From NCBI GenBank assembly GCA_018335675.1, contig JAGXRQ010000003.1, positions 1 to 53,746 on the forward strand: a stretch of 53,746 bases of DNA, given 5' to 3'. Positions 1-53,746 of this stretch are shown here, one piece after another; the stretch's first letter is position 1; each line of letters begins with the position of its first letter. The position numbers and the translations under genes were made by a program. This stretch comes from Bacteroidota bacterium. GTDB taxonomy: Bacteria > Bacteroidota > Bacteroidia > Bacteroidales > UBA7960. A model generated the notes under the pieces. That model did no database searches, had not been told where the DNA came from, and was given only the letters and a program-made list of their open reading frames with translations.

Positions 1-207
1 AGGTGCTAATGAAAATATAAATGGGCTTATCAGGCAATACTTTCCTAAAGGGTCTTCTTTTGAAAATATTACTAATCAACAAATTCAATATGTTCAACAC
101 AAGTTAAATAACAGACCAAGAAAAAAATTGGGGTTCTTATCACCAATTGAGTTTTTATCATTAAATTTGATTAAACAAAAAGTTGCATTTGTGACTTGAA
201 TTCAGCC
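1..207 (+). mobile_element. Right end of an IS30-family insertion sequence (partial)
   Basis: Bases 145-207 match the reverse complement of 53684-53746 with one mismatch (base 151 against 53740), and the two sequences diverge immediately outside. That fixes the element's outer boundary at about base 207, eight bases past the transposase stop. The last 25 or so bases should be the terminal inverted repeat, but the other end of the element is not present to confirm it. Confidence 0.85.
2..199 (+). CDS. IS30-family transposase, C-terminal fragment (partial at window start)
   Basis: The reading frame is open from base 2 to a TGA at 197-199 and gives 65 residues. They match the C-terminal end of IS30-family transposases: an NGLIRQYFPKG block, then VQHKLNNRPRKKLG and a Pro-Ile-Glu-Phe segment, which is the end of the DDE catalytic domain (the ENxxGLIRQ stretch carries the last acidic residue). 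The family catalyses cut-and-paste or circle-mediated transposition of its own element. The N-terminal helix-turn-helix and the first two catalytic Asp residues lie outside the window, so activity cannot be judged. The final 17 codons recur, inverted, at the right edge of the window. Confidence 0.9.
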   Translation, partial: GANENINGLIRQYFPKGSSFENITNQQIQYVQHKLNNRPRKKLGFLSPIEFLSLNLIKQKVAFVT

Positions 208-210
208 ATT

Positions 211-243
211 AAAAAACCCTGTAAGTATGATTTACAGGGTTTT
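211..243 (-). terminator. Rho-independent terminator of the initiator tRNA
   Basis: An 8-bp perfect stem (217-224 with 232-239) and a 7-base loop, flanked by A/T runs so that the minus-strand transcript ends in a U tract. It sits directly downstream of the tRNA and begins 3 bases after the IS boundary. Confidence 0.8.
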
Positions 244-249
244 AGCTAG

Positions 250-321
<72 letters not shown>

Positions 322-438
322 GTGTGTTTTGAGGGTGCAAATATACACAATTATTATGTACTTGGTAATGTTTTTAAATATTTTTTTAAATCAAAAAGGC
401 CATAACTTTAAAATCATACATAAATGATTGTAATTTAC

Positions 439-446
439 TATCTTTG
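439..446 (+). promoter_or_regulatory. -7 box (TAnnTTTG type) of the FKBP lipoprotein gene
   Basis: TATCTTTG lies 27 bases before the ATG at 474. It matches the Bacteroidota -7 consensus TAnnTTTG. A TTG codon inside it extends the open frame upstream, but as promoter sequence it cannot be the start. No clear -33 TTTG was found. Confidence 0.6.
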
Positions 447-473
447 CAGCGATTATATTTTGATAGCTACATA

Positions 474-971
474 ATGAAAAAATCTATTTTTTCCTTTCAT
501 AGAAAAATTTCGGCATTTATTATTGTTTTACTTGCAGCTCTGGTGTTTTTTGCTTGCAATAAAGACGATCCGGAATATCAGGCTCAAATTGATAGAGAGA
601 TTATTCTGAAATATATAGCAGATAACGATCTTGAAGCAAGTGAAGTTGATGATACCGGTATTTTTTATGTCATTTCTAAACAGGGAAGTGGCGGTTATCC
701 TACAATAGAATCGAGTGTGCATCTCATTAGCATGGGGTTTTATTTTGATAAAGATGATAATATATTAATATTTCAACCTTTAGCTTCTCAGTTATATGTT
801 CTTAAAAGACAAATACTTGGATGGCAATATGGTATCCCAATGTTTAATCGTGGAGCAAAAGGGATGTTGCTAATACCATCAGCATATGGATATGGACCAA
901 ATCCCTATTATTCGGGCATTCCGCCAAATCAGGTGCTGTTTTTTGATATAGAATTAATAGATTTCCAATAA
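474..971 (+). CDS. FKBP-type peptidyl-prolyl cis-trans isomerase lipoprotein
   Basis: A 165-residue protein. The signal peptide ends in a lipobox with Cys28 (VFFAC), so the mature protein should be a lipidated periplasmic or outer-membrane protein. The C-terminal half has the FKBP signature: a Gly-Trp in the ILGWQYGIPMF segment, RGAKGMLLIPSAYGYG, then GIPPNQVLFFDIELI. This fold catalyses prolyl isomerisation and helps secreted proteins fold. The domain resembles the lipoprotein FKBPs (GldI-like) common in Bacteroidota. The start was placed at ATG 474 because an upstream TTG lies in the -7 promoter box and would bury the signal peptide. It is a single gene with its own promoter. Isomerase activity is inferred, since the N-terminal part of the FKBP domain is divergent. 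Confidence 0.85.
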   Translation: MKKSIFSFHRKISAFIIVLLAALVFFACNKDDPEYQAQIDREIILKYIADNDLEASEVDDTGIFYVISKQGSGGYPTIESSVHLISMGFYFDKDDNILIFQPLASQLYVLKRQILGWQYGIPMFNRGAKGMLLIPSAYGYGPNPYYSGIPPNQVLFFDIELIDFQ

Positions 972-996
972 TTCCGGATTGTATTGTTTAACTTAT

Positions 997-1004
997 TAAC
1001 TTTG
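997..1004 (+). promoter_or_regulatory. -7 box (TAACTTTG) upstream of the 1026 gene
   Basis: An exact TAnnTTTG match 21 bases before the ATG at 1026. The -33 element is not recognisable. Confidence 0.55.
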
Positions 1005-1025
1005 CACCACAAAACAATTTAACAA

Positions 1026-1328
1026 ATGGCAAGCATAAAAGACCTTAAAAAGGATATTAATTTCCTTACAAATGAAGTTATTGAAACATGTATAATTAAA
1101 TTGTCCTTTAATCCGGGCATAGATAATAAAAGAATGTTTGATATTATAGATGAATTTGTCGAATATCGAAATCAAACAATTTATAAAATCAACAATCCTG
1201 AAAAACTTAACGGAAACAAGAAAGAAGCTTTAAAGGCCTATTATAATGAACTAATGGAAGCATTTATCGCCAAAGTAAATCAGGCTTTTGAGAAAATTAA
1301 TAGTATACAGGAGCAACCTTCTAAATAG
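1026..1328 (+). CDS. Conserved small hypothetical protein, 100 aa
   Basis: I do not recognise a named family. The protein is hydrophilic and charged, with no signal peptide or membrane segment, and looks largely alpha-helical: a Lys-rich N-terminus (KDLKKD), a central FVEYRNQTIYKIN stretch and a C-terminal helix rich in Glu, Lys and Gln. It should be cytoplasmic. It has its own TAACTTTG -7 box and sits between the FKBP gene and the pseudouridine synthase on the same strand, with 140 bp before the latter. Codon use looks like its neighbours, so I regard it as a real gene of unknown function. Confidence 0.75.
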   Translation: MASIKDLKKDINFLTNEVIETCIIKLSFNPGIDNKRMFDIIDEFVEYRNQTIYKINNPEKLNGNKKEALKAYYNELMEAFIAKVNQAFEKINSIQEQPSK

Positions 1329-1468
1329 TTTTTTAGATTTTGCGCAGGATTTTGTTTTAATCTCCCTTGTTATTTTCGTCTATAATTGGGCTATACGCCT
1401 TTTAATATAATTGCAAATCAATATTATTTGTTGGTTTGTTATATTTATGTTTTTATAACACATTAATC

Positions 1469-3148
1469 ATGAACAGAAAAGGAAACGATAAGGATAGAAG
1501 AACTGGTGATAAAAAGAAAAGTTTTTCTTCTTCCAGATCAACCAAATATAAAAAATCCGAGAGTAAAGAAAGGTCTGATAATTCTAGATCTTTCGATGAC
1601 AAAAAGAAGCCTTTTAGAAAAGACAAAGAGGATAAGCCTTTTAGTAGAGGGGGCGATAAACGTCCGAGCCGTAGATTTGGAGAAGAAAAGCCGGCATCAA
1701 GTGAAGGTTTCAGAAGACCCTTTAAAAAAGATGGTGAAGACAAACCCTTTAGCAGAGGCGGCGATAAGCGTCCGGCCCGTAAATTTGGTGAAGAAAAACC
1801 AACATCCAGCGAAGGTTTTAGAAGGCCTTATAAAAAAGATGGTGAAGACAAACCCTTTAGCAGAGGTGGCGATAAACGTCCGAGCCGTAAATTTGGCGAA
1901 GAAAAGCCAGCATCAAGTGAAGGTTTCAGAAGACCTTTTAAAAAAGATGGTGAAGACAAACCCTTTAGCAGAGGCGGTGATAAACGTCCTACCCGCAAAT
2001 TTGGTGAAAGTAAGCCGGCATCCAGCGAAGGCTTCAGAAGGCCTTATAAAAAAGATGGTGAAGACAAACCCTTTAGCAGAGGCGGCGATAAGCGTCCTAC
2101 CCGTAAATTTGGTGAAAGTAAACCAACATCCAGCGAAGGCTTCAGAAAACCATACAAAAAAGATGGTGAAGAAAAGTCTTTTAGCTCAGGTGGCGATAGC
2201 CGCCCTAAAAGAAAATTCGGAGAAGAAAAGCCTTTTAAAAGCGATGGTGTAAGAAGACCATACAAAAGTGATAGTGACAATTCAACCGGTAGTAGAGAAG
2301 AAAGACCATTTAAACGAAGCTCTGAAAAATCCTCTTCATATAGAGATGAGAAAAAGCCCGGCTTTTCAAAGTATCCAAAAACTTATGATAAACCCGAACG
2401 CAAAAAAAGTTATACTAAATTTGAAGATTCAGATGGTGTAATGAGGTTGAATAAATATATCGCTAATTCAGGCATTTGTTCTCGCCGTGAAGCAGATAAT
2501 TTAATTAAGATAGGTGCAATAAGTGTAAATGGGAAGGTAGTTACTGAATTAGGTATTAAAGTTAACCCGGGCGATGTTGTTTTATATGGTGATCAAAGAC
2601 TTAATGCAGAGAAAAAAGTATACGTGCTCCTTAACAAACCTAAAGATTATATTACTACGTCTGACGACCCTCAGGGAAGAAAAAACGTTTTAATGCTTGT
2701 TGAAAAAGCTTGTAAAGAAAGAATTTATCCGGTTGGCAGGCTTGATAGGAATACAACAGGAGTATTATTGTTTACCAATGATGGAGAACTTGCTAAAAAA
2801 CTTACACATCCAAAGTATGGCGTAACTAAATTATATCATGTTACTCTTGATAAGAATGTCACAAAAGCTGACATTACAAAAATTTCTAATGGGATTGAAC
2901 TTGAAGATGGATTTGTTAAGGCCGACAGTATATCTTATGTGGAAGATGGAGTTAATAAAAAAGAAATTGGCATCGAAATTCACTCAGGTCAAAACAGAGT
3001 GGTCAGAAGAATATTCGAGTCGCTTGGATACAAAGTTATGAAGCTTGACAGGGTTTCATTTGCAGGACTAACAAAGAAAGACATGCCACGTGGAAAGTGG
3101 AGATTCCTTTCTGAAAAAGAGGTCGGGTTTTTGAAAATGCTCAAGTAA
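1469..3148 (+). CDS. RsuA/RluB-family pseudouridine synthase with long Lys/Arg-rich repeat extension
   Basis: A 559-residue protein from ATG 1469. Residues from about 325 to the end are a standard rRNA pseudouridine synthase: an S4 RNA-binding domain (MRLNKYIANSGICSRREAD), then the catalytic motif GRLDRNTTGVLLFTNDGEL with the nucleophilic Asp, and the GQNRVVRRIFESLGYKV motif. RsuA/RluB enzymes isomerise one uridine in 16S or 23S rRNA. The first 320 or so residues are low-complexity and highly basic, built from five 36-residue repeats plus a degenerate sixth. Family members elsewhere are usually 240-300 residues, so more than half of this protein is extension. The tail may add non-specific RNA or ribosome affinity (inference). 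Upstream in-frame codons (from 1436) were rejected because the ATG at 1469 starts the natural MNRKG N-terminus. Confidence 0.92.
   Translation: MNRKGNDKDRRTGDKKKSFSSSRSTKYKKSESKERSDNSRSFDDKKKPFRKDKEDKPFSRGGDKRPSRRFGEEKPASSEGFRRPFKKDGEDKPFSRGGDKRPARKFGEEKPTSSEGFRRPYKKDGEDKPFSRGGDKRPSRKFGEEKPASSEGFRRPFKKDGEDKPFSRGGDKRPTRKFGESKPASSEGFRRPYKKDGEDKPFSRGGDKRPTRKFGESKPTSSEGFRKPYKKDGEEKSFSSGGDSRPKRKFGEEKPFKSDGVRRPYKSDSDNSTGSREERPFKRSSEKSSSYRDEKKPGFSKYPKTYDKPERKKSYTKFEDSDGVMRLNKYIANSGICSRREADNLIKIGAISVNGKVVTELGIKVNPGDVVLYGDQRLNAEKKVYVLLNKPKDYITTSDDPQGRKNVLMLVEKACKERIYPVGRLDRNTTGVLLFTNDGELAKKLTHPKYGVTKLYHVTLDKNVTKADITKISNGIELEDGFVKADSISYVEDGVNKKEIGIEIHSGQNRVVRRIFESLGYKVMKLDRVSFAGLTKKDMPRGKWRFLSEKEVGFLKMLK
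1631..2260 (+). repeat. 108-bp in-frame tandem repeat inside the pseudouridine synthase gene
   Basis: Units begin at 1631, 1739, 1847, 1955, 2063 and 2171, a constant 108-bp spacing (36 codons). The first five are near identical and the last is degenerate. Each unit encodes a core of DKPFSRGGDKRP, then RKFGEEKP, SSEGFRRP and YKKDGE. The repetition also keeps a second forward frame and stretches of the reverse strand open, which are not genes. Confidence 0.95.
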
Positions 3149-3154
3149 ATAATG

Positions 3155-3192
3155 AAAAAAGGCTGTTTAGATTTCTAAACAGCCTTTTTTTA
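3155..3192 (+). terminator. Rho-independent terminator after the pseudouridine synthase gene
   Basis: A perfect 10-bp stem (3161-3170 with 3175-3184), a 4-base loop and a T tract, 6 bases after the stop codon. The A run on the left side means it could also stop minus-strand transcripts of the tRNA-Phe gene. Confidence 0.92.
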
Positions 3193-3216
3193 TTGTCTTA
3201 ATTGTTTTGTTTCTTG

Positions 3217-3289
<73 letters not shown>

Positions 3290-3429
3290 TTTTTTTGCGG
3301 TGCAAAGATAGTTAAACTTATTAATTTGGCAACTTTATTGCTGATTTTTTTTAAGTTTTTCGCTAATGTGTCTGTAAAACAATTAGTTAAATTAAGAGAT
3401 ATTGTGATATTTCTTTCGAGCTTTTTAAT

Positions 3430-3437
3430 TACTTTTG
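3430..3437 (+). promoter_or_regulatory. Putative -7 box of the coaX operon
   Basis: TACTTTTG fits TAnnTTTG and lies 30 bases before the coaX ATG. A TTG at 3402-3404 is a possible but poorly spaced -33 element. Confidence 0.45.
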
Positions 3438-3467
3438 ACCCCTTATTAAAATTATGATTAAGCTTAT

Positions 3468-4208
3468 ATGAATTTTACTGTAGATATTGGCAACTCTTTA
3501 ATAAAAATCTCCGGATTTGAAGGTTCTAATATGGTTTTACATAAAGTTTTTGAGTCAAGTAAAATTGATGAAGCAAGGTTATTCTTTTTTAATAAGTTGA
3601 ATTTAAAAAATGCTAATGCGATAATATCTTCTGTTCAAAATCAAGTCTTTATCGAAAATAACTCCATAGGTAAGGATGTAAATATCATCAATTTCTCTTA
3701 TAAAACTCCTACTCCCTTAAATTTAAAATATGAGAGTCTCGAAACACTTGGCACGGACAGGCTTGCTGCTGCAGTGGGAGGAAGTTTTTTATTCCTTGGC
3801 AATGAAGTTCTTGTTGTAAATGCTGGCACTTGCATAACCTATGAATTCATTGATAAAGATAAAAATTATTTGGGAGGGGCAATTTCTCCCGGATTAATGA
3901 TGAGATTTAAAGCATTGAATACTTTTACAGGGAAATTGCCGTTAATTACTCAATCAACTGTGAAACCAAATATTACCGGCACCAATACTGTTGAGTGTCT
4001 TAGCTCCGGAGTGATTAATGGAATATGCTTTGAAATTGACAGTATGATTGATAGTTATTGCAAGTCTTATCCGGAAATTAAAATTGTTTTTAGTGGGGGG
4101 GACGTATTTTATTTTGACAAAATGTTAAAAAGTAAGATATTTGCAACCGAAAATCTGGTGTCTTACGGATTAAACCAAATACTTTTATATAATGCACAGA
4201 AATTTTAG
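3468..4208 (+). CDS. coaX: Type III pantothenate kinase
   Basis: A 246-residue protein of the BAF/CoaX family. It phosphorylates pantothenate with ATP in the first step of coenzyme A synthesis in the cytoplasm. Visible motifs are the N-terminal phosphate motif DIGNSLIK (residues 6-13), LGTDRLAAAVGG (about 96-107), NAGTCITYEFID (about 119-130) and GGAISPGLMMRFKALNTFTGKLP. In many family members the second motif begins with Asp; here that position reads Asn, which is worth comparing with close relatives. The gene opens the envelope operon that runs to ppiD, and its last 17 bases overlap the next gene, so the two are co-transcribed. Confidence 0.93.
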   Translation: MNFTVDIGNSLIKISGFEGSNMVLHKVFESSKIDEARLFFFNKLNLKNANAIISSVQNQVFIENNSIGKDVNIINFSYKTPTPLNLKYESLETLGTDRLAAAVGGSFLFLGNEVLVVNAGTCITYEFIDKDKNYLGGAISPGLMMRFKALNTFTGKLPLITQSTVKPNITGTNTVECLSSGVINGICFEIDSMIDSYCKSYPEIKIVFSGGDVFYFDKMLKSKIFATENLVSYGLNQILLYNAQKF

Positions 4209-5475
4209 CCTTAAATATCCTGCTGTAATAATAGCATTGTTAATGTCAGTTGCTGTTTTTGTAAATAATCTTGCAGCTCAAACTCGAATAAGTTCTCCAT
4301 ATTCTATTTATGGTTTAGGTGAAATTTATTTCAATAATAACTTTGGAACTCTTGGAATGGGTGGAGTGTCTTTAGGATTGCAAAGCAACACCTCCGTAAA
4401 TTATATTAATCCGGCCTCTTATGTGGCTGTTGATTCGAATTCTTTTGTTTTTGAATCTATTGTATTTTCTCATTTCTATGGGCAAAATACTCCCGAACAA
4501 AAGCAGTTTACTAATTATACTTCACTCGGTAATTTGTCTTTTGCATTTCCTGTATATAAATGGTGGGCTTCTGCTTTTGGATTAATGCCTTACAGTGCAA
4601 CCGGATATAAAGTCGTTGACCAAATCGAATATGACAACATTGGAATGGTTAATTATACTTATGAAGGACAAGGAGGAATTCATCAGATCTTTTGGGGAAA
4701 TGGATTTAAAATTGGGAAAGGATTATCTCTTGGTATTAATACATCTTACCTGTTTGGAAATTATAAAGACATTTCTACTGTGAGCTCCGATTCTGCCAAC
4801 TTCTACGTATCAAATCAACACCGTGCTGTTACCGTTAACGGGGTTATGTTTAATATAGGTGCGCAATATAAAACAAGCTTGCCCTCAAATAGAGAGCTAA
4901 TTATTGGAGTAGCAGGGGGAAATAATACTGCATTGCATTCCGATGAAGCCCTTGTGCAAAGGATTTATTTGCCTGGATTTACCGTTCCTGATACAGTTCT
5001 GAATTATGTTAATGAACAAGGTAAAATTGTTATACCGGCTTATTATGCACTAGGATTTACATTGAAAATCAATAAAAACTGGATGGCTGGGGCCGATTTC
5101 TACAATCAAAATTGGCAAACTTTTAAGTTTTTTAATCAGGCTCTAAATCTAAATAATTCATATCAAATTGGCCTTGGAACCCAATATATTCCAGACTCAG
5201 ACATAGGTGTCGATTTTCTTACAAGAATGAAATATACAGCTGGCCTTAGGTATAAACAAACATATATTTTCCATAATAATAATTCAGTAAACGAAATTGG
5301 CATAGGGTTTGGACTTAGCTTCAGACTTAGAAGAAATCTTTCAGGAATGACTCTGGGCTTCGAATGGGCAAATAGAGGAAGTGTTGAAAATAATAACTTG
5401 AGAGAAGATCTTTACAGATTCAATATAGGAGTTAATATTCATGAAAGATGGTTTATTAGGAGTAAATTCTACTAG
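4192..5475 (+). CDS. Outer-membrane beta-barrel protein encoded next to coaX
   Basis: A 427-residue protein with a signal peptide (hydrophobic stretch around residues 12-26, cleavage near AAQT) and then strand-rich sequence with many alternating aromatic and Gly residues. It ends in a short aromatic segment (RWFIRSKFY) typical of barrel proteins. The N-terminal SPYSIYGLGE and NPASYV segments recall the lumen-plugging start of FadL/OmpP1-type transporters, so a hydrophobic-substrate channel is possible but unproven. The start ATG lies inside coaX (17-bp overlap), which is typical of a tight operon. In Bacteroidota this gene commonly sits between coaX and the TPR/lptC pair. Confidence 0.8.
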   Translation: MHRNFSLKYPAVIIALLMSVAVFVNNLAAQTRISSPYSIYGLGEIYFNNNFGTLGMGGVSLGLQSNTSVNYINPASYVAVDSNSFVFESIVFSHFYGQNTPEQKQFTNYTSLGNLSFAFPVYKWWASAFGLMPYSATGYKVVDQIEYDNIGMVNYTYEGQGGIHQIFWGNGFKIGKGLSLGINTSYLFGNYKDISTVSSDSANFYVSNQHRAVTVNGVMFNIGAQYKTSLPSNRELIIGVAGGNNTALHSDEALVQRIYLPGFTVPDTVLNYVNEQGKIVIPAYYALGFTLKINKNWMAGADFYNQNWQTFKFFNQALNLNNSYQIGLGTQYIPDSDIGVDFLTRMKYTAGLRYKQTYIFHNNNSVNEIGIGFGLSFRLRRNLSGMTLGFEWANRGSVENNNLREDLYRFNIGVNIHERWFIRSKFY

Positions 5476-5518
5476 GAAATAATAGTTTTAATGATAATTT
5501 TTAAATATTTTTTGAATA

Positions 5519-6871
5519 ATGAAAGCAACAAAAGTTTTATTTGGTTTAGTTTTAGGCATATCACTATTCGCTATCTCAGCAAATGGAAGTAATCCATCAA
5601 ACAACAAACCCAAGAAAGATGATACAAAAAGCGTTTTTGGTGAGGATAGTGTAACCTGTGTGAGAAATCTTTCTATATATTTTGAGTATTTCCGCCAACG
5701 CAATTATGCTATGGCAGTAGAGCCATGGAGATGGGTATATTTAAACTGTCCTGCAGCAAGGCAAAATACATTCATTCACGGGGCCACATTATTTAAGTAT
5801 TTACATGGTTTGGAAAATGATCCTATCAGGCGTGAAGCCTACGTAGATTCGTTAATGACTCTATACGATCAAAGAATAAAATACTTCGGTAGAGAAGGCG
5901 AAGTCCTTGGTAGAAAGGCTGTCGATCTTTATACATACAGACCAAACAGTATTGTTGAAATATTTGAGATTACAGAGAAGTCTATTGGTATTGACGGTAA
6001 CGAATCTGCAGCTAATGTTTTGCAAATAAACTTCCATTGTTTGGTTGGTTTACAAGAAGCTGGGTTGAAAGATGAAACTGTTGTTCTTGAAGCATTTGAC
6101 AGGGCTATGAATATTATTGACTTTAATATTAAAAACAATTCTGAAGCCGCTAACCAATATCAGGTTGTTAAAAATAATATTGAGGTAATGTTTAGACCTT
6201 ATGCAAATTGCAATAATATTGTAAGTCTGTTTATGCCTAGGTTTGAGCAAAACCCTAATGATACTGAGCTTTTAGAAAAGATAATTGACTTTCTTAGCAA
6301 TGCAGGATGTACTGAAGAGAAGTTGTATTATAATGCAACCCTAAACTTGCATAAGATTAAGCCAACAGCTCAATCTGCATTTTTAATGGCTAGAATGGAA
6401 ACAGCTTTGGGTAATCTCCAGAAAGCTATTCAATTTTATGAGCAGGCGATAAGTCTATTTGATAAAGAAGAAGAAAAATTTACAACATATTTGTTGCTTG
6501 CAGATATTTTATACAGACAGTTTAATCGTTACAGCGAAGCTAGAAATTATGCGTTGAAAGCAGCAGAAGCTAAACCAAATGATGGCAGACCATATCTTGT
6601 TATTGGTGAAATGTACGCAGCAACGGCCAAACAATGCGGAGATAATGAATTCACCGAAAGAGTAGCTTATTGGGCAGCAGTTGATAAATTTCAACAGGCA
6701 AAAAATATTGACGATGATAATGCTGTGCAGCAAAGAGCAGATTTGCTTATAGATACATGGACAAAGCATTTTCCAACAAATGATAATATATTCTTCTACG
6801 GTTTTGAAGTAGGTCAATCATATACTGTTGGATGTTGGATAAACGAAAGAACTCGCATAAGAGCCAGATAA
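5519..6871 (+). CDS. Periplasmic TPR-repeat protein
   Basis: A 450-residue protein. The N-terminal signal peptide (about residues 1-22, ending SANG) directs it across the inner membrane. The rest is helical with tetratricopeptide motifs, clearest around residues 290-380 (ALGNLQKAIQFYEQAISLF, YSEARNYALKAAEAKPNDG, then PYLVIGEMYAATA). TPRs are protein-interaction scaffolds. The position between an outer-membrane barrel and lptC suggests an envelope-assembly role, but no partner can be named. It lies 43 bp after the barrel gene and 6 bp before lptC. Confidence 0.85.
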   Translation: MKATKVLFGLVLGISLFAISANGSNPSNNKPKKDDTKSVFGEDSVTCVRNLSIYFEYFRQRNYAMAVEPWRWVYLNCPAARQNTFIHGATLFKYLHGLENDPIRREAYVDSLMTLYDQRIKYFGREGEVLGRKAVDLYTYRPNSIVEIFEITEKSIGIDGNESAANVLQINFHCLVGLQEAGLKDETVVLEAFDRAMNIIDFNIKNNSEAANQYQVVKNNIEVMFRPYANCNNIVSLFMPRFEQNPNDTELLEKIIDFLSNAGCTEEKLYYNATLNLHKIKPTAQSAFLMARMETALGNLQKAIQFYEQAISLFDKEEEKFTTYLLLADILYRQFNRYSEARNYALKAAEAKPNDGRPYLVIGEMYAATAKQCGDNEFTERVAYWAAVDKFQQAKNIDDDNAVQQRADLLIDTWTKHFPTNDNIFFYGFEVGQSYTVGCWINERTRIRAR

Positions 6872-6877
6872 GCAGCA

Positions 6878-7450
6878 ATGAAAACTGAATCTTATCAGGA
6901 GCCCAAAAAAATTAGTAAAAGCATTGCCATCCTGCTTTTGATGGCAATGCTTTTTTCTTGTAGCCCCGACCTTGAAACTATAAGCCTTATCACTCAAGTC
7001 GACGAATCTCCTATTGAAACTGCTTTTGGGGTAAAAGTTATTTACTCAGAATACGCCAGATTGAAAATGATATTGGAGTCACCTCAGATGGATAAATATG
7101 AAGGCGAAAAAGAATACCTTGAAATGCCAAAAGGCGTTTATGTGATTTTTTACGATTCTATTGGAAGACAAACTTCTTCCCTAAAGGCTAATTATGCTAT
7201 TAGTTATGAATCGGAAAATATTATGGAGGCTCATAATGATGTGATAGTTATTAATGAAAAAAATGAAGTATTAAACACTGAACATCTTACTTGGGATAGG
7301 GGTAAAGCAATTATTTTTACTGAAAAGTTTGTGAAAATAACAACAGGTGATGAAATCCTTTATGGCGATGGATTTGAATCTGATGAAAGATTTGATAGTT
7401 GGGTGATTAAAAAACCTAGAGGAGAGTTTTATATTGAAACAGGTGATTAA
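6878..7450 (+). CDS. lptC: LPS export ABC transporter periplasmic protein LptC (lipoprotein form)
   Basis: A 190-residue protein. The N-terminal hydrophobic segment ends in a lipobox, MLFSC with Cys28, so it is predicted to be lipid-anchored and not, as in E. coli, held by a transmembrane helix. The remainder is the beta-strand-rich LptC/OstA-like fold: ANYAISYESENIMEAHNDVIVINEK is followed by LNTEHLTWDRGKAIIFTEKFVKI, the alternating 'unmodified/modified element' pattern of LptC. LptC passes lipopolysaccharide from LptBFG to LptA. The start lies 6 bp after the TPR gene, within the same operon. Confidence 0.87.
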   Translation: MKTESYQEPKKISKSIAILLLMAMLFSCSPDLETISLITQVDESPIETAFGVKVIYSEYARLKMILESPQMDKYEGEKEYLEMPKGVYVIFYDSIGRQTSSLKANYAISYESENIMEAHNDVIVINEKNEVLNTEHLTWDRGKAIIFTEKFVKITTGDEILYGDGFESDERFDSWVIKKPRGEFYIETGD

Positions 7451-7493
7451 TATCAGTATTTTTATTTTAGTAATTTTGCAAAAAAAATAAAAA

Positions 7494-8759
7494 TTGGAAC
7501 ATATTACCATTATTATAGTAAGTGTAATTTTTTCTGCTTTTTTTTCAGGGATGGAAATTGCCTACGTTTCTGCAAATAAACTGAAAGTAGAAGTGGATAA
7601 ACAAAGAGGCAGCTTGTCGGCTAAGATGTTAGCTAAAATTGTTAAGTCTGAATCTGATTTCATTTCCACAATGCTTGTCGGAAACAATCTTGCTCTTGTT
7701 CTTTTTGGTATATCCATAGCTGCATTGTTTGGCCCCATGCTAGCAAAATATTTACCTGACTCCTTTAATAGTGAAGCAACTATTTTAATTATTCAAACGG
7801 TGGTTTCTTCATTTTTTATTTTGGTTTTTGCTGAATTTTTACCCAAGTCTCTTTTTAGAATCAACCCAAACGCATTAGTAAGCTTTTTTGCGCTGCCTGC
7901 TCTTATTATTTATTATCTATTATTTCCAGTGATTTTTATAACAATTAAAATGTCGGAATTTATTCTGAAAAATGTTTTTGGTTTTAAAGTTATCAATCAA
8001 AAAAAAGTTTTTGATATTGTTGATATTGATAATTTTTTAAAAGAATTTTCAGATGCTAAACCAGGCAATGAAGAGCAAAGTCTTGAAATGCAGATTTTTA
8101 AAAATGTAATTGAATTTCCTGATGTGAAAATCAGGGAATGTATGATTCCAAGGACTGAAATAATAGCTGCTGAAATAAATGATGATGTTTTATCTGTGAG
8201 AAAAATTTTTACAGAAACCGGATTGTCGAAAATTTTAATATACAATGACAATATAGATGATATAATTGGGTATGTACATGTGTTTGATTTCTTTAAAAAC
8301 CCTCAAGATTTAAAGTCAATTTTGCGCCCGCTGCTTACTGTTCCTGAAACAATGCTTGCCAATAAACTTCTAAAGAGTTTTATTCAGCAAAATAAAAGCA
8401 TAGCTGTTGTTGTTGATGAGTTTGGAGGAACTGCAGGCCTTATCACTATTGAGGATATTATGGAGGAAATTTTTGGAGAAATTGACGATGAGTATGATTT
8501 TGATAATCTTGTTGAAAAACAAATAAATATTAATGAATTTGTTTTTTCATCCAGATTGGAAATTGATTATCTTAATGAGAAATATGGACTTAATTTGCCC
8601 GAATCTGAAGAATACGAAACATTAGGCGGACTTATTATTAATCATTATGAAAGTATTCCTGAAAAAGATCAAATTATTGCATTTGATAAATTTACTTTTA
8701 AGGTTACTCAAGTCTCAGAAAATAGAGTAGAATTAGTTCATTTGAGAATTAACGCATAA
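7494..8759 (+). CDS. CNNM/CorC-type transporter-associated protein with CBS pair (GldE/HlyC-like)
   Basis: A 421-residue inner-membrane protein. The DUF21/CNNM domain occupies about residues 1-175, with four hydrophobic segments and an FSGMEIAYVSANKLK motif. A CBS pair follows (about 195-320, with CMIPRTEI and VVDEFGGTAGLITIEDIMEEI), then a C-terminal CorC_HlyC domain (about 335-420). The family is linked to Mg2+/Co2+ efflux, and gliding bacteria have the GldE homologue. The start must be TTG 7494: a TAA stop lies directly upstream in frame, and the next ATG would delete the first membrane helix. It is 43 bp after lptC in the same operon. Confidence 0.9.
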   Translation: MEHITIIIVSVIFSAFFSGMEIAYVSANKLKVEVDKQRGSLSAKMLAKIVKSESDFISTMLVGNNLALVLFGISIAALFGPMLAKYLPDSFNSEATILIIQTVVSSFFILVFAEFLPKSLFRINPNALVSFFALPALIIYYLLFPVIFITIKMSEFILKNVFGFKVINQKKVFDIVDIDNFLKEFSDAKPGNEEQSLEMQIFKNVIEFPDVKIRECMIPRTEIIAAEINDDVLSVRKIFTETGLSKILIYNDNIDDIIGYVHVFDFFKNPQDLKSILRPLLTVPETMLANKLLKSFIQQNKSIAVVVDEFGGTAGLITIEDIMEEIFGEIDDEYDFDNLVEKQININEFVFSSRLEIDYLNEKYGLNLPESEEYETLGGLIINHYESIPEKDQIIAFDKFTFKVTQVSENRVELVHLRINA

Positions 8760-8786
8760 CAGTTTTTTATAAATTTTTACACAAGG

Positions 8787-8818
8787 TTTTATTATTATCA
8801 AATTCTGTTATACATTTG
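8787..8818 (+). promoter_or_regulatory. Promoter of ppiD (TTTT-N20-TACATTTG)
   Basis: The -7 box TACATTTG is at 8811-8818, with TTTT at 8787-8790 and a 20-base spacer, one mismatch from the -33 TTTG consensus. It gives ppiD its own promoter inside the long run of genes. Confidence 0.6.
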
Positions 8819-8853
8819 CAATCTTATTAAAAAACAATATAATACATTAGAAA

Positions 8854-10974
8854 ATGGCAGTAATAGGGAAAATTAGAAGTTATTCAGGATTATTGATAGG
8901 AATTATTGGACTTGCTTTGGTAGCATTCGTGCTTCAAGATTTCTTAGGTAATAGTGGTCCTAGCAGAAGTGGAGTCTCGGAAATTGGAAAAGTTTCCGAT
9001 AACAAAATTTCAATTCATGAATTTGAACAAAGATATTCTGAAGAATTAGACGGATATAAACGTCGTAAGGGGTCAGATAATATTGAACCTCACGAAGCCC
9101 ATATGATAAGACAACAAACATGGGACAGATTGGTTAATGATTATTTAGTTGATGATCAAATCGAATCTTTAGGAATTTCAGTTTCTAAAGAAGAACTAAA
9201 AGATATGTTCTTTGGTGATGAACCTCATCCATTTGTGATGGCTGCGTTTACTGCAGATCCAAATACAGGACAAGTTGACAAGGCTGAGATGATTAGTATA
9301 TTACAATCATTAGATCCTGGCGATCCTAGGCTTGTTAGACTTGAAAAAGAAGCCAGAAAACAAAGAAAAATTGAAAAGTATAATAGTCTTGTTAGTAAAG
9401 GGTATTATGTTCCCACGTTTTTTGCTAAGCAAAACTTTAAAGAAACAATAGTTACTTTAGATCTTAGATATGCCATGAAAAGATACAGCCAAATTGCTGA
9501 TTCTATAGTGGTTGTTACTGATGCTGATATGCAGGCTGCTTATAATGAAATTAAGCACATTTATGATCAGGAAGAAATGAGAGATCTTGAGTTTGTTATC
9601 TTACCTGTTTTTGCTTCAGAAGAAGATCGTGAAAAAATCTTCAATGAAGTGTTAAAGCTTAAAGAAGAATTAGAATCAACTGATGATAGAAATGTTGAGC
9701 CTTTTGTTAATACTACCAGCGACAGAAGATTTAATCCTACTTTCAGAACTAAAGGTACTTTAATTCCAGAGCTTGAGGCGATTATGTTTGAAGCGCCACA
9801 GGGAACAATTTATGGCCCTTATATGCATGAAAATGCATTCGTGGTTTCAATGCTTAATAAAATAGAATTAAGACCAGATTCAATGAGCGCTTCTCATATC
9901 TTGATTGCATATAGAAATGCAATGATGGCTGAGCCTACAATCACAAGGTCATACGATGAAGCCAAATTAAAAGCTGATAGCTTGGTTAATATATTTAAAA
10001 GAGGCCGTGCTGATTTTGCTGCTTTAGCTTCTCAATTATCAGACGACCCCTCAGCAGCTGTAAATAAGGGAGATATTGGATGGTTTCAGGATGGAATGAT
10101 GGTTGCGCCTTTTACTCAGGCTGTTATTGAGAATTCAGTTGGTTCATTTGTTGTGGCTGAAACAGATTTCGGTTTTCATGTTATAAAAGTTACCGGCAAG
10201 TCTCAGGCAACTAAAAAAATTCAGTTGGCAGAGGTTGTTAGAGAAATAGTTCCAAGTAGTATTACTTATGGAAAAATTTATTCTCAGGCGAGCGACTTTG
10301 CTCTTGAAGTTAAAAAAACTAAGGATTTTGCAAAAGTTGCTGAAGAAAAAGGCATTGCTGCCAGATCTGCGACAAAGGTTAAAAAAATGGATAACAATAT
10401 TCCAGGCATTGCAACACCAAGAGAAATTGTGAGATGGGCTTTCTTAGAAGATGTTAAGGTGGGGTCTGTTTCTAGAATTTTTGAAATTGACGATAGATTT
10501 GTAATTGCTACTGTATCTAAAGTTCATGATGCCGGCATTCCAAAATTAACCGAAATTGAAGAGCCTGTTAGAGCCCATGCTTTAAATCAAAAGAAGTTTG
10601 AATACATTTCTGCAAAAATCAAGGAAGCTAATTCTCAGTCATTGCAATATATTGCTGATTTACTTGCGAATCCTGTTCAGGATGTTTTTGACCTTAAATA
10701 TAAAGCAAGTATTATTGCCGGCGCAGGGAGAGAACCTTTGGTAATAGGCAAGGTTATAAACAATGAAATTGGATCTATTTCTGAACCTATTAAAGGAAAT
10801 TCAGGAATATTTGTAGTCGAGGTAATCAGAAGAGATGAATTTTCTGAGTTGCCCGAATATACTTCAATTCAGTTAGACCTTAAGAGAAATTTCAACTCTA
10901 GAGCTTCCAGAGTATTACTTGAAGCTCTCAAGAAAAATGCAAAAATAGAAGACCATAGAGATTGGTTTTACTAG
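8854..10974 (+). CDS. ppiD: PpiD-like SurA_N/PpiC peptidyl-prolyl isomerase, inner-membrane anchored
   Basis: A 706-residue protein. An N-terminal anchor helix (about residues 12-30, LLIGIIGLALVAFVLQDF) leaves the rest in the periplasm. A SurA_N/PpiD chaperone domain follows (GKVSDNKISIHEFEQRYSEE), then one parvulin (PpiC) domain at about residues 345-445 (SASHILIAY, FAALASQLSDDPSA, GDIGWFQDGMMV, GFHVIKVTG). A second, degenerate rotamase-like stretch may lie in the C-terminal third. PpiD assists folding of outer-membrane and secreted proteins emerging from SecYEG. It closes the operon and is followed by a strong terminator. The size matches Bacteroidota PpiD proteins (about 700 aa). Confidence 0.92.
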   Translation: MAVIGKIRSYSGLLIGIIGLALVAFVLQDFLGNSGPSRSGVSEIGKVSDNKISIHEFEQRYSEELDGYKRRKGSDNIEPHEAHMIRQQTWDRLVNDYLVDDQIESLGISVSKEELKDMFFGDEPHPFVMAAFTADPNTGQVDKAEMISILQSLDPGDPRLVRLEKEARKQRKIEKYNSLVSKGYYVPTFFAKQNFKETIVTLDLRYAMKRYSQIADSIVVVTDADMQAAYNEIKHIYDQEEMRDLEFVILPVFASEEDREKIFNEVLKLKEELESTDDRNVEPFVNTTSDRRFNPTFRTKGTLIPELEAIMFEAPQGTIYGPYMHENAFVVSMLNKIELRPDSMSASHILIAYRNAMMAEPTITRSYDEAKLKADSLVNIFKRGRADFAALASQLSDDPSAAVNKGDIGWFQDGMMVAPFTQAVIENSVGSFVVAETDFGFHVIKVTGKSQATKKIQLAEVVREIVPSSITYGKIYSQASDFALEVKKTKDFAKVAEEKGIAARSATKVKKMDNNIPGIATPREIVRWAFLEDVKVGSVSRIFEIDDRFVIATVSKVHDAGIPKLTEIEEPVRAHALNQKKFEYISAKIKEANSQSLQYIADLLANPVQDVFDLKYKASIIAGAGREPLVIGKVINNEIGSISEPIKGNSGIFVVEVIRRDEFSELPEYTSIQLDLKRNFNSRASRVLLEALKKNAKIEDHRDWFY

Positions 10975-10990
10975 AAGATAAAGTTTAATA

Positions 10991-11020
10991 AAAAAAGGGG
11001 GAAACAATCCCCCTTTTTTT
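10991..11020 (+). terminator. Rho-independent terminator after ppiD
   Basis: A 5-bp all-GC stem (10997-11001 with 11009-11013), a 7-base loop, a flanking A run and 7 T residues. It ends the envelope operon. Confidence 0.9.
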
Positions 11021-11362
11021 ATTAACAACAAATGCAATGAAACATTTTTATTATAAAAAATTATTAATTTGCATGAAGCTGTATATTAATCGCTTATCTA
11101 TTGCTATATAGGATTTAAAGAGCCGAACCAGAAAAACACTTAAGTTGTTTTGTATTTTTATAATATTTTCCTTAAATTAGCAATCCTTTTATTCTTGGAG
11201 GGTTATCCAAATTTTAAACTTTGTTTAAGAATATTTGTTTAATGAATTATTTGGAGGAAATGATATGATAAGTATAGAACACCCACCTTAGTTTTTTCTA
11301 TTTGAAGTATGTAAATGCAATGAAATAAGACCAACAATATTTTTTAACTAAAAATTAAAGCT
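11021..11362 (+). other. Long AT-rich leader region before the giant T9SS protein gene
   Basis: This 342-bp stretch is the longest gene-free segment of the window. I see no open frame of useful length, tRNA or strong hairpin, and no exact TAnnTTTG box near the ATG. The GGAGG-containing segments at about 11198 and 11252 resemble Shine-Dalgarno sites but are not placed before usable start codons. It probably holds the promoter and untranslated leader of the 2028-codon gene. Confidence 0.4.
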
Positions 11363-14300
11363 ATGAAAAAATTTACAATTACAAAATCATTAATCTTGAC
11401 TGTGTTTGCAGTTTTCTTTTGCAGCATAGTCTTTGGGCAAACTGTTGTGTTCTCTGAATCTATGGGAACTGTTGGAGCAACAACTACAATTGCCGTTCAT
11501 GAAGCTAATAACGGATTCGACAATGATGATCTTACCATGACTGATGGTGGAGCCGCTGGTGCTGCTGACATTAGAGCAACATCAATTTCTGCCGGTTATG
11601 CTGGAGCTTCCGGTGGTGCTAATATTTGGTTTGCAGCTGCAGAGAGCCCTGTAAGAGGTTTCGCAATTGAAGGTATTAATGCATCTAGTTTTACTAATCT
11701 AAAGGTTCAGTTTGGGTATAGAAAAGAAAGTGGCACTGTATTGCCAACTATTTCTCTTGACTATTGGAATGGTTCGGAATACGTGAATGTTCCATTTACT
11801 TTTAACGAGGCAGCCGGCGCAACTGCTGGATGGTATTTAAGTCCCGAGATTTCTTTGCCTGCTGCTGCTCAGATTAATGGATTAAAGCTGAGATGGGTGA
11901 AAAGTGGCACTATCGCATGTAGAATAGATGATGTTAAATTATCGGGCATAGCAACTACTCCCGTGTTAGTTTCAACTCCATCTATTTTGACATATTTTGG
12001 GTATGTTGAAGGTGAAGGTCCTTCCACGTCAAAAAGTATAGTGTTAACTGGGGAGAATCTTAACGGTACTAATGTTTTTATTAATGCAAATGAATATTAT
12101 GAAGTTTCACTTGATGATAATGATTTTTTCGAATCAATTCAATTATCTGCATATAATGGGTCAGCAACAAATATTTATGCTAGGTTAAAAGAAGGACTTT
12201 CTGTAGGGTTATATTCGGAAAATATCACCATATCAGGTGGGGGTGCAAGTTCTATTAATGTTGGTGTATCAGGAAAAGTTATTAGTGCTTTTGGCTTGGA
12301 TTATACCAACGCTTTTAGAAGCGAAGATGATATACATACTGCTCTTTTACAAGGTTTTATTTTTAATGGAGTTACCTTTGGTGGTACAGCAGGAGGTGGA
12401 TATACATTGATTTCAAATATGGGCAGCATTGAATCTCCTATTATTGATTTCACCTTATATGATGGTGTTTCTGTTCAAATGGCACTTCAAACTTTTGGAG
12501 GAAATACAGGGCAGATGTTAAGTGTACTTGTCTCAAATAATGGTGGTGCAACTTATTCTGAAGTGACCGCATTTGCTGTTCCATCTGCATATGAAGATTT
12601 TAATGTTACAATACCATTGTCAGGTATTTATAATGTAACATCGGGAAAATTGAAGTTTGAAATGACGGATGGCACAAACCAAATTAGATTCCGAGATTTA
12701 TTAATTGAAGAATACATTGAACCCGAACCCGAAACCTTCACCGTTTATTTCAGCAATCCTTACAACTGGAATAATGTTTACGTTTATTCATGGGAACACG
12801 TTAAAGGCCTGAATGATTGGCCAGGAGTTATTATGAATGCACCTGAGCCTGGCTCGCCTTGGTTTAGCTACGATATTCCGGCAGAAAATAACTACGTGAT
12901 ATTTAATAATGGTAGTGGTGGCACTGGTAATCAAACAGCTAACCAATTCAGAACCGAAACCGGCTACTACAATGGTATGAACTGGTATAACACCGAGCCA
13001 GAACTTGCTACATTAGCCTTGTCTCTCAATATGATGCTATATCAACAAAATAATAGCTTCAAACCATGGGATGGCGATTATGTTGAAGTAGCAGGTGAAT
13101 TTAACGTTTGGGGAGAATTCCCACTTGTTATGACGCACTCTCATGATTTTATATATAGCATTAATGTAAACAACGTTGTTGTTGGAGATTCTTATGAATT
13201 TAAATTCAGAATAAATAACAACTCTTGGGGTGGCCCATGGTGGGAAAATGATCCTAACAGAAGCGTTACAATAAATGATTCTTATGTCCCTTATTCAGCA
13301 TGGTTTAATAATGAAGAACCTATTGTGTCTGCTAATGTTAATCCAACTTTTTTCCAATTGTTTATTAATTGGGAATACCAAAATCCTGCAGAGGCTACTA
13401 TAACTTGGAATTCTGCAAGTGAAGTAATGGGAATTTGGGGATATGATCATTATGAAAATGATTGGTATGAAATGTCTGAAGATGCATGGGAAGTAGTAGA
13501 TATTGATGGTAATACTGCAACTCTGCTTATTGATCTTGAGCAATATGGCGTACCTTATAAATCAAGATATACAAAAGATAATGCTTATAATGTTGATTGG
13601 ACGGATATCAAAATTGTTTTTGATGTGGGTGAAGATACTTTTGGTGCAATAGCAGAAGCCTATAAATCATTTACTCTTAGCTTTGAAATTGAAGACGAAC
13701 TTGGAAATCCTATTGCTGATGCGAGCATTGGGGTAGCACCGGTTGACTCTGACGGCATTGTGTTTGATGTTGACGAATATGATGTTGATGTTGCTGCAAG
13801 AGCTGATTATAACTATATTGTTACTGCAAGCGGATATAAAGCTTCACTTGGTGATGTCTCTTTTGTTGAAGAAGATAGATCTGTTGTAGTTGTGCTAGAA
13901 GCTCTTACTGGAGATGAAATTTCAGCATCTATTGATACAGAATCTTTAACCTATTATTATAATTGGCCAACTGAAGATTCAGAAATTATTATTACTTACA
14001 ATGATGCCGTTAGTGTTATTAATTTCTCATTCTCTGAAGATGGGGAAGTGTTTAATTCATTGCTTAGCATGTACGGCCCAAAAGATGAAGGTGGTCTTTG
14101 GGAAATTCTTAACGATGATGGTGAAACAGCCTCTCTCTGGATTTATTGGGAAAATGCTCCTAATAAAAACATTGCAAATAAAGAAATGGACTATATTCTT
14201 GATCAAGCCTTCTTGAGAATTGATTTCTTGATTGGCGATCCGGCTGATATAGATTTCCTATTTGCTGCTAAAACATTTGAAGTTGCTTTTGATATTAAAG

Positions 14301-17300
14301 ATGAATTAGGAGATCCTATTGCAAATGCTGCTGTTAGTTTCCCTGGGGTACCTGGATTCCTCATTTTCAACCAAGATGGCTTTGCTTTTGATTTGGCTGC
14401 TATGTTTGAATTTCCATATTATGTTTCAGCTCCGGGATATTTGCCGGTATCAGGTGAAATTGAAGAATTAATGGAAGATAAGGTTATTAATATTGTTATG
14501 ACCCCTTTTATCTCTGCTACAATAGACCCAACTTTCCTTGATATATACGATAATTGGGATAATGAACAATTCCAATATTTTACAATTACTTGGAATGATG
14601 CTGAGGAAGTTATTGCACTTCAGGCTTACTTTGAAGAAATGGAAGAGTGGTTTACTCTCCCAAGTGAAATGTGGGAAGTTGTTGATATAGACGGCTTAAC
14701 AGCTCAGTTTATTATTGATATTGCCCAGTCACCTGGAAAATCAAATTTCAATAAAGAAAATGATTATGTTGTTGAATCAATCGATTGGAGAGTTGTTTTC
14801 AATGCAGGAGAAGCAGCCTATGGAGTTACCAATATTATTGTTAAAACATTCGACCTTGAATTTGTTGTTAAAAACAATAATGGAGATTTAATTCCTGGTG
14901 CTGTTGTTGATTTAATGCCATGGTATGGTGACGACAATGGCGGTGATATTTGGAATTATGAGAATGATCATGTTTTCGAAGTAACAGCAAGAAGAGATTA
15001 TGAATATATTATTACTGCTCCGGGCTATATTGCAGTTCAAAATACAATTCTAAATGTCGAAGAGGATATAGTATTAGAAATCTTTATGGATATTCAAGAG
15101 TATGCAATTATTGGTGTAGGAGCTGGTGATCCTATAATAGTTGACTTTGGAACTGCTCTTGAAGATGTTAATCTTCCTGAAACTGTTTTTGTTCTACTTG
15201 AGAATTCTTCTTGGAATTACCTTGAAGTTACTTGGGACGGAGGAACACCAGAATACAATGCTTTGGCTGCCGGTTCATATGACTTTGAAGGTACGCTAAC
15301 TTTGATTGAGGGCATTATTAACCCCTATGATGCAAAAGCATATATTACAGTAGTTGTTAATCCTGAGAAAGAGATTCTTGCTGTTGCCTCATTTGACCCC
15401 ATTCAAGTATTTATTGGAACTGAAATTGGCAACATCAACTTCCCAACTCACGTTGATGTAACATTAGACGACTCTTCTGTTATCGAACTTGAAGTTATTT
15501 GGGATGGCGGTACACCTGCTTATGATGGTGATGTTACAGATACTTATGTTTTTGAAGGTGATATTCAACTTGTAACAGGCATTATTAATACTGCCGGTCA
15601 TACAGCTTCAATAAATGTAATTGTGTTCGATACTGAAAAAGTTATTGCATCTGTAGAAGAAGTTGATGATATTACTGTATTCTATGGAACTGATTTAGTC
15701 GACATTGTATTGCCAACTCAATTAGTGGCAACAACTGAAGATGATTATTCTTTATTGTTGGGTGTAGTTTGGGATAATGGTACTCCTGTATTTGACTCCA
15801 CTACTCCGGATACATATGTATTTACAGGAACTCTAGCTATGATTCCAGGCTTTATTAACACCAATAATGTTGAGGCAACAGTAAATGTTATTGTTGTTTT
15901 AAAAGAAGTTGTTGCTGTTGCTGAACTAGAGGATATCACCGTAGAGTTTGGAACTGAATTCGGAGATCTTGACCTTCCAATAGCCGTTGAAGTAACTCTT
16001 GATGATGATTCTGTTTTAGAACTTTCTGTTGAATGGAATCCAAGTGTTCCTGCTTATGATGGTAATACCGCTGGTTCATATCCTATTATTGGAACCTTAA
16101 TGCTTATAGACGGAATTGGTAATACTGCCGGTCTAACTGCTTTGATAAATGTTACAGTTGAAGAAGAAGTTGTTGACCTTGAAGTAGTCTCTGTAGCAAG
16201 TATCTCTGATATTACAGTAGAGTTTGGAACAGAATACGGTGATCTTAATTTGCCACCATCTGTAGAAGTAACATTAGATGATTCCTCTGTTATTGATCTT
16301 GCAGTTGAATGGAATTCTGGTACTCCTGCTTATAACGGTAATGTAGCCGGCACATATCCTATTATTGGAACATTAATACTTATTGATGGAGTTGCTAATA
16401 CCGCCGGTCTTACAGCTTTAGTTAACGTTATAGTTCAAGAAGAAGAAGAGGATGTTATAATTTCTGTATTCCCATACATTCAGCCTTTTGAAGATGGAGA
16501 AGCTCCTTATGGATGGAGAGTTCAAGATAATAACGCTGAAGGCTTCGTTTGGGAATTTAATGGAAATTTTGCATTCGCAGATAGCGATGCTGCCGGAAAT
16601 GGTGCCTATGTTCATACTACATTGTACACTCCAATATTCGATGTTTCTTCTTTGAACAACCCTAGATTTAGCTTCGATCATTATTTCCGTATTTACGATG
16701 GCTCTATTGGAAAGGTTAAATATACTACCGATGGAGAAACTTGGAATACAATTGTTGAGTACGAAGAAACAACCGGCTCAGGTACATTCAATTCACCTAA
16801 TTATGCTAGTGCTGTTATTGCAATTGGTGATTTGATAGGAAATGCTAATCAGTTCCAAATTGCGTTTGAATACGATGACCTTGGTAATAGGGAATGGTAT
16901 TGGATAGTTGATAATTTTGTGGTTGAGGAAACGCCTGTTGCAAATACTTTTGAGGTTACTTTTAGCGTACAAGGTGCTAATGGATCAATTGCTGCAACAG
17001 TTGACGGAAACCCAATTGAATCAGGAGATGAAGTTGAAGAAGGTAAAAATATCGTCTTCACCGCTAGTCCGGATACCGATTACATAGTTAAAGCATGGTA
17101 TCTAAATGGAAGTGTTGTAACTGGTGAAACCGGTGTAACATATACCTATAACAATATTACGGCTGATATTGAAGTAAAAGTCGAATTTGAATACAGCAAT
17201 GTTATCAATGATATTGTTACTGCTGATGTAAGAGTTTATCCTAACCCTGCAAGAACCAATGCTTTAATTAATTCTGACTCAAGAATTAAAGAAATTGTTA

Positions 17301-17449
17301 TGGTTGGAATGCTTGGAGATGTTGTTTTTGAACAGGCTGTTGGCGATATGTCTTATAATCTTAATGTAACTAATTGCAATCCTGGTATATACTTTATTAG
17401 GATAGTTACTGAAAATGGAATTGTTACAAAACGTCTAATTGTAAATTAA
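11363..17449 (+). CDS. Giant secreted multidomain protein with starch-binding-like, Ig-like and T9SS sorting domains
   Basis: A 2028-residue protein exported by Sec (signal peptide about 1-25, ending VFGQ) and then by T9SS. Approximate domain order: adhesin-like beta regions (27-455); a CBM26-type starch-binding module (456-550, TVYFSNPYNWNNVYVYSWE); a second carbohydrate-binding-like segment (550-650); three alternating pairs of X2-like Ig domains (beginning near 655, 852 and 1050) with carboxypeptidase-regulatory-like domains; five Big_4-like repeats (about 1246-1700); a choice-of-anchor J/cleaved-adhesin domain (1701-1855); an InlB-B-like repeat (1860-1940); and a type A sorting domain (from about 1945; VYPNPAR and GIYFIRI). 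No catalytic domain is apparent, so glycan binding or adhesion is the likely role. The gene is monocistronic. Confidence 0.88.
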   Translation: MKKFTITKSLILTVFAVFFCSIVFGQTVVFSESMGTVGATTTIAVHEANNGFDNDDLTMTDGGAAGAADIRATSISAGYAGASGGANIWFAAAESPVRGFAIEGINASSFTNLKVQFGYRKESGTVLPTISLDYWNGSEYVNVPFTFNEAAGATAGWYLSPEISLPAAAQINGLKLRWVKSGTIACRIDDVKLSGIATTPVLVSTPSILTYFGYVEGEGPSTSKSIVLTGENLNGTNVFINANEYYEVSLDDNDFFESIQLSAYNGSATNIYARLKEGLSVGLYSENITISGGGASSINVGVSGKVISAFGLDYTNAFRSEDDIHTALLQGFIFNGVTFGGTAGGGYTLISNMGSIESPIIDFTLYDGVSVQMALQTFGGNTGQMLSVLVSNNGGATYSEVTAFAVPSAYEDFNVTIPLSGIYNVTSGKLKFEMTDGTNQIRFRDLLIEEYIEPEPETFTVYFSNPYNWNNVYVYSWEHVKGLNDWPGVIMNAPEPGSPWFSYDIPAENNYVIFNNGSGGTGNQTANQFRTETGYYNGMNWYNTEPELATLALSLNMMLYQQNNSFKPWDGDYVEVAGEFNVWGEFPLVMTHSHDFIYSINVNNVVVGDSYEFKFRINNNSWGGPWWENDPNRSVTINDSYVPYSAWFNNEEPIVSANVNPTFFQLFINWEYQNPAEATITWNSASEVMGIWGYDHYENDWYEMSEDAWEVVDIDGNTATLLIDLEQYGVPYKSRYTKDNAYNVDWTDIKIVFDVGEDTFGAIAEAYKSFTLSFEIEDELGNPIADASIGVAPVDSDGIVFDVDEYDVDVAARADYNYIVTASGYKASLGDVSFVEEDRSVVVVLEALTGDEISASIDTESLTYYYNWPTEDSEIIITYNDAVSVINFSFSEDGEVFNSLLSMYGPKDEGGLWEILNDDGETASLWIYWENAPNKNIANKEMDYILDQAFLRIDFLIGDPADIDFLFAAKTFEVAFDIKDELGDPIANAAVSFPGVPGFLIFNQDGFAFDLAAMFEFPYYVSAPGYLPVSGEIEELMEDKVINIVMTPFISATIDPTFLDIYDNWDNEQFQYFTITWNDAEEVIALQAYFEEMEEWFTLPSEMWEVVDIDGLTAQFIIDIAQSPGKSNFNKENDYVVESIDWRVVFNAGEAAYGVTNIIVKTFDLEFVVKNNNGDLIPGAVVDLMPWYGDDNGGDIWNYENDHVFEVTARRDYEYIITAPGYIAVQNTILNVEEDIVLEIFMDIQEYAIIGVGAGDPIIVDFGTALEDVNLPETVFVLLENSSWNYLEVTWDGGTPEYNALAAGSYDFEGTLTLIEGIINPYDAKAYITVVVNPEKEILAVASFDPIQVFIGTEIGNINFPTHVDVTLDDSSVIELEVIWDGGTPAYDGDVTDTYVFEGDIQLVTGIINTAGHTASINVIVFDTEKVIASVEEVDDITVFYGTDLVDIVLPTQLVATTEDDYSLLLGVVWDNGTPVFDSTTPDTYVFTGTLAMIPGFINTNNVEATVNVIVVLKEVVAVAELEDITVEFGTEFGDLDLPIAVEVTLDDDSVLELSVEWNPSVPAYDGNTAGSYPIIGTLMLIDGIGNTAGLTALINVTVEEEVVDLEVVSVASISDITVEFGTEYGDLNLPPSVEVTLDDSSVIDLAVEWNSGTPAYNGNVAGTYPIIGTLILIDGVANTAGLTALVNVIVQEEEEDVIISVFPYIQPFEDGEAPYGWRVQDNNAEGFVWEFNGNFAFADSDAAGNGAYVHTTLYTPIFDVSSLNNPRFSFDHYFRIYDGSIGKVKYTTDGETWNTIVEYEETTGSGTFNSPNYASAVIAIGDLIGNANQFQIAFEYDDLGNREWYWIVDNFVVEETPVANTFEVTFSVQGANGSIAATVDGNPIESGDEVEEGKNIVFTASPDTDYIVKAWYLNGSVVTGETGVTYTYNNITADIEVKVEFEYSNVINDIVTADVRVYPNPARTNALINSDSRIKEIVMVGMLGDVVFEQAVGDMSYNLNVTNCNPGIYFIRIVTENGIVTKRLIVN
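15100..16440 (+). repeat. Five tandem Big_4-like domain repeats within the giant T9SS protein
   Basis: Each unit is about 85-100 codons and shares the pattern ITVEFGTEFGDLDLP, a strand with VTLDDDSV, then WDGGTPAYDG and TYPIIGTL. The fourth and fifth copies are the most alike at both DNA and protein level, suggesting a recent duplication. Confidence 0.85.
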
Positions 17450-17472
17450 TTTTTATCAATTTGAGAATTATT

Positions 17473-17500
17473 AAAAAGCCTCGTTTTACGGGGCTTTTTA
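17473..17500 (+). terminator. Rho-independent terminator after the giant T9SS gene
   Basis: A stem of about 11 bp (AAAAAGCC paired with GGCTTTTT plus an inner CG pair, with one mismatch) around a short T-rich loop, 23 bases after the stop codon. Confidence 0.85.
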
Positions 17501-17570
17501 ATTTGATATTCCTCTAGTTGAGAAATATGGCTAAATGATGTAATATTTATATTTGTGTAAAAAATTATTT

Positions 17571-17602
17571 TTTGACATATAATTCCATTATTCTTAACTT
17601 TG
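17571..17602 (+). promoter_or_regulatory. Complete Bacteroidota promoter (TTTG-N20-TAACTTTG) of the cyclophilin-pheS unit
   Basis: The -33 element TTTG is at 17571-17574 and the -7 element TAACTTTG at 17595-17602, separated by exactly 20 bases. This is the best match in the window to the consensus TTTG-N19/20-TAnnTTTG. Transcription should start near 17608. Confidence 0.8.
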
Positions 17603-17675
17603 ACGCTCTTTAAATTATTGTAAATTCAAAATTTTAAACATGTTATTTGTGAAATCATTTAAATATTCAGGTATT

Positions 17676-18383
17676 ATGAAAAGCAATATCTTATTCAAAT
17701 TAATTAATAGCCTTGTTTTTGTGGCTTTTTTCTCTTCATGCTCAGGTGGAAATACCGATGCCGGAACAGATTCTAACAGTAAAAATGATGAGCCTCGCAA
17801 GAAGGTCTTAATTGAAACTTCTTATGGAAATATTATAATTGAGCTTTATAATGAAACTCCATTACATCGAGATAATTTCATTAAACTTGTTAGCGAAGAG
17901 GTTTATAATGGAACTCTTTTCCATAGAGTAATAAATCAATTTATGATTCAGGGCGGAGATCCTGATTCTAAGGAAGCTCAACCCGGACAACAACTTGGTA
18001 TGGGTGGACCCGGATATACAATTGATGCTGAATTTGTTGCGGATTTCTTCCATGTTAAAGGAGCCCTGGCTGCTGCTCGTCAAGGCGATAACGTGAATCC
18101 TATGAAAAAATCTTCAGGCTCTCAATTCTATATTGTTCAAGGAAGACCTTTTGCTCATCAAGAACTTGATATACTTGAGCAAAGAACCGGAAAACCATTG
18201 TCGAATGAAAAAAGAAGAATGTATTCAACCGTAGGCGGCACTCCTCATCTTGATGGTGAATATACTGTTTTTGGAATTGTTGTTGAAGGCTTAGAAGTTG
18301 TTGATAGTATCGCATCTGTTAAAACCGACCAAATGAATCGCCCGCTTGAGGACGTATCTGTAAAAATGAAAGTTTTAGATTAG
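17676..18383 (+). CDS. Cyclophilin-type peptidyl-prolyl isomerase lipoprotein
   Basis: A 235-residue protein from ATG 17676. The signal peptide ends in a lipobox (FFSSC, Cys22) and a Gly/Asn/Ser-rich linker precedes the cyclophilin domain (about 45-235). Core motifs are present: NFIKLVSEEVYNGTLFHRVI, FMIQGGDPD, KGALAAAR and SGSQFYIV. An insert around HQELDILEQRTGKPLSNEKRR is typical of Bacteroidota members. It isomerises prolyl bonds in secreted proteins. An in-frame ATG at 17640 would lengthen the signal peptide by 12 residues; I prefer 17676 because the signal peptide then has normal length. It shares a transcript with pheS 5 bp downstream. Confidence 0.9.
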   Translation: MKSNILFKLINSLVFVAFFSSCSGGNTDAGTDSNSKNDEPRKKVLIETSYGNIIIELYNETPLHRDNFIKLVSEEVYNGTLFHRVINQFMIQGGDPDSKEAQPGQQLGMGGPGYTIDAEFVADFFHVKGALAAARQGDNVNPMKKSSGSQFYIVQGRPFAHQELDILEQRTGKPLSNEKRRMYSTVGGTPHLDGEYTVFGIVVEGLEVVDSIASVKTDQMNRPLEDVSVKMKVLD

Positions 18384-18388
18384 AAAAT

Positions 18389-19414
18389 ATGATAGAAAAA
18401 ATTAATAATCTTCTAAAGGAAATTGAAAGTTTTCAGGCTTCAAAACTAGAAGAAGTTGAGCAGTTCAGGATTAAAATGTTGGCTAAAAAAGGCTTAATAA
18501 CTGAATTATTCCAGGATTTTAAGTCTGTTGAAGCTGATAAAAAGAGAGAAGTTGGAGCAAAGCTTAATGAACTAAAAATAAAAGCATCTGACAAACTGAA
18601 TGAATTGGCAGAGAAGCTTTCTAATAGTGTCTCCTCAAAAGAATTTGACGATTTTGACCCAACCAAACCTGTCGACTTTTCTGTTATAGGAAGCAGACAT
18701 CCTATTTCTATTGTTAGAAATAGAATTATCAGAATATTTGATAAAATAGGGTTTGTTGTTTCTGAAGGCCCTGAAATAGAAGATGATTGGCATAACTTCA
18801 GCGCTCTCAACTTTCCTGAAGATCACCCTGCACGAGATATGCAGGATACTTTCTTTATCGAAAAAACACCTGATATTGCACTTAGAACTCACACATCTTC
18901 TGTTCAAGTAAGGGTTATGGAAAAATCAAAACCCCCTATTAGAACAATTTCACCAGGTAGAGTTTTTAGAAATGAAGCTATTTCTGCAAGAGCTCATTGT
19001 ATTTTTCATCAAGTTGAAGGTTTGTATATCGATAAAAATGTTTCTTTCGCTGATATGAAGCAAACACTGCTTTATTTCGCCAGAGAAATGTTTGGTGATA
19101 AAACTCAAATAAGACTGAGGCCATCTTTCTTTCCATTCACCGAACCTTCTGCTGAAATGGATGTTTCTTGTAATATTTGCGGTGGTTCAGGGTGTAATAT
19201 ATGTAAATATAGTGGTTGGATCGAAATTATGGGATGCGGAATGGTTGACCCAAATGTTTTGAAAAGTTGTGACATAGACCCTGAAATATACTCAGGATAT
19301 GCTTTTGGAATGGGAATTGAAAGAATGACAATGAACTTGTTCCAAATTAATGATTTAAGGATGTTTTTTGAAAATGATACCCGATTCATTAAACAGTTTG
19401 GTTCTGTAATTTAG
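18389..19414 (+). CDS. pheS: Phenylalanine--tRNA ligase alpha subunit
   Basis: A 341-residue class II aminoacyl-tRNA synthetase subunit that charges tRNA-Phe as part of an alpha2beta2 enzyme. The N-terminal 90 or so residues form the tRNA-binding coiled coil. The catalytic core shows motif 2 (RTISPGRVFRNEAISARAH), the phenylalanine-pocket region FFPFTEPSAEMDVSC and motif 3 (GYAFGMGIERMTM). A Cys cluster (CNICGGSGCNICK) before GWIEIMGCGMV is a metal-site-like insert seen in several bacterial PheS proteins. pheT is not adjacent: the gene is followed by a terminator, so the two subunits are encoded apart. Confidence 0.96.
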   Translation: MIEKINNLLKEIESFQASKLEEVEQFRIKMLAKKGLITELFQDFKSVEADKKREVGAKLNELKIKASDKLNELAEKLSNSVSSKEFDDFDPTKPVDFSVIGSRHPISIVRNRIIRIFDKIGFVVSEGPEIEDDWHNFSALNFPEDHPARDMQDTFFIEKTPDIALRTHTSSVQVRVMEKSKPPIRTISPGRVFRNEAISARAHCIFHQVEGLYIDKNVSFADMKQTLLYFAREMFGDKTQIRLRPSFFPFTEPSAEMDVSCNICGGSGCNICKYSGWIEIMGCGMVDPNVLKSCDIDPEIYSGYAFGMGIERMTMNLFQINDLRMFFENDTRFIKQFGSVI

Positions 19415-19434
19415 ATTTTAATAATATTGCGTTA

Positions 19435-19481
19435 AAGAGTTGTTGCTCAGGTTTTTGAGTGACAGCTCTTTTTTTTTATTT
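19435..19481 (+). terminator. Rho-independent terminator after pheS
   Basis: A 14-bp stem containing G-U pairs (AGAGTTGTTGCTCA with TGAGTGACAGCTCT), a short T-rich loop and a long T run. Confidence 0.85.
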
Positions 19482-19593
19482 CAAATCAAAAAAAATATAT
19501 CACTTTTTTTCTTGCAGCTGTAACTTATGAGTCACTAAATCGTCTTATACTCGAAAAATGACAAAAATGAATTCATTTAAAAACAATAAAACG

Positions 19594-20337
19594 ATGAAAA
19601 CTATAGCGAAAATTAAACTAATGAGCTTTGCAGTTGTGCTTATTGCTACTCTGTTTGCTTTGCAAGGTTGCAACTTAGCTTGCTCAAGAAATGCTGTCAA
19701 AGGTGATGGTAATGTCTTAACAGTAAACTATGATGTTTATGATTTTAAGTCTATTGACATCAGAGGGATGTTCAATGTTATTCTTGCTCAAGGAGAGAAA
19801 GAGCAAGTGGTTTTAGAAACTGATGGAAATTTGCATGAACTTATTAGTGTTGATGTTAAGGATAATAAGTTAATTATAAAAACAACAAAAGAAAAATTCA
19901 TTAACCCAACAAAAATGAATCTTTACATCTATTTCAAAGAAATAAATGTAATATCATCAGGCGGGGCATGCACTATTTCTGCAACATCATGTATAGATGC
20001 TCAATATTTAAGCATTGACTTGAGTGGAGCAACTGAAATTAATTTAGAATTGAAGATTAATGAATTAACAACGAATGCCTCCGGAGCTAGTAATATAAAT
20101 TTTTCAGGTAATGCCAACACACATAATATTGCCTTGAGTGGTGCCGGAAAAATAAAAGCAGATAACCTTTTTACTAATTCAACAAATATCAGGCTTAGTG
20201 GTGCCGGTTCTGCATATGTTCACGCCGATGAATATCTTGATGCTAAAATATCAGGTGTGGGTAGTGTTTATTATGCCGGAGACCCTGATAAGAAAAATAT
20301 TGAAAAAAGTGGTCTGGGATCAGTAAGCAAGATATAA
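19594..20337 (+). CDS. DUF2807 (head GIN domain) lipoprotein
   Basis: A 247-residue protein from ATG 19594. The lipobox FALQGC places Cys26 as the lipidation site. The remainder is a DUF2807/'putative auto-transporter adhesin, head GIN domain' beta-helix: FKSIDIRGMFNVILAQGEK is followed by repeated SGA/SGAG turns (LSGATEI, ASGASNI, LSGAGKI, LSGAGSA, SGVGSV). The domain is widespread in Bacteroidota and its function is not established. In-frame ATGs at 19558 and 19567 would add 9-12 residues before the signal peptide. It lies 73 bp upstream of a second DUF2807 gene, so the pair probably forms an operon. Confidence 0.85.
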   Translation: MKTIAKIKLMSFAVVLIATLFALQGCNLACSRNAVKGDGNVLTVNYDVYDFKSIDIRGMFNVILAQGEKEQVVLETDGNLHELISVDVKDNKLIIKTTKEKFINPTKMNLYIYFKEINVISSGGACTISATSCIDAQYLSIDLSGATEINLELKINELTTNASGASNINFSGNANTHNIALSGAGKIKADNLFTNSTNIRLSGAGSAYVHADEYLDAKISGVGSVYYAGDPDKKNIEKSGLGSVSKI

Positions 20338-20410
20338 TAAAAAAACAATGAAAACTGCGTATAAGTTCCCCTTTGCAACTATGAATGTTAAACTTTTAAA
20401 TTTAAATACT

Positions 20411-21856
20411 ATGAAAACGAACAAATCTTTAAAAATCTTGATATCCTCAGTATTTGCAGGATTATTATTTATGACGAATGTTGTAGCACAAGATGTTACA
20501 GTTAGAGAAACCCCTGAATTTAACGCCATTGAAGTAGGTGGTGTTTTTAATGTGTTTCTTACACAGGCTCCTGTTTATATAGTGGAGTTTGAGTCGCAAA
20601 ACGTCGACCCCGAGAAAATTGAAGCTAAAGTAAAAAAAGGAGTTTTAGAATTGTCTTATGATGGCTCATTGCCAAGAGGCGGAAAAATTATCGCCAAAAT
20701 ATCGGCACCATACTTTAATTCAATCGAAGCATCAGGAGCCGTAAATCTTCAAAGTACAAATGCTATCGAACACGAAAAAATCGTTGTTGAAGCTTCCGGT
20801 GCAACTAAAATTAAACTTAACCTGAATACTGCAAATTTGTCTTCAGAAATATCCGGTGCTTCTAATGTATATTACGAAGGTGTTGCAACTGTACATAAAA
20901 TTGAGATAAGTGGTGCATCTCTTATGAAAGCCGATGCATTAGTAAGTGATGTTGTGATAATTGATGCCAGTGGAGCTTCAAATATTGCTGTAGATGCCAA
21001 GTCAAGTCTTAATGCTGATCTTAGTGGAACAAGCAAACTAACCTATGTTTCTGAGCCTGCATCAAAGACCATTGCAGCAAGTGGATTGTCGAAAGTGGGT
21101 TCGAGAAGCAACGGAGATGTTTCTTATCACGACTCTAAAGATACAATGAGAATTAAAGTTGCAGGTCAAGAAGTCTGGATTATGGACGAAGATGGAAAGA
21201 AATCTAAGAAGACCAAAAAATCTAAGTTTAGAAAAACTTGGAGTGGTATAGATATAGGTATGAATGCTTATGTAAGCCCAATTCAATCACTTGGGATGAG
21301 ACCTGAGGCTGATTTCCTTTCTCTTGAACATAACAAATCATGGGTTATAAATTTCAATGTATTCCAAAAGAGTTTTCCTATTATCAGTAATAATGTTGGT
21401 ATAGTTACAGGTATTGGTTTCGGATTTAATAACTATCGTCTGGCTGATAATACTGTAACTCTTGTATATAACCCCAATGGAATCGATTACATTAATGAAC
21501 CGGATTTAAGAATGAAAAAAAATAAATTGGTTTTAGCTCATTTGAATATTCCTCTTATGATTGAATTTCAAACTCAAGGCCCAAAAAAATATCATCAGTT
21601 TAATTTTGCAGCCGGTGGCAATTTAGGAATATTAATGAATTCATACACAAGGCAGACTTATGATATTGATGGAAAAACTATGAAAAGAAAAGTAGATGAA
21701 AACTTCCACGTTGCACCATTTAGATATGAGGCTGTTGCAAGAATTGGATATGGTGGTGTGCACTTGTTTGCAACCTATGCATTGAATTCCTTCTTCAAAA
21801 ATGATAAAGGACCTGAAATTTATCCATTCTCTGTTGGAATTAGTCTTACCAATTAG
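20411..21856 (+). CDS. DUF2807 domain fused to a C-terminal outer-membrane beta-barrel
   Basis: A 481-residue protein from ATG 20411 (signal peptide ending VVAQ near residue 27). Residues of about 30-220 are a DUF2807 beta-helix (FNAIEVGGVFNVFLTQ, with EASGAVNL, EASGATKI, EISGASNV, EISGASLM and DASGASNI turns). A Lys-rich linker (KKSKKTKKSKFRK) leads to a region from about 275 to the end that looks like a small outer-membrane barrel: GIDIGMNAYVSP, GIVTGIGFGFNNYRL, LNIPLMIEFQTQ, FNFAAGGNLGILM and a strand-like terminus. The architecture suggests a surface- or periplasm-facing beta-helix anchored by the barrel. An upstream ATG (20348) would leave a long leader before the signal peptide. A terminator follows. 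Confidence 0.82.
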   Translation: MKTNKSLKILISSVFAGLLFMTNVVAQDVTVRETPEFNAIEVGGVFNVFLTQAPVYIVEFESQNVDPEKIEAKVKKGVLELSYDGSLPRGGKIIAKISAPYFNSIEASGAVNLQSTNAIEHEKIVVEASGATKIKLNLNTANLSSEISGASNVYYEGVATVHKIEISGASLMKADALVSDVVIIDASGASNIAVDAKSSLNADLSGTSKLTYVSEPASKTIAASGLSKVGSRSNGDVSYHDSKDTMRIKVAGQEVWIMDEDGKKSKKTKKSKFRKTWSGIDIGMNAYVSPIQSLGMRPEADFLSLEHNKSWVINFNVFQKSFPIISNNVGIVTGIGFGFNNYRLADNTVTLVYNPNGIDYINEPDLRMKKNKLVLAHLNIPLMIEFQTQGPKKYHQFNFAAGGNLGILMNSYTRQTYDIDGKTMKRKVDENFHVAPFRYEAVARIGYGGVHLFATYALNSFFKNDKGPEIYPFSVGISLTN

Positions 21857-21897
21857 TTTTCTATATATTTCCCGTTTATTTTGGTTGATGTTGTTTG

Positions 21898-21926
21898 AGC
21901 TGCCTCTTTTTGAGGCAGCTTTTTTT
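21898..21926 (+). terminator. Rho-independent terminator after the DUF2807-barrel gene
   Basis: A perfect 9-bp stem (21898-21906 with 21912-21920), a T5 loop and a T tract. Confidence 0.93.
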
Positions 21927-21969
21927 ATAGAGAAAAGGTAATTTTGGTAGCATGTATTTTGCTTTTTGC

Positions 21970-21977
21970 TAATTTTG
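21970..21977 (+). promoter_or_regulatory. -7 box of yebC (TAATTTTG)
   Basis: An exact TAnnTTTG match 27 bases before the yebC ATG. TTTG at 21943-21946 is a candidate -33 element with a 23-base spacer. Confidence 0.55.
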
Positions 21978-22004
21978 TCAGTCAAATCTCAAAAACAATT
22001 ATTT

Positions 22005-22751
22005 ATGTCAGGTCATAGCAAGTGGTCAACAATCAAAAGGAAAAAGGGAGCATTGGATGCAAAACGCTCCAAAATATTTTCTAAAATTATTAAGGAAATA
22101 ACCGTTGCAGTTAGGGAAAGTGGTAATGACCCTGAAGGAAACCCAAGGCTTCGACTTGCAATTGCAAATGCTAAAGGGGTAAATATGCCCAAAGACAATG
22201 TCCAAAGGGCAATATCTAAAGCCGGTGATAAAGATGCATCTAACTTTACTGAAGTAACTTACGAAGGCTATGCTAATTATGGAGTAGCTGTATTTGTTGA
22301 ATGTCTTACCGATAACTTACAAAGAACAGTTGCAAATATAAGGTCTTATTTTAATAAGAACAGTGGAAAGCTTGATACAAACGGGGCTCTTAGCTTTATC
22401 TTTGACCGAAAAGGAGTTTTCACAGTTAGTAAATCTGTCGTTAAAATTTCTGAAGATGATTTTATGATGGAAGTTATTGATGCCGGAGCAGAAGAGGTTG
22501 AATCTGAAGAGCAGTTCTATATTATTTATACAGCAATGGAAAACTTTGGGCAGATGGTTAAGAAACTTGAGGATATGAATATTGAAGTAGAAAATGCTGA
22601 ACTTCAAAGATTGCCAAAAACAACAATTAAACTCGATAAAGAGTCTGCTGCAAGTGTTCTTAAGCTTATCGAAACTTTTGAAGAAGATGACGACGTGCAA
22701 AACGTCTTCCATAATCTTGAACTAACAGATGAAATGATTGCAGATATGTAA
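22005..22751 (+). CDS. YebC/TACO1-family protein
   Basis: A 248-residue protein. The start MSGHSKWSTIKRKKGALDAKR is diagnostic of the family, followed by NPRLRLAIANAKGVNMPKDNVQRAI, the YEGYANYGVAVFVECLTDN segment and the acidic C-terminal domain ending DVQNVFHNLELTDEM. Members were annotated as transcriptional regulators, and recent work on homologues links them to relief of ribosome stalling. The ATG at 22005 is chosen because MSGHSKW is the invariant N-terminus. The stop codon is 1-2 bases from a heptanucleotide array that fills the space to the next, convergent gene. Confidence 0.95.
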   Translation: MSGHSKWSTIKRKKGALDAKRSKIFSKIIKEITVAVRESGNDPEGNPRLRLAIANAKGVNMPKDNVQRAISKAGDKDASNFTEVTYEGYANYGVAVFVECLTDNLQRTVANIRSYFNKNSGKLDTNGALSFIFDRKGVFTVSKSVVKISEDDFMMEVIDAGAEEVESEEQFYIIYTAMENFGQMVKKLEDMNIEVENAELQRLPKTTIKLDKESAASVLKLIETFEEDDDVQNVFHNLELTDEMIADM

Positions 22752-22752
22752 A

Positions 22753-22823
22753 TTCGACTTTCGACTTTCGACTATCGACTGTTGACTGTTGACTGCCGAC
22801 TATCGACTATCGACTGCCGACTT
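22753..22823. repeat. Heptanucleotide tandem array, 10 units (consensus NNYGACT)
   Basis: Ten consecutive 7-base units: TTCGACT three times, then ATCGACT, GTTGACT twice, GCCGACT, ATCGACT twice and GCCGACT. The last four bases (GACT) are constant and the first three vary. The array occupies essentially the whole gap between the yebC stop and the stop of the convergent GGCT-like gene. No hairpin terminator is present in that gap. Confidence 0.95.
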
Positions 22824-23155
22824 CAAACAATATTTCTACCTGTAAAAACATAGACCTGCTTAACGCTTCCATCTTCAAGAACAATATCTAATTTTTCCCT
22901 CTGATAAGTTGTTGGAACTGCTTCCCATTGATCGGCAATCTTAAGTTGAGATTTATTCATTTTCAAAATAAGACCCTTTACCTCATCTCCCTTTAATGGC
23001 TTTACATAAGGATACTCTTTGTCTGTAAATACTTTCCAGTTTTTTAAGGTTGCATTGCCTACAACAGGCAATATAGTTCCAAATACTTCAAGCTGAACAG
23101 CTCGGTCTTTAAATGTTCCGTATGAGAAAACTAATATAGTCGGTTTTTGTGTCAT
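22823..23155 (-). CDS. Gamma-glutamylcyclotransferase-like (AIG2/GGCT family) protein
   Basis: A 110-residue protein. The N-terminal FSYGTFKDRAVQ is the family's YGTL-like substrate-binding motif, and ADQWEAVPTTYQREKLDIVL holds the conserved acidic residue and the Y-x-R pattern near the C-terminus. GGCT-fold enzymes release 5-oxoproline from gamma-glutamyl amides, but many bacterial members have unknown substrates. No signal peptide is present, so it is cytoplasmic. It is transcribed alone and convergent with yebC. Confidence 0.82.
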   Translation of the reverse strand: MTQKPTILVFSYGTFKDRAVQLEVFGTILPVVGNATLKNWKVFTDKEYPYVKPLKGDEVKGLILKMNKSQLKIADQWEAVPTTYQREKLDIVLEDGSVKQVYVFTGRNIV

Positions 23156-23336
23156 GGTGTTTTTGATTAGTAAACCAAATATATAAAGTTTTTCATAAAG
23201 CTTTTCATTTAGATGTGTTTTTTTTAATAATTAAATGAAATTGAATGTGTAATTTTGAAATTGTTTGTAATTTGCAATCCATTTTTGAATTAGTAATTGA
23301 AATTATTTTGAGTATAAATATTAAAACCTTTTAATT

Positions 23337-24536
23337 ATGAGTAAAGTATTGATAATTGGTGCCGGAGGGGTTGGCAATGTTGTTGCAAGAAAATGTGCGT
23401 CAGTACCTGAAGTGTTTACTGATATTATGCTTGCCAGCAGAACTCTTGAAAAATGTGAACAAATAGCCCGTGAAGTTGGTGGGGGAAGAATTAAAACTGC
23501 CCAGGTTGACGCTGATAACGTTAGCGAACTTGTTGAGCTTATAAACAGATTTAAACCTGAAATAGTTATTAATGTTGCTCTGCCTTATCAAGACCTTACC
23601 ATTATGGAGGCTTGTTTGCAAACTAAAACTCACTACTTGGATACTGCCAACTACGAACCTAAAGACGTAGCTAAATTCGAGTACTCATGGCAATGGGCTT
23701 ATCACGAAAGATTTAAAGAAGCCGGATTACTTGCAATTCTTGGGTGTGGTTTCGACCCGGGAGTTACCGGAGTTTTTACTGCTTATGCTGCTAAGCATTA
23801 TTTCGATGAAATTCATTATCTCGACATTGTAGATTGTAACGCCGGAGATCATGGTAAAGCTTTTGCAACGAATTTTAACCCTGAAATAAATATACGCGAG
23901 ATTACTCAAAATGGAAGATATTGGGAAAATGGAAAGTGGATTGAGACAAAACCTTTAGAAATTCATAAACCTATCGAATATCCTGCCATTGGAGCCCGCG
24001 AATCATATCTTCTATATCATGAAGAGCTTGAATCTCTTGTGAAAAACTTCCCTACTCTTAAACGCGCCAGATTCTGGATGACATTCGGAGCTCAATACAT
24101 TAATTTCCTTAATGTTCTACAGGAAGTTGGAATGACAAGTATTAAGCCTGTCAATTTTAAAGGGATTGACATTGTTCCTCTCGAATTCTTAAAGGCAGTT
24201 CTTCCTGAACCTTCATCTTTAGGCGAAGGTTATAAAGGTCAAACTTCTATTGGATGCCAGATTAAAGGAATTAAAGATGGTAAAGAACGCACTTATTTTG
24301 TATGGAATAATTGCGAACATACTGAAGCTTATCGCGATGTTAAAGCTCAGGCAATTAGTTATACCACAGGGGTGCCGGCTATGATAGGTGCTTTGTTGGC
24401 ATTGACAGGAAAATGGACAGGCAAAGGTGTTTTCAATGTTGAAGAATTTAACCCGGATCCTTTCATGGAAAAACTTCCAATTTATGGATTGCCTTGGCAT
24501 GAGAAAATTGATGAGCCTTTACCGGTTGAAAAATAG
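23337..24536 (+). CDS. Carboxynorspermidine synthase (saccharopine dehydrogenase family)
   Basis: A 399-residue NAD(P)H-dependent enzyme with an N-terminal Rossmann motif (VLIIGAGGVGNVVARKCA). It condenses aspartate semialdehyde with putrescine or diaminopropane to give carboxyspermidine or carboxynorspermidine. Family-typical stretches are HYLDTANYEPKD, AILGCGFDPGVTGVF, IDIVPLEFLKAVLPEPSSLG and the C-terminal FNPDPFMEKLPIYGLPWHE. The decarboxylase that acts on its product is encoded 82 bp downstream, which supports the specific assignment over a lysine-pathway saccharopine dehydrogenase. Together they supply spermidine without S-adenosylmethionine decarboxylase. Confidence 0.92.
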   Translation: MSKVLIIGAGGVGNVVARKCASVPEVFTDIMLASRTLEKCEQIAREVGGGRIKTAQVDADNVSELVELINRFKPEIVINVALPYQDLTIMEACLQTKTHYLDTANYEPKDVAKFEYSWQWAYHERFKEAGLLAILGCGFDPGVTGVFTAYAAKHYFDEIHYLDIVDCNAGDHGKAFATNFNPEINIREITQNGRYWENGKWIETKPLEIHKPIEYPAIGARESYLLYHEELESLVKNFPTLKRARFWMTFGAQYINFLNVLQEVGMTSIKPVNFKGIDIVPLEFLKAVLPEPSSLGEGYKGQTSIGCQIKGIKDGKERTYFVWNNCEHTEAYRDVKAQAISYTTGVPAMIGALLALTGKWTGKGVFNVEEFNPDPFMEKLPIYGLPWHEKIDEPLPVEK

Positions 24537-24578
24537 TAAATTCAATTGTTTGAATAATAATAACTGGTATAATATCAA

Positions 24579-24613
24579 TTGAACTTTCAACTTTCAACTT
24601 TTAACTTTTAATT
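24579..24613. repeat. Short heptanucleotide array upstream of nspC
   Basis: Five consecutive 7-base units: TTGAACT, TTCAACT twice, TTTAACT and TTTAATT. They end 5 bases before the nspC ATG. The pattern (variable first three bases, constant end close to AACT) parallels the array at 22753-22823. Confidence 0.85.
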
Positions 24614-24618
24614 TTAAA

Positions 24619-25770
24619 ATGGCTGTTGATTTTAAAAACATCCCTTCGCCTTGTTATGTGCTTGACGAAGAACTTCTTCTTAAAAACTTACGTCTTTTAG
24701 AAAAAGTTCAAACGGAGTCTGGTGCCGAAATAATATGCGCTCTCAAAGGATTTTCAATGTGGAGTACATTTTCCCATTTGAAAAAATATCTTAAAGGAGC
24801 AACCGCAAGCTCTCTTAATGAAGCTAAGCTTATTAATGAAGAAATGGGATGCCTTGCACATACTTATTGTCCTGTTTTTTTGGAAAATGAGTTTGATGAG
24901 ATAATGAATCTCAGCAGCCATATTACTTTTAATTCACTAAATCAGTTTAACTATTTCAAAAACCGGATTCAAAGTTTTAAAAGAAAAATTTCAATAGGAT
25001 TGAGAGTAAATCCTGAATATTCTGAAGTAGAAACTGATTTGTATAATCCTGCTCAACCTGGTTCCAGATTAGGAATCTCAAGTGATAAATTATCAGATAA
25101 ACTTTATGATGGTGTTGAAGGTGTTCATTTTCACGTTCTTTGTGAGAATGACAGCTTCGTGTTGGAAAGAACTCTTGAAAAAGTAGAGGAGAAGTTTACT
25201 CATTTGATTAAGCAGGCTAAATGGGTTAACATGGGAGGTGGACATCTCATCACTAAAGAGGGTTATAATGTTGACCATTTAATTAAACTTCTTAAGAGTT
25301 TTAAAAGTCGTTATCCTAATCTTGAAAACATAATTCTTGAGCCGGGTGGCGCAATAGGATGGAGAACAGGATACTTAGTTTCAACAGTTTTAGATATTGT
25401 TGAAAGTAAAGGGATTAAAGTTGCAATGCTTGATGTTAGTTTTGCAGCCCATATGCCCGATTGCCTTGAAATGCCATATAAACCTTTTATAATTGGAGCT
25501 GAAGATGCAAAGCCCGGATTGTTTAATTACCGAATGGGAGGCACTACCTGTCTTGCAGGCGATTTTATGGGGATGGGAGACTATGGCTTTAAGAATGAAC
25601 TGAAAATTGGTGATAAAATAGTATTTGAAGATATGATTCATTATACTATGGTGAAAACTACGTTCTTCAACGGAGTAGTTCATCCTTCAATTGGCACTTG
25701 GAAACAAAATGGAGAATTTGTTTTAAACAGGACTTTTAATTATCAAGACTTTAAGAACAAATTATCCTAA
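24619..25770 (+). CDS. nspC: Carboxynorspermidine/carboxyspermidine decarboxylase
   Basis: A 383-residue PLP-dependent fold III decarboxylase (alanine racemase-like barrel). The PLP lysine is Lys43 in CALKGFSMWSTF, the phosphate-binding Gly-rich segment is WVNMGGGHLITKEGY, and the EPGGAIGWRTGYL motif and the C-terminal GGTTCLAGDFMGMGDY active-site Cys and Asp are present. It converts carboxy(nor)spermidine to (nor)spermidine. It follows the synthase in what is probably one operon. A heptanucleotide array lies immediately before the start codon. The stop is 2 bp from the end of the convergent LapA-like gene. Confidence 0.95.
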   Translation: MAVDFKNIPSPCYVLDEELLLKNLRLLEKVQTESGAEIICALKGFSMWSTFSHLKKYLKGATASSLNEAKLINEEMGCLAHTYCPVFLENEFDEIMNLSSHITFNSLNQFNYFKNRIQSFKRKISIGLRVNPEYSEVETDLYNPAQPGSRLGISSDKLSDKLYDGVEGVHFHVLCENDSFVLERTLEKVEEKFTHLIKQAKWVNMGGGHLITKEGYNVDHLIKLLKSFKSRYPNLENIILEPGGAIGWRTGYLVSTVLDIVESKGIKVAMLDVSFAAHMPDCLEMPYKPFIIGAEDAKPGLFNYRMGGTTCLAGDFMGMGDYGFKNELKIGDKIVFEDMIHYTMVKTTFFNGVVHPSIGTWKQNGEFVLNRTFNYQDFKNKLS

Positions 25771-25772
25771 TA

Positions 25773-26030
25773 CTAACTTTGTTCTTTTTCTTCCTTTTTC
25801 TCAATCTTCTTTTCTTTGCGGCCTTTTATAATTGACCATATTCTTCCTAAAAGATAACCAAGGAAAAATATCGAAACTATTACTACAAATAATGGTCCTT
25901 TTAGATCAATGAAAAGCAATCTCACAGTAATTATTTCATGATTTTGAATTGAAAATATTAATGCTACAATGAGAATTATGCCTGCAAGAATCCAAAAGAA
26001 AACTGATTTGTTGTTTTTTGTATCGCTCAT
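25773..26030 (-). CDS. LapA-domain (DUF1049) small membrane protein
   Basis: An 85-residue protein with two transmembrane helices (about residues 10-27 and 44-63), separated by the conserved short segment SIQNHEIITVRLLF, and a highly charged Lys/Glu tail. This is the LapA/DUF1049 pattern, whose E. coli member acts in lipopolysaccharide assembly control. It is inner-membrane, with the charged tail probably cytoplasmic. It is a single minus-strand gene with a TAACTTTG -7 box on the minus strand at 26054-26061. Confidence 0.82.
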   Translation of the reverse strand: MSDTKNNKSVFFWILAGIILIVALIFSIQNHEIITVRLLFIDLKGPLFVVIVSIFFLGYLLGRIWSIIKGRKEKKIEKKEEKEQS

Positions 26031-26053
26031 AATTATTAAAGTTTGATGTCTAT

Positions 26054-26061
26054 CAAAGTTA
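26054..26061 (-). promoter_or_regulatory. -7 box (TAACTTTG) of the LapA-like gene
   Basis: An exact TAnnTTTG match on the minus strand, 23 bases upstream of the start codon. Confidence 0.55.
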
Positions 26062-26177
26062 TGAATTTATTTTTCTTGCTTATTATATTATCAAGTAAAA
26101 AAAACCACATTAATCCCTGATTTTCTTATAAAATTTACGTTGAGGTTTTCTTACTAGCAATTTCATAAAAAGAATTG

Positions 26178-26185
26178 TAATTTTG
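26178..26185 (+). promoter_or_regulatory. -7 box (TAATTTTG) of the DPP III-like gene
   Basis: A TAnnTTTG match 52 bases upstream of the ATG at 26238, with no clear -33 element. Confidence 0.45.
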
Positions 26186-26237
26186 ATTTTCCTAAACAAA
26201 AATTTTACATTCACTAACAATATCAAAAATCATTATC

Positions 26238-27869
26238 ATGAAAAAGTTTAAATTATTAGCAATCGTAATTTTGGCAATTGGATTTGGCCTTTATTCCTGT
26301 GCTGAAAAAGAAAGTTTTGAAGAAAAAATGAAAAGCAAAATGAAAAAGTTTACAGAAGTTGAACTAACAACTGACTTGTCGTGGCTATCAGAAAATGAAA
26401 AAGAAATTATTCGTATTCTAATCGATGCAGCCAATATCATGGAAGAAATTTATTGGATGCAGTCTTACACTGGTGATAAGGATGAATTAATTGCCGGCAT
26501 AACAAATGAAGACGCTTTGAAATATGTTAAGATTAATTACGGACCATGGGAAAGACTTCAGGGCAATGAACCATTTATTGATGGTTATGGTCCTAAACCA
26601 TTAGGCGCAAATTATTATCCTTTAGATATGACAAAAGAAGAATTTGAAGCTTGGGACAATCCTGAAAAAACAAGTCTTTATACTCTCATTCGCAGAGATG
26701 ATCAAGGTAAACTTATTGCATTGCCATACAGTGTAGCATATTCTGAGAAGCATATTGAAGCTGCTCATCTGATTCGCCGCGCAGCTGAACTTGCTGATGA
26801 CGCCGGCCTGAAAAAATATCTTAATATGCGCGCAGAAGCTTTGCTTTCAAATGATTATATGCCTAGCGATTATGCTTGGATAGAAATGAAAACCAATAAT
26901 ATTGATTTCGTTGTTGGTCCGATTGAAAATTATGAAGACAGACTTTTTGGTTATAAAGCTGCTCATCAGGCATTTATTCTTGTAAAAGACCTCGAATGGA
27001 GTGCAAAACTTGATAAATACAGTAAAATGCTTCCAATGCTTCAGTCTGGGATGCCGGTTGACCCTGAATACAAGGCTGAAGTTCCTGGCGTTGGCGATAT
27101 GAATGTATATTACGCTTTGTATTATGCTGGCGACTGTAATGCAGGATCTAAAACTATTGCCATAAACCTCCCTAATGCAGAAGAAATTCATAACTCTGTA
27201 GGAAGTAGAAAACTGCAACTGAAAAATTCTATGAAGGCAAAATTCGATAAAATTCTTGTGCCAATTTCAGATATGCTTATTTGCGAATCTCAACGCAAGC
27301 ATATAAAATTTGACGCATTCTTCGAAAATACTACCTTCCACGAAGTTGCTCATGGAATGGGAATTAAAAAAACTATTGATGGAACAAGTACTGTTAGAGA
27401 AGCTTTGAAAGATCATTATTCTGTTATTGAAGAAGCAAAGGCTGATATTTTGGGATTATATCTTGTTACAGTTCTTTACGAAATGGGTGAAATTACAACA
27501 GGTGAAGTAATGGATAATTATGTTACTTTCCTTGCTGGAATATTCCGCTCAAGTAGGTTTGGCGCAGCGAGTGCACATGGCAAAGCCAACATGATTAGGT
27601 TTAATCATTTTGCCAAAGTTGGTGCTTTTACTAAACAGGAGGATGGAACTTATAAGGTGAATTTTGATGAAATGAAAAAGGCAGTTTATGACGCTGTTGA
27701 GCAAGTATTGCAAATTCAAGGCGATGGAAACTACGAATTTGCTTCAGAGCTTATCGAAAAAGAAGGAGTTATGCCTGATTATCTTAGAGACGACCTTCAG
27801 AGAGTTAATGATACAGGACTTACAATTGATATTTATTTCAAACAAGGTAAAGAAGTTTTAGGTTTGTAA
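26238..27869 (+). CDS. Dipeptidyl-peptidase III-like (M49) zinc peptidase lipoprotein
   Basis: A 543-residue protein. The N-terminus has a lipobox (GLYSC, Cys21), so it should be a lipoprotein exposed in the periplasm or at the surface. The zinc site is FHEVAHGMG (His368, Glu369, His372), with the third ligand probably in EEAKADILGLYL about 25 residues on. Classical DPP III enzymes have HEXXGH with one extra residue. This protein has the plain HEXXH form, as reported for the Caldithrix abyssi enzyme. DPP III removes dipeptides from the N-termini of oligopeptides, so a role in periplasmic peptide use is likely. The gene is monocistronic. Confidence 0.85.
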   Translation: MKKFKLLAIVILAIGFGLYSCAEKESFEEKMKSKMKKFTEVELTTDLSWLSENEKEIIRILIDAANIMEEIYWMQSYTGDKDELIAGITNEDALKYVKINYGPWERLQGNEPFIDGYGPKPLGANYYPLDMTKEEFEAWDNPEKTSLYTLIRRDDQGKLIALPYSVAYSEKHIEAAHLIRRAAELADDAGLKKYLNMRAEALLSNDYMPSDYAWIEMKTNNIDFVVGPIENYEDRLFGYKAAHQAFILVKDLEWSAKLDKYSKMLPMLQSGMPVDPEYKAEVPGVGDMNVYYALYYAGDCNAGSKTIAINLPNAEEIHNSVGSRKLQLKNSMKAKFDKILVPISDMLICESQRKHIKFDAFFENTTFHEVAHGMGIKKTIDGTSTVREALKDHYSVIEEAKADILGLYLVTVLYEMGEITTGEVMDNYVTFLAGIFRSSRFGAASAHGKANMIRFNHFAKVGAFTKQEDGTYKVNFDEMKKAVYDAVEQVLQIQGDGNYEFASELIEKEGVMPDYLRDDLQRVNDTGLTIDIYFKQGKEVLGL

Positions 27870-27890
27870 TACTATATATTGTCTTTCTTT

Positions 27891-27952
27891 AGCTGCCTTA
27901 TATTATTGATTTTATTTGTGAAATAAGATTTAATATATTGGGCAGCTTTTTT
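27891..27952 (+). terminator. Terminator hairpin after the DPP III-like gene
   Basis: An outer 7-bp stem (AGCTGCC 27891-27897 with GGCAGCT 27941-27947), an AT-rich inner stem and a T-rich tail. Confidence 0.8.
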
Positions 27953-28050
27953 ATTTTCATTAATTTCTGTTAATAAATCATTCACTTTAAGCATTATAAC
28001 TATAAATCGTTTATTTTTACGGAAATCTTTTGCTCAATATATTTTAAAGT

Positions 28051-29739
28051 ATGAAAAAGAAAAAAATAAGTAGTCTTCTTTTGTTGTTTTTTGCTCTATC
28101 TTTCTTGCAAATTTCAGCACAACAAAAATTCGAATTTACAGATTCACTTGTAATTTCTAGACTCAAAGCCGATATAGAAACACTCTCTGCTGAAAATATG
28201 GAGGGTCGTGAAGCTGGCACTCAGGGAGAAATTAAAGCCGCACGTTATATTGAGTCTCGAATGAAAGAAATTGGGCTACAACCTGTTTTTAATGATTCAT
28301 ACCTTCAGGAATTTGAGTTTTTAAGTGGTTATGTTTTTTGCGATAGCTCCTTTATTAAAATTGGATCTCAAAAATTTTCTCCTTATGACGACTTTTATAT
28401 ACTTTCAAACTCTGCTGATGCCACTACCACTGCCAATGCAATATATGTTGCGTCAGGGCTTGAAATTCCCGGGCTAATTAATGATTATGAGGATATTGAT
28501 GGGGTTAAGGGAAGTATCGTTTTTATTGAATACTTTTCTCATCCTGAGAACGAAAAACAAATAGATTTTGATGTGACTTCATTGTTGAAAATGAAAATAT
28601 CTACTGCTATTCAAAAAGGTGCTGCTGGAATTGTTTTTGTAAATACACATGGGTTTTTTGAAGATCCTGAAATTCTTAATGAAACTAATGTTGCTAGAGA
28701 AAAAATTCCAATAGTTTTTGCAAGAAGTGAAGTGTTCGAGCTATTCGAACAAAATGAAATGTTTGGAAAGATATCTATTTCAACACAGTTGATTAAAAAG
28801 TCTCACTCTGCAATTAATGTAGCAGGATATCTTAATAATAATGCATCCCAAACAATAGTAATAGGCGGCCATTTTGATCATCTTGGCTACGGTGGACCTT
28901 CCTCTAGAGATTTGCAACAAAATGTAATACACTATGGTGCCGACGACAATGCCAGCGGTACGGCTGGAGTTTTAGAATCTGCAAGATATTTTTCAAACAT
29001 TACTTCTAAGGATTATAACTATTTGTTTATAGCTTTTTCGGCAGAGGAAAAAGGACTCCTGGGCAGTAGGTATTTTACTGAGAGCAATGTTTATGATATG
29101 GGGAAAATTAATTTTATGTTCAATTTTGATATGATTGGCAGAATGCAAAATAACAGGCTAATACTTATCGGAACAGGTACCACTCCTTTATGGGATTCTA
29201 TTATAGATACAAACAAACCTCCTCATTTTCAGGTATCAAAAGGTAAAAGTGGTGTTGGTGGGTCTGACCACTCTTCATTTTACAGGAAGAATATTCCTGT
29301 AATTTTCTTCCATACCGGAACTCATGAAGATTATCACGCTTCAACAGATACGCCTGATAAAATTAATTATCCTCAAACTGTCGAGATTCTTAATTATGCA
29401 TATAAGATGATTGACTTTTCAACTTCACTCGATAAACTTAAATTTACTGAAACGCCGGTTTCTGAAAGCAGGAGGAGGAGAGGAGAAGGAGCCTCGCTTG
29501 GGATAATGCCCGACCACTCTTATGAAGGGAAAGGGGTTAAGATTATGGCATTGGTTGAGAACAGACCCGCTGAAAAAGCTGGTTTAAAAGCATCAGATAT
29601 AATTATTGGAATCGAAGATACAGAAATCAGTGAGATTCATTCCTATATGAGAGTGCTTGAAGAACTTCGTAAAGGACAAAATATAAGCGTGCTTATACTT
29701 AGGGGTGAAGAAAAGATGGTTATCACAGTTGAACTATAA
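28051..29739 (+). CDS. M28-family aminopeptidase with C-terminal PDZ domain
   Basis: A 562-residue secreted protein (signal peptide about 1-23, ending ISAQ). A PA-like insert (about 95-255) precedes the M28 catalytic domain, which shows the ordered zinc ligands: His in GGHFDHLG, Asp in GADDNASG, Glu in AFSAEEKG, Asp in NFDMIG and His in EDYHASTDTPDKINY. The last 90 or so residues form a PDZ domain (LGIMPDHSY, NRPAEKAGLKASDIIIGIED). Bacterial M28 enzymes of this type are exported aminopeptidases. Together with the adjacent DPP III-like lipoprotein and the M16 enzyme further on, it suggests active extracytoplasmic peptide degradation. It has no T9SS sorting domain. Confidence 0.92.
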   Translation: MKKKKISSLLLLFFALSFLQISAQQKFEFTDSLVISRLKADIETLSAENMEGREAGTQGEIKAARYIESRMKEIGLQPVFNDSYLQEFEFLSGYVFCDSSFIKIGSQKFSPYDDFYILSNSADATTTANAIYVASGLEIPGLINDYEDIDGVKGSIVFIEYFSHPENEKQIDFDVTSLLKMKISTAIQKGAAGIVFVNTHGFFEDPEILNETNVAREKIPIVFARSEVFELFEQNEMFGKISISTQLIKKSHSAINVAGYLNNNASQTIVIGGHFDHLGYGGPSSRDLQQNVIHYGADDNASGTAGVLESARYFSNITSKDYNYLFIAFSAEEKGLLGSRYFTESNVYDMGKINFMFNFDMIGRMQNNRLILIGTGTTPLWDSIIDTNKPPHFQVSKGKSGVGGSDHSSFYRKNIPVIFFHTGTHEDYHASTDTPDKINYPQTVEILNYAYKMIDFSTSLDKLKFTETPVSESRRRRGEGASLGIMPDHSYEGKGVKIMALVENRPAEKAGLKASDIIIGIEDTEISEIHSYMRVLEELRKGQNISVLILRGEEKMVITVEL

Positions 29740-29800
29740 GCATTTTTAATTCTTGGTTTGTTGTGAAAATTCTTCAAATACCCAAATCATTTATTTTTGT

Positions 29801-29808
29801 TAATTTTG
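29801..29808 (+). promoter_or_regulatory. -7 box (TAATTTTG) of gpsA
   Basis: A TAnnTTTG match 19 bases upstream of the gpsA ATG. Confidence 0.5.
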
Positions 29809-29827
29809 CCTTTCAAAAATAATAAGC

Positions 29828-30823
29828 ATGTTGAATACTAGGATTGCTGTAATTGGCTCTGGTAGCTGGGCAAGCGCCATTGTTAAAATTTTGCTGAATA
29901 ATGTTGAAAAACTGAATTGGTTTATTCGTGAGCCTGAGATAATAGAAAATCTCCAAAAACACGGCAGAAATCCAATGTATCTAAGTTCGGTTGAATTTGA
30001 TGTGAATAGGCTAAATCTTTTTGATGATCCTGAAAAGGCTATAGAAGATGTAGATGTTATTTTGTTTTGTATCCCTTCCGCGTTTTTGCATAAAACCATC
30101 GGTCACATAAATCCAAAACTGCTTAATAATAAGTATGTCGTTAGTGCTATAAAAGGGATTGTCCCTGAATACAATGCTATAATTGCCGATTATTTCAAGA
30201 AACATTTTGGGTTTAATACAGAAAACTTTGTTATTGTTTCCGGACCAAGTCACGCCGAAGAAGTTGCAAAAGAACGACTTACATATCTTACGGTTTCTAC
30301 AGAAAATAAAGATGCGGCAGAATTGGTTTCAAAGCTAACATCAAGCAGGTATATTTATACATCTGTTTCTCATGATATTTATGGAACTGAATATGCACCG
30401 GTGCTTAAAAATATCATGGCAATTGCCAGCGGTATTTGTCATAGCCTTGGGTATGGAGACAATTTTCAGGCGGTATTAATTAGTAATTCAATTAAAGAGA
30501 TTAGAGATTTTATTGATAGTGTTCATCCTTTTGAAAGAGATATTAATAATTCTGTATATCTAGGTGATTTGCTAGTAACTGCATATAGCCAATATAGCAG
30601 AAACCGGATGTTTGGCGCTATGATAGGGAAGGGGTATAGTGTAAAGGCTACTCAAATGGAAATGCAAATGGTGGCGGAAGGTTATTTTTCTGCAAAATGC
30701 ATTTACGAACTTAACAAAACATTTAAAGTCAATATGCCAATTGCAGAAGCTGTTTATAAAATACTTTATCAAAACTCACCTCCCGCCATGGAAGTGGAAA
30801 TTCTTGCCAAAAAACTCAAGTAA
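29828..30823 (+). CDS. gpsA: NAD(P)-dependent glycerol-3-phosphate dehydrogenase
   Basis: A 331-residue cytoplasmic enzyme that reduces dihydroxyacetone phosphate to sn-glycerol-3-phosphate for phospholipid synthesis. The Rossmann motif is IAVIGSGSWASAIVKILL. Further conserved blocks are SAIKGIVPE, VSGPSHAEEV with the active-site region, EYAPVLKNIMAIASGI with the catalytic Lys, YLGDLLVTAYSQYSRNRMFG and the C-terminal PIAEAVYKILY. Length is normal. It is convergent with pyrI, with only 4 bases between stop codons. Confidence 0.95.
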   Translation: MLNTRIAVIGSGSWASAIVKILLNNVEKLNWFIREPEIIENLQKHGRNPMYLSSVEFDVNRLNLFDDPEKAIEDVDVILFCIPSAFLHKTIGHINPKLLNNKYVVSAIKGIVPEYNAIIADYFKKHFGFNTENFVIVSGPSHAEEVAKERLTYLTVSTENKDAAELVSKLTSSRYIYTSVSHDIYGTEYAPVLKNIMAIASGICHSLGYGDNFQAVLISNSIKEIRDFIDSVHPFERDINNSVYLGDLLVTAYSQYSRNRMFGAMIGKGYSVKATQMEMQMVAEGYFSAKCIYELNKTFKVNMPIAEAVYKILYQNSPPAMEVEILAKKLK

Positions 30824-30827
30824 TATT

Positions 30828-31289
30828 CTACCTGAACTCCATGTTGTTTTTCACTGTGATTTTTTCACAGTAATTACATTTAAGCCTTATTTCTTCTTTG
30901 TCAACAACATCAAATTTAGTTGAAAGCTGTTCGTGATTTGTAACACAATTTGGATTGAAGCATTTTACAATTCCCTTTACTTTATCTGGAATTTCAACAA
31001 TTTTTTTTGCAGTTACACCATAATCACTAATTTCAATTATTGATGCATGAGGAGCAACAAGTGCAATTTTATTTATGTCTTCTGGTGAGAAATATTTATT
31101 GCTTACTTTAATTATTCCCTTTGTGCCATATTTTTTACTTTCCAGATTTGTTCCAAACAGAACCATGTCATCAAACTTATCTAATTTAAGAATTCTGATT
31201 ACTTGGAATACAGCTCCTGCAGGAATGTGGTCAATTACAGTTCCATTTTCTATCGCTGAAACTTTTAACTGTTTTAAATTTTCGTTCAT
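30828..31289 (-). CDS. pyrI: Aspartate carbamoyltransferase regulatory chain
   Basis: A 153-residue allosteric subunit of aspartate transcarbamoylase. The N-terminal nucleotide-binding domain contains VSAIENGTVIDHIPAG. The C-terminal zinc domain has all four Cys ligands in CFNPNCVTNHE and KCNYCEK. It binds ATP/CTP to tune pyrimidine synthesis and holds catalytic trimers together. It lies 33 bp downstream of pyrB on the same strand, the usual pyrBI order. Confidence 0.96.
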   Translation of the reverse strand: MNENLKQLKVSAIENGTVIDHIPAGAVFQVIRILKLDKFDDMVLFGTNLESKKYGTKGIIKVSNKYFSPEDINKIALVAPHASIIEISDYGVTAKKIVEIPDKVKGIVKCFNPNCVTNHEQLSTKFDVVDKEEIRLKCNYCEKITVKNNMEFR

Positions 31290-31322
31290 TGTTTTTGTTT
31301 TAGCTTGTGTGATAAAGAAAAA

Positions 31323-32231
31323 TTAACGTAATCCTAATATTGAAGCCATTAGAGCTTGTCTAACGTAAACGCCATTTAGTGCCTGCTCGAAATAGTAAGC
31401 TTTGGGGTTGGAGTCAACATTAATATTGATTTCGTTTACCCTTGGAAGAGGATGCATAACTTTAAGATTTTCTTTTGTGTTGTTTAGTATATTATTACTT
31501 AATATGTATGAATTTTTAATTCTTTCATATTCAAGTGGATCACTAAATCTTTCTTTTTGTATCCTTGTCATGTATAATACATCTGCATGAGGTATTGCTT
31601 CTTCAAGCTCCGTATATTGATGATAAGTAAGATTCTTTTCTTTTATATGCATTTTCACCGAACTAGGAAGCTTAAGTTCTATAGGAGAAACAAGATGGAA
31701 TGTTGTATTATAATTGCAAAGAGCAATTACCAATGAGTGCACAGTTCTTCCGTATTTCAAATCTCCAACAAATGCTACATGTAAATTATCAAGTGTACCT
31801 TGAGTTTTAACTATGCTATAAAGGTCTAACAATGTTTGTGTTGGATGCTGATTTGCACCATCACCGGCATTTATCACAGGGACAGATGAAATCTCTGCTG
31901 CAAATCTTGCACTACCCTCAACCGGATTACGCATTACTATTAGGTCGGAATAATTAGCAATCGTAAGAATAGTGTCTCTTAAAGATTCACCTTTCTTAAC
32001 GCTTGTGTTAGCGGCTTCAGAAAATCCTATTACTTTCCCGCCAAGCCGGTTTACAGCACTTTCAAAACTTAATCTAGTGCGTGTTGAGGGTTCGAAAAAC
32101 AAAGAAGCAACAACATAATCTTGCATTATAGTTTGCACTGGCTTTTTTTCAAATTCTCTGGCCAACTCAAGAATTCTTAACTGTTCTTCTTTGCTATAGT
32201 CATTAATAGAAACAAGGCTTTTGTTTTTCAT
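31323..32231 (-). CDS. pyrB: Aspartate carbamoyltransferase catalytic chain
   Basis: A 302-residue enzyme joining carbamoyl phosphate to aspartate in UMP synthesis. It shows the carbamoyl-phosphate motif FEPSTRTRLSFE, GDGANQHPTQTLLDLYSI, DLKYGRTVHSL and HPLPRV. I place the start at the ATG ending at 32231. A TTG nine codons upstream (32258) lies inside a TATATTTG -7 promoter box and so is unlikely to be translated. The paired pyrI gene follows. A terminator upstream separates this unit from the GTPase gene. Confidence 0.95.
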   Translation of the reverse strand: MKNKSLVSINDYSKEEQLRILELAREFEKKPVQTIMQDYVVASLFFEPSTRTRLSFESAVNRLGGKVIGFSEAANTSVKKGESLRDTILTIANYSDLIVMRNPVEGSARFAAEISSVPVINAGDGANQHPTQTLLDLYSIVKTQGTLDNLHVAFVGDLKYGRTVHSLVIALCNYNTTFHLVSPIELKLPSSVKMHIKEKNLTYHQYTELEEAIPHADVLYMTRIQKERFSDPLEYERIKNSYILSNNILNNTKENLKVMHPLPRVNEININVDSNPKAYYFEQALNGVYVRQALMASILGLR

Positions 32232-32255
32232 TGATTTTGGTTTTGTTTTACATGA

Positions 32256-32263
32256 CAAATATA
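32256..32263 (-). promoter_or_regulatory. -7 box (TATATTTG) of pyrBI
   Basis: A minus-strand TAnnTTTG match 25 bases upstream of the chosen pyrB ATG. The region immediately upstream is the terminator of the previous gene. Confidence 0.6.
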
Positions 32264-32270
32264 ATTAATA

Positions 32271-32300
32271 GGCAAAAAAAAAGGGGCTAAAGCCCCTTTA
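32271..32300 (-). terminator. Rho-independent terminator of the cPDG-synthetase-like gene
   Basis: A GGGGCT/AGCCCC stem with a 2-base loop (32283-32296) and a run of nine A residues on the plus strand, giving a U tract on the minus transcript. It sits 6-35 bases past the stop codon. Confidence 0.9.
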
Positions 32301-32305
32301 AAAGA

Positions 32306-33667
32306 TTAACAACAACTGCAAGTTTTTACTTTTGCAATGTTCTTGTCTTTTAAGAAATCACAAATCAGTGTGCATAAGTTTGGAGCACCAATTTCTTGTA
32401 ATTCATAGTCAACTTTTGCAGTTGGCTTTTTGATGTTTACAATTCTTGATAAATCAATAGGTGTTGCAATTACAACTGTATCACATTCTGTTTTGTTAAT
32501 AGTTGCTTCAAGGTCAGCAATTTGCTGGTCGCCATAACCCATTGCTGGAAGTAATGTTCCAATCTCAGGGTAAATTTTGAAAGTTTCAGCAAGTTTACCA
32601 ACAACAAATGGTCTTGGGTCAACAAGTTCAGCAGCACCATATTTTCTTGCAGCTACAGTACCAGCTCCAATTTTCATATGTCCGTGAGTTAGTGTTGGGC
32701 CATCTTCAACAACAAGTACTCTTTTTCCTTTAATTAATTCAGGCTTGTCAACAGTTAGCGGAGATGCACCATCAACAACGTGAGCATTAGGAGCAACTTT
32801 TGCAATATTATCGCGAACTATCTGAATGTTTTCAGGGCTTGAACTGTCAATCTTGTTAATTACAACGATATCAGCCAAACGTAATGTAGTTTCTCCAGGA
32901 TAATAATTTAGCTCATGACCAGGTCTGTGTGGGTCAACAACAGTTATCATTAAATCAGGTTTAAAGAATGGGAAGTCGTTATTTCCACCATCCCAAAGGA
33001 TAATATCAGCTTCTTTTTCAGCTTCGCGAAGAATAGCTTCATAATCAACACCTGCATAAATAACGTTTCCGCGACTTACATGTGGTTCATACTCTTCCAT
33101 TTCTTCAATTGTACACTTGTGTTTTTTCAAGTCTTCAATTGTTGCAAAACGTTGAACTTTTTGTGCTACTAAATCACCATATGGCATTGGGTGACGAACT
33201 GCAACAACTTTTAGTCCTAACTCCATAAGTACCTCAATCACTCTTCTTGAAGTCTGGCTTTTTCCGCAACCTGTACGAACTGCTCCAACAGCAATAACAG
33301 GTTTAGTGCTTTTTATCATAGTTTCTTTCGGACCAATCAAAAGGAAATCAGAACCTGCAGCATTAACTATAGAACCAATCGCCATTACTTGTTGGTAAGA
33401 AACATCACTGTAAGAGAAAGCACAGATGTCAACATCTTTTTCTTTTATAAGCTTTACAAGCTCATCTTGAGCGAAAATTGGAATACCTTGTGGGTAAAGA
33501 CTTCCTGCAAGCTCGGCTGGGTATTTACGACCGTCAATGTCAGGAATCTGAGCAGCTGTGAATGCTACAACATTGTAGTTTTCATTATTCCTGTAATAAG
33601 TGTTGAAGTTGTGAAAATCTCTACCGGCTGCACCGATAATAATTACATTCTTTCGATTTTTTTGCAT
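32306..33667 (-). CDS. Cyclic 2,3-diphosphoglycerate synthetase-like GTPase
   Basis: A 453-residue cytoplasmic protein. An N-terminal Rossmann-like region (VIIIGAAGRDFHNFN) is followed by a P-loop GAVRTGCGKSQTSRR (about residues 127-141), an ILWDGGNNDFPF block and an NKID guanine-specificity-like motif (VVINKIDSS). This matches the bacterial relatives of archaeal cyclic-2,3-diphosphoglycerate synthetase, which in methanogens makes an osmolyte/thermoprotectant. The function of the bacterial homologues is not established. The C-terminus ends KTCSCC, a small Cys cluster that could bind metal. It is monocistronic, with a TAATTTTG promoter box and a strong terminator. Confidence 0.82.
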   Translation of the reverse strand: MQKNRKNVIIIGAAGRDFHNFNTYYRNNENYNVVAFTAAQIPDIDGRKYPAELAGSLYPQGIPIFAQDELVKLIKEKDVDICAFSYSDVSYQQVMAIGSIVNAAGSDFLLIGPKETMIKSTKPVIAVGAVRTGCGKSQTSRRVIEVLMELGLKVVAVRHPMPYGDLVAQKVQRFATIEDLKKHKCTIEEMEEYEPHVSRGNVIYAGVDYEAILREAEKEADIILWDGGNNDFPFFKPDLMITVVDPHRPGHELNYYPGETTLRLADIVVINKIDSSSPENIQIVRDNIAKVAPNAHVVDGASPLTVDKPELIKGKRVLVVEDGPTLTHGHMKIGAGTVAARKYGAAELVDPRPFVVGKLAETFKIYPEIGTLLPAMGYGDQQIADLEATINKTECDTVVIATPIDLSRIVNIKKPTAKVDYELQEIGAPNLCTLICDFLKDKNIAKVKTCSCC

Positions 33668-33727
33668 AACAATTTGAATTTAAATATATTAGTACTTATT
33701 TTTGAAAATTTTTGTTAGAATTTTGCA

Positions 33728-33757
33728 CAAAATTAAATCTTTAAGTTGGTTAAACAA
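33728..33757 (-). promoter_or_regulatory. Promoter of the cPDG-synthetase-like gene (TTG-N19-TAATTTTG)
   Basis: On the minus strand the -7 box TAATTTTG is at 33728-33735 and a TTG at 33755-33757, with 19 bases between. The transcript would have a leader of about 55 bases. Confidence 0.6.
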
Positions 33758-33957
33758 GTTTTAAATGTGCAAAAAATATTTAAGTTTTTTTTAAAAGAAT
33801 AGTCAAATCGCTATAAGCTAATAGGGATTGATAGTTGCTGATTTTTATGTGTTTAAAAAATTTTTATAAATTTTTTAGCACCTAATCGTAAATAGATTAA
33901 CTTTATAATTGGAAAATATTGACATGAGTTTTTTATAACCACAAAAATATCTTAGCT

Positions 33958-34446
33958 ATGAAATTATTTATCAGATTGTTTGTTACTATTACTTTGGTTT
34001 TATTTGTGATGCCTGTTTTATTTTCACAAGATGTAATTACTACCTCAGGAGGTGATGGAAGCGGCAGCGGAGGTTCGGTTAGCTATACTGTTGGGCAAGT
34101 TGGTTATACTTCTATCGAAAGTGAAGACGGAACAATTACTCAGGGTGTGCAACAGCCTTTTGAAATCTTTGTGATAGTTAGTATTGACGAAGCTGCTGAT
34201 ATTAATCTTATTTTCGAAGCATTCCCTAATCCTACCGCAGGAATTCTTACCCTGAAAATTCTTAACTATAATAGTGAAAATCTGAGTTATAAACTCTATG
34301 ATTTTAATGGACGTAAGGTTGAAGCGAAGTCAATAGATATGTTAGAAACCAAAATAAATATGGTTAACCTTCCTACATCAACCTATTTTCTTAAAATTTT
34401 TGATGGAAATAAAGAAATCAAAACATTTAAGATTGTGAAAAATTAA
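33958..34446 (+). CDS. Small T9SS type A sorting-domain protein
   Basis: A 162-residue protein: signal peptide (about 1-23, ending LFSQ), a short Gly/Ser-rich region (GGDGSGSGGSVSYTVGQVGY) and, from about residue 80, a T9SS type A sorting domain (FEAFPNPTAGILTLKI, YKLYDFNGRKV, TYFLKIFDG). Proteins of this layout are common in Bacteroidota. The first part, with TITQGVQQPFEI, is a recurring short module without known activity. It should be secreted and surface-attached. It lies 42 bp upstream of mutS, which has its own -7 box. Confidence 0.88.
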   Translation: MKLFIRLFVTITLVLFVMPVLFSQDVITTSGGDGSGSGGSVSYTVGQVGYTSIESEDGTITQGVQQPFEIFVIVSIDEAADINLIFEAFPNPTAGILTLKILNYNSENLSYKLYDFNGRKVEAKSIDMLETKINMVNLPTSTYFLKIFDGNKEIKTFKIVKN

Positions 34447-34461
34447 TCGCTACGATTTATT

Positions 34462-34469
34462 TATATTTG
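34462..34469 (+). promoter_or_regulatory. -7 box (TATATTTG) of mutS
   Basis: A TAnnTTTG match 19 bases before the mutS ATG. Confidence 0.55.
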
Positions 34470-34488
34470 TCGTTCAAAATTTTTTGAA

Positions 34489-37116
34489 ATGACAAAGTCC
34501 TCCAAGCCTGCTGAAACTCCTTTAATGAAACAATACTTTAGTATCAAAGGGAAATATCCCGGTGCTTTACTATTGTTCAGGGTGGGAGATTTTTATGAGA
34601 CTTTCGGAGAAGACGCTATTAAAACTGCCGAAATTTTAGGAATTGTGCTTACAAGGCGTGCTAATGGCGCTGCTTCTTATGTTGAACTTGCAGGTTTTCC
34701 GCATCATGCTTTAGATACATATTTACCTAAGCTTGTTAAAGCTGGACAAAAAGTTGCAATTTGCGACCAACTTGAAGACCCTAAATTAACAAAGACGATT
34801 GTCAAAAGAGGAGTTACAGAGCTAGTTACTCCAGGAATTGCTTTCAGTGATAAGGTTCTTAATCATAAAGAAAATAATTTTTTAGCCAGCATAAATTTGG
34901 ATGGGAAAAACTCAGGCATCGCATTTCTTGATGTTTCTACAGGAGAATTTCTTATTGACGTTGGAGGGTATGAGTATATAGATAAGCTTCTGCAAAGCTT
35001 TAGGCCTAGCGAAGTTATTGTTCAAAAAAATAAACTCAAAACATTCAAAGATGAATTTCCCGGGAAATATTTCATTACAACTCAGGAAGATTGGACTTTC
35101 ACGCGCGAGTTTGCAGACGATCTATTGCTAAAGCATTTTGGGACTGTATCTTATAAGGGATTCGGGGTGCACGAAATGGATAGTGGAATTATTTCTGCAG
35201 GTGTTGTTATGTATTATCTATCAGAAACTCGTCACGACCAACTGCAACATATTACCAGACTCACCAGAATTGACGAATCGAAGTACGTTTGGCTCGACAA
35301 ATTTACAATACGTAATCTTGAGCTAATTTATTCCTATAATGAAAATGCAACTACATTATTAGATGTTTTAGATCATACAATTTCTCCAATGGGAAGCAGA
35401 TTGCTAAAACGCTGGATTGTTTTGCCTCTAAAAGAAAGGTCTATAATAAATGAACGATATGATGTTGTTGATACACTCTTGAAAAAAAGGGAAGTCGCTG
35501 ATGCACTTGTCAAAAACATCAATCAGATAGGAGACTTAGAAAGGCTTATCTCAAAAGTTGCTGTCGGAAAAATTAATCCCCGCGAAGTATTGCAAGCCGC
35601 AAAAGCCTTATCTGCAATTAAGCCTATAAAATCTCTATGTGCTTCTGCAGAAGTGGAAATACTGAAAAAATTTGCTGATCAACTTAATCCTTGCGATCAT
35701 ATACGCGAGCGTATCGAGAGAACTATTAAACCAGAGCCTTCTGCACTTATTACAAAAGGTAATGTGATAGCAGAAGGTGTTTCTGCTGAACTTGATGAGT
35801 TGCGAAAGATTGCATATTCAGGCAAAGATTTTCTGCTGGAAATACAAAAAAGAGAGATTGAAAAAACAGGTATTTCAAGCCTTAAAATTTCCTATAATAA
35901 TGTTTTCGGATATTATATCGAAGTTACAAAAACCCACAAAGATAAAGTTCCTCAAGAGTGGGAGAGAAAACAAACACTAGTTAATGCAGAACGATATATT
36001 ACTGAAGAGCTTAAAATATACGAGGAAAAGATTTTAGGCGCCGAGGAGAAAATTCAAGTACTGGAAGAAGCTCTTTATAAAGAGATTGTAATTGCTATCT
36101 CTGAGTATATAGAGCCTATTCAACTTAACGCGCAAATTATCGGACAATTGGATTGCTTACTGTGTTTTGCAAATGTTGCAAGGCAATACAACTATTGTCG
36201 CCCGGAATTAAATGACTCATATAAAATTGATATAAAACAAGGTAGGCATCCTGTTATTGAACAAAACCTCCCACCAGGAGAAGACTATGTTCCCAATGAT
36301 ATTTATCTCGACCATGATACTCAGCAAATAATAATGATAACAGGACCAAACATGTCAGGTAAATCTGCTTTGCTTAGGCAAACTGCATTAATTGTGCTGA
36401 TGGCGCAAATGGGAAGTTTTATTCCTGCAAAAGCGGCTACAATTGGTCTAGTTGATAAGATATTTACAAGAGTTGGGGCTTCTGATAATATTTCTTCCGG
36501 AGAGTCAACTTTTATGGTCGAGATGAACGAAACAGCAAGTATTTTAAATAATATCTCTAATCGTAGTTTAATACTGCTTGATGAAATAGGAAGAGGCACA
36601 AGCACATACGACGGAATAAGTATTGCTTGGTCTATTGCAGAATTCCTCCACGAACATCCTTTATTTAAAGCAAAAACGCTTTTTGCAACACATTATCATG
36701 AATTAAATCAAATGTCAGTTTCTTTTCCAAGAATTAAGAACTACAATGTTGCAGTTAAAGAAATTCAGAACAAAATAATCTTTCTAAGAAAGATGACTCC
36801 CGGAGGAAGCGAGCATTCATTTGGAATTCATGTTGCAAAAATGGCCGGGATGCCTTCAGTGGTAATTGACAGGGCAAATTCAATATTAAAAATGCTTGAA
36901 AAAAGCCACGGCTCAGACAAAGCCCCTGAATATTCAGGAAAATCCTCAAGTAAAAAAGATAAATTCGGAAATGAGTTTCAATTGAGTTTTATTCAATTGG
37001 ATGATCCTCTATTACTGCAAATTAAAGATGATATTCTTTCAACCGACATTAATACACTTACTCCTGTTGAAGCTTTAATGAAACTTAATGAAATCAAAAA
37101 ACTTCTGGGAAAATAA
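34489..37116 (+). CDS. mutS: DNA mismatch repair protein MutS
   Basis: An 875-residue MutS1-type protein. Domain I carries the mismatch-probing Phe-x-Glu motif ([11 protein letters not shown]). The connector, lever/clamp ([22 protein letters not shown]) and C-terminal ATPase follow. The ATPase shows Walker [14 protein letters not shown], signature [11 protein letters not shown], Walker [17 protein letters not shown] and the His motif ATHYHELNQ. It recognises base mismatches and small loops and recruits MutL. Full length with no lesions visible. Confidence 0.97.
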
Positions 37117-37161
37117 CTTTTTAATTAGCGTTTTTTAATATATTAACCCTTTGTATTTAAG

Positions 37162-37169
37162 TAATTTTG
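37162..37169 (+). promoter_or_regulatory. -7 box (TAATTTTG) of the M16 peptidase gene
   Basis: A TAnnTTTG match 33 bases before ATG 37203. A TTG within it (37167) extends the open frame but belongs to the promoter. Confidence 0.55.
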
Positions 37170-37202
37170 AGACCAATTCAAATAAACTATAAAAATTTAA
37201 TC

Positions 37203-40112
37203 ATGAGCCGCAATATGAAAAAAATTATTTCACTTGTAATTGTTTTTATAAGTGTATTATATCTAAGCATTAATGTAAATGCTAATACAGAAAAGGATTT
37301 TCTGAAAGTTCAAAAATTTGTTCTTGAAAATGGATTTACTGTTTTCATAAATGAGGATCCAACTCAAACAGAGGTTATGGGTGGTGTTATAATAAAAGCC
37401 GGTGGCAAAAATGATCCTGCCGATCATACTGGTATTGCCCACTATCTTGAGCATATGTTGTTTAAAGGAACAACTCAAATGGGGACAATAGACTTTGAGC
37501 AAGAAAATGTTTTTCTTAAAAAAATCTATGAACTTTATGAGCAATTAGGTCAAACCACAAATGAAGAAGAAAGAAAAGCTATACAAAAAGAAATTAATGA
37601 AAATTCTTTGAAGGCTGGAGAATTTGCAATTCTCAATGAGATGGACAATTTGCTTAGAAGCATAGGATCAGATAAAATTAATGCTTTTACTAGTGAGGAA
37701 GTTACATTCTACTTCAACTCTTTCCCTGCAAATCAATTTGAGCCATGGGCTGAGATATATAGCCATAGATTTATAGCTCCTGTTTTTAGGGCATTTCAGG
37801 CTGAGTTGGAAGTTGTGTATGAGGAAAAAAATATGTACAACGACAATTTTGGGACAGCACTATTAGAAATGTTTAACAGCAATTTCTACAAAAACCATCC
37901 TTATGGTCAACAAACTATTCTTGGCTCGATAGAACATCTTAAGAACCCATCTCTAAATAAGATGTACGATTTTTATAACACATATTATGTTGCAAATAAT
38001 ATGGCATTGGTTATTTCAGGAGATATCAAAGCTGAAAATATAATGCCGATTGTTGAAAAGAAATTTGGTCAATTGCGTTCAGGAGTCGTTCCTGAATTTC
38101 CATTATATCCTGAAGCTGAATTTAATGGCAGAGAGTTGATAAATGCGAGATTAACGCCTGTTAAGGTTGGCTTGATTGGATTTAGAAATCTTACTGCTAC
38201 AGATCCTGACAGGCCTGCTATGGAAGTCGCAATGGGGTTGCTATCAAATAGCTCTTCTACAGGTCTTCTTGATAAACTTACTCTCGACGGAAAATTAATG
38301 GCGGCAATGTCTTTCCCTCTTATGGCAAATAATGATTATGGCCAAACAATTATTTTATATGTTCCGAAAATTATTGGGCAATCACTGAAAAAGGCAGAAA
38401 AAATTGTTCTGGATGAAGTTTATAAAATAGGAAAAGGTCAATTTGAGGATGATTTATTTCAAGGGGTGAAGAATAGTAAAATAAAAGACTATTACTCTCA
38501 GATTGAGGATTCATATAGTAGAGGTGTTTATATTGCATTAGCTTTTTCACAAGGAATAGATCCAAATGATGCATTTCGTTATAATGAGGAAATACAGAAA
38601 GTTACAAGGGAAGATGTAATCAGAGTTGCCAATAAATATTTTGGACCCAATTATTTGGTGTTGCATTCAAAAATGGGATTCCCAAAGAAAGAAAAATTGG
38701 ATAAGCCCGGATATGACCCTATCCAATCGCTTCAAGGCGAAAAGTCAGTTTTTGCAAAATCATTCGAAGAGATTCAAGCTGGAGAGCCTGTGTTTAGATT
38801 TGTTGACTTAAATAATGATTTTAAAACGTATCAAATCAACAATCATACAACAGTATATTATAATGAGAACCCTCTCAATAAAATATTCTCAGTTCATATG
38901 AGGTTTTTTGTTGGAGAAGAAGAAATGCCAAGTTTAAAATATTCTTCTCAAATGATGAATATGGCTGGTACTTCAAAAATGAACATGAGTGAAATAAAAG
39001 AAAAACTCCAATTGTTGGGTTGTACATACAGCATTAGTTCAGATGAAAACTATGTTAATATTAATATTTCAGGCTTGGAAGATTATATGCAGGAGTCTGT
39101 CATGTTGATATTGGATTTATTAAATGACCCGATAATTGAACAGAGCAGAATTAAGGTTTTACATAATCAAGAAAGTGCAGGTAGAAAGTTGGAAAATGCC
39201 GACCCATCAGGTGTTGGAAGTGCACTGCTTGAATTTGTCAGGAAAGGGGAGAAGTCAGATTACATCGACAGACTGTCTCTCAAAGAAATCAAAAAACTTA
39301 AAGCCTCTGACCTTACAAATAATTTCAAAGCAGTATATGATTATCCTTTAGATATTCACGTTACTGCTTCAAAAGAATATGCAAATAGGGTTCAACCATT
39401 ATTTGCATCATTTGGAAATTTGGCCCAGAATCCTAAGCCTGCAAAATCACCGCATAAGCCGAAAATGATTAAATATGAGGAAAATACAGTTTATTTTGTT
39501 GATAAAAAAAATGCATTGCAAAGTCAGATATTTATTATCGCAAACGGTGAAGAATATAGTCCTGAACAAGAATATTTGATTGAAGTATTTAATGAATACT
39601 TTGGTGGTGGATTTTCAGGATTAGTAATGCAGGAAATTAGGGAATATAGATCCATGGCTTATTCTGCGGGAGCTTATTATAATATTCCATTGAAAAAAGG
39701 GTTTAACTCTGACCTTATTGGATTTATCGGCACACAATCTGATAAAACAATCGATGCTATTAATATTTATCTTGGATTGTTGAAAGATATGCCTCAGAAA
39801 ACTGAGCGTATGGATATTTTGAAACAGTCGATGGTGCAATCTGTTTTAACCTCACGTCCGAATTTTAGAAGAATTAGTGCAAGTTCAAAATTATGGAAGT
39901 TGAGAGGCTTTGAAGACGACCCTAACAAAATAAAGCTTAGTCAATATGAATCTATGACTTTTGAAGATCTTTATGGGTTTTATGAAAGAACATTTAAAAA
40001 CAAGCCTTATGTTGTTTGCGTAGTTGGAGATGCCAAGTCGATAGATGTTGAAAGCTTAAAGTCTTTTGGAAAGTTTGTTGAATTAAAAGAGAAAGATATT
40101 TTTTCGAAATAA
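37203..40112 (+). CDS. M16-family zinc metallopeptidase (two-domain, secreted)
   Basis: A 969-residue protein from ATG 37203 with a signal peptide (about 1-29, VLYLSINVNAN). The N-terminal M16 domain has the inverted zinc motif HYLEHMLFKGT (H-x-x-E-H) with the downstream Glu in ELEVVYEEKNMY. It is followed by a first inactive M16_C domain, a second M16 half without the zinc motif and a final M16_C domain (QEIREYRSMAYSAGAYY). The full double-length arrangement is that of pitrilysin-like 'insulinase family' peptidases, here predicted periplasmic. Start choice: the TTG at 37167 is inside the -7 box; ATG 37215 is an alternative four codons later. Confidence 0.92.
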   Translation: MSRNMKKIISLVIVFISVLYLSINVNANTEKDFLKVQKFVLENGFTVFINEDPTQTEVMGGVIIKAGGKNDPADHTGIAHYLEHMLFKGTTQMGTIDFEQENVFLKKIYELYEQLGQTTNEEERKAIQKEINENSLKAGEFAILNEMDNLLRSIGSDKINAFTSEEVTFYFNSFPANQFEPWAEIYSHRFIAPVFRAFQAELEVVYEEKNMYNDNFGTALLEMFNSNFYKNHPYGQQTILGSIEHLKNPSLNKMYDFYNTYYVANNMALVISGDIKAENIMPIVEKKFGQLRSGVVPEFPLYPEAEFNGRELINARLTPVKVGLIGFRNLTATDPDRPAMEVAMGLLSNSSSTGLLDKLTLDGKLMAAMSFPLMANNDYGQTIILYVPKIIGQSLKKAEKIVLDEVYKIGKGQFEDDLFQGVKNSKIKDYYSQIEDSYSRGVYIALAFSQGIDPNDAFRYNEEIQKVTREDVIRVANKYFGPNYLVLHSKMGFPKKEKLDKPGYDPIQSLQGEKSVFAKSFEEIQAGEPVFRFVDLNNDFKTYQINNHTTVYYNENPLNKIFSVHMRFFVGEEEMPSLKYSSQMMNMAGTSKMNMSEIKEKLQLLGCTYSISSDENYVNINISGLEDYMQESVMLILDLLNDPIIEQSRIKVLHNQESAGRKLENADPSGVGSALLEFVRKGEKSDYIDRLSLKEIKKLKASDLTNNFKAVYDYPLDIHVTASKEYANRVQPLFASFGNLAQNPKPAKSPHKPKMIKYEENTVYFVDKKNALQSQIFIIANGEEYSPEQEYLIEVFNEYFGGGFSGLVMQEIREYRSMAYSAGAYYNIPLKKGFNSDLIGFIGTQSDKTIDAINIYLGLLKDMPQKTERMDILKQSMVQSVLTSRPNFRRISASSKLWKLRGFEDDPNKIKLSQYESMTFEDLYGFYERTFKNKPYVVCVVGDAKSIDVESLKSFGKFVELKEKDIFSK

Positions 40113-40117
40113 GATGC

Positions 40118-40153
40118 AAAAAAGAAGGGCGCTTTAAGCGCCCTTCTTTTTTT
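40118..40153. terminator. Bidirectional terminator between the M16 gene and ompH
   Basis: A near-perfect palindrome with a stem of about 15 bp centred on GCTTTAAGC at 40131-40139, with A runs on the left and T runs on the right. It can therefore end both the plus-strand M16 transcript and the minus-strand ompH transcript. Confidence 0.93.
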
Positions 40154-40667
40154 ATTTCCTGTAACCCATTTTCTGGAGCACCTCATCACTTAAATCAAAA
40201 CGAACATCTGTGAATATCATAGTGGCTCCGCTTGATTTGTCGAAAATTATTGCATAATTTCCTTTGGTAGCAACTTCCTGAACAGCTTCATAAATTTTAT
40301 CCTGTATAGGTTTAATAAGCTCTTCTCTCTTTTTAAACAAGTCTCCTTCGCGACCAAATCTCTGCATCTGAAGAGCTTTTGCTACTCTTTCTGCTTCAAT
40401 GATTTGGTTTTCTCTTTGCCTTTTTACATCATCAGGTAACAAAACAGCTTCAGCCTGATAATCTTTATACATTTTATCAATTGCAGAGAATTTCTCTTCA
40501 ACCTCTTTTTGCCATTGAACTGAAAGCTCTTCAATTTGTCTTTGAGCAGCTTTATATTCCGGAATATTTTCCATTATATAATCAGTATCAATATAAGCAA
40601 ATCTTTGCGCAAAGGTTGTGAATGAAAATAGTCCAATTAATAATGTGGACAATAATACCTTTTTCAT
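40152..40667 (-). CDS. OmpH/Skp-family periplasmic chaperone
   Basis: A 171-residue protein with a signal peptide (about 1-20, FTTFAQR). The body is a long charged coiled-coil (residues about 35-130: IEELSVQWQKEVEEKFSAID and so on) ending in the conserved segment NYAIIFDKSSGATMIFTDV. Skp/OmpH trimers hold unfolded outer-membrane proteins on the way to BamA, which is encoded immediately upstream. A TATATTTG box in the 87-bp gap suggests an additional promoter of its own. P. gingivalis has two ompH genes at this place; here only one is present. Confidence 0.93.
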   Translation of the reverse strand: MKKVLLSTLLIGLFSFTTFAQRFAYIDTDYIMENIPEYKAAQRQIEELSVQWQKEVEEKFSAIDKMYKDYQAEAVLLPDDVKRQRENQIIEAERVAKALQMQRFGREGDLFKKREELIKPIQDKIYEAVQEVATKGNYAIIFDKSSGATMIFTDVRFDLSDEVLQKMGYRK

Positions 40668-40704
40668 AGTCGTATGTTTTTAGTTATAAATACTCTTATT
40701 ATTT

Positions 40705-40712
40705 CAAATATA
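40705..40712 (-). promoter_or_regulatory. -7 box (TATATTTG) of ompH
   Basis: A minus-strand TAnnTTTG match 37 bases upstream of the ompH start. A TTTG at 40729-40732 has a short 16-base spacer. Confidence 0.45.
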
Positions 40713-40754
40713 ATTCGATTTAACGCTTCAAAGAACTTAATAATTTGAATTTGT

Positions 40755-43253
40755 TTAATCTATAGAGTGTCCAATTGAGAAGTGGAAATTACTTCCGCTG
40801 TCATTTGGTCTTCCGGGTATAGCATCAAATCCATAACCCCAGTCAAGCCCTAACAATCCAAACATAGGTAAAAATACTCTTACGCCTATCCCAGCTGAGC
40901 GTTTAACATCGAAAGGGTTGAAATTCTTGAACCCTGACCATGCATTACCTGCTTCAACAAATCCAAGAACGTAAATAGTTGCCATCGGGTTTAAAGTGAC
41001 CGGATATCTTAGTTCAGCTGTATATTTGCTGTAAATATTACCTCCGATATAATTATTGTTGGCATCTTTTGGTGTTAAAGAGTAATTGCCATAACCTCTC
41101 AAAGATATAACCTCTCTTCCGTCAATTTCCCAACCCGATAGTGCATCACCTCCAACATAATATCTCTCGAAAGGTGAAATTCCTATATCGCGATTATAGT
41201 AACCAAGATATCCGAAACGCGTTCTGGTAGATATTACCAAATTCCCTGCCAAAGCTGTATACCAATTTGATTTAAACCCCCATTTGTGGTACTCAAGCCA
41301 TTTATATTTTTCTTGGTCAGTGGCGTTTGAATAATCTTTATCAGAGAATGCAGAGTATGGTGGAGTTAATTGCAGTGATAGAGAAATTTCTGATCCTGAC
41401 CTTGGGTATAAGATTGCATCAACTGAATTTCTTCCAAAAACTCCTTTGTAGCTTAAATTGTTAGAATTACCCTTGTTAAATATGAACATTAGAGGAGGAT
41501 TGTAAATGTCATAATACTGATAGGACAAAAACTGCTGCAGGAAGAAATAGTCATCTGGAATTTGCAGTCTTCTTGCTAAACCAATAGAAGAGCCAAGAAT
41601 AGAATAATAACCATAATCCGGGTGGCTAGATGCGTAATCTTTTCTATGGGTTGTCTGATATACAGACACGCTGAAAGAGTTAGGCTTTTTACCTCCAAGC
41701 CATGGCTCTACAAAAGACATAGAATAGCTTATATAACCTCTACCGTATGTTTGAGCTCTTAATGTAAGTCTTTGTCCGTCGCCTCCGGGGAGTGGTCTCC
41801 AAGCATCCTTTTTTAAGAATTCTCTGGTAGAAAAATTATTAAAAGAAAGCCCAAGTGTTCCAATTATGCGGTTTGCACCCCAACCACCTGATAGTTCAAT
41901 CTGGTCAGATGATGTTTCCTCAACTACATATTCAATATCAACAGTGCCATCAGCAGGGTTTGGTCTTGGGATAACATTAAGTTTTTCCTGATCAAAATAC
42001 CCAAGCTGAAGCAAGTCTCTTTGGCTTCTTATGATGTCATTTCTGCTGAATAATTGCCCTGGTCTAGTTCTTATTTCACGCATTATCACATGATCATTAG
42101 TTTTGGAATTGCCACTAACGGTAACTCTTTTTACAGTGGCCTGCTTTCCTTCATAAATCCTAATTTCCAGGTCAATACTATCATTCTCAACTCTTACTTC
42201 TACAGGATCGATATTGAAAAATAGATAGCCATTGTCAAGGTAAAGTGAGCTTACATCAAGCCCATCCATATTCATATATAAGGCTTTATCAAGCTTTTCC
42301 TGATTATATATATCTCCTGATTCGATTTTTAAAACACTTGATAACAGCTCATCTGTATATACAGTATTCCCAATCCACTTTATATCTCTGTGGTAATATG
42401 TAGGCCCCTCTTCGATGTAAAGATCAATTGCAATTCTTTTCTCAGAAACAAAATAAATAGAGTCTTTTATAATTGCAGCATCTCGTTTTCCAATTTTATT
42501 ATATCTGTCAAGTATTTTTGTTTTGTCAGTAATAAACTCATCTTTTTTAAACTTGGATGAAGAGAGAATAAACCAAACACTTCTTTCTCTGGTTTTTTTC
42601 ATTGTCCATTTAAGCTTCCAATCCGACAATTCTTCATTGCCATGAATATTAATTTTTTTGATGCGAGTTCTAGGTCCTTTGTCGATGTTGAATTCAAGTA
42701 CCATGCTATTAAGTCGAAGAGAATCCTGAGTTTGTTTTATCTCAATAGTTGGTTTCATATATCCTTTTTCATGCAGAAAGTCTTTTATTGAACTTTCAGC
42801 CCTTACTAAAAGGTTTTCTGTAATAACATCGCCTCTTACAAGATTTAATGTCTCTTCAAGTTTTTCTCTTTCAGATTTTCTTACACCTGAAAACTCAAAT
42901 CTTGATAATCTGGGTCTTTCCGTTAACTCAATATCAAGAAAAACAAAATTGTTTTGTATAGAAGAGATAGAAATAGTGACATTTTGAAAAAGTCCTTGTT
43001 TCCATAAATTTTTAATTGCCTGACTTATGTCATCTCCCGGTATAAGTACTTTTTCGCCTACAGTTAATCCCGAGACCATTATAATAATACTAGGCTCAAT
43101 AAAATTTACTCCTGTTACGGTTACTCCACCAATTTCATATTCAATAGGATTTGAATAATCTACTTTGATTTGTTCGCCTGTAAGAACTTGGGCAGATGCT
43201 CCAAAGCTCGCTAATAATGCAAATATTGCAATTATATATTGTTTAATATTCAT
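40755..43253 (-). CDS. bamA: Outer-membrane protein assembly factor BamA
   Basis: An 832-residue Omp85 protein. The signal peptide (about 1-21, GASAQ) is followed by five POTRA-type repeats (about 35-440, e.g. FEFSGVRKSEREKLEETLNL, IKKINIHGNEELSDWKL and VKRVTVSGNSKTNDHVIMRE). The C-terminal 16-strand barrel contains the lid-loop motif in the form LRGY (VISLRGYGNYSL) and ends in a barrel signature (NFHFSIGHSID). It inserts beta-barrel proteins into the outer membrane. It is in the order uppS-bamA-ompH as in P. gingivalis, 52 bp after uppS. Confidence 0.96.
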   Translation of the reverse strand: MNIKQYIIAIFALLASFGASAQVLTGEQIKVDYSNPIEYEIGGVTVTGVNFIEPSIIIMVSGLTVGEKVLIPGDDISQAIKNLWKQGLFQNVTISISSIQNNFVFLDIELTERPRLSRFEFSGVRKSEREKLEETLNLVRGDVITENLLVRAESSIKDFLHEKGYMKPTIEIKQTQDSLRLNSMVLEFNIDKGPRTRIKKINIHGNEELSDWKLKWTMKKTRERSVWFILSSSKFKKDEFITDKTKILDRYNKIGKRDAAIIKDSIYFVSEKRIAIDLYIEEGPTYYHRDIKWIGNTVYTDELLSSVLKIESGDIYNQEKLDKALYMNMDGLDVSSLYLDNGYLFFNIDPVEVRVENDSIDLEIRIYEGKQATVKRVTVSGNSKTNDHVIMREIRTRPGQLFSRNDIIRSQRDLLQLGYFDQEKLNVIPRPNPADGTVDIEYVVEETSSDQIELSGGWGANRIIGTLGLSFNNFSTREFLKKDAWRPLPGGDGQRLTLRAQTYGRGYISYSMSFVEPWLGGKKPNSFSVSVYQTTHRKDYASSHPDYGYYSILGSSIGLARRLQIPDDYFFLQQFLSYQYYDIYNPPLMFIFNKGNSNNLSYKGVFGRNSVDAILYPRSGSEISLSLQLTPPYSAFSDKDYSNATDQEKYKWLEYHKWGFKSNWYTALAGNLVISTRTRFGYLGYYNRDIGISPFERYYVGGDALSGWEIDGREVISLRGYGNYSLTPKDANNNYIGGNIYSKYTAELRYPVTLNPMATIYVLGFVEAGNAWSGFKNFNPFDVKRSAGIGVRVFLPMFGLLGLDWGYGFDAIPGRPNDSGSNFHFSIGHSID

Positions 43254-43305
43254 GTGATATTTTGCTAAATTCTTGCCAAAATTAATATAAAAACTAAGTT
43301 AGTTG

Positions 43306-44040
43306 TTATAGAATGTTTGTCTTACCAAATCTTCTTTCTCTGTTTTGAAAATCTATAACTGCTTTAAAGAGTTCATCTTTGTTAAAATCAGGCCATAAAA
43401 CAGGTGTGAAATAAAACTCTGCATATGCCAGCTGCCATAACAAAAAGTTGCTAATTCTTTGTTCTCCGCTTGTTCTGATTAAAAAATCAGGGTCGGGAAT
43501 GTCTTTAGTGCATAAATATGATGAAAATACTTCATTTGTAATATCTTCGGGTGAAACTTTACCATTCCTAATATCATTTCCTATTTTTTTCACTGCATTA
43601 ACAATCTCCCATTTAGAGCTATAACTGATTGCTATAATAGCTGTCAGCCTTTTGTTTTTAGAAGTAAGATTAATTGCTTCCTGCAGTTCATGTTGACATT
43701 TTAATGGAAGGCTTTCCAAATCTCCAATTGCTTGAATTCTGACGCCATTTTTATTAAGGTCGTCAGTTTGTGTTTGGATAGCCTGCACTAATAATTCCAT
43801 CAATGTATCAACTTCTGCTTTCGGTCTATCCCAGTTTTCAGTTGAGAATGCATAAAATGTTAAATATTCAACGCCAATTTCTGCGGCAGCTTCAACCGTT
43901 TGTCTTACTGCTTTAACTCCATTTTCATGGCCAAATGCTCTTTCTTTCCCTTTTTTCTTTGCCCATCTACCATTGCCATCCATAATAATAGCAATGTGTT
44001 TTGGTAATTTGTTTTTGTCAATTTGGGTTATCAGTTCCAT
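43306..44040 (-). CDS. uppS: Undecaprenyl diphosphate synthase (isoprenyl transferase)
   Basis: A 244-residue cis-prenyltransferase. The catalytic motif is IAIIMDGNGRWAKKKGKER with the essential Asp, followed by GHENGVKAVRQTV, TFYAFSTENWDRP, and the C-terminal PDPDFLIRTSGEQRISNFLLWQ and ELYF-like (YAEFYFTPVLWPDF) regions. It makes the C55 lipid carrier needed for peptidoglycan and O-antigen. It is followed by bamA. Confidence 0.97.
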   Translation of the reverse strand: MELITQIDKNKLPKHIAIIMDGNGRWAKKKGKERAFGHENGVKAVRQTVEAAAEIGVEYLTFYAFSTENWDRPKAEVDTLMELLVQAIQTQTDDLNKNGVRIQAIGDLESLPLKCQHELQEAINLTSKNKRLTAIIAISYSSKWEIVNAVKKIGNDIRNGKVSPEDITNEVFSSYLCTKDIPDPDFLIRTSGEQRISNFLLWQLAYAEFYFTPVLWPDFNKDELFKAVIDFQNRERRFGKTNIL

Positions 44041-44052
44041 GGTAAAACAGTG

Positions 44053-44157
44053 TTATTTATTGGAGGCACAAAGTTCTAAATTTGTTTGATATAATGAAGC
44101 AAAGAAAGCTAAGATTATTGTAATTTCTATTAAAAATAGTTTTATTGCTTTATTCAT
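44053..44157 (-). CDS. Candidate 34-aa membrane peptide between the PorG-like gene and uppS
   Basis: An ATG-initiated frame of 34 codons begins 16 bases after the stop of the PorG-like gene and ends 12 bases before uppS. It encodes a positively charged start (MNKAIKLF), one hydrophobic segment (residues about 7-23) and a polar tail ending CASNK. Position and amphipathic design fit a small inner-membrane protein. The same stretch contains a promoter-like GAACTTTG with a TTTG 23 bases upstream, so it may only be the uppS promoter region with a chance frame. Confidence 0.35.
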   Translation of the reverse strand: MNKAIKLFLIEITIILAFFASLYQTNLELCASNK

Positions 44158-44173
44158 CTGTTTTGCTTGAAAA

Positions 44174-44986
44174 TTAATTATAAACCGGGCATTTTAGATT
44201 ACTTGGATTTTTAATATTATATGTCAATGTAAGTCCTGCAAATGAATACCAATCTTTTGTGTAAGGATTCCCTCTGTATGATCCTACTGTAGCTGAATTA
44301 TCTAGGCTTCTGTCTGATAATAGACTTCCTGTTCCGGATAATGCTGAAGGGTCGGGGTATATAGTGCTTACATCATCAAGATAGTCTGTTCCTGTTCTTC
44401 TCATAGCCCATTCAATTCCTATAGACATTCGTTCAGATACTATAAACTTCATTCCGGCTCCAAAAATTAGCACATACGAGTATTTGCTATAAATCTGTCT
44501 ATCAGGATAAAGTTCTGATCCTTGTCCTTCAGTTCTTAATGGCCTTAATTCGACCCACTGTCCGTTGACATCTGCTTTGGGGTTGAATCTGAACGCCCCG
44601 ACTCCGGCAAGTAAATAGAAGCTATTGAGATTATCTTTTCCGCCATTTATGAATGGCAAAAAATTGATTTCGGTTTGTGCTGAAAGTTCAATAATAGAAG
44701 ACCTGAAATTCAAATTTCTTTCGGTATTATATCCTATTACGGCATCATTTGCTTGCACGCTTCCATATAGTCCATTTAGGCGTAATGCGAAATGTTCATT
44801 TATGTTTCTTCTGTATAGCGCACCTCCTCCAATTCTAGTCATCGCAAAATGCATATTGGGGTTAAGGTCTCCCATATAATATGTTCCACCTGCAGTTATT
44901 CCAAATTCATTTTTTTGACTTTGAGCTGAAAGTGAGATGAGTAATATTAAAATTGCTAGAATTCTATTGCAGTGCCAAATATTCAT
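44174..44986 (-). CDS. PorG-like T9SS outer-membrane protein (DUF6089 family), copy 1
   Basis: A 270-residue protein with a signal peptide (about 1-23, SLSAQSQ). It is an 8-strand-type barrel with the family blocks GITAGGTYYMGDLNP, ERNLNFRSSIIELSAQ, ELRPLRTEGQG, MSIGIEWAMRRTGTDYLDDVS and RGNPYTKDWYSFAGLTLTYN. In P. gingivalis the homologue PorG lies just upstream of uppS-bamA-ompH and is needed for type IX secretion. The same synteny here supports this copy as the PorG orthologue. A terminator upstream separates it from its paralogue. Confidence 0.85.
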   Translation of the reverse strand: MNIWHCNRILAILILLISLSAQSQKNEFGITAGGTYYMGDLNPNMHFAMTRIGGGALYRRNINEHFALRLNGLYGSVQANDAVIGYNTERNLNFRSSIIELSAQTEINFLPFINGGKDNLNSFYLLAGVGAFRFNPKADVNGQWVELRPLRTEGQGSELYPDRQIYSKYSYVLIFGAGMKFIVSERMSIGIEWAMRRTGTDYLDDVSTIYPDPSALSGTGSLLSDRSLDNSATVGSYRGNPYTKDWYSFAGLTLTYNIKNPSNLKCPVYN

Positions 44987-45045
44987 TAATTTATACTGAG
45001 ATTTAATGATTATATTGTTATGTTTTTATACGTTATTATAAATTG

Positions 45046-45076
45046 AAAAAACTTCCCGAAAGTCAGGAAGTTTTTT
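45046..45076 (-). terminator. Terminator between the two PorG-like genes
   Basis: A perfect 11-bp stem (45046-45056 with 45066-45076) with a 9-base loop. The A run on the plus strand gives the U tract for the minus-strand transcript. It ends the nadK/PorG-like-2 side and implies a separate promoter for copy 1. Confidence 0.9.
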
Positions 45077-45123
45077 AATAACGGCATATTATGTAATATA
45101 TTTTTTAAAAGATTTTAAAATCA

Positions 45124-46131
45124 TTAGAATCTTGGTAATCCGGGTCCGCGTTTCTGAGGAACATTATAATAAACAGTAATTAAAGTAAACATATATGCAT
45201 CCGTATTATGAGGATTGCCTCTCTGTTGCCCGGGATATGTTGCGTTGTCTCCAAGTATACCTATTGTAGGATTTGAGAAGTATTCAGCGAGTGCTATTTT
45301 GTGCGGGTCTCCGGCATACATTTCAGAGTATATAGCAGGGTCGACATAAGTACGACTAACATCGTCAATGTAATCAGTCCATGTTGTTCTAAATCCATAT
45401 TCAAGACCAACAGAAAGCTGCCTGTTAATTACAAATATTGCTCCTAATCCAAAAGGAATACTTATTGAAACAGGAGAGTATTGTGATCTTGTTGAGAAGT
45501 AATCTTGACCTTCAGTTTTTAATGGCCTTAAACTATACCATCCATCACTTGGTAAGTCTTCTGCTGCAACTGAACCTTTGTAATTAGCGCTTTCGAATTT
45601 GCCTTGAGGGTTAAAGTAAAATCCATTAATACCCAAAAAAGCATAAGCTGAAAAGTTATATCCGAACCAACCTCTTGCCTTAGTTAGCCTTCTGTATCTT
45701 GCCCCCATTTGGTATGCCCTAAGGAAGTAATATTCTGCTTGTACCCCTAATTCTAATATTGGAGATCTGAAGTTTAGATTTCTGTTTAATCTGTAATGTG
45801 CGGCAATAACGTCATCAGGGCTTGCCGGTCCATCCAGTTTAATATGGCTGTCATCTCCTGATATATATCCAAATGCTAAATGGCCTCTTACAGCTGCATC
45901 TTGAATGAAAAAGTATCTGTATCCAAGCAACCCTACGGGTCTCATAGAGGAAAAATTATAATCTCTCATGTACTGAGAACCTTCTTTTGTAGATCCTCCA
46001 AGGTCTCCCATAAATCCTGTGCCTCCAAGGCCCAAAACAATGTGATCGCGTTCTCTTTTCCATGACTGCGAATAAACATCCGTTATAGAAAGAATGAATA
46101 TCAGCAAAAGGCTAAAGCGGATATATTTCAT
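45124..46131 (-). CDS. PorG-like outer-membrane protein (DUF6089 family), copy 2
   Basis: A 335-residue paralogue of the gene just downstream. The signal peptide is about 1-22 (DVYSQS). Shared blocks in the same order are GLGGTGFMGDLGGS, LNRNLNFRSPILELGVQAEYYF, YSLRPLKTEGQD, LSVGLEYGFRTTWTDYIDDVS and QQRGNPHNTDAYMFTLITVYYN. It carries extra loops that make it about 65 residues longer, including a basic MGARYRRLTKARG stretch in the middle. It has its own TACATTTG -7 box. Whether it also serves T9SS or a different barrel function is unknown. Confidence 0.83.
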   Translation of the reverse strand: MKYIRFSLLLIFILSITDVYSQSWKRERDHIVLGLGGTGFMGDLGGSTKEGSQYMRDYNFSSMRPVGLLGYRYFFIQDAAVRGHLAFGYISGDDSHIKLDGPASPDDVIAAHYRLNRNLNFRSPILELGVQAEYYFLRAYQMGARYRRLTKARGWFGYNFSAYAFLGINGFYFNPQGKFESANYKGSVAAEDLPSDGWYSLRPLKTEGQDYFSTRSQYSPVSISIPFGLGAIFVINRQLSVGLEYGFRTTWTDYIDDVSRTYVDPAIYSEMYAGDPHKIALAEYFSNPTIGILGDNATYPGQQRGNPHNTDAYMFTLITVYYNVPQKRGPGLPRF

Positions 46132-46192
46132 AATCTGCAGATTATTAATTGCTAATGTATTATCGAAATTTTACAATTTCTATTATATCTTG

Positions 46193-46200
46193 CAAATGTA
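46193..46200 (-). promoter_or_regulatory. -7 box (TACATTTG) of PorG-like copy 2
   Basis: A minus-strand TAnnTTTG match 61 bases upstream of the ATG. TTTC at 46221-46224 sits 20 bases further upstream, one mismatch from the -33 consensus. Confidence 0.55.
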
Positions 46201-46235
46201 AATATTTTTTTTTATTGGATGAAATTTTTTTTAGT

Positions 46236-47114
46236 CTAATTCCTTTTGTCTAATCCCCATGTGAGTTTATTTCTAATAGTCTGATAAAAGTCGGTTGATT
46301 CCGGGTAAATTAGATTAAAAGCAAAATCAGCTTTCTTTACTTCAAAAGTGAAGGATTCATTTAGAGCGATTGATCTAGAGTCTAAAACTAAGAGATAATC
46401 TTTGTTTCTACCTTCAATAGTAAGTTTTATGGCTGTGTCATCTGGTATTACTATTGGCCTTACTGTAAGATTGTGAGAAGCGATAGGGGTAATAATGAAA
46501 TTTTGAGATTCAGGTGAAATAATAGGCCCACCACAGCTTAATGAATATCCTGTACTTCCTGTTGGAGTGGCAACAATTAATCCGTCAGCCCAGTAGGTGT
46601 TAAGATGCTTGTCATTGATTGAAGTTTTAATAGTTATCATACTAGAAGTATCTCTTTTCATTATTGTAAGCTCGTTCAGAGCATAAGCAAAACCATCAAA
46701 AATTTCTTTTGGTGAATTTACATGAATTAGAGACCTGGAGTCGATGCGAAATTTTCTATTAATCAGACAGGCTGTGGCTTGGCTAACATCATGGGCTGAA
46801 ACTGCCGAAAGAAAACCAAGTCTTCCGGTGTTAATTCCCAGCACAGGGATTCCAGAATCCCTTATCAGGCTCAGGGTGTCGAGTAATGTTCCGTCGCCAC
46901 CGATGCTTATTAAACAGAAAATGTCTTTGTTAAGGTTGTTGTGCGAGGAAAATATTTCAACAGGTTTATTAAACTTTATGTTTTCGGTTAAAAAGCTAAA
47001 AAGCTTCTCATGAATAAGAAATTTCTCAGTGATGACCTCTAAATCTGTTACCATGTCCTGAATATTTTTTAAATATTCAGGGGCAAACTGTCTGCCGTAA
47101 AAAGCTATTATCAT
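46236..47114 (-). CDS. nadK: NAD kinase
   Basis: A 292-residue cytoplasmic enzyme that phosphorylates NAD to NADP. Diagnostic motifs are SIGGDGTLLDTLSL (GGDG with the catalytic Asp), NTGRLGFLSAV, YALNELTIMKRD and ADGLIVATPTGSTGYSLSCGGP. It is on the same strand as rodA, 31 bp downstream, so probably read through from the PBP2-rodA transcript. nadK next to porG-like and uppS genes is a common Bacteroidota neighbourhood. Confidence 0.96.
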   Translation of the reverse strand: MIIAFYGRQFAPEYLKNIQDMVTDLEVITEKFLIHEKLFSFLTENIKFNKPVEIFSSHNNLNKDIFCLISIGGDGTLLDTLSLIRDSGIPVLGINTGRLGFLSAVSAHDVSQATACLINRKFRIDSRSLIHVNSPKEIFDGFAYALNELTIMKRDTSSMITIKTSINDKHLNTYWADGLIVATPTGSTGYSLSCGGPIISPESQNFIITPIASHNLTVRPIVIPDDTAIKLTIEGRNKDYLLVLDSRSIALNESFTFEVKKADFAFNLIYPESTDFYQTIRNKLTWGLDKRN

Positions 47115-47145
47115 AATTATGAGTTATAGTTTATAACTTATTTAT

Positions 47146-48411
47146 TTAGAGCAAGTCAAGTCTTTTAGCATCTAATTTCAAGAAAACAAAAATCATAACA
47201 GTAAAAGCCAATAAAGAAGAACCGCCGTAGCTGAAAAAGGGCAAAGGTATTCCTATTACAGGAACTAAGCCTATTGTCATTCCTATGTTAATTGCAAAGT
47301 GAAAAAACAACATCCCTGCCAGGCAGTATCCAAATATTCTACTAAAAAGAGCTCTTTGTTTTTCAGCAATTATAACTATGCGTATCAGTAAAAATAAGTA
47401 GAGTGAAATAATTACAAAGCTTCCCGCCCATCCCCACTCTTCTCCAATTGTGCAAAAAATAAAATCTGTACTTTGTTCGGGCACGAAATCAAATTTTGTT
47501 TGCGTTCCTTTTAGAAATCCTTTTCCCCACAGTCCTCCTGAGCCAATTGCGATTTTTGATTGATTTAGATTGTAGCCAGCTCCCAATGGGTCAATTTTGG
47601 AGTCGATTAGCACTTCTATTCTGTTTTTTTGGTGTGGTTGCAAGAACTTTTCAAATGCATAGTCAACAGAATAAACATATGCAGACATTATAATAAATAA
47701 GCCTAATACGAGAAAGATTTCTTTTCTTTTGTTTCTTAAAACATAAGCAGCGATAATTGCAATAATTGAAAGAATTGCAATTATAATAAACTCATTCATT
47801 ACAAGAGTAAGAATAAACAAAAATGCTGCAGTCACAGCAAATGAGAGTAAAAGTCCTGATATATAACCTTCTCTGTATAGCATAAAAACAAAAGCACTAA
47901 AAACAAGAGCTGTTCCTGCATCATTTTGCAGTAAAATCATTGCGAAAGGAATGAATATTAATGAAAAAGCCTTTATTCTGTTTTGGAAAGTTATTGTTTT
48001 ACTTTTAATACTACTTATAAACTTTCCTAATGCCAAAGCAGTAGCAAATTTCGCGAATTCTGATGGTTGTATGTTAAAGCCTCCAATCTGAAACCAGGAT
48101 TTTGAAGAATTTATTTCTGTTCCAAACAACAATACGGAAATTAGTAAAAGCATAATTGTAATGAAAATGGGGTAGGCGAATGCAATAAAGAATTTAACAT
48201 CAGTAAGCATAACTGTAAACCCCAGAACAAATGCGATTAATATCCAAACAAATTGCTTTCCATAATTCTGCGAAATGTCGAATATGCTATTGTGAGATTC
48301 TTTATATCCTGCGGCATAAATATTCAACCATCCAATAAACAGCATAACGACAAAAATTAAAACTGTTGTTTTGTCGATATTTCTGAAGTCATGAAAAAAT
48401 CCTTGTTTCAT
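47146..48411 (-). CDS. rodA: Rod-shape SEDS glycosyltransferase RodA
   Basis: A 421-residue polytopic inner-membrane protein with about ten hydrophobic segments. SEDS motifs are present: FNIQPSEFAKFATALALGKF, LQNDAGTALVF (with the catalytic-loop Asp), KIAIGSGGLWGKGFLKGTQ, DFIFCTIGEEWGW and GIPLPFFSYGGSSLL. It polymerises lipid II into glycan strands during elongation with PBP2. The ATG overlaps the PBP2 stop by one base (TAATG), indicating translational coupling. Confidence 0.95.
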   Translation of the reverse strand: MKQGFFHDFRNIDKTTVLIFVVMLFIGWLNIYAAGYKESHNSIFDISQNYGKQFVWILIAFVLGFTVMLTDVKFFIAFAYPIFITIMLLLISVLLFGTEINSSKSWFQIGGFNIQPSEFAKFATALALGKFISSIKSKTITFQNRIKAFSLIFIPFAMILLQNDAGTALVFSAFVFMLYREGYISGLLLSFAVTAAFLFILTLVMNEFIIIAILSIIAIIAAYVLRNKRKEIFLVLGLFIIMSAYVYSVDYAFEKFLQPHQKNRIEVLIDSKIDPLGAGYNLNQSKIAIGSGGLWGKGFLKGTQTKFDFVPEQSTDFIFCTIGEEWGWAGSFVIISLYLFLLIRIVIIAEKQRALFSRIFGYCLAGMLFFHFAINIGMTIGLVPVIGIPLPFFSYGGSSLLAFTVMIFVFLKLDAKRLDLL

Positions 48412-50258
48412 TATTGCTTTACCTCCGGATATGGTTTTAAAAAATATGCATCTAAAATACGTTTTTCATACCAACTTCGTTTTATTTCACCTGTTAAATA
48501 TTGCTCAATCATCAGACTAGCGATTGGTGCCGCCCAAGTTGAGCCATAACCTGCGTTTTCAACAACTACGGAAATTGCAATTTTTGGGTTTTCTACAGGG
48601 GCAAAAGCAATAAAAACAGAATGGTTTTCACCATGTGGATTTTGCACTGTGCCTGTTTTTCCGGCTATTTCTATGCCTTCAATTCTGGCAAATCTGGCTG
48701 TACCCCCCAACGTTACCTGCCACATTGCATTCGTCATTGTAGCAAAGTGAATTGAGTCAACAGAAGTTGTGTGTTTTTGCGTAAATTTCGGATTAATACT
48801 ATCTATGTTTTCTATAGCTTTTACTATATGCGGCGTATAAAAATAACCTTTGTTTGCCACTGTGGCTGCAAGATTAGCGAGTTGCAATGGTGTGGTTCCA
48901 AGCTCACCTTGCCCAATCCCTAAACTAATAATTGTTAAGGATCTCCAACCCCTTGTTCCATATATTCTGTCGTAGTATTCAGAAGAGACAACAAGTCCAG
49001 GTAATTCATAAGGCAAATCATTATTGAAGATTCTTCCAAATCCGAAGCTTAAAACATGGTTTCGCCAATTATTAAAGGCTTGCTGCATTGAGGTGAACTT
49101 AGAGTTGTCAAGTGTGTTGCGGAATATTATACTTGATGCTGTGTTGCAACTATACTGAATGCTAGATATTTGGTCAACAGGGCTTGGATGATTTCGACAT
49201 TGAACAGTAATATTCCCTGATCTGTAAAAGCCAGGGCATGAATATCTTGAGTTTGTAGTTACAATACCTTCCTGCATTCCAATCAAAGTGTTAACGATTT
49301 TAAAAGCAGACCCAGGAGGGTACTGAGCCATTAATGCTCTGTTGAATAGTGGCCTTAAAGTATCATTTTGTAAATCTCTAAAATGTGAAGCTCTGGATCT
49401 TCCAACAAGCAAGTTTGGATCGTAAGATGGTGATGTAATCAGAGCAAGTATTTCGCCTGTAGATGGTTCAATAGCAACAATACTGCCTCTTTTGTTTTGC
49501 ATTAGCTTTTCGCCATATTCCTGAAGCTTAGCATCGAGGGTGAGGAAAATGTCAGTTCCGCTTACTGCCGATTCATCATATTTGCCTTTTTGAAAAGAAC
49601 CCATGTCCCTTCCCATCGCATCTACCAAAATAATATTTACGCCTTTTTGACCTCTTAAAACTTCTTCATAAGATTTTTCTATACCGCTTATTCCTATATA
49701 ATCTCGCGGTTTATAGTAAGGGTCGTTTTTGGTTATCTCAGGCCCTACTTCTGCAACATATCCGAATATATGGGCAGCCATTGGCTTTGAATATCTCCTT
49801 AATGTTCTTGGTTGAACAAAAAATCCCGGAAATTTATACAGCTTTTCTTTTAAAATTGCATATTCTTCATTTGGAATTTGCTTTTCGAAAACTGAAGGAA
49901 GATGAACAGCAAACTCTCTTGCTTTCAATACTCTGGCTTTGAATGTTTTATTATCAATTCCTAAGTAACTGCAAAACTCAGTTGTGTCTATGTTTTTTAT
50001 CTGACCTGGGACTACCATTAAATCGTAGTATGGCTCATTATAAACAATAAGCTCTTTGTTTCTGTCGTAAATTAAACCTCTTGCAGGATAGTTCGTAATA
50101 TGACGAGTGATATTGCTGCTTGCAGATGCCTTATAACTATGATCTAGAACTTGAATCTGAAATAATCGTCCGAGATAAATTACTGCAATAATTAAAAATA
50201 TTGCAATAATTATTCTTTTTCTGTAATTAAAAGCATTAACATTCTGCTGATTCAACAT
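48411..50258 (-). CDS. mrdA: Penicillin-binding protein 2 (elongation transpeptidase)
   Basis: A 615-residue class B PBP. One N-terminal membrane helix (about 14-32) anchors it. A PBP dimerisation/pedestal domain follows (NITRHITNYPARGLIYDRN), then the transpeptidase domain with SxxK in PPGSAFKIVNTL, SxN in QYSCNTASS and KTG in IAGKTGTVQNPHG. It cross-links peptidoglycan for cell elongation with RodA. The mreBCD genes that often precede it in this phylum are not upstream: the region before it is 200 bp of intergenic DNA and then a divergent gene. A minus-strand TATTTTTG box at 50301-50308 is a possible promoter. Confidence 0.95.
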   Translation of the reverse strand: MLNQQNVNAFNYRKRIIIAIFLIIAVIYLGRLFQIQVLDHSYKASASSNITRHITNYPARGLIYDRNKELIVYNEPYYDLMVVPGQIKNIDTTEFCSYLGIDNKTFKARVLKAREFAVHLPSVFEKQIPNEEYAILKEKLYKFPGFFVQPRTLRRYSKPMAAHIFGYVAEVGPEITKNDPYYKPRDYIGISGIEKSYEEVLRGQKGVNIILVDAMGRDMGSFQKGKYDESAVSGTDIFLTLDAKLQEYGEKLMQNKRGSIVAIEPSTGEILALITSPSYDPNLLVGRSRASHFRDLQNDTLRPLFNRALMAQYPPGSAFKIVNTLIGMQEGIVTTNSRYSCPGFYRSGNITVQCRNHPSPVDQISSIQYSCNTASSIIFRNTLDNSKFTSMQQAFNNWRNHVLSFGFGRIFNNDLPYELPGLVVSSEYYDRIYGTRGWRSLTIISLGIGQGELGTTPLQLANLAATVANKGYFYTPHIVKAIENIDSINPKFTQKHTTSVDSIHFATMTNAMWQVTLGGTARFARIEGIEIAGKTGTVQNPHGENHSVFIAFAPVENPKIAISVVVENAGYGSTWAAPIASLMIEQYLTGEIKRSWYEKRILDAYFLKPYPEVKQ

Positions 50259-50490
50259 TCTGTATTTTTTCTTTTAGATGAGAACGGGCTTATCTGTCCA
50301 CAAAAATAACCAAATTCAATTGCAATTAGAAATCTTTTTATCATCTTATAAAATCAATAAATGACTATATCAAAATGAAAAAACTATTTGAGGAAAATTT
50401 ATTAAAAAAAACGCTGGCATTGAAAACAAATTTCTTAAATTCGGCAATTAATAAGTTTTGAATTCAAAGCAAACACTAAATGTAAAATAT

Positions 50491-51633
50491 ATGAAGAAAA
50501 TTCTTGTTCTTGGTGCCGGAATGGTTGGCAAAGCTATTGCCATAGATTTATGCAAAAGCTATAAAGTTACCTCAGCCGATATCGATCAAAAAGCTCTTGA
50601 TTATATATCTGAACATTATCCAATAAAAACTATTCATGCAGATTTAGATAATGCCGACACTCTCAAAACGATTGTGTCAGATTATGATTTTATTGTGTCG
50701 GCAGTTCCTGGTTTTATGGGTTATAAAACATTGGAATGCATTATTGGAGAAGGTAAAAATGTTGTAGATATCTCGTTTATGCCCGAAGATTTTATGGAGT
50801 TGCATAAGTTGGCTGTTAAAAATGGCGTAACTGCAATTACAGATTGTGGAGTTGCTCCGGGAATGCCTAACCTTATTGCTGGTTATTATAATGAAATTAT
50901 GAATATTGAATTCTTTGAATATGTTGTAGGAGGTTTGCCAAAAGTTAAGACTTATCCTTTTTATTATAAGGCGCCATTTTCACCTATAGATGTGATTGAA
51001 GAGTATACAAGGCCTGCAAGATATAGGGAGAATGGAAGTATTGTTGTTAAACCAGCCATGAGCGACACCGAAATGATGGAGTTTGATAAAGTTGGTACAC
51101 TTCAGGCTTTTTTAACAGATGGGTTAAGGTCATTGCTTGATAATTTGCCGAAAATTCCTTCTATGAAGGAGAAAACTCTCAGACATCCGGGGCATATAGA
51201 TCTTGTTCAGGCATTAGAAAAAGCAGGTTTTTTTGATAAAACTCCAATTGCTATTAATAATACAGCTGTAAGACCTATCGACTTTACCAGTAAGATTCTT
51301 ATTAATAATTGGAAGCTTTCTCCTGAAGAAGAAGAGTTTACTGTTATGCGCATTATTATGCGAGGAATGAAGGATAAAAAGAAAGTTGAAATTGTGTATG
51401 ACCTTTACGATGAATATGATAAAATAACAGGGCTTTCATCTATGGCTAGAACCACCGGCTTTACTGCTACTGCTTGCCTTGATTTAGTTGTAAAAGGATT
51501 GTTTAATGCAAAGGGAATATTCCCGCTTGAACTAGTTGGTAAAGAGAAAGGCTGTTTTGATTTTGTAATACAGTATCTTAGTGATAGAAATATTCACTAT
51601 GTTAAAAAAGAAAATGTGATTGATGCTCAATAG
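50491..51633 (+). CDS. Saccharopine dehydrogenase-family oxidoreductase
   Basis: A 380-residue NAD(P)-dependent enzyme. The Rossmann motif is KILVLGAGMVGKAIAIDLC, followed by DYDFIVSAVPGFMGYKTLE, TDCGVAPGMPNLIAGYY and the C-terminal MARTTGFTATACLDLVVKGLF block, as in LYS9-type saccharopine reductases and lysine 6-dehydrogenases. The substrate cannot be read from sequence. It is clearly different from the carboxynorspermidine synthase at 23337. Start chosen at ATG 50491; a TTG 33 bases upstream lies next to a promoter-like AAGTTTTG. It is 67 bp upstream of the GatE-type gene on the same strand. Confidence 0.85.
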   Translation: MKKILVLGAGMVGKAIAIDLCKSYKVTSADIDQKALDYISEHYPIKTIHADLDNADTLKTIVSDYDFIVSAVPGFMGYKTLECIIGEGKNVVDISFMPEDFMELHKLAVKNGVTAITDCGVAPGMPNLIAGYYNEIMNIEFFEYVVGGLPKVKTYPFYYKAPFSPIDVIEEYTRPARYRENGSIVVKPAMSDTEMMEFDKVGTLQAFLTDGLRSLLDNLPKIPSMKEKTLRHPGHIDLVQALEKAGFFDKTPIAINNTAVRPIDFTSKILINNWKLSPEEEEFTVMRIIMRGMKDKKKVEIVYDLYDEYDKITGLSSMARTTGFTATACLDLVVKGLFNAKGIFPLELVGKEKGCFDFVIQYLSDRNIHYVKKENVIDAQ

Positions 51634-51661
51634 TCTGTTATTAAAGCTATATGAAGAAGTG

Positions 51662-51696
51662 TTAATCTTGAATCTATAATCTATTAATTTACAATC
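51662..51696. repeat. Short degenerate heptanucleotide array upstream of the GatE-type gene
   Basis: Consecutive 7-base units TTAATCT, TGAATCT, ATAATCT, ATTAATT and TACAATC end 4 bases before the ATG at 51701. The 7-base period is clear for the first three units and weaker after. The position, directly before a start codon, parallels the array before nspC. Confidence 0.6.
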
Positions 51697-51700
51697 ATAA

Positions 51701-53671
51701 ATGAAAAAGAAACCTGAAAGCCTGAAGAATTATCAGGAAACTCTTGAAGAAATAGGGTATGTAGATAGAAAATCTGCAACTCAGGAAGATTACGATAGGA
51801 TTGGCTTTATGTCAGGACTAGAGGTGCATCAGCAGCTTAAAACAAAGAAAAAACTTTTCTGTCAATGTCCTGCAGGGATTTACCAAAAAGATGATGATTT
51901 TAATGCTGAAATTATAAGGCATATGAGACCAACTCTTAGTGAATTAGGAGAATATGATGGTACCGCACTTATGGAGTTCAAAACAAAAAAGGAAATCATA
52001 TACAGAATCAATAATAAAACAACCTGTACATACGAGATTGATGATACACCGCCTTTTGTTATAAATAAAGAAGCTTTAGATATTGCAATTGAAATATCTC
52101 TTCTCAAAAAGCTTAATATTGTTGGTGAGGTGCATATTACAAGAAAACAATATCTAGATGGCAGTATTCCGACCGGGTTCCAACGTACGGCAATTATTGG
52201 TGTTGAAGGAGAGATTGAATTAAAAAACAAAAAAGTAAGATTGATACAATTGAGTATTGAAGAAGATTCTTGCAGAGAGATATCAGATATTGGACATACG
52301 AGAATTTATAAAACTGATAGATTGGGTATGCCGCTGATTGAAACTGTAACCTATCCTGATATGGTTAATCCTGACGAAGTAGCTGAAGCTTGTCAGGTAA
52401 TAAGATTTTTAAATAGAAGTACAGGGAAAGTAAGAACAGGGATTGGAGCCGGCAGGGAAGATGTTAATGTTTCTTGCAGGGGAGGCACAAGAGTTGAAAT
52501 TAAAGGTGTTGCTCGTATTAATTGGATTCCTGAGCTTACTCATAATGAGGCATTTAGGCAATGGGCTTTGTTAAATATAAGACAGAAGTTATTGTCGAAA
52601 ATAAAAGATCCTGCTAAGTGGAATATGAATTATTTGATGCTGGATCCGATGTATTTCGATTTCAAAAATACTATTCTCAAAAACTTAAAGAATAATGGGC
52701 AGAAATTATATGCCGTTAATCTTCCGAAATTTAAAAACATACTTTCTCATTTTACTCAGCCCGGATTATGTTTTGGAGATGAGATTAGCGACAGGCTTAA
52801 AGTAATTGCTTGTATTGAAAAGCCAAATATGACTCACTCTGAAGATATAAAACCAATAATTTCTGATGAGATTTTTGCTTCAATTAAAAAGCTTTTGTCA
52901 AGCAAGGTTGATGATGCTATTATCCTTTTTTGGGGCCCTACTGATGATATTAAAACTGCACTCGAAACTATTGAAGAGAGATGTAGAATGGCATTTGTTG
53001 GAGTACCGAATGAAACCAGAAAGTCTTTTGTTGATGGAACAACTATGTTTGAAAGAGTTTTGCCGGGCGCTGATAGAATGTATCCGGACACTGATTCAGC
53101 ACCAATACCGCTTAAAGATTCCAGAATTAATGAGCTGGGCAAAAATATTCCACTCACTACAATGGATAATATTAAGCAAATGAAAAAGTGGAAAATTCCG
53201 GAAGATACTTATACATACATCCTTAAAAAGAACTTATTCCCACTGCTAAAAAGAATAGTAGAAGAACTTGGACAGAAGCCTGTTTTTGTTGGAACGTTGC
53301 TCGGACATAGATTTAAATTTGTTGAAGGGCATTACGAAGCATCTGCAGATTTTGATTATGAAAGGATTTACGACCTTATTAAAAGCGTTATAGAAAAGAA
53401 ACTTGAAACGGATATTGTAAGATATCTGCTTCCACTTTTATATCAACATCCAAAAATGGACTTTGAGTCTTTGCTTACAAGCTTGAAGTTTAAGAAAACT
53501 AAGCCTGAAGAGGTTACTGCAAATATTCCGTTTTTAATAAAGAAATTCAATAGTATAAGACACTCTAGCGAAAAAAGCGCACAAACAGATTGGCTAATGG
53601 GTCAGTTAAGAAGCAAAGCAATAGGAAATGTTAGTTTAAAACAACTAAGAAAGACTGTTGAAAAATCTTAA
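51701..53671 (+). CDS. GatE-type subunit of Glu-tRNA(Gln) amidotransferase (archaeal GatDE type)
   Basis: A 656-residue protein of the GatB/GatE family. The cradle domain shows FMSGLEVHQQLKTKKKLFC and CPAG (metal-site Cys), YEIDDTPPFVIN, KQYLDGSIPTGFQRTAIIG, SIEEDSCREI and GIGAGREDVNVSC with RVEIKGV. The middle contains the AspRS-like GAD insertion (about 390-470: VGVPNETRKSFVDGTTMFE then RVLPGADRMYPDTDSAP) that GatB lacks and GatE has. A helical YqeY-like tail follows. GatE with GatD converts Glu-tRNA(Gln) to Gln-tRNA(Gln) in archaea. No gatD or glutaminase gene is in the window, so the reaction here is uncertain. An IS copy begins 12 bases after the stop codon. Confidence 0.88.
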   Translation: MKKKPESLKNYQETLEEIGYVDRKSATQEDYDRIGFMSGLEVHQQLKTKKKLFCQCPAGIYQKDDDFNAEIIRHMRPTLSELGEYDGTALMEFKTKKEIIYRINNKTTCTYEIDDTPPFVINKEALDIAIEISLLKKLNIVGEVHITRKQYLDGSIPTGFQRTAIIGVEGEIELKNKKVRLIQLSIEEDSCREISDIGHTRIYKTDRLGMPLIETVTYPDMVNPDEVAEACQVIRFLNRSTGKVRTGIGAGREDVNVSCRGGTRVEIKGVARINWIPELTHNEAFRQWALLNIRQKLLSKIKDPAKWNMNYLMLDPMYFDFKNTILKNLKNNGQKLYAVNLPKFKNILSHFTQPGLCFGDEISDRLKVIACIEKPNMTHSEDIKPIISDEIFASIKKLLSSKVDDAIILFWGPTDDIKTALETIEERCRMAFVGVPNETRKSFVDGTTMFERVLPGADRMYPDTDSAPIPLKDSRINELGKNIPLTTMDNIKQMKKWKIPEDTYTYILKKNLFPLLKRIVEELGQKPVFVGTLLGHRFKFVEGHYEASADFDYERIYDLIKSVIEKKLETDIVRYLLPLLYQHPKMDFESLLTSLKFKKTKPEEVTANIPFLIKKFNSIRHSSEKSAQTDWLMGQLRSKAIGNVSLKQLRKTVEKS

Positions 53672-53683
53672 TTGTAGTTTATA

Positions 53684-53746
53684 GGCTGAATTCAAGTCAC
53701 AAATGCAACTTTTTGTTTAATCAAATTTAATGATAAAAATTCAATT
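53684..53746 (-). mobile_element. Right end of a second IS30-family insertion sequence copy (partial, inverted)
   Basis: The minus strand repeats bases 145-207 with one mismatch. The element's outer boundary is at about 53684 and the rest continues beyond the window. Its orientation is opposite to the left copy, so both 3' ends face inward. Confidence 0.85.
53692..53746 (-). CDS. IS30-family transposase, last 17 codons (partial)
   Basis: The frame runs from the window edge to a TGA complemented at 53692-53694 and encodes IEFLSLNLIKQKVAFVT, identical to the end of the transposase at bases 2-199. Nothing more of the protein is visible here. Confidence 0.85.
   Translation of the reverse strand, partial: IEFLSLNLIKQKVAFVT

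Follow-up and report, generated by a model that had tools for sequence, protein, structure and literature searches.

In the window (the whole stretch of 53,746 nucleotides analysed here), yebC and a gene of the gamma-glutamyl cyclotransferase (GGCT)/AIG2-like family converge on a gap that is occupied by a tandem array of heptanucleotide units (Table 1). Each unit ends in GACT, and the triplets that precede this core are, in order, TTC, TTC, TTC, ATC, GTT, GTT, GCC, ATC, ATC, and GCC; TRF reports the array as 9.9 copies with 85% matches. One spare base lies between the yebC stop codon and the array, none lies between the array and the GGCT/AIG2-like stop codon on the minus strand, and a terminator scan of the window lists no hairpin terminator in this gap. 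An initial, sequence-only reading of the locus had described a ten-unit array that fills the whole gap and leaves no visible hairpin terminator. Both the complete filling and the lack of a listed terminator were borne out, as were the ten units, although the true end of the array is at 22822, one base before the 22823 given in that reading.

Table 1. Genes and heptad arrays of the window considered in this analysis.
Feature	Coordinates	Strand	Basis and remarks
yebC (TACO1/YebC family)	22005-22751	+	Stop codon at 22749-22751; Pfam TACO1_YebC_N and Transcrip_reg
NNNGACT array, ten units	22753-22822	+	Unit reading and TRF; in the minus-strand reading, AGTCNNN begins directly after the stop codon of the GGCT-family gene
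Gamma-glutamyl cyclotransferase (GGCT)/AIG2-like gene	22823-23155	-	GGACT/AIG2-like Pfam; TGA stop codon adjoins the AGTC end of the array
Second heptad array, AACTTTY family	24582-24615	+	AACT at 24582, 24589, 24596, and 24603, then a decayed unit

Elsewhere in the window, long tandem repeats with periods of 108/324 and 276 bases are found at 1605-2232 and 15932-16445. Two adjacent genes at 19558-21856 contain similar head-GIN-like sequence, the second of which has Pfam DUF2807 and an outer-membrane beta-barrel domain.

GACT Arrays and Other Short Repeats in the Source Genome

The source genome (G000) comprises 3,357,965 bases in 150 contigs, of which we sampled 630,616 bases (about 19%) in 66 stretches, mostly around listed pattern matches. 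The sample contains 72 arrays with three or more GACT units, the longest of which has 17; as the stretches were picked from among the matches listed (100 of 113, 100 of 125, and all 86), there are at least 72 such arrays genome-wide. The general pattern GACT(NNNGACT)x3 has 103+93 overlapping matches in G000, compared to 15+12 for the same pattern written backwards. For the YGACT sub-class (YGACTNNYGACTNNYGACT), the corresponding numbers are 62+63 and 0+0, while the contrast is weaker for the AGGACT-like sub-class (RGGACTNNRGACTNNRGACT), with 58+55 matches vs. 20+14 in the backwards control. In a survey of 189 kb, consisting of the window and 11 stretches chosen without looking for arrays, short tandem arrays peak at period 7 (10 arrays, followed by four at period 8, two at period 9, and one at period 6), and none has a period of 4, 5, 10, 11, or 12.

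The contrast between a constant half and a drifting half of the unit, which the sequence-only reading had remarked upon at the window locus, extends genome-wide: the AGTC/GACT core is intact in 440 of 456 units, a figure that is partly built in because detection demands runs of GACT and thus favors intact cores. The broken cores are mainly AGTT (10 units). In the AGTC reading, the main triplets are CTG (122), CTA (50), GGC (43), GAA (36), GAC (25), GTA (24), AAC (22), GAT (21), and GGA (19), and GGG arises only from 11 CCA units (TGGGACT on the other strand). The order of the triplets along the arrays is near random, with 52 of 202 neighboring pairs identical vs. 44.9 after shuffling (p = 0.07) in one set and 79 of 182 vs. 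73.3 (p = 0.13) in another.

Genes in the G000 stretches were called with our own hexamer script, which gave a coding share of 88%. By these calls, 70 of the 72 GACT arrays are intergenic, and the other two share an ORF on contig C86. For 40 arrays, the end of an ORF of coding-like composition is close to the AGTC side, and for 20 it is close to the GACT side; the two sides differ further when only ORF ends within -10 to +30 bases of the array edge are counted (36 on the AGTC side vs. 4 on the GACT side); the remaining 32 of the 72 arrays have no gene end detected on their AGTC side. The commonest stop codon positions are +8 (nine arrays) and +1 (eight arrays), at which TAA or TGA shares its A with the AGTC of the second or first unit, and at 24 of the 40 AGTC-side gene ends the stop codon takes at least one base of the array. 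Placement was compared with random positions in the same gap for the 41 of 72 arrays that have an AGTC-side stop codon and genes on both sides. The AGTC-side stop codon is within 10 bp in 34 of these 41 arrays, vs. 12.4 expected (sd 2.5), and in 17 of 23, vs. 3.2 expected, where at least 60 bp of the gap are free. On the GACT side, a stop codon within 10 bp was found for 5 of 40 arrays vs. 10.8 expected. When only gaps between tandem genes are considered, the AGTC side has a stop codon within 10 bp in 14 of 17 cases and the GACT side in 0 of 16 (Fisher p 1e-6). Start codons facing the AGTC side are -29 to 216 bp away from the arrays, without the tight peak found at stop codons. The sequence-only reading had proposed positional statistics relative to gene ends across the genome, and had held that random scatter, coding sequence included, would speak against it. 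The placement in G000 is strongly non-random and fixed in orientation (34/41 vs. 5/40), and such scatter is not seen, as the arrays are oriented and nearly all intergenic.

Twenty of the 37 AGTC-side genes were scanned and are mostly housekeeping or metabolic genes. Some proteins gain short, array-coded ends (…ES, …KS), whereas native C-termini seem to be kept in several array-bearing genes; for instance, the YchF domain extends to residue 359 of 360 (profile 84 of 84) and the peptidase S46 domain to residue 718 of 720 (profile 698 of 698).

The G000 stretches contain in total 99 period-7 arrays (60 of the GACT type, one in coding sequence) and 23 period-8 arrays. Four further families, whose sequences are unrelated to one another, also have a stop codon within 20 bp preferentially on one side, i.e., GGTATAR (13/20 vs. 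1/12 on the other side), the 8-base TAATGTGN (3/4 vs. 0/1), TAAAAGT (3/5 vs. 0/6), and TATTAGG (1/1 vs. 0/4). The pooled counts (20/30 vs. 1/23, p 3e-6) are descriptive, because some of these families had already been seen near stop codons before counting, and they represent a biased sample, because the stretches were chosen around GACT arrays. Units of all four families contain a stop codon in the sense reading.

The gene-side flanks of the arrays are unshared, while the far sides often border dispersed intergenic repeats. Only a few flank matches include the gene side, such as that between the far side of an array on contig C40 and the gene side of one on C60 (69% over 310 bp). Dispersed modules (AGCTCCCCCTTTAGGGGGCTGGGGGG, repeated GTGACAG, and CTCCGTG-like words) stand beside many arrays in the far flanks, e.g., at loci L069, L072, and L080. 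At loci L050 and L077 (contigs C21 and C93), the gene ends beside the arrays agree over their final 30 bases and are 94.6% identical across 388 bp, a duplicated segment.

Terminators, Folding, and Paired Arrays

We considered whether the arrays replace terminators, and rejected this: terminator-like hairpins follow 2 of 70 array-bearing gene ends, compared with 19 of 202 ends that lack arrays (those of convergent genes, or of tandem genes spaced by at least 80 bp), a difference that is not significant (p = 0.12). In the AGTC direction, a terminator-like hairpin was found for only 5 of the 72 arrays, so a GC-rich hairpin followed by a T run is not a general feature. The EF-G gene is an exception, in that the last units of its array pair with one inverted unit that is followed by seven T (AAGTCCTAAGTT-GAAA-AACTTAGGACTTTTTTT; L081 near 4030, contig C117); an ordinary terminator-like hairpin was found by the scan at EF-G in five of nine relatives. 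A search of Rfam with 10 array-bearing loci (78,070 bases) gave no matches.

The AGTC strand of the window array is predicted to fold at -26.4 kcal/mol (z -7.0) and the other strand has a z of -4.65, yet 15 of 100 column-permuted versions fold equally well. Among arrays of at least five units, the median z of the AGTC strand is -1.86 for YGACT (27 arrays) and +2.18 for AGGACT (20 arrays), and the medians for column-permuted arrays that fold as well are 39 and 88%, respectively. An RNA hairpin as the general principle was therefore rejected, since the AGGACT class folds worse than its shuffles and permuted arrays often match the real ones.

In another Bacteroidota genome, G441, four pairs of arrays fold at -57 to -81 kcal/mol, with z of -1.5 to -2.3 relative to shuffled triplets and 6 to 40 of 200 shuffles as good, and one array pair in G169 has a z of -2.4. 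The paired G441 arrays (L332-L336) form the arms of near-perfect stems of dozens of bp, in which several of the differences, judged by eye, are G-U wobbles. Only five array pairs in G000 qualified for this comparison, and shuffling leaves the complementarity of their triplets about as good (z -1.0 to 1.3). Triplet complementarity between inverted partners thus holds in G441 and fails in G000, and was rejected as a general feature. That the window array marks transcript ends, as the sequence-only reading had suggested it may, is only indirectly supported.

Arrays at Orthologous Gene Ends and in Other Bacteroidota

Nearly all relatives of the window yebC carry a Bacteroidales or Bacteroidetes label, and on this basis the uncultured source bacterium is probably a Bacteroidales. 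Within the family, 42 of 47 genomes have a yebC gene, and 30 of these loci were read, one of which is that of G000; 28 of the other 29 are readable after the stop codon, and none of these 28 relatives has GACT units there. Instead, the yebC stop codon is immediately followed by 8-base arrays in two species of a different genus, G004 and G010, and G007 has a weak GGTTTGG heptad. At a more distant yebC locus, L113, AACT heptads are present at the gene end; among 80 loci of this kind, no other has at least four in-phase copies right at the end of yebC. G001, the one other species of the same genus that was searched, keeps the order yebC, GGCT, and saccharopine dehydrogenase (the GGCT homolog has 112 residues, vs. 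110 in G000). It has only one base between the two convergent stop codons, which indicates that the window array is extra DNA rather than a remodeled spacer. The median length of convergent gaps that hold GACT arrays is 95.5 bp, or 30 bp when the arrays are subtracted (n = 20), which is close to the median of 25.5 bp for those without 7- or 8-base arrays (n = 38).

G001 contains no GACT array of five units anywhere in its genome. A GACT array is also absent after ychF in seven relatives, after EF-G in nine, and after proS in nine, with G001 lacking one at all three. A different heptad, AGTAATC, follows proS in G004, and weak heptads are present at the trmD end in G007 and G013 (seven loci, one cut at a contig end and one partial). 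Conservation of the array between relatives, which the sequence-only reading had tied to its proposal, is thus not supported at the yebC, ychF, EF-G, and proS ends. The arrays are lineage-specific, and one gene end can bear different families.

Five-unit GACT arrays occur in 11 of 59 relatives and in 54 of 395 Bacteroidota genomes, in many of the latter as perfect microsatellites. Degenerate GACT arrays with zero matches to the backwards control were found in G228 (48+37), G169 (14+7), G441 (2+5), and G284 (1+1). The backwards control itself, a TCAG core at a 7-base step, is abundant in G249 (320+185), G391 (109+34), G193, and others. GACT as a special phylum-wide core was rejected on this ground, as the reversed control also matches many genomes, sometimes far more often, and GACT is better regarded as one of several cores in Bacteroidota. 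With crude gene calls, poorer than those for G000, stop codon anchoring outside G000 is weak: the AGTC and GACT sides have 5/25 and 3/25, respectively, in G004, G010, and G007, and 7/29 and 2/29 in the more distant G228, G169, G441, G284, and G154.

Possible Origins and Comparison With Described Repeats

In G000, units of 7 (sometimes 8) bases from several unrelated families sit right after stop codons, with one orientation per family. We give about even odds to the view that the window array is one of a group of stop-anchored tandem repeats whose seeds form at gene ends and which expand as units are copied. Such an array would originate where a stop codon or its immediate surroundings offer a short match; in the GACT family this is mostly a TAA or TGA that shares its last A with AGTC. 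It would then lengthen by copying of 7-base units in replication or repair (slippage or template switching), kept in register by the AGTC tetramer, and would be retained in that the few bases after a stop codon may be the least harmful place for added DNA in a compact genome. As the unit length is not a multiple of three, stop-bearing units give a stop codon in any frame, so that arrays can enter the last codons of a gene. The presence of different families at the same gene end by lineage (yebC in G004, G010, and L113; proS in G004) supports stop-seeded growth, and perfect GACT microsatellites in several other Bacteroidota are what an origin by slippage predicts. Simple slippage alone is insufficient, because it predicts blocks of identical units and the unit order is not significantly blocky. 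Also counting against unit copying, neutral drift should affect all seven positions equally, and anchoring in other genomes is weak (5/25 vs. 3/25; 7/29 vs. 2/29). Copying alone does not explain the orientation and the intact AGTC beside a drifting triplet; both could be explained by a strand asymmetry tied to transcription, or by a protein that recognizes AGTC. A supply of stop codons does not explain the orientation, since stops are present in either reading, and some units, among them AGTCGGC, AGTCGAA, and AGTCGAC, contain no stop. Overall, the arrays may be mostly tolerated, possibly with a role at the 3' end.

Such a role is central to the main rival reading, that the arrays are a selected 3'-end element, in which post-stop AGTCNNN in mRNA or DNA might be bound by a protein, or might function in termination or in protection of mRNA 3' ends, as proposed for REP elements. 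Orientation and zero-distance anchoring at stop codons, a conserved core beside a free NNN, and the same shape in unrelated families are all consistent with selection, as are the hairpin and T run of the EF-G array, the long stems of paired arrays in G441, and the mostly housekeeping or metabolic nature of the 20 genes scanned out of 37. We nevertheless find selection rather doubtful, given that the arrays are lineage-specific, absent at the orthologous ends tested, and altogether missing from the same-genus G001, that their genes have no function in common, and that AGTC-direction hairpins accompany only 5/72 arrays while 32/72 lack an AGTC-side gene end. The four G441 pairs (z -1.5 to -2.3) and the G169 pair (z -2.4), together with head-to-head array pairs in G000, raise the alternative that the arrays derive from long inverted-repeat hairpins at gene ends, as present or relict arms whose complementarity is maintained via hairpin-templated copying. 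This seems improbable for G000, where only five pairs qualified, with z between -1.0 and 1.3, and the majority of arrays are unpartnered; the window array reaches z -7.0 alone, but 15/100 permuted versions equal it and the AGGACT median is +2.2.

Insertion of a transposable or retro-element behind genes, with the arrays as its part or footprint, would account for the extra DNA relative to the 1-bp gap in G001 and for the many arrays that adjoin dispersed repeats on the side away from the gene. We give it little credence, as the flank homology is patchy (40-390 bp, with differing repeats) and mostly begins past the array, the window locus shows neither a transposase nor an element of fixed length, and the arrays differ in size, with 3 to 17 units. 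Very improbable is an ordinary microsatellite that lies in the gap by chance; despite perfect GACT heptads elsewhere in Bacteroidota and TCAG heptads that are as common (320+185 in G249), it is at odds with dozens of arrays in G000 that have one core and a free triplet, and the strong oriented anchoring at stop codons refutes it for this genome, unless the gene calls are badly wrong. More speculatively, and in our view unlikely, gene ends may be the landing or growth site of interchangeable 7- and 8-base arrays, with the stop codon rather than the repeat as the invariant; a process tied to the end of transcription or translation, for example at DNA or RNA exposed behind the last ribosome, would both seed and orient them. 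A seeding process at stop codons of this kind would let the yebC end gain different families in different lineages.

Accounts of bacterial heptamer arrays have so far treated them as curiosities that are scattered, lack a function, or form G-quadruplexes. Strict oriented anchoring of several unrelated families in one genome makes their origin testable, be it selection at transcript ends, mutation that follows transcription, or dedicated machinery. For annotators, it would be a warning that array sequence makes up some C-termini (…ES, …KS) and many convergent gaps.

Among known repeats, REP elements are palindromes of 20-40 bp downstream of genes, with proposed roles in termination and mRNA stability; GACT arrays share the location downstream of genes, but their units are 7-base direct repeats and not palindromes. 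The STRR sequences of heterocystous cyanobacteria are degenerate tandem heptamers, as GACT arrays are, with different units.

In Rehm et al. (2015; PMC4692102), the heptamer arrays GGGNATC of Xanthomonas and GGGGA(C/T)T of Nostoc are described as many and intergenic, most of the downstream ones being within 50 bp of the stop codon on the coding strand and some overlapping it. Their placement depends on the strand, and they are variable in length and associated with no gene class or known function, and their G runs form G-quadruplexes in vitro, according to the same text. GACT arrays resemble them as described there in being 7-base tandem repeats that are intergenic, many, variable in length, and near stop codons on a preferred strand, and we note that the rotated Xanthomonas sense unit, AATCGGG, resembles AGTCNNN. 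Unlike the arrays in that account, GACT units have a free triplet and no regular G runs with their quadruplex potential, are anchored at zero to few bases from the stop codon, coexist with several other families in one genome, and occupy sites that, where tested, are not common to relatives. Heptamer arrays near stop codons are already known from that account (PMC4692102), the closest published case. In the literature searched, with few subscription journals, neither a degenerate GACT family nor the coexistence of multiple stop-anchored families within a single genome was found to be reported.

Long simple sequence repeats, of which heptanucleotides are the most abundant class in most genomes and which are attributed to polymerase slippage (Mrazek et al., 2007, as described in PMC4679880), differ by that description from GACT arrays, which have a degenerate core, an orientation, and stop codon anchoring. 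TAACTGA heptamer direct repeats have been reported in Beggiatoaceae, some Cyanobacteria, and five Bacteroidetes, mainly just before start codons in the forward orientation, by MacGregor (2015; PMC4679880). As portrayed there, they are like GACT arrays in being intergenic heptamers with many sets per genome, sporadic across lineages, and mixed with other heptamers, while GACT-family units differ from TAACTGA and show no start codon peak. Only the AACTTTY array of the window resembles the placement before start codons described there: it stops 3 bp short of the ATG of a downstream gene, and it is missing from the corresponding gap of the relative G004. Similarly, AACTTTT arrays on contigs C129 and C62 are located 4 to 13 bp before start codons.
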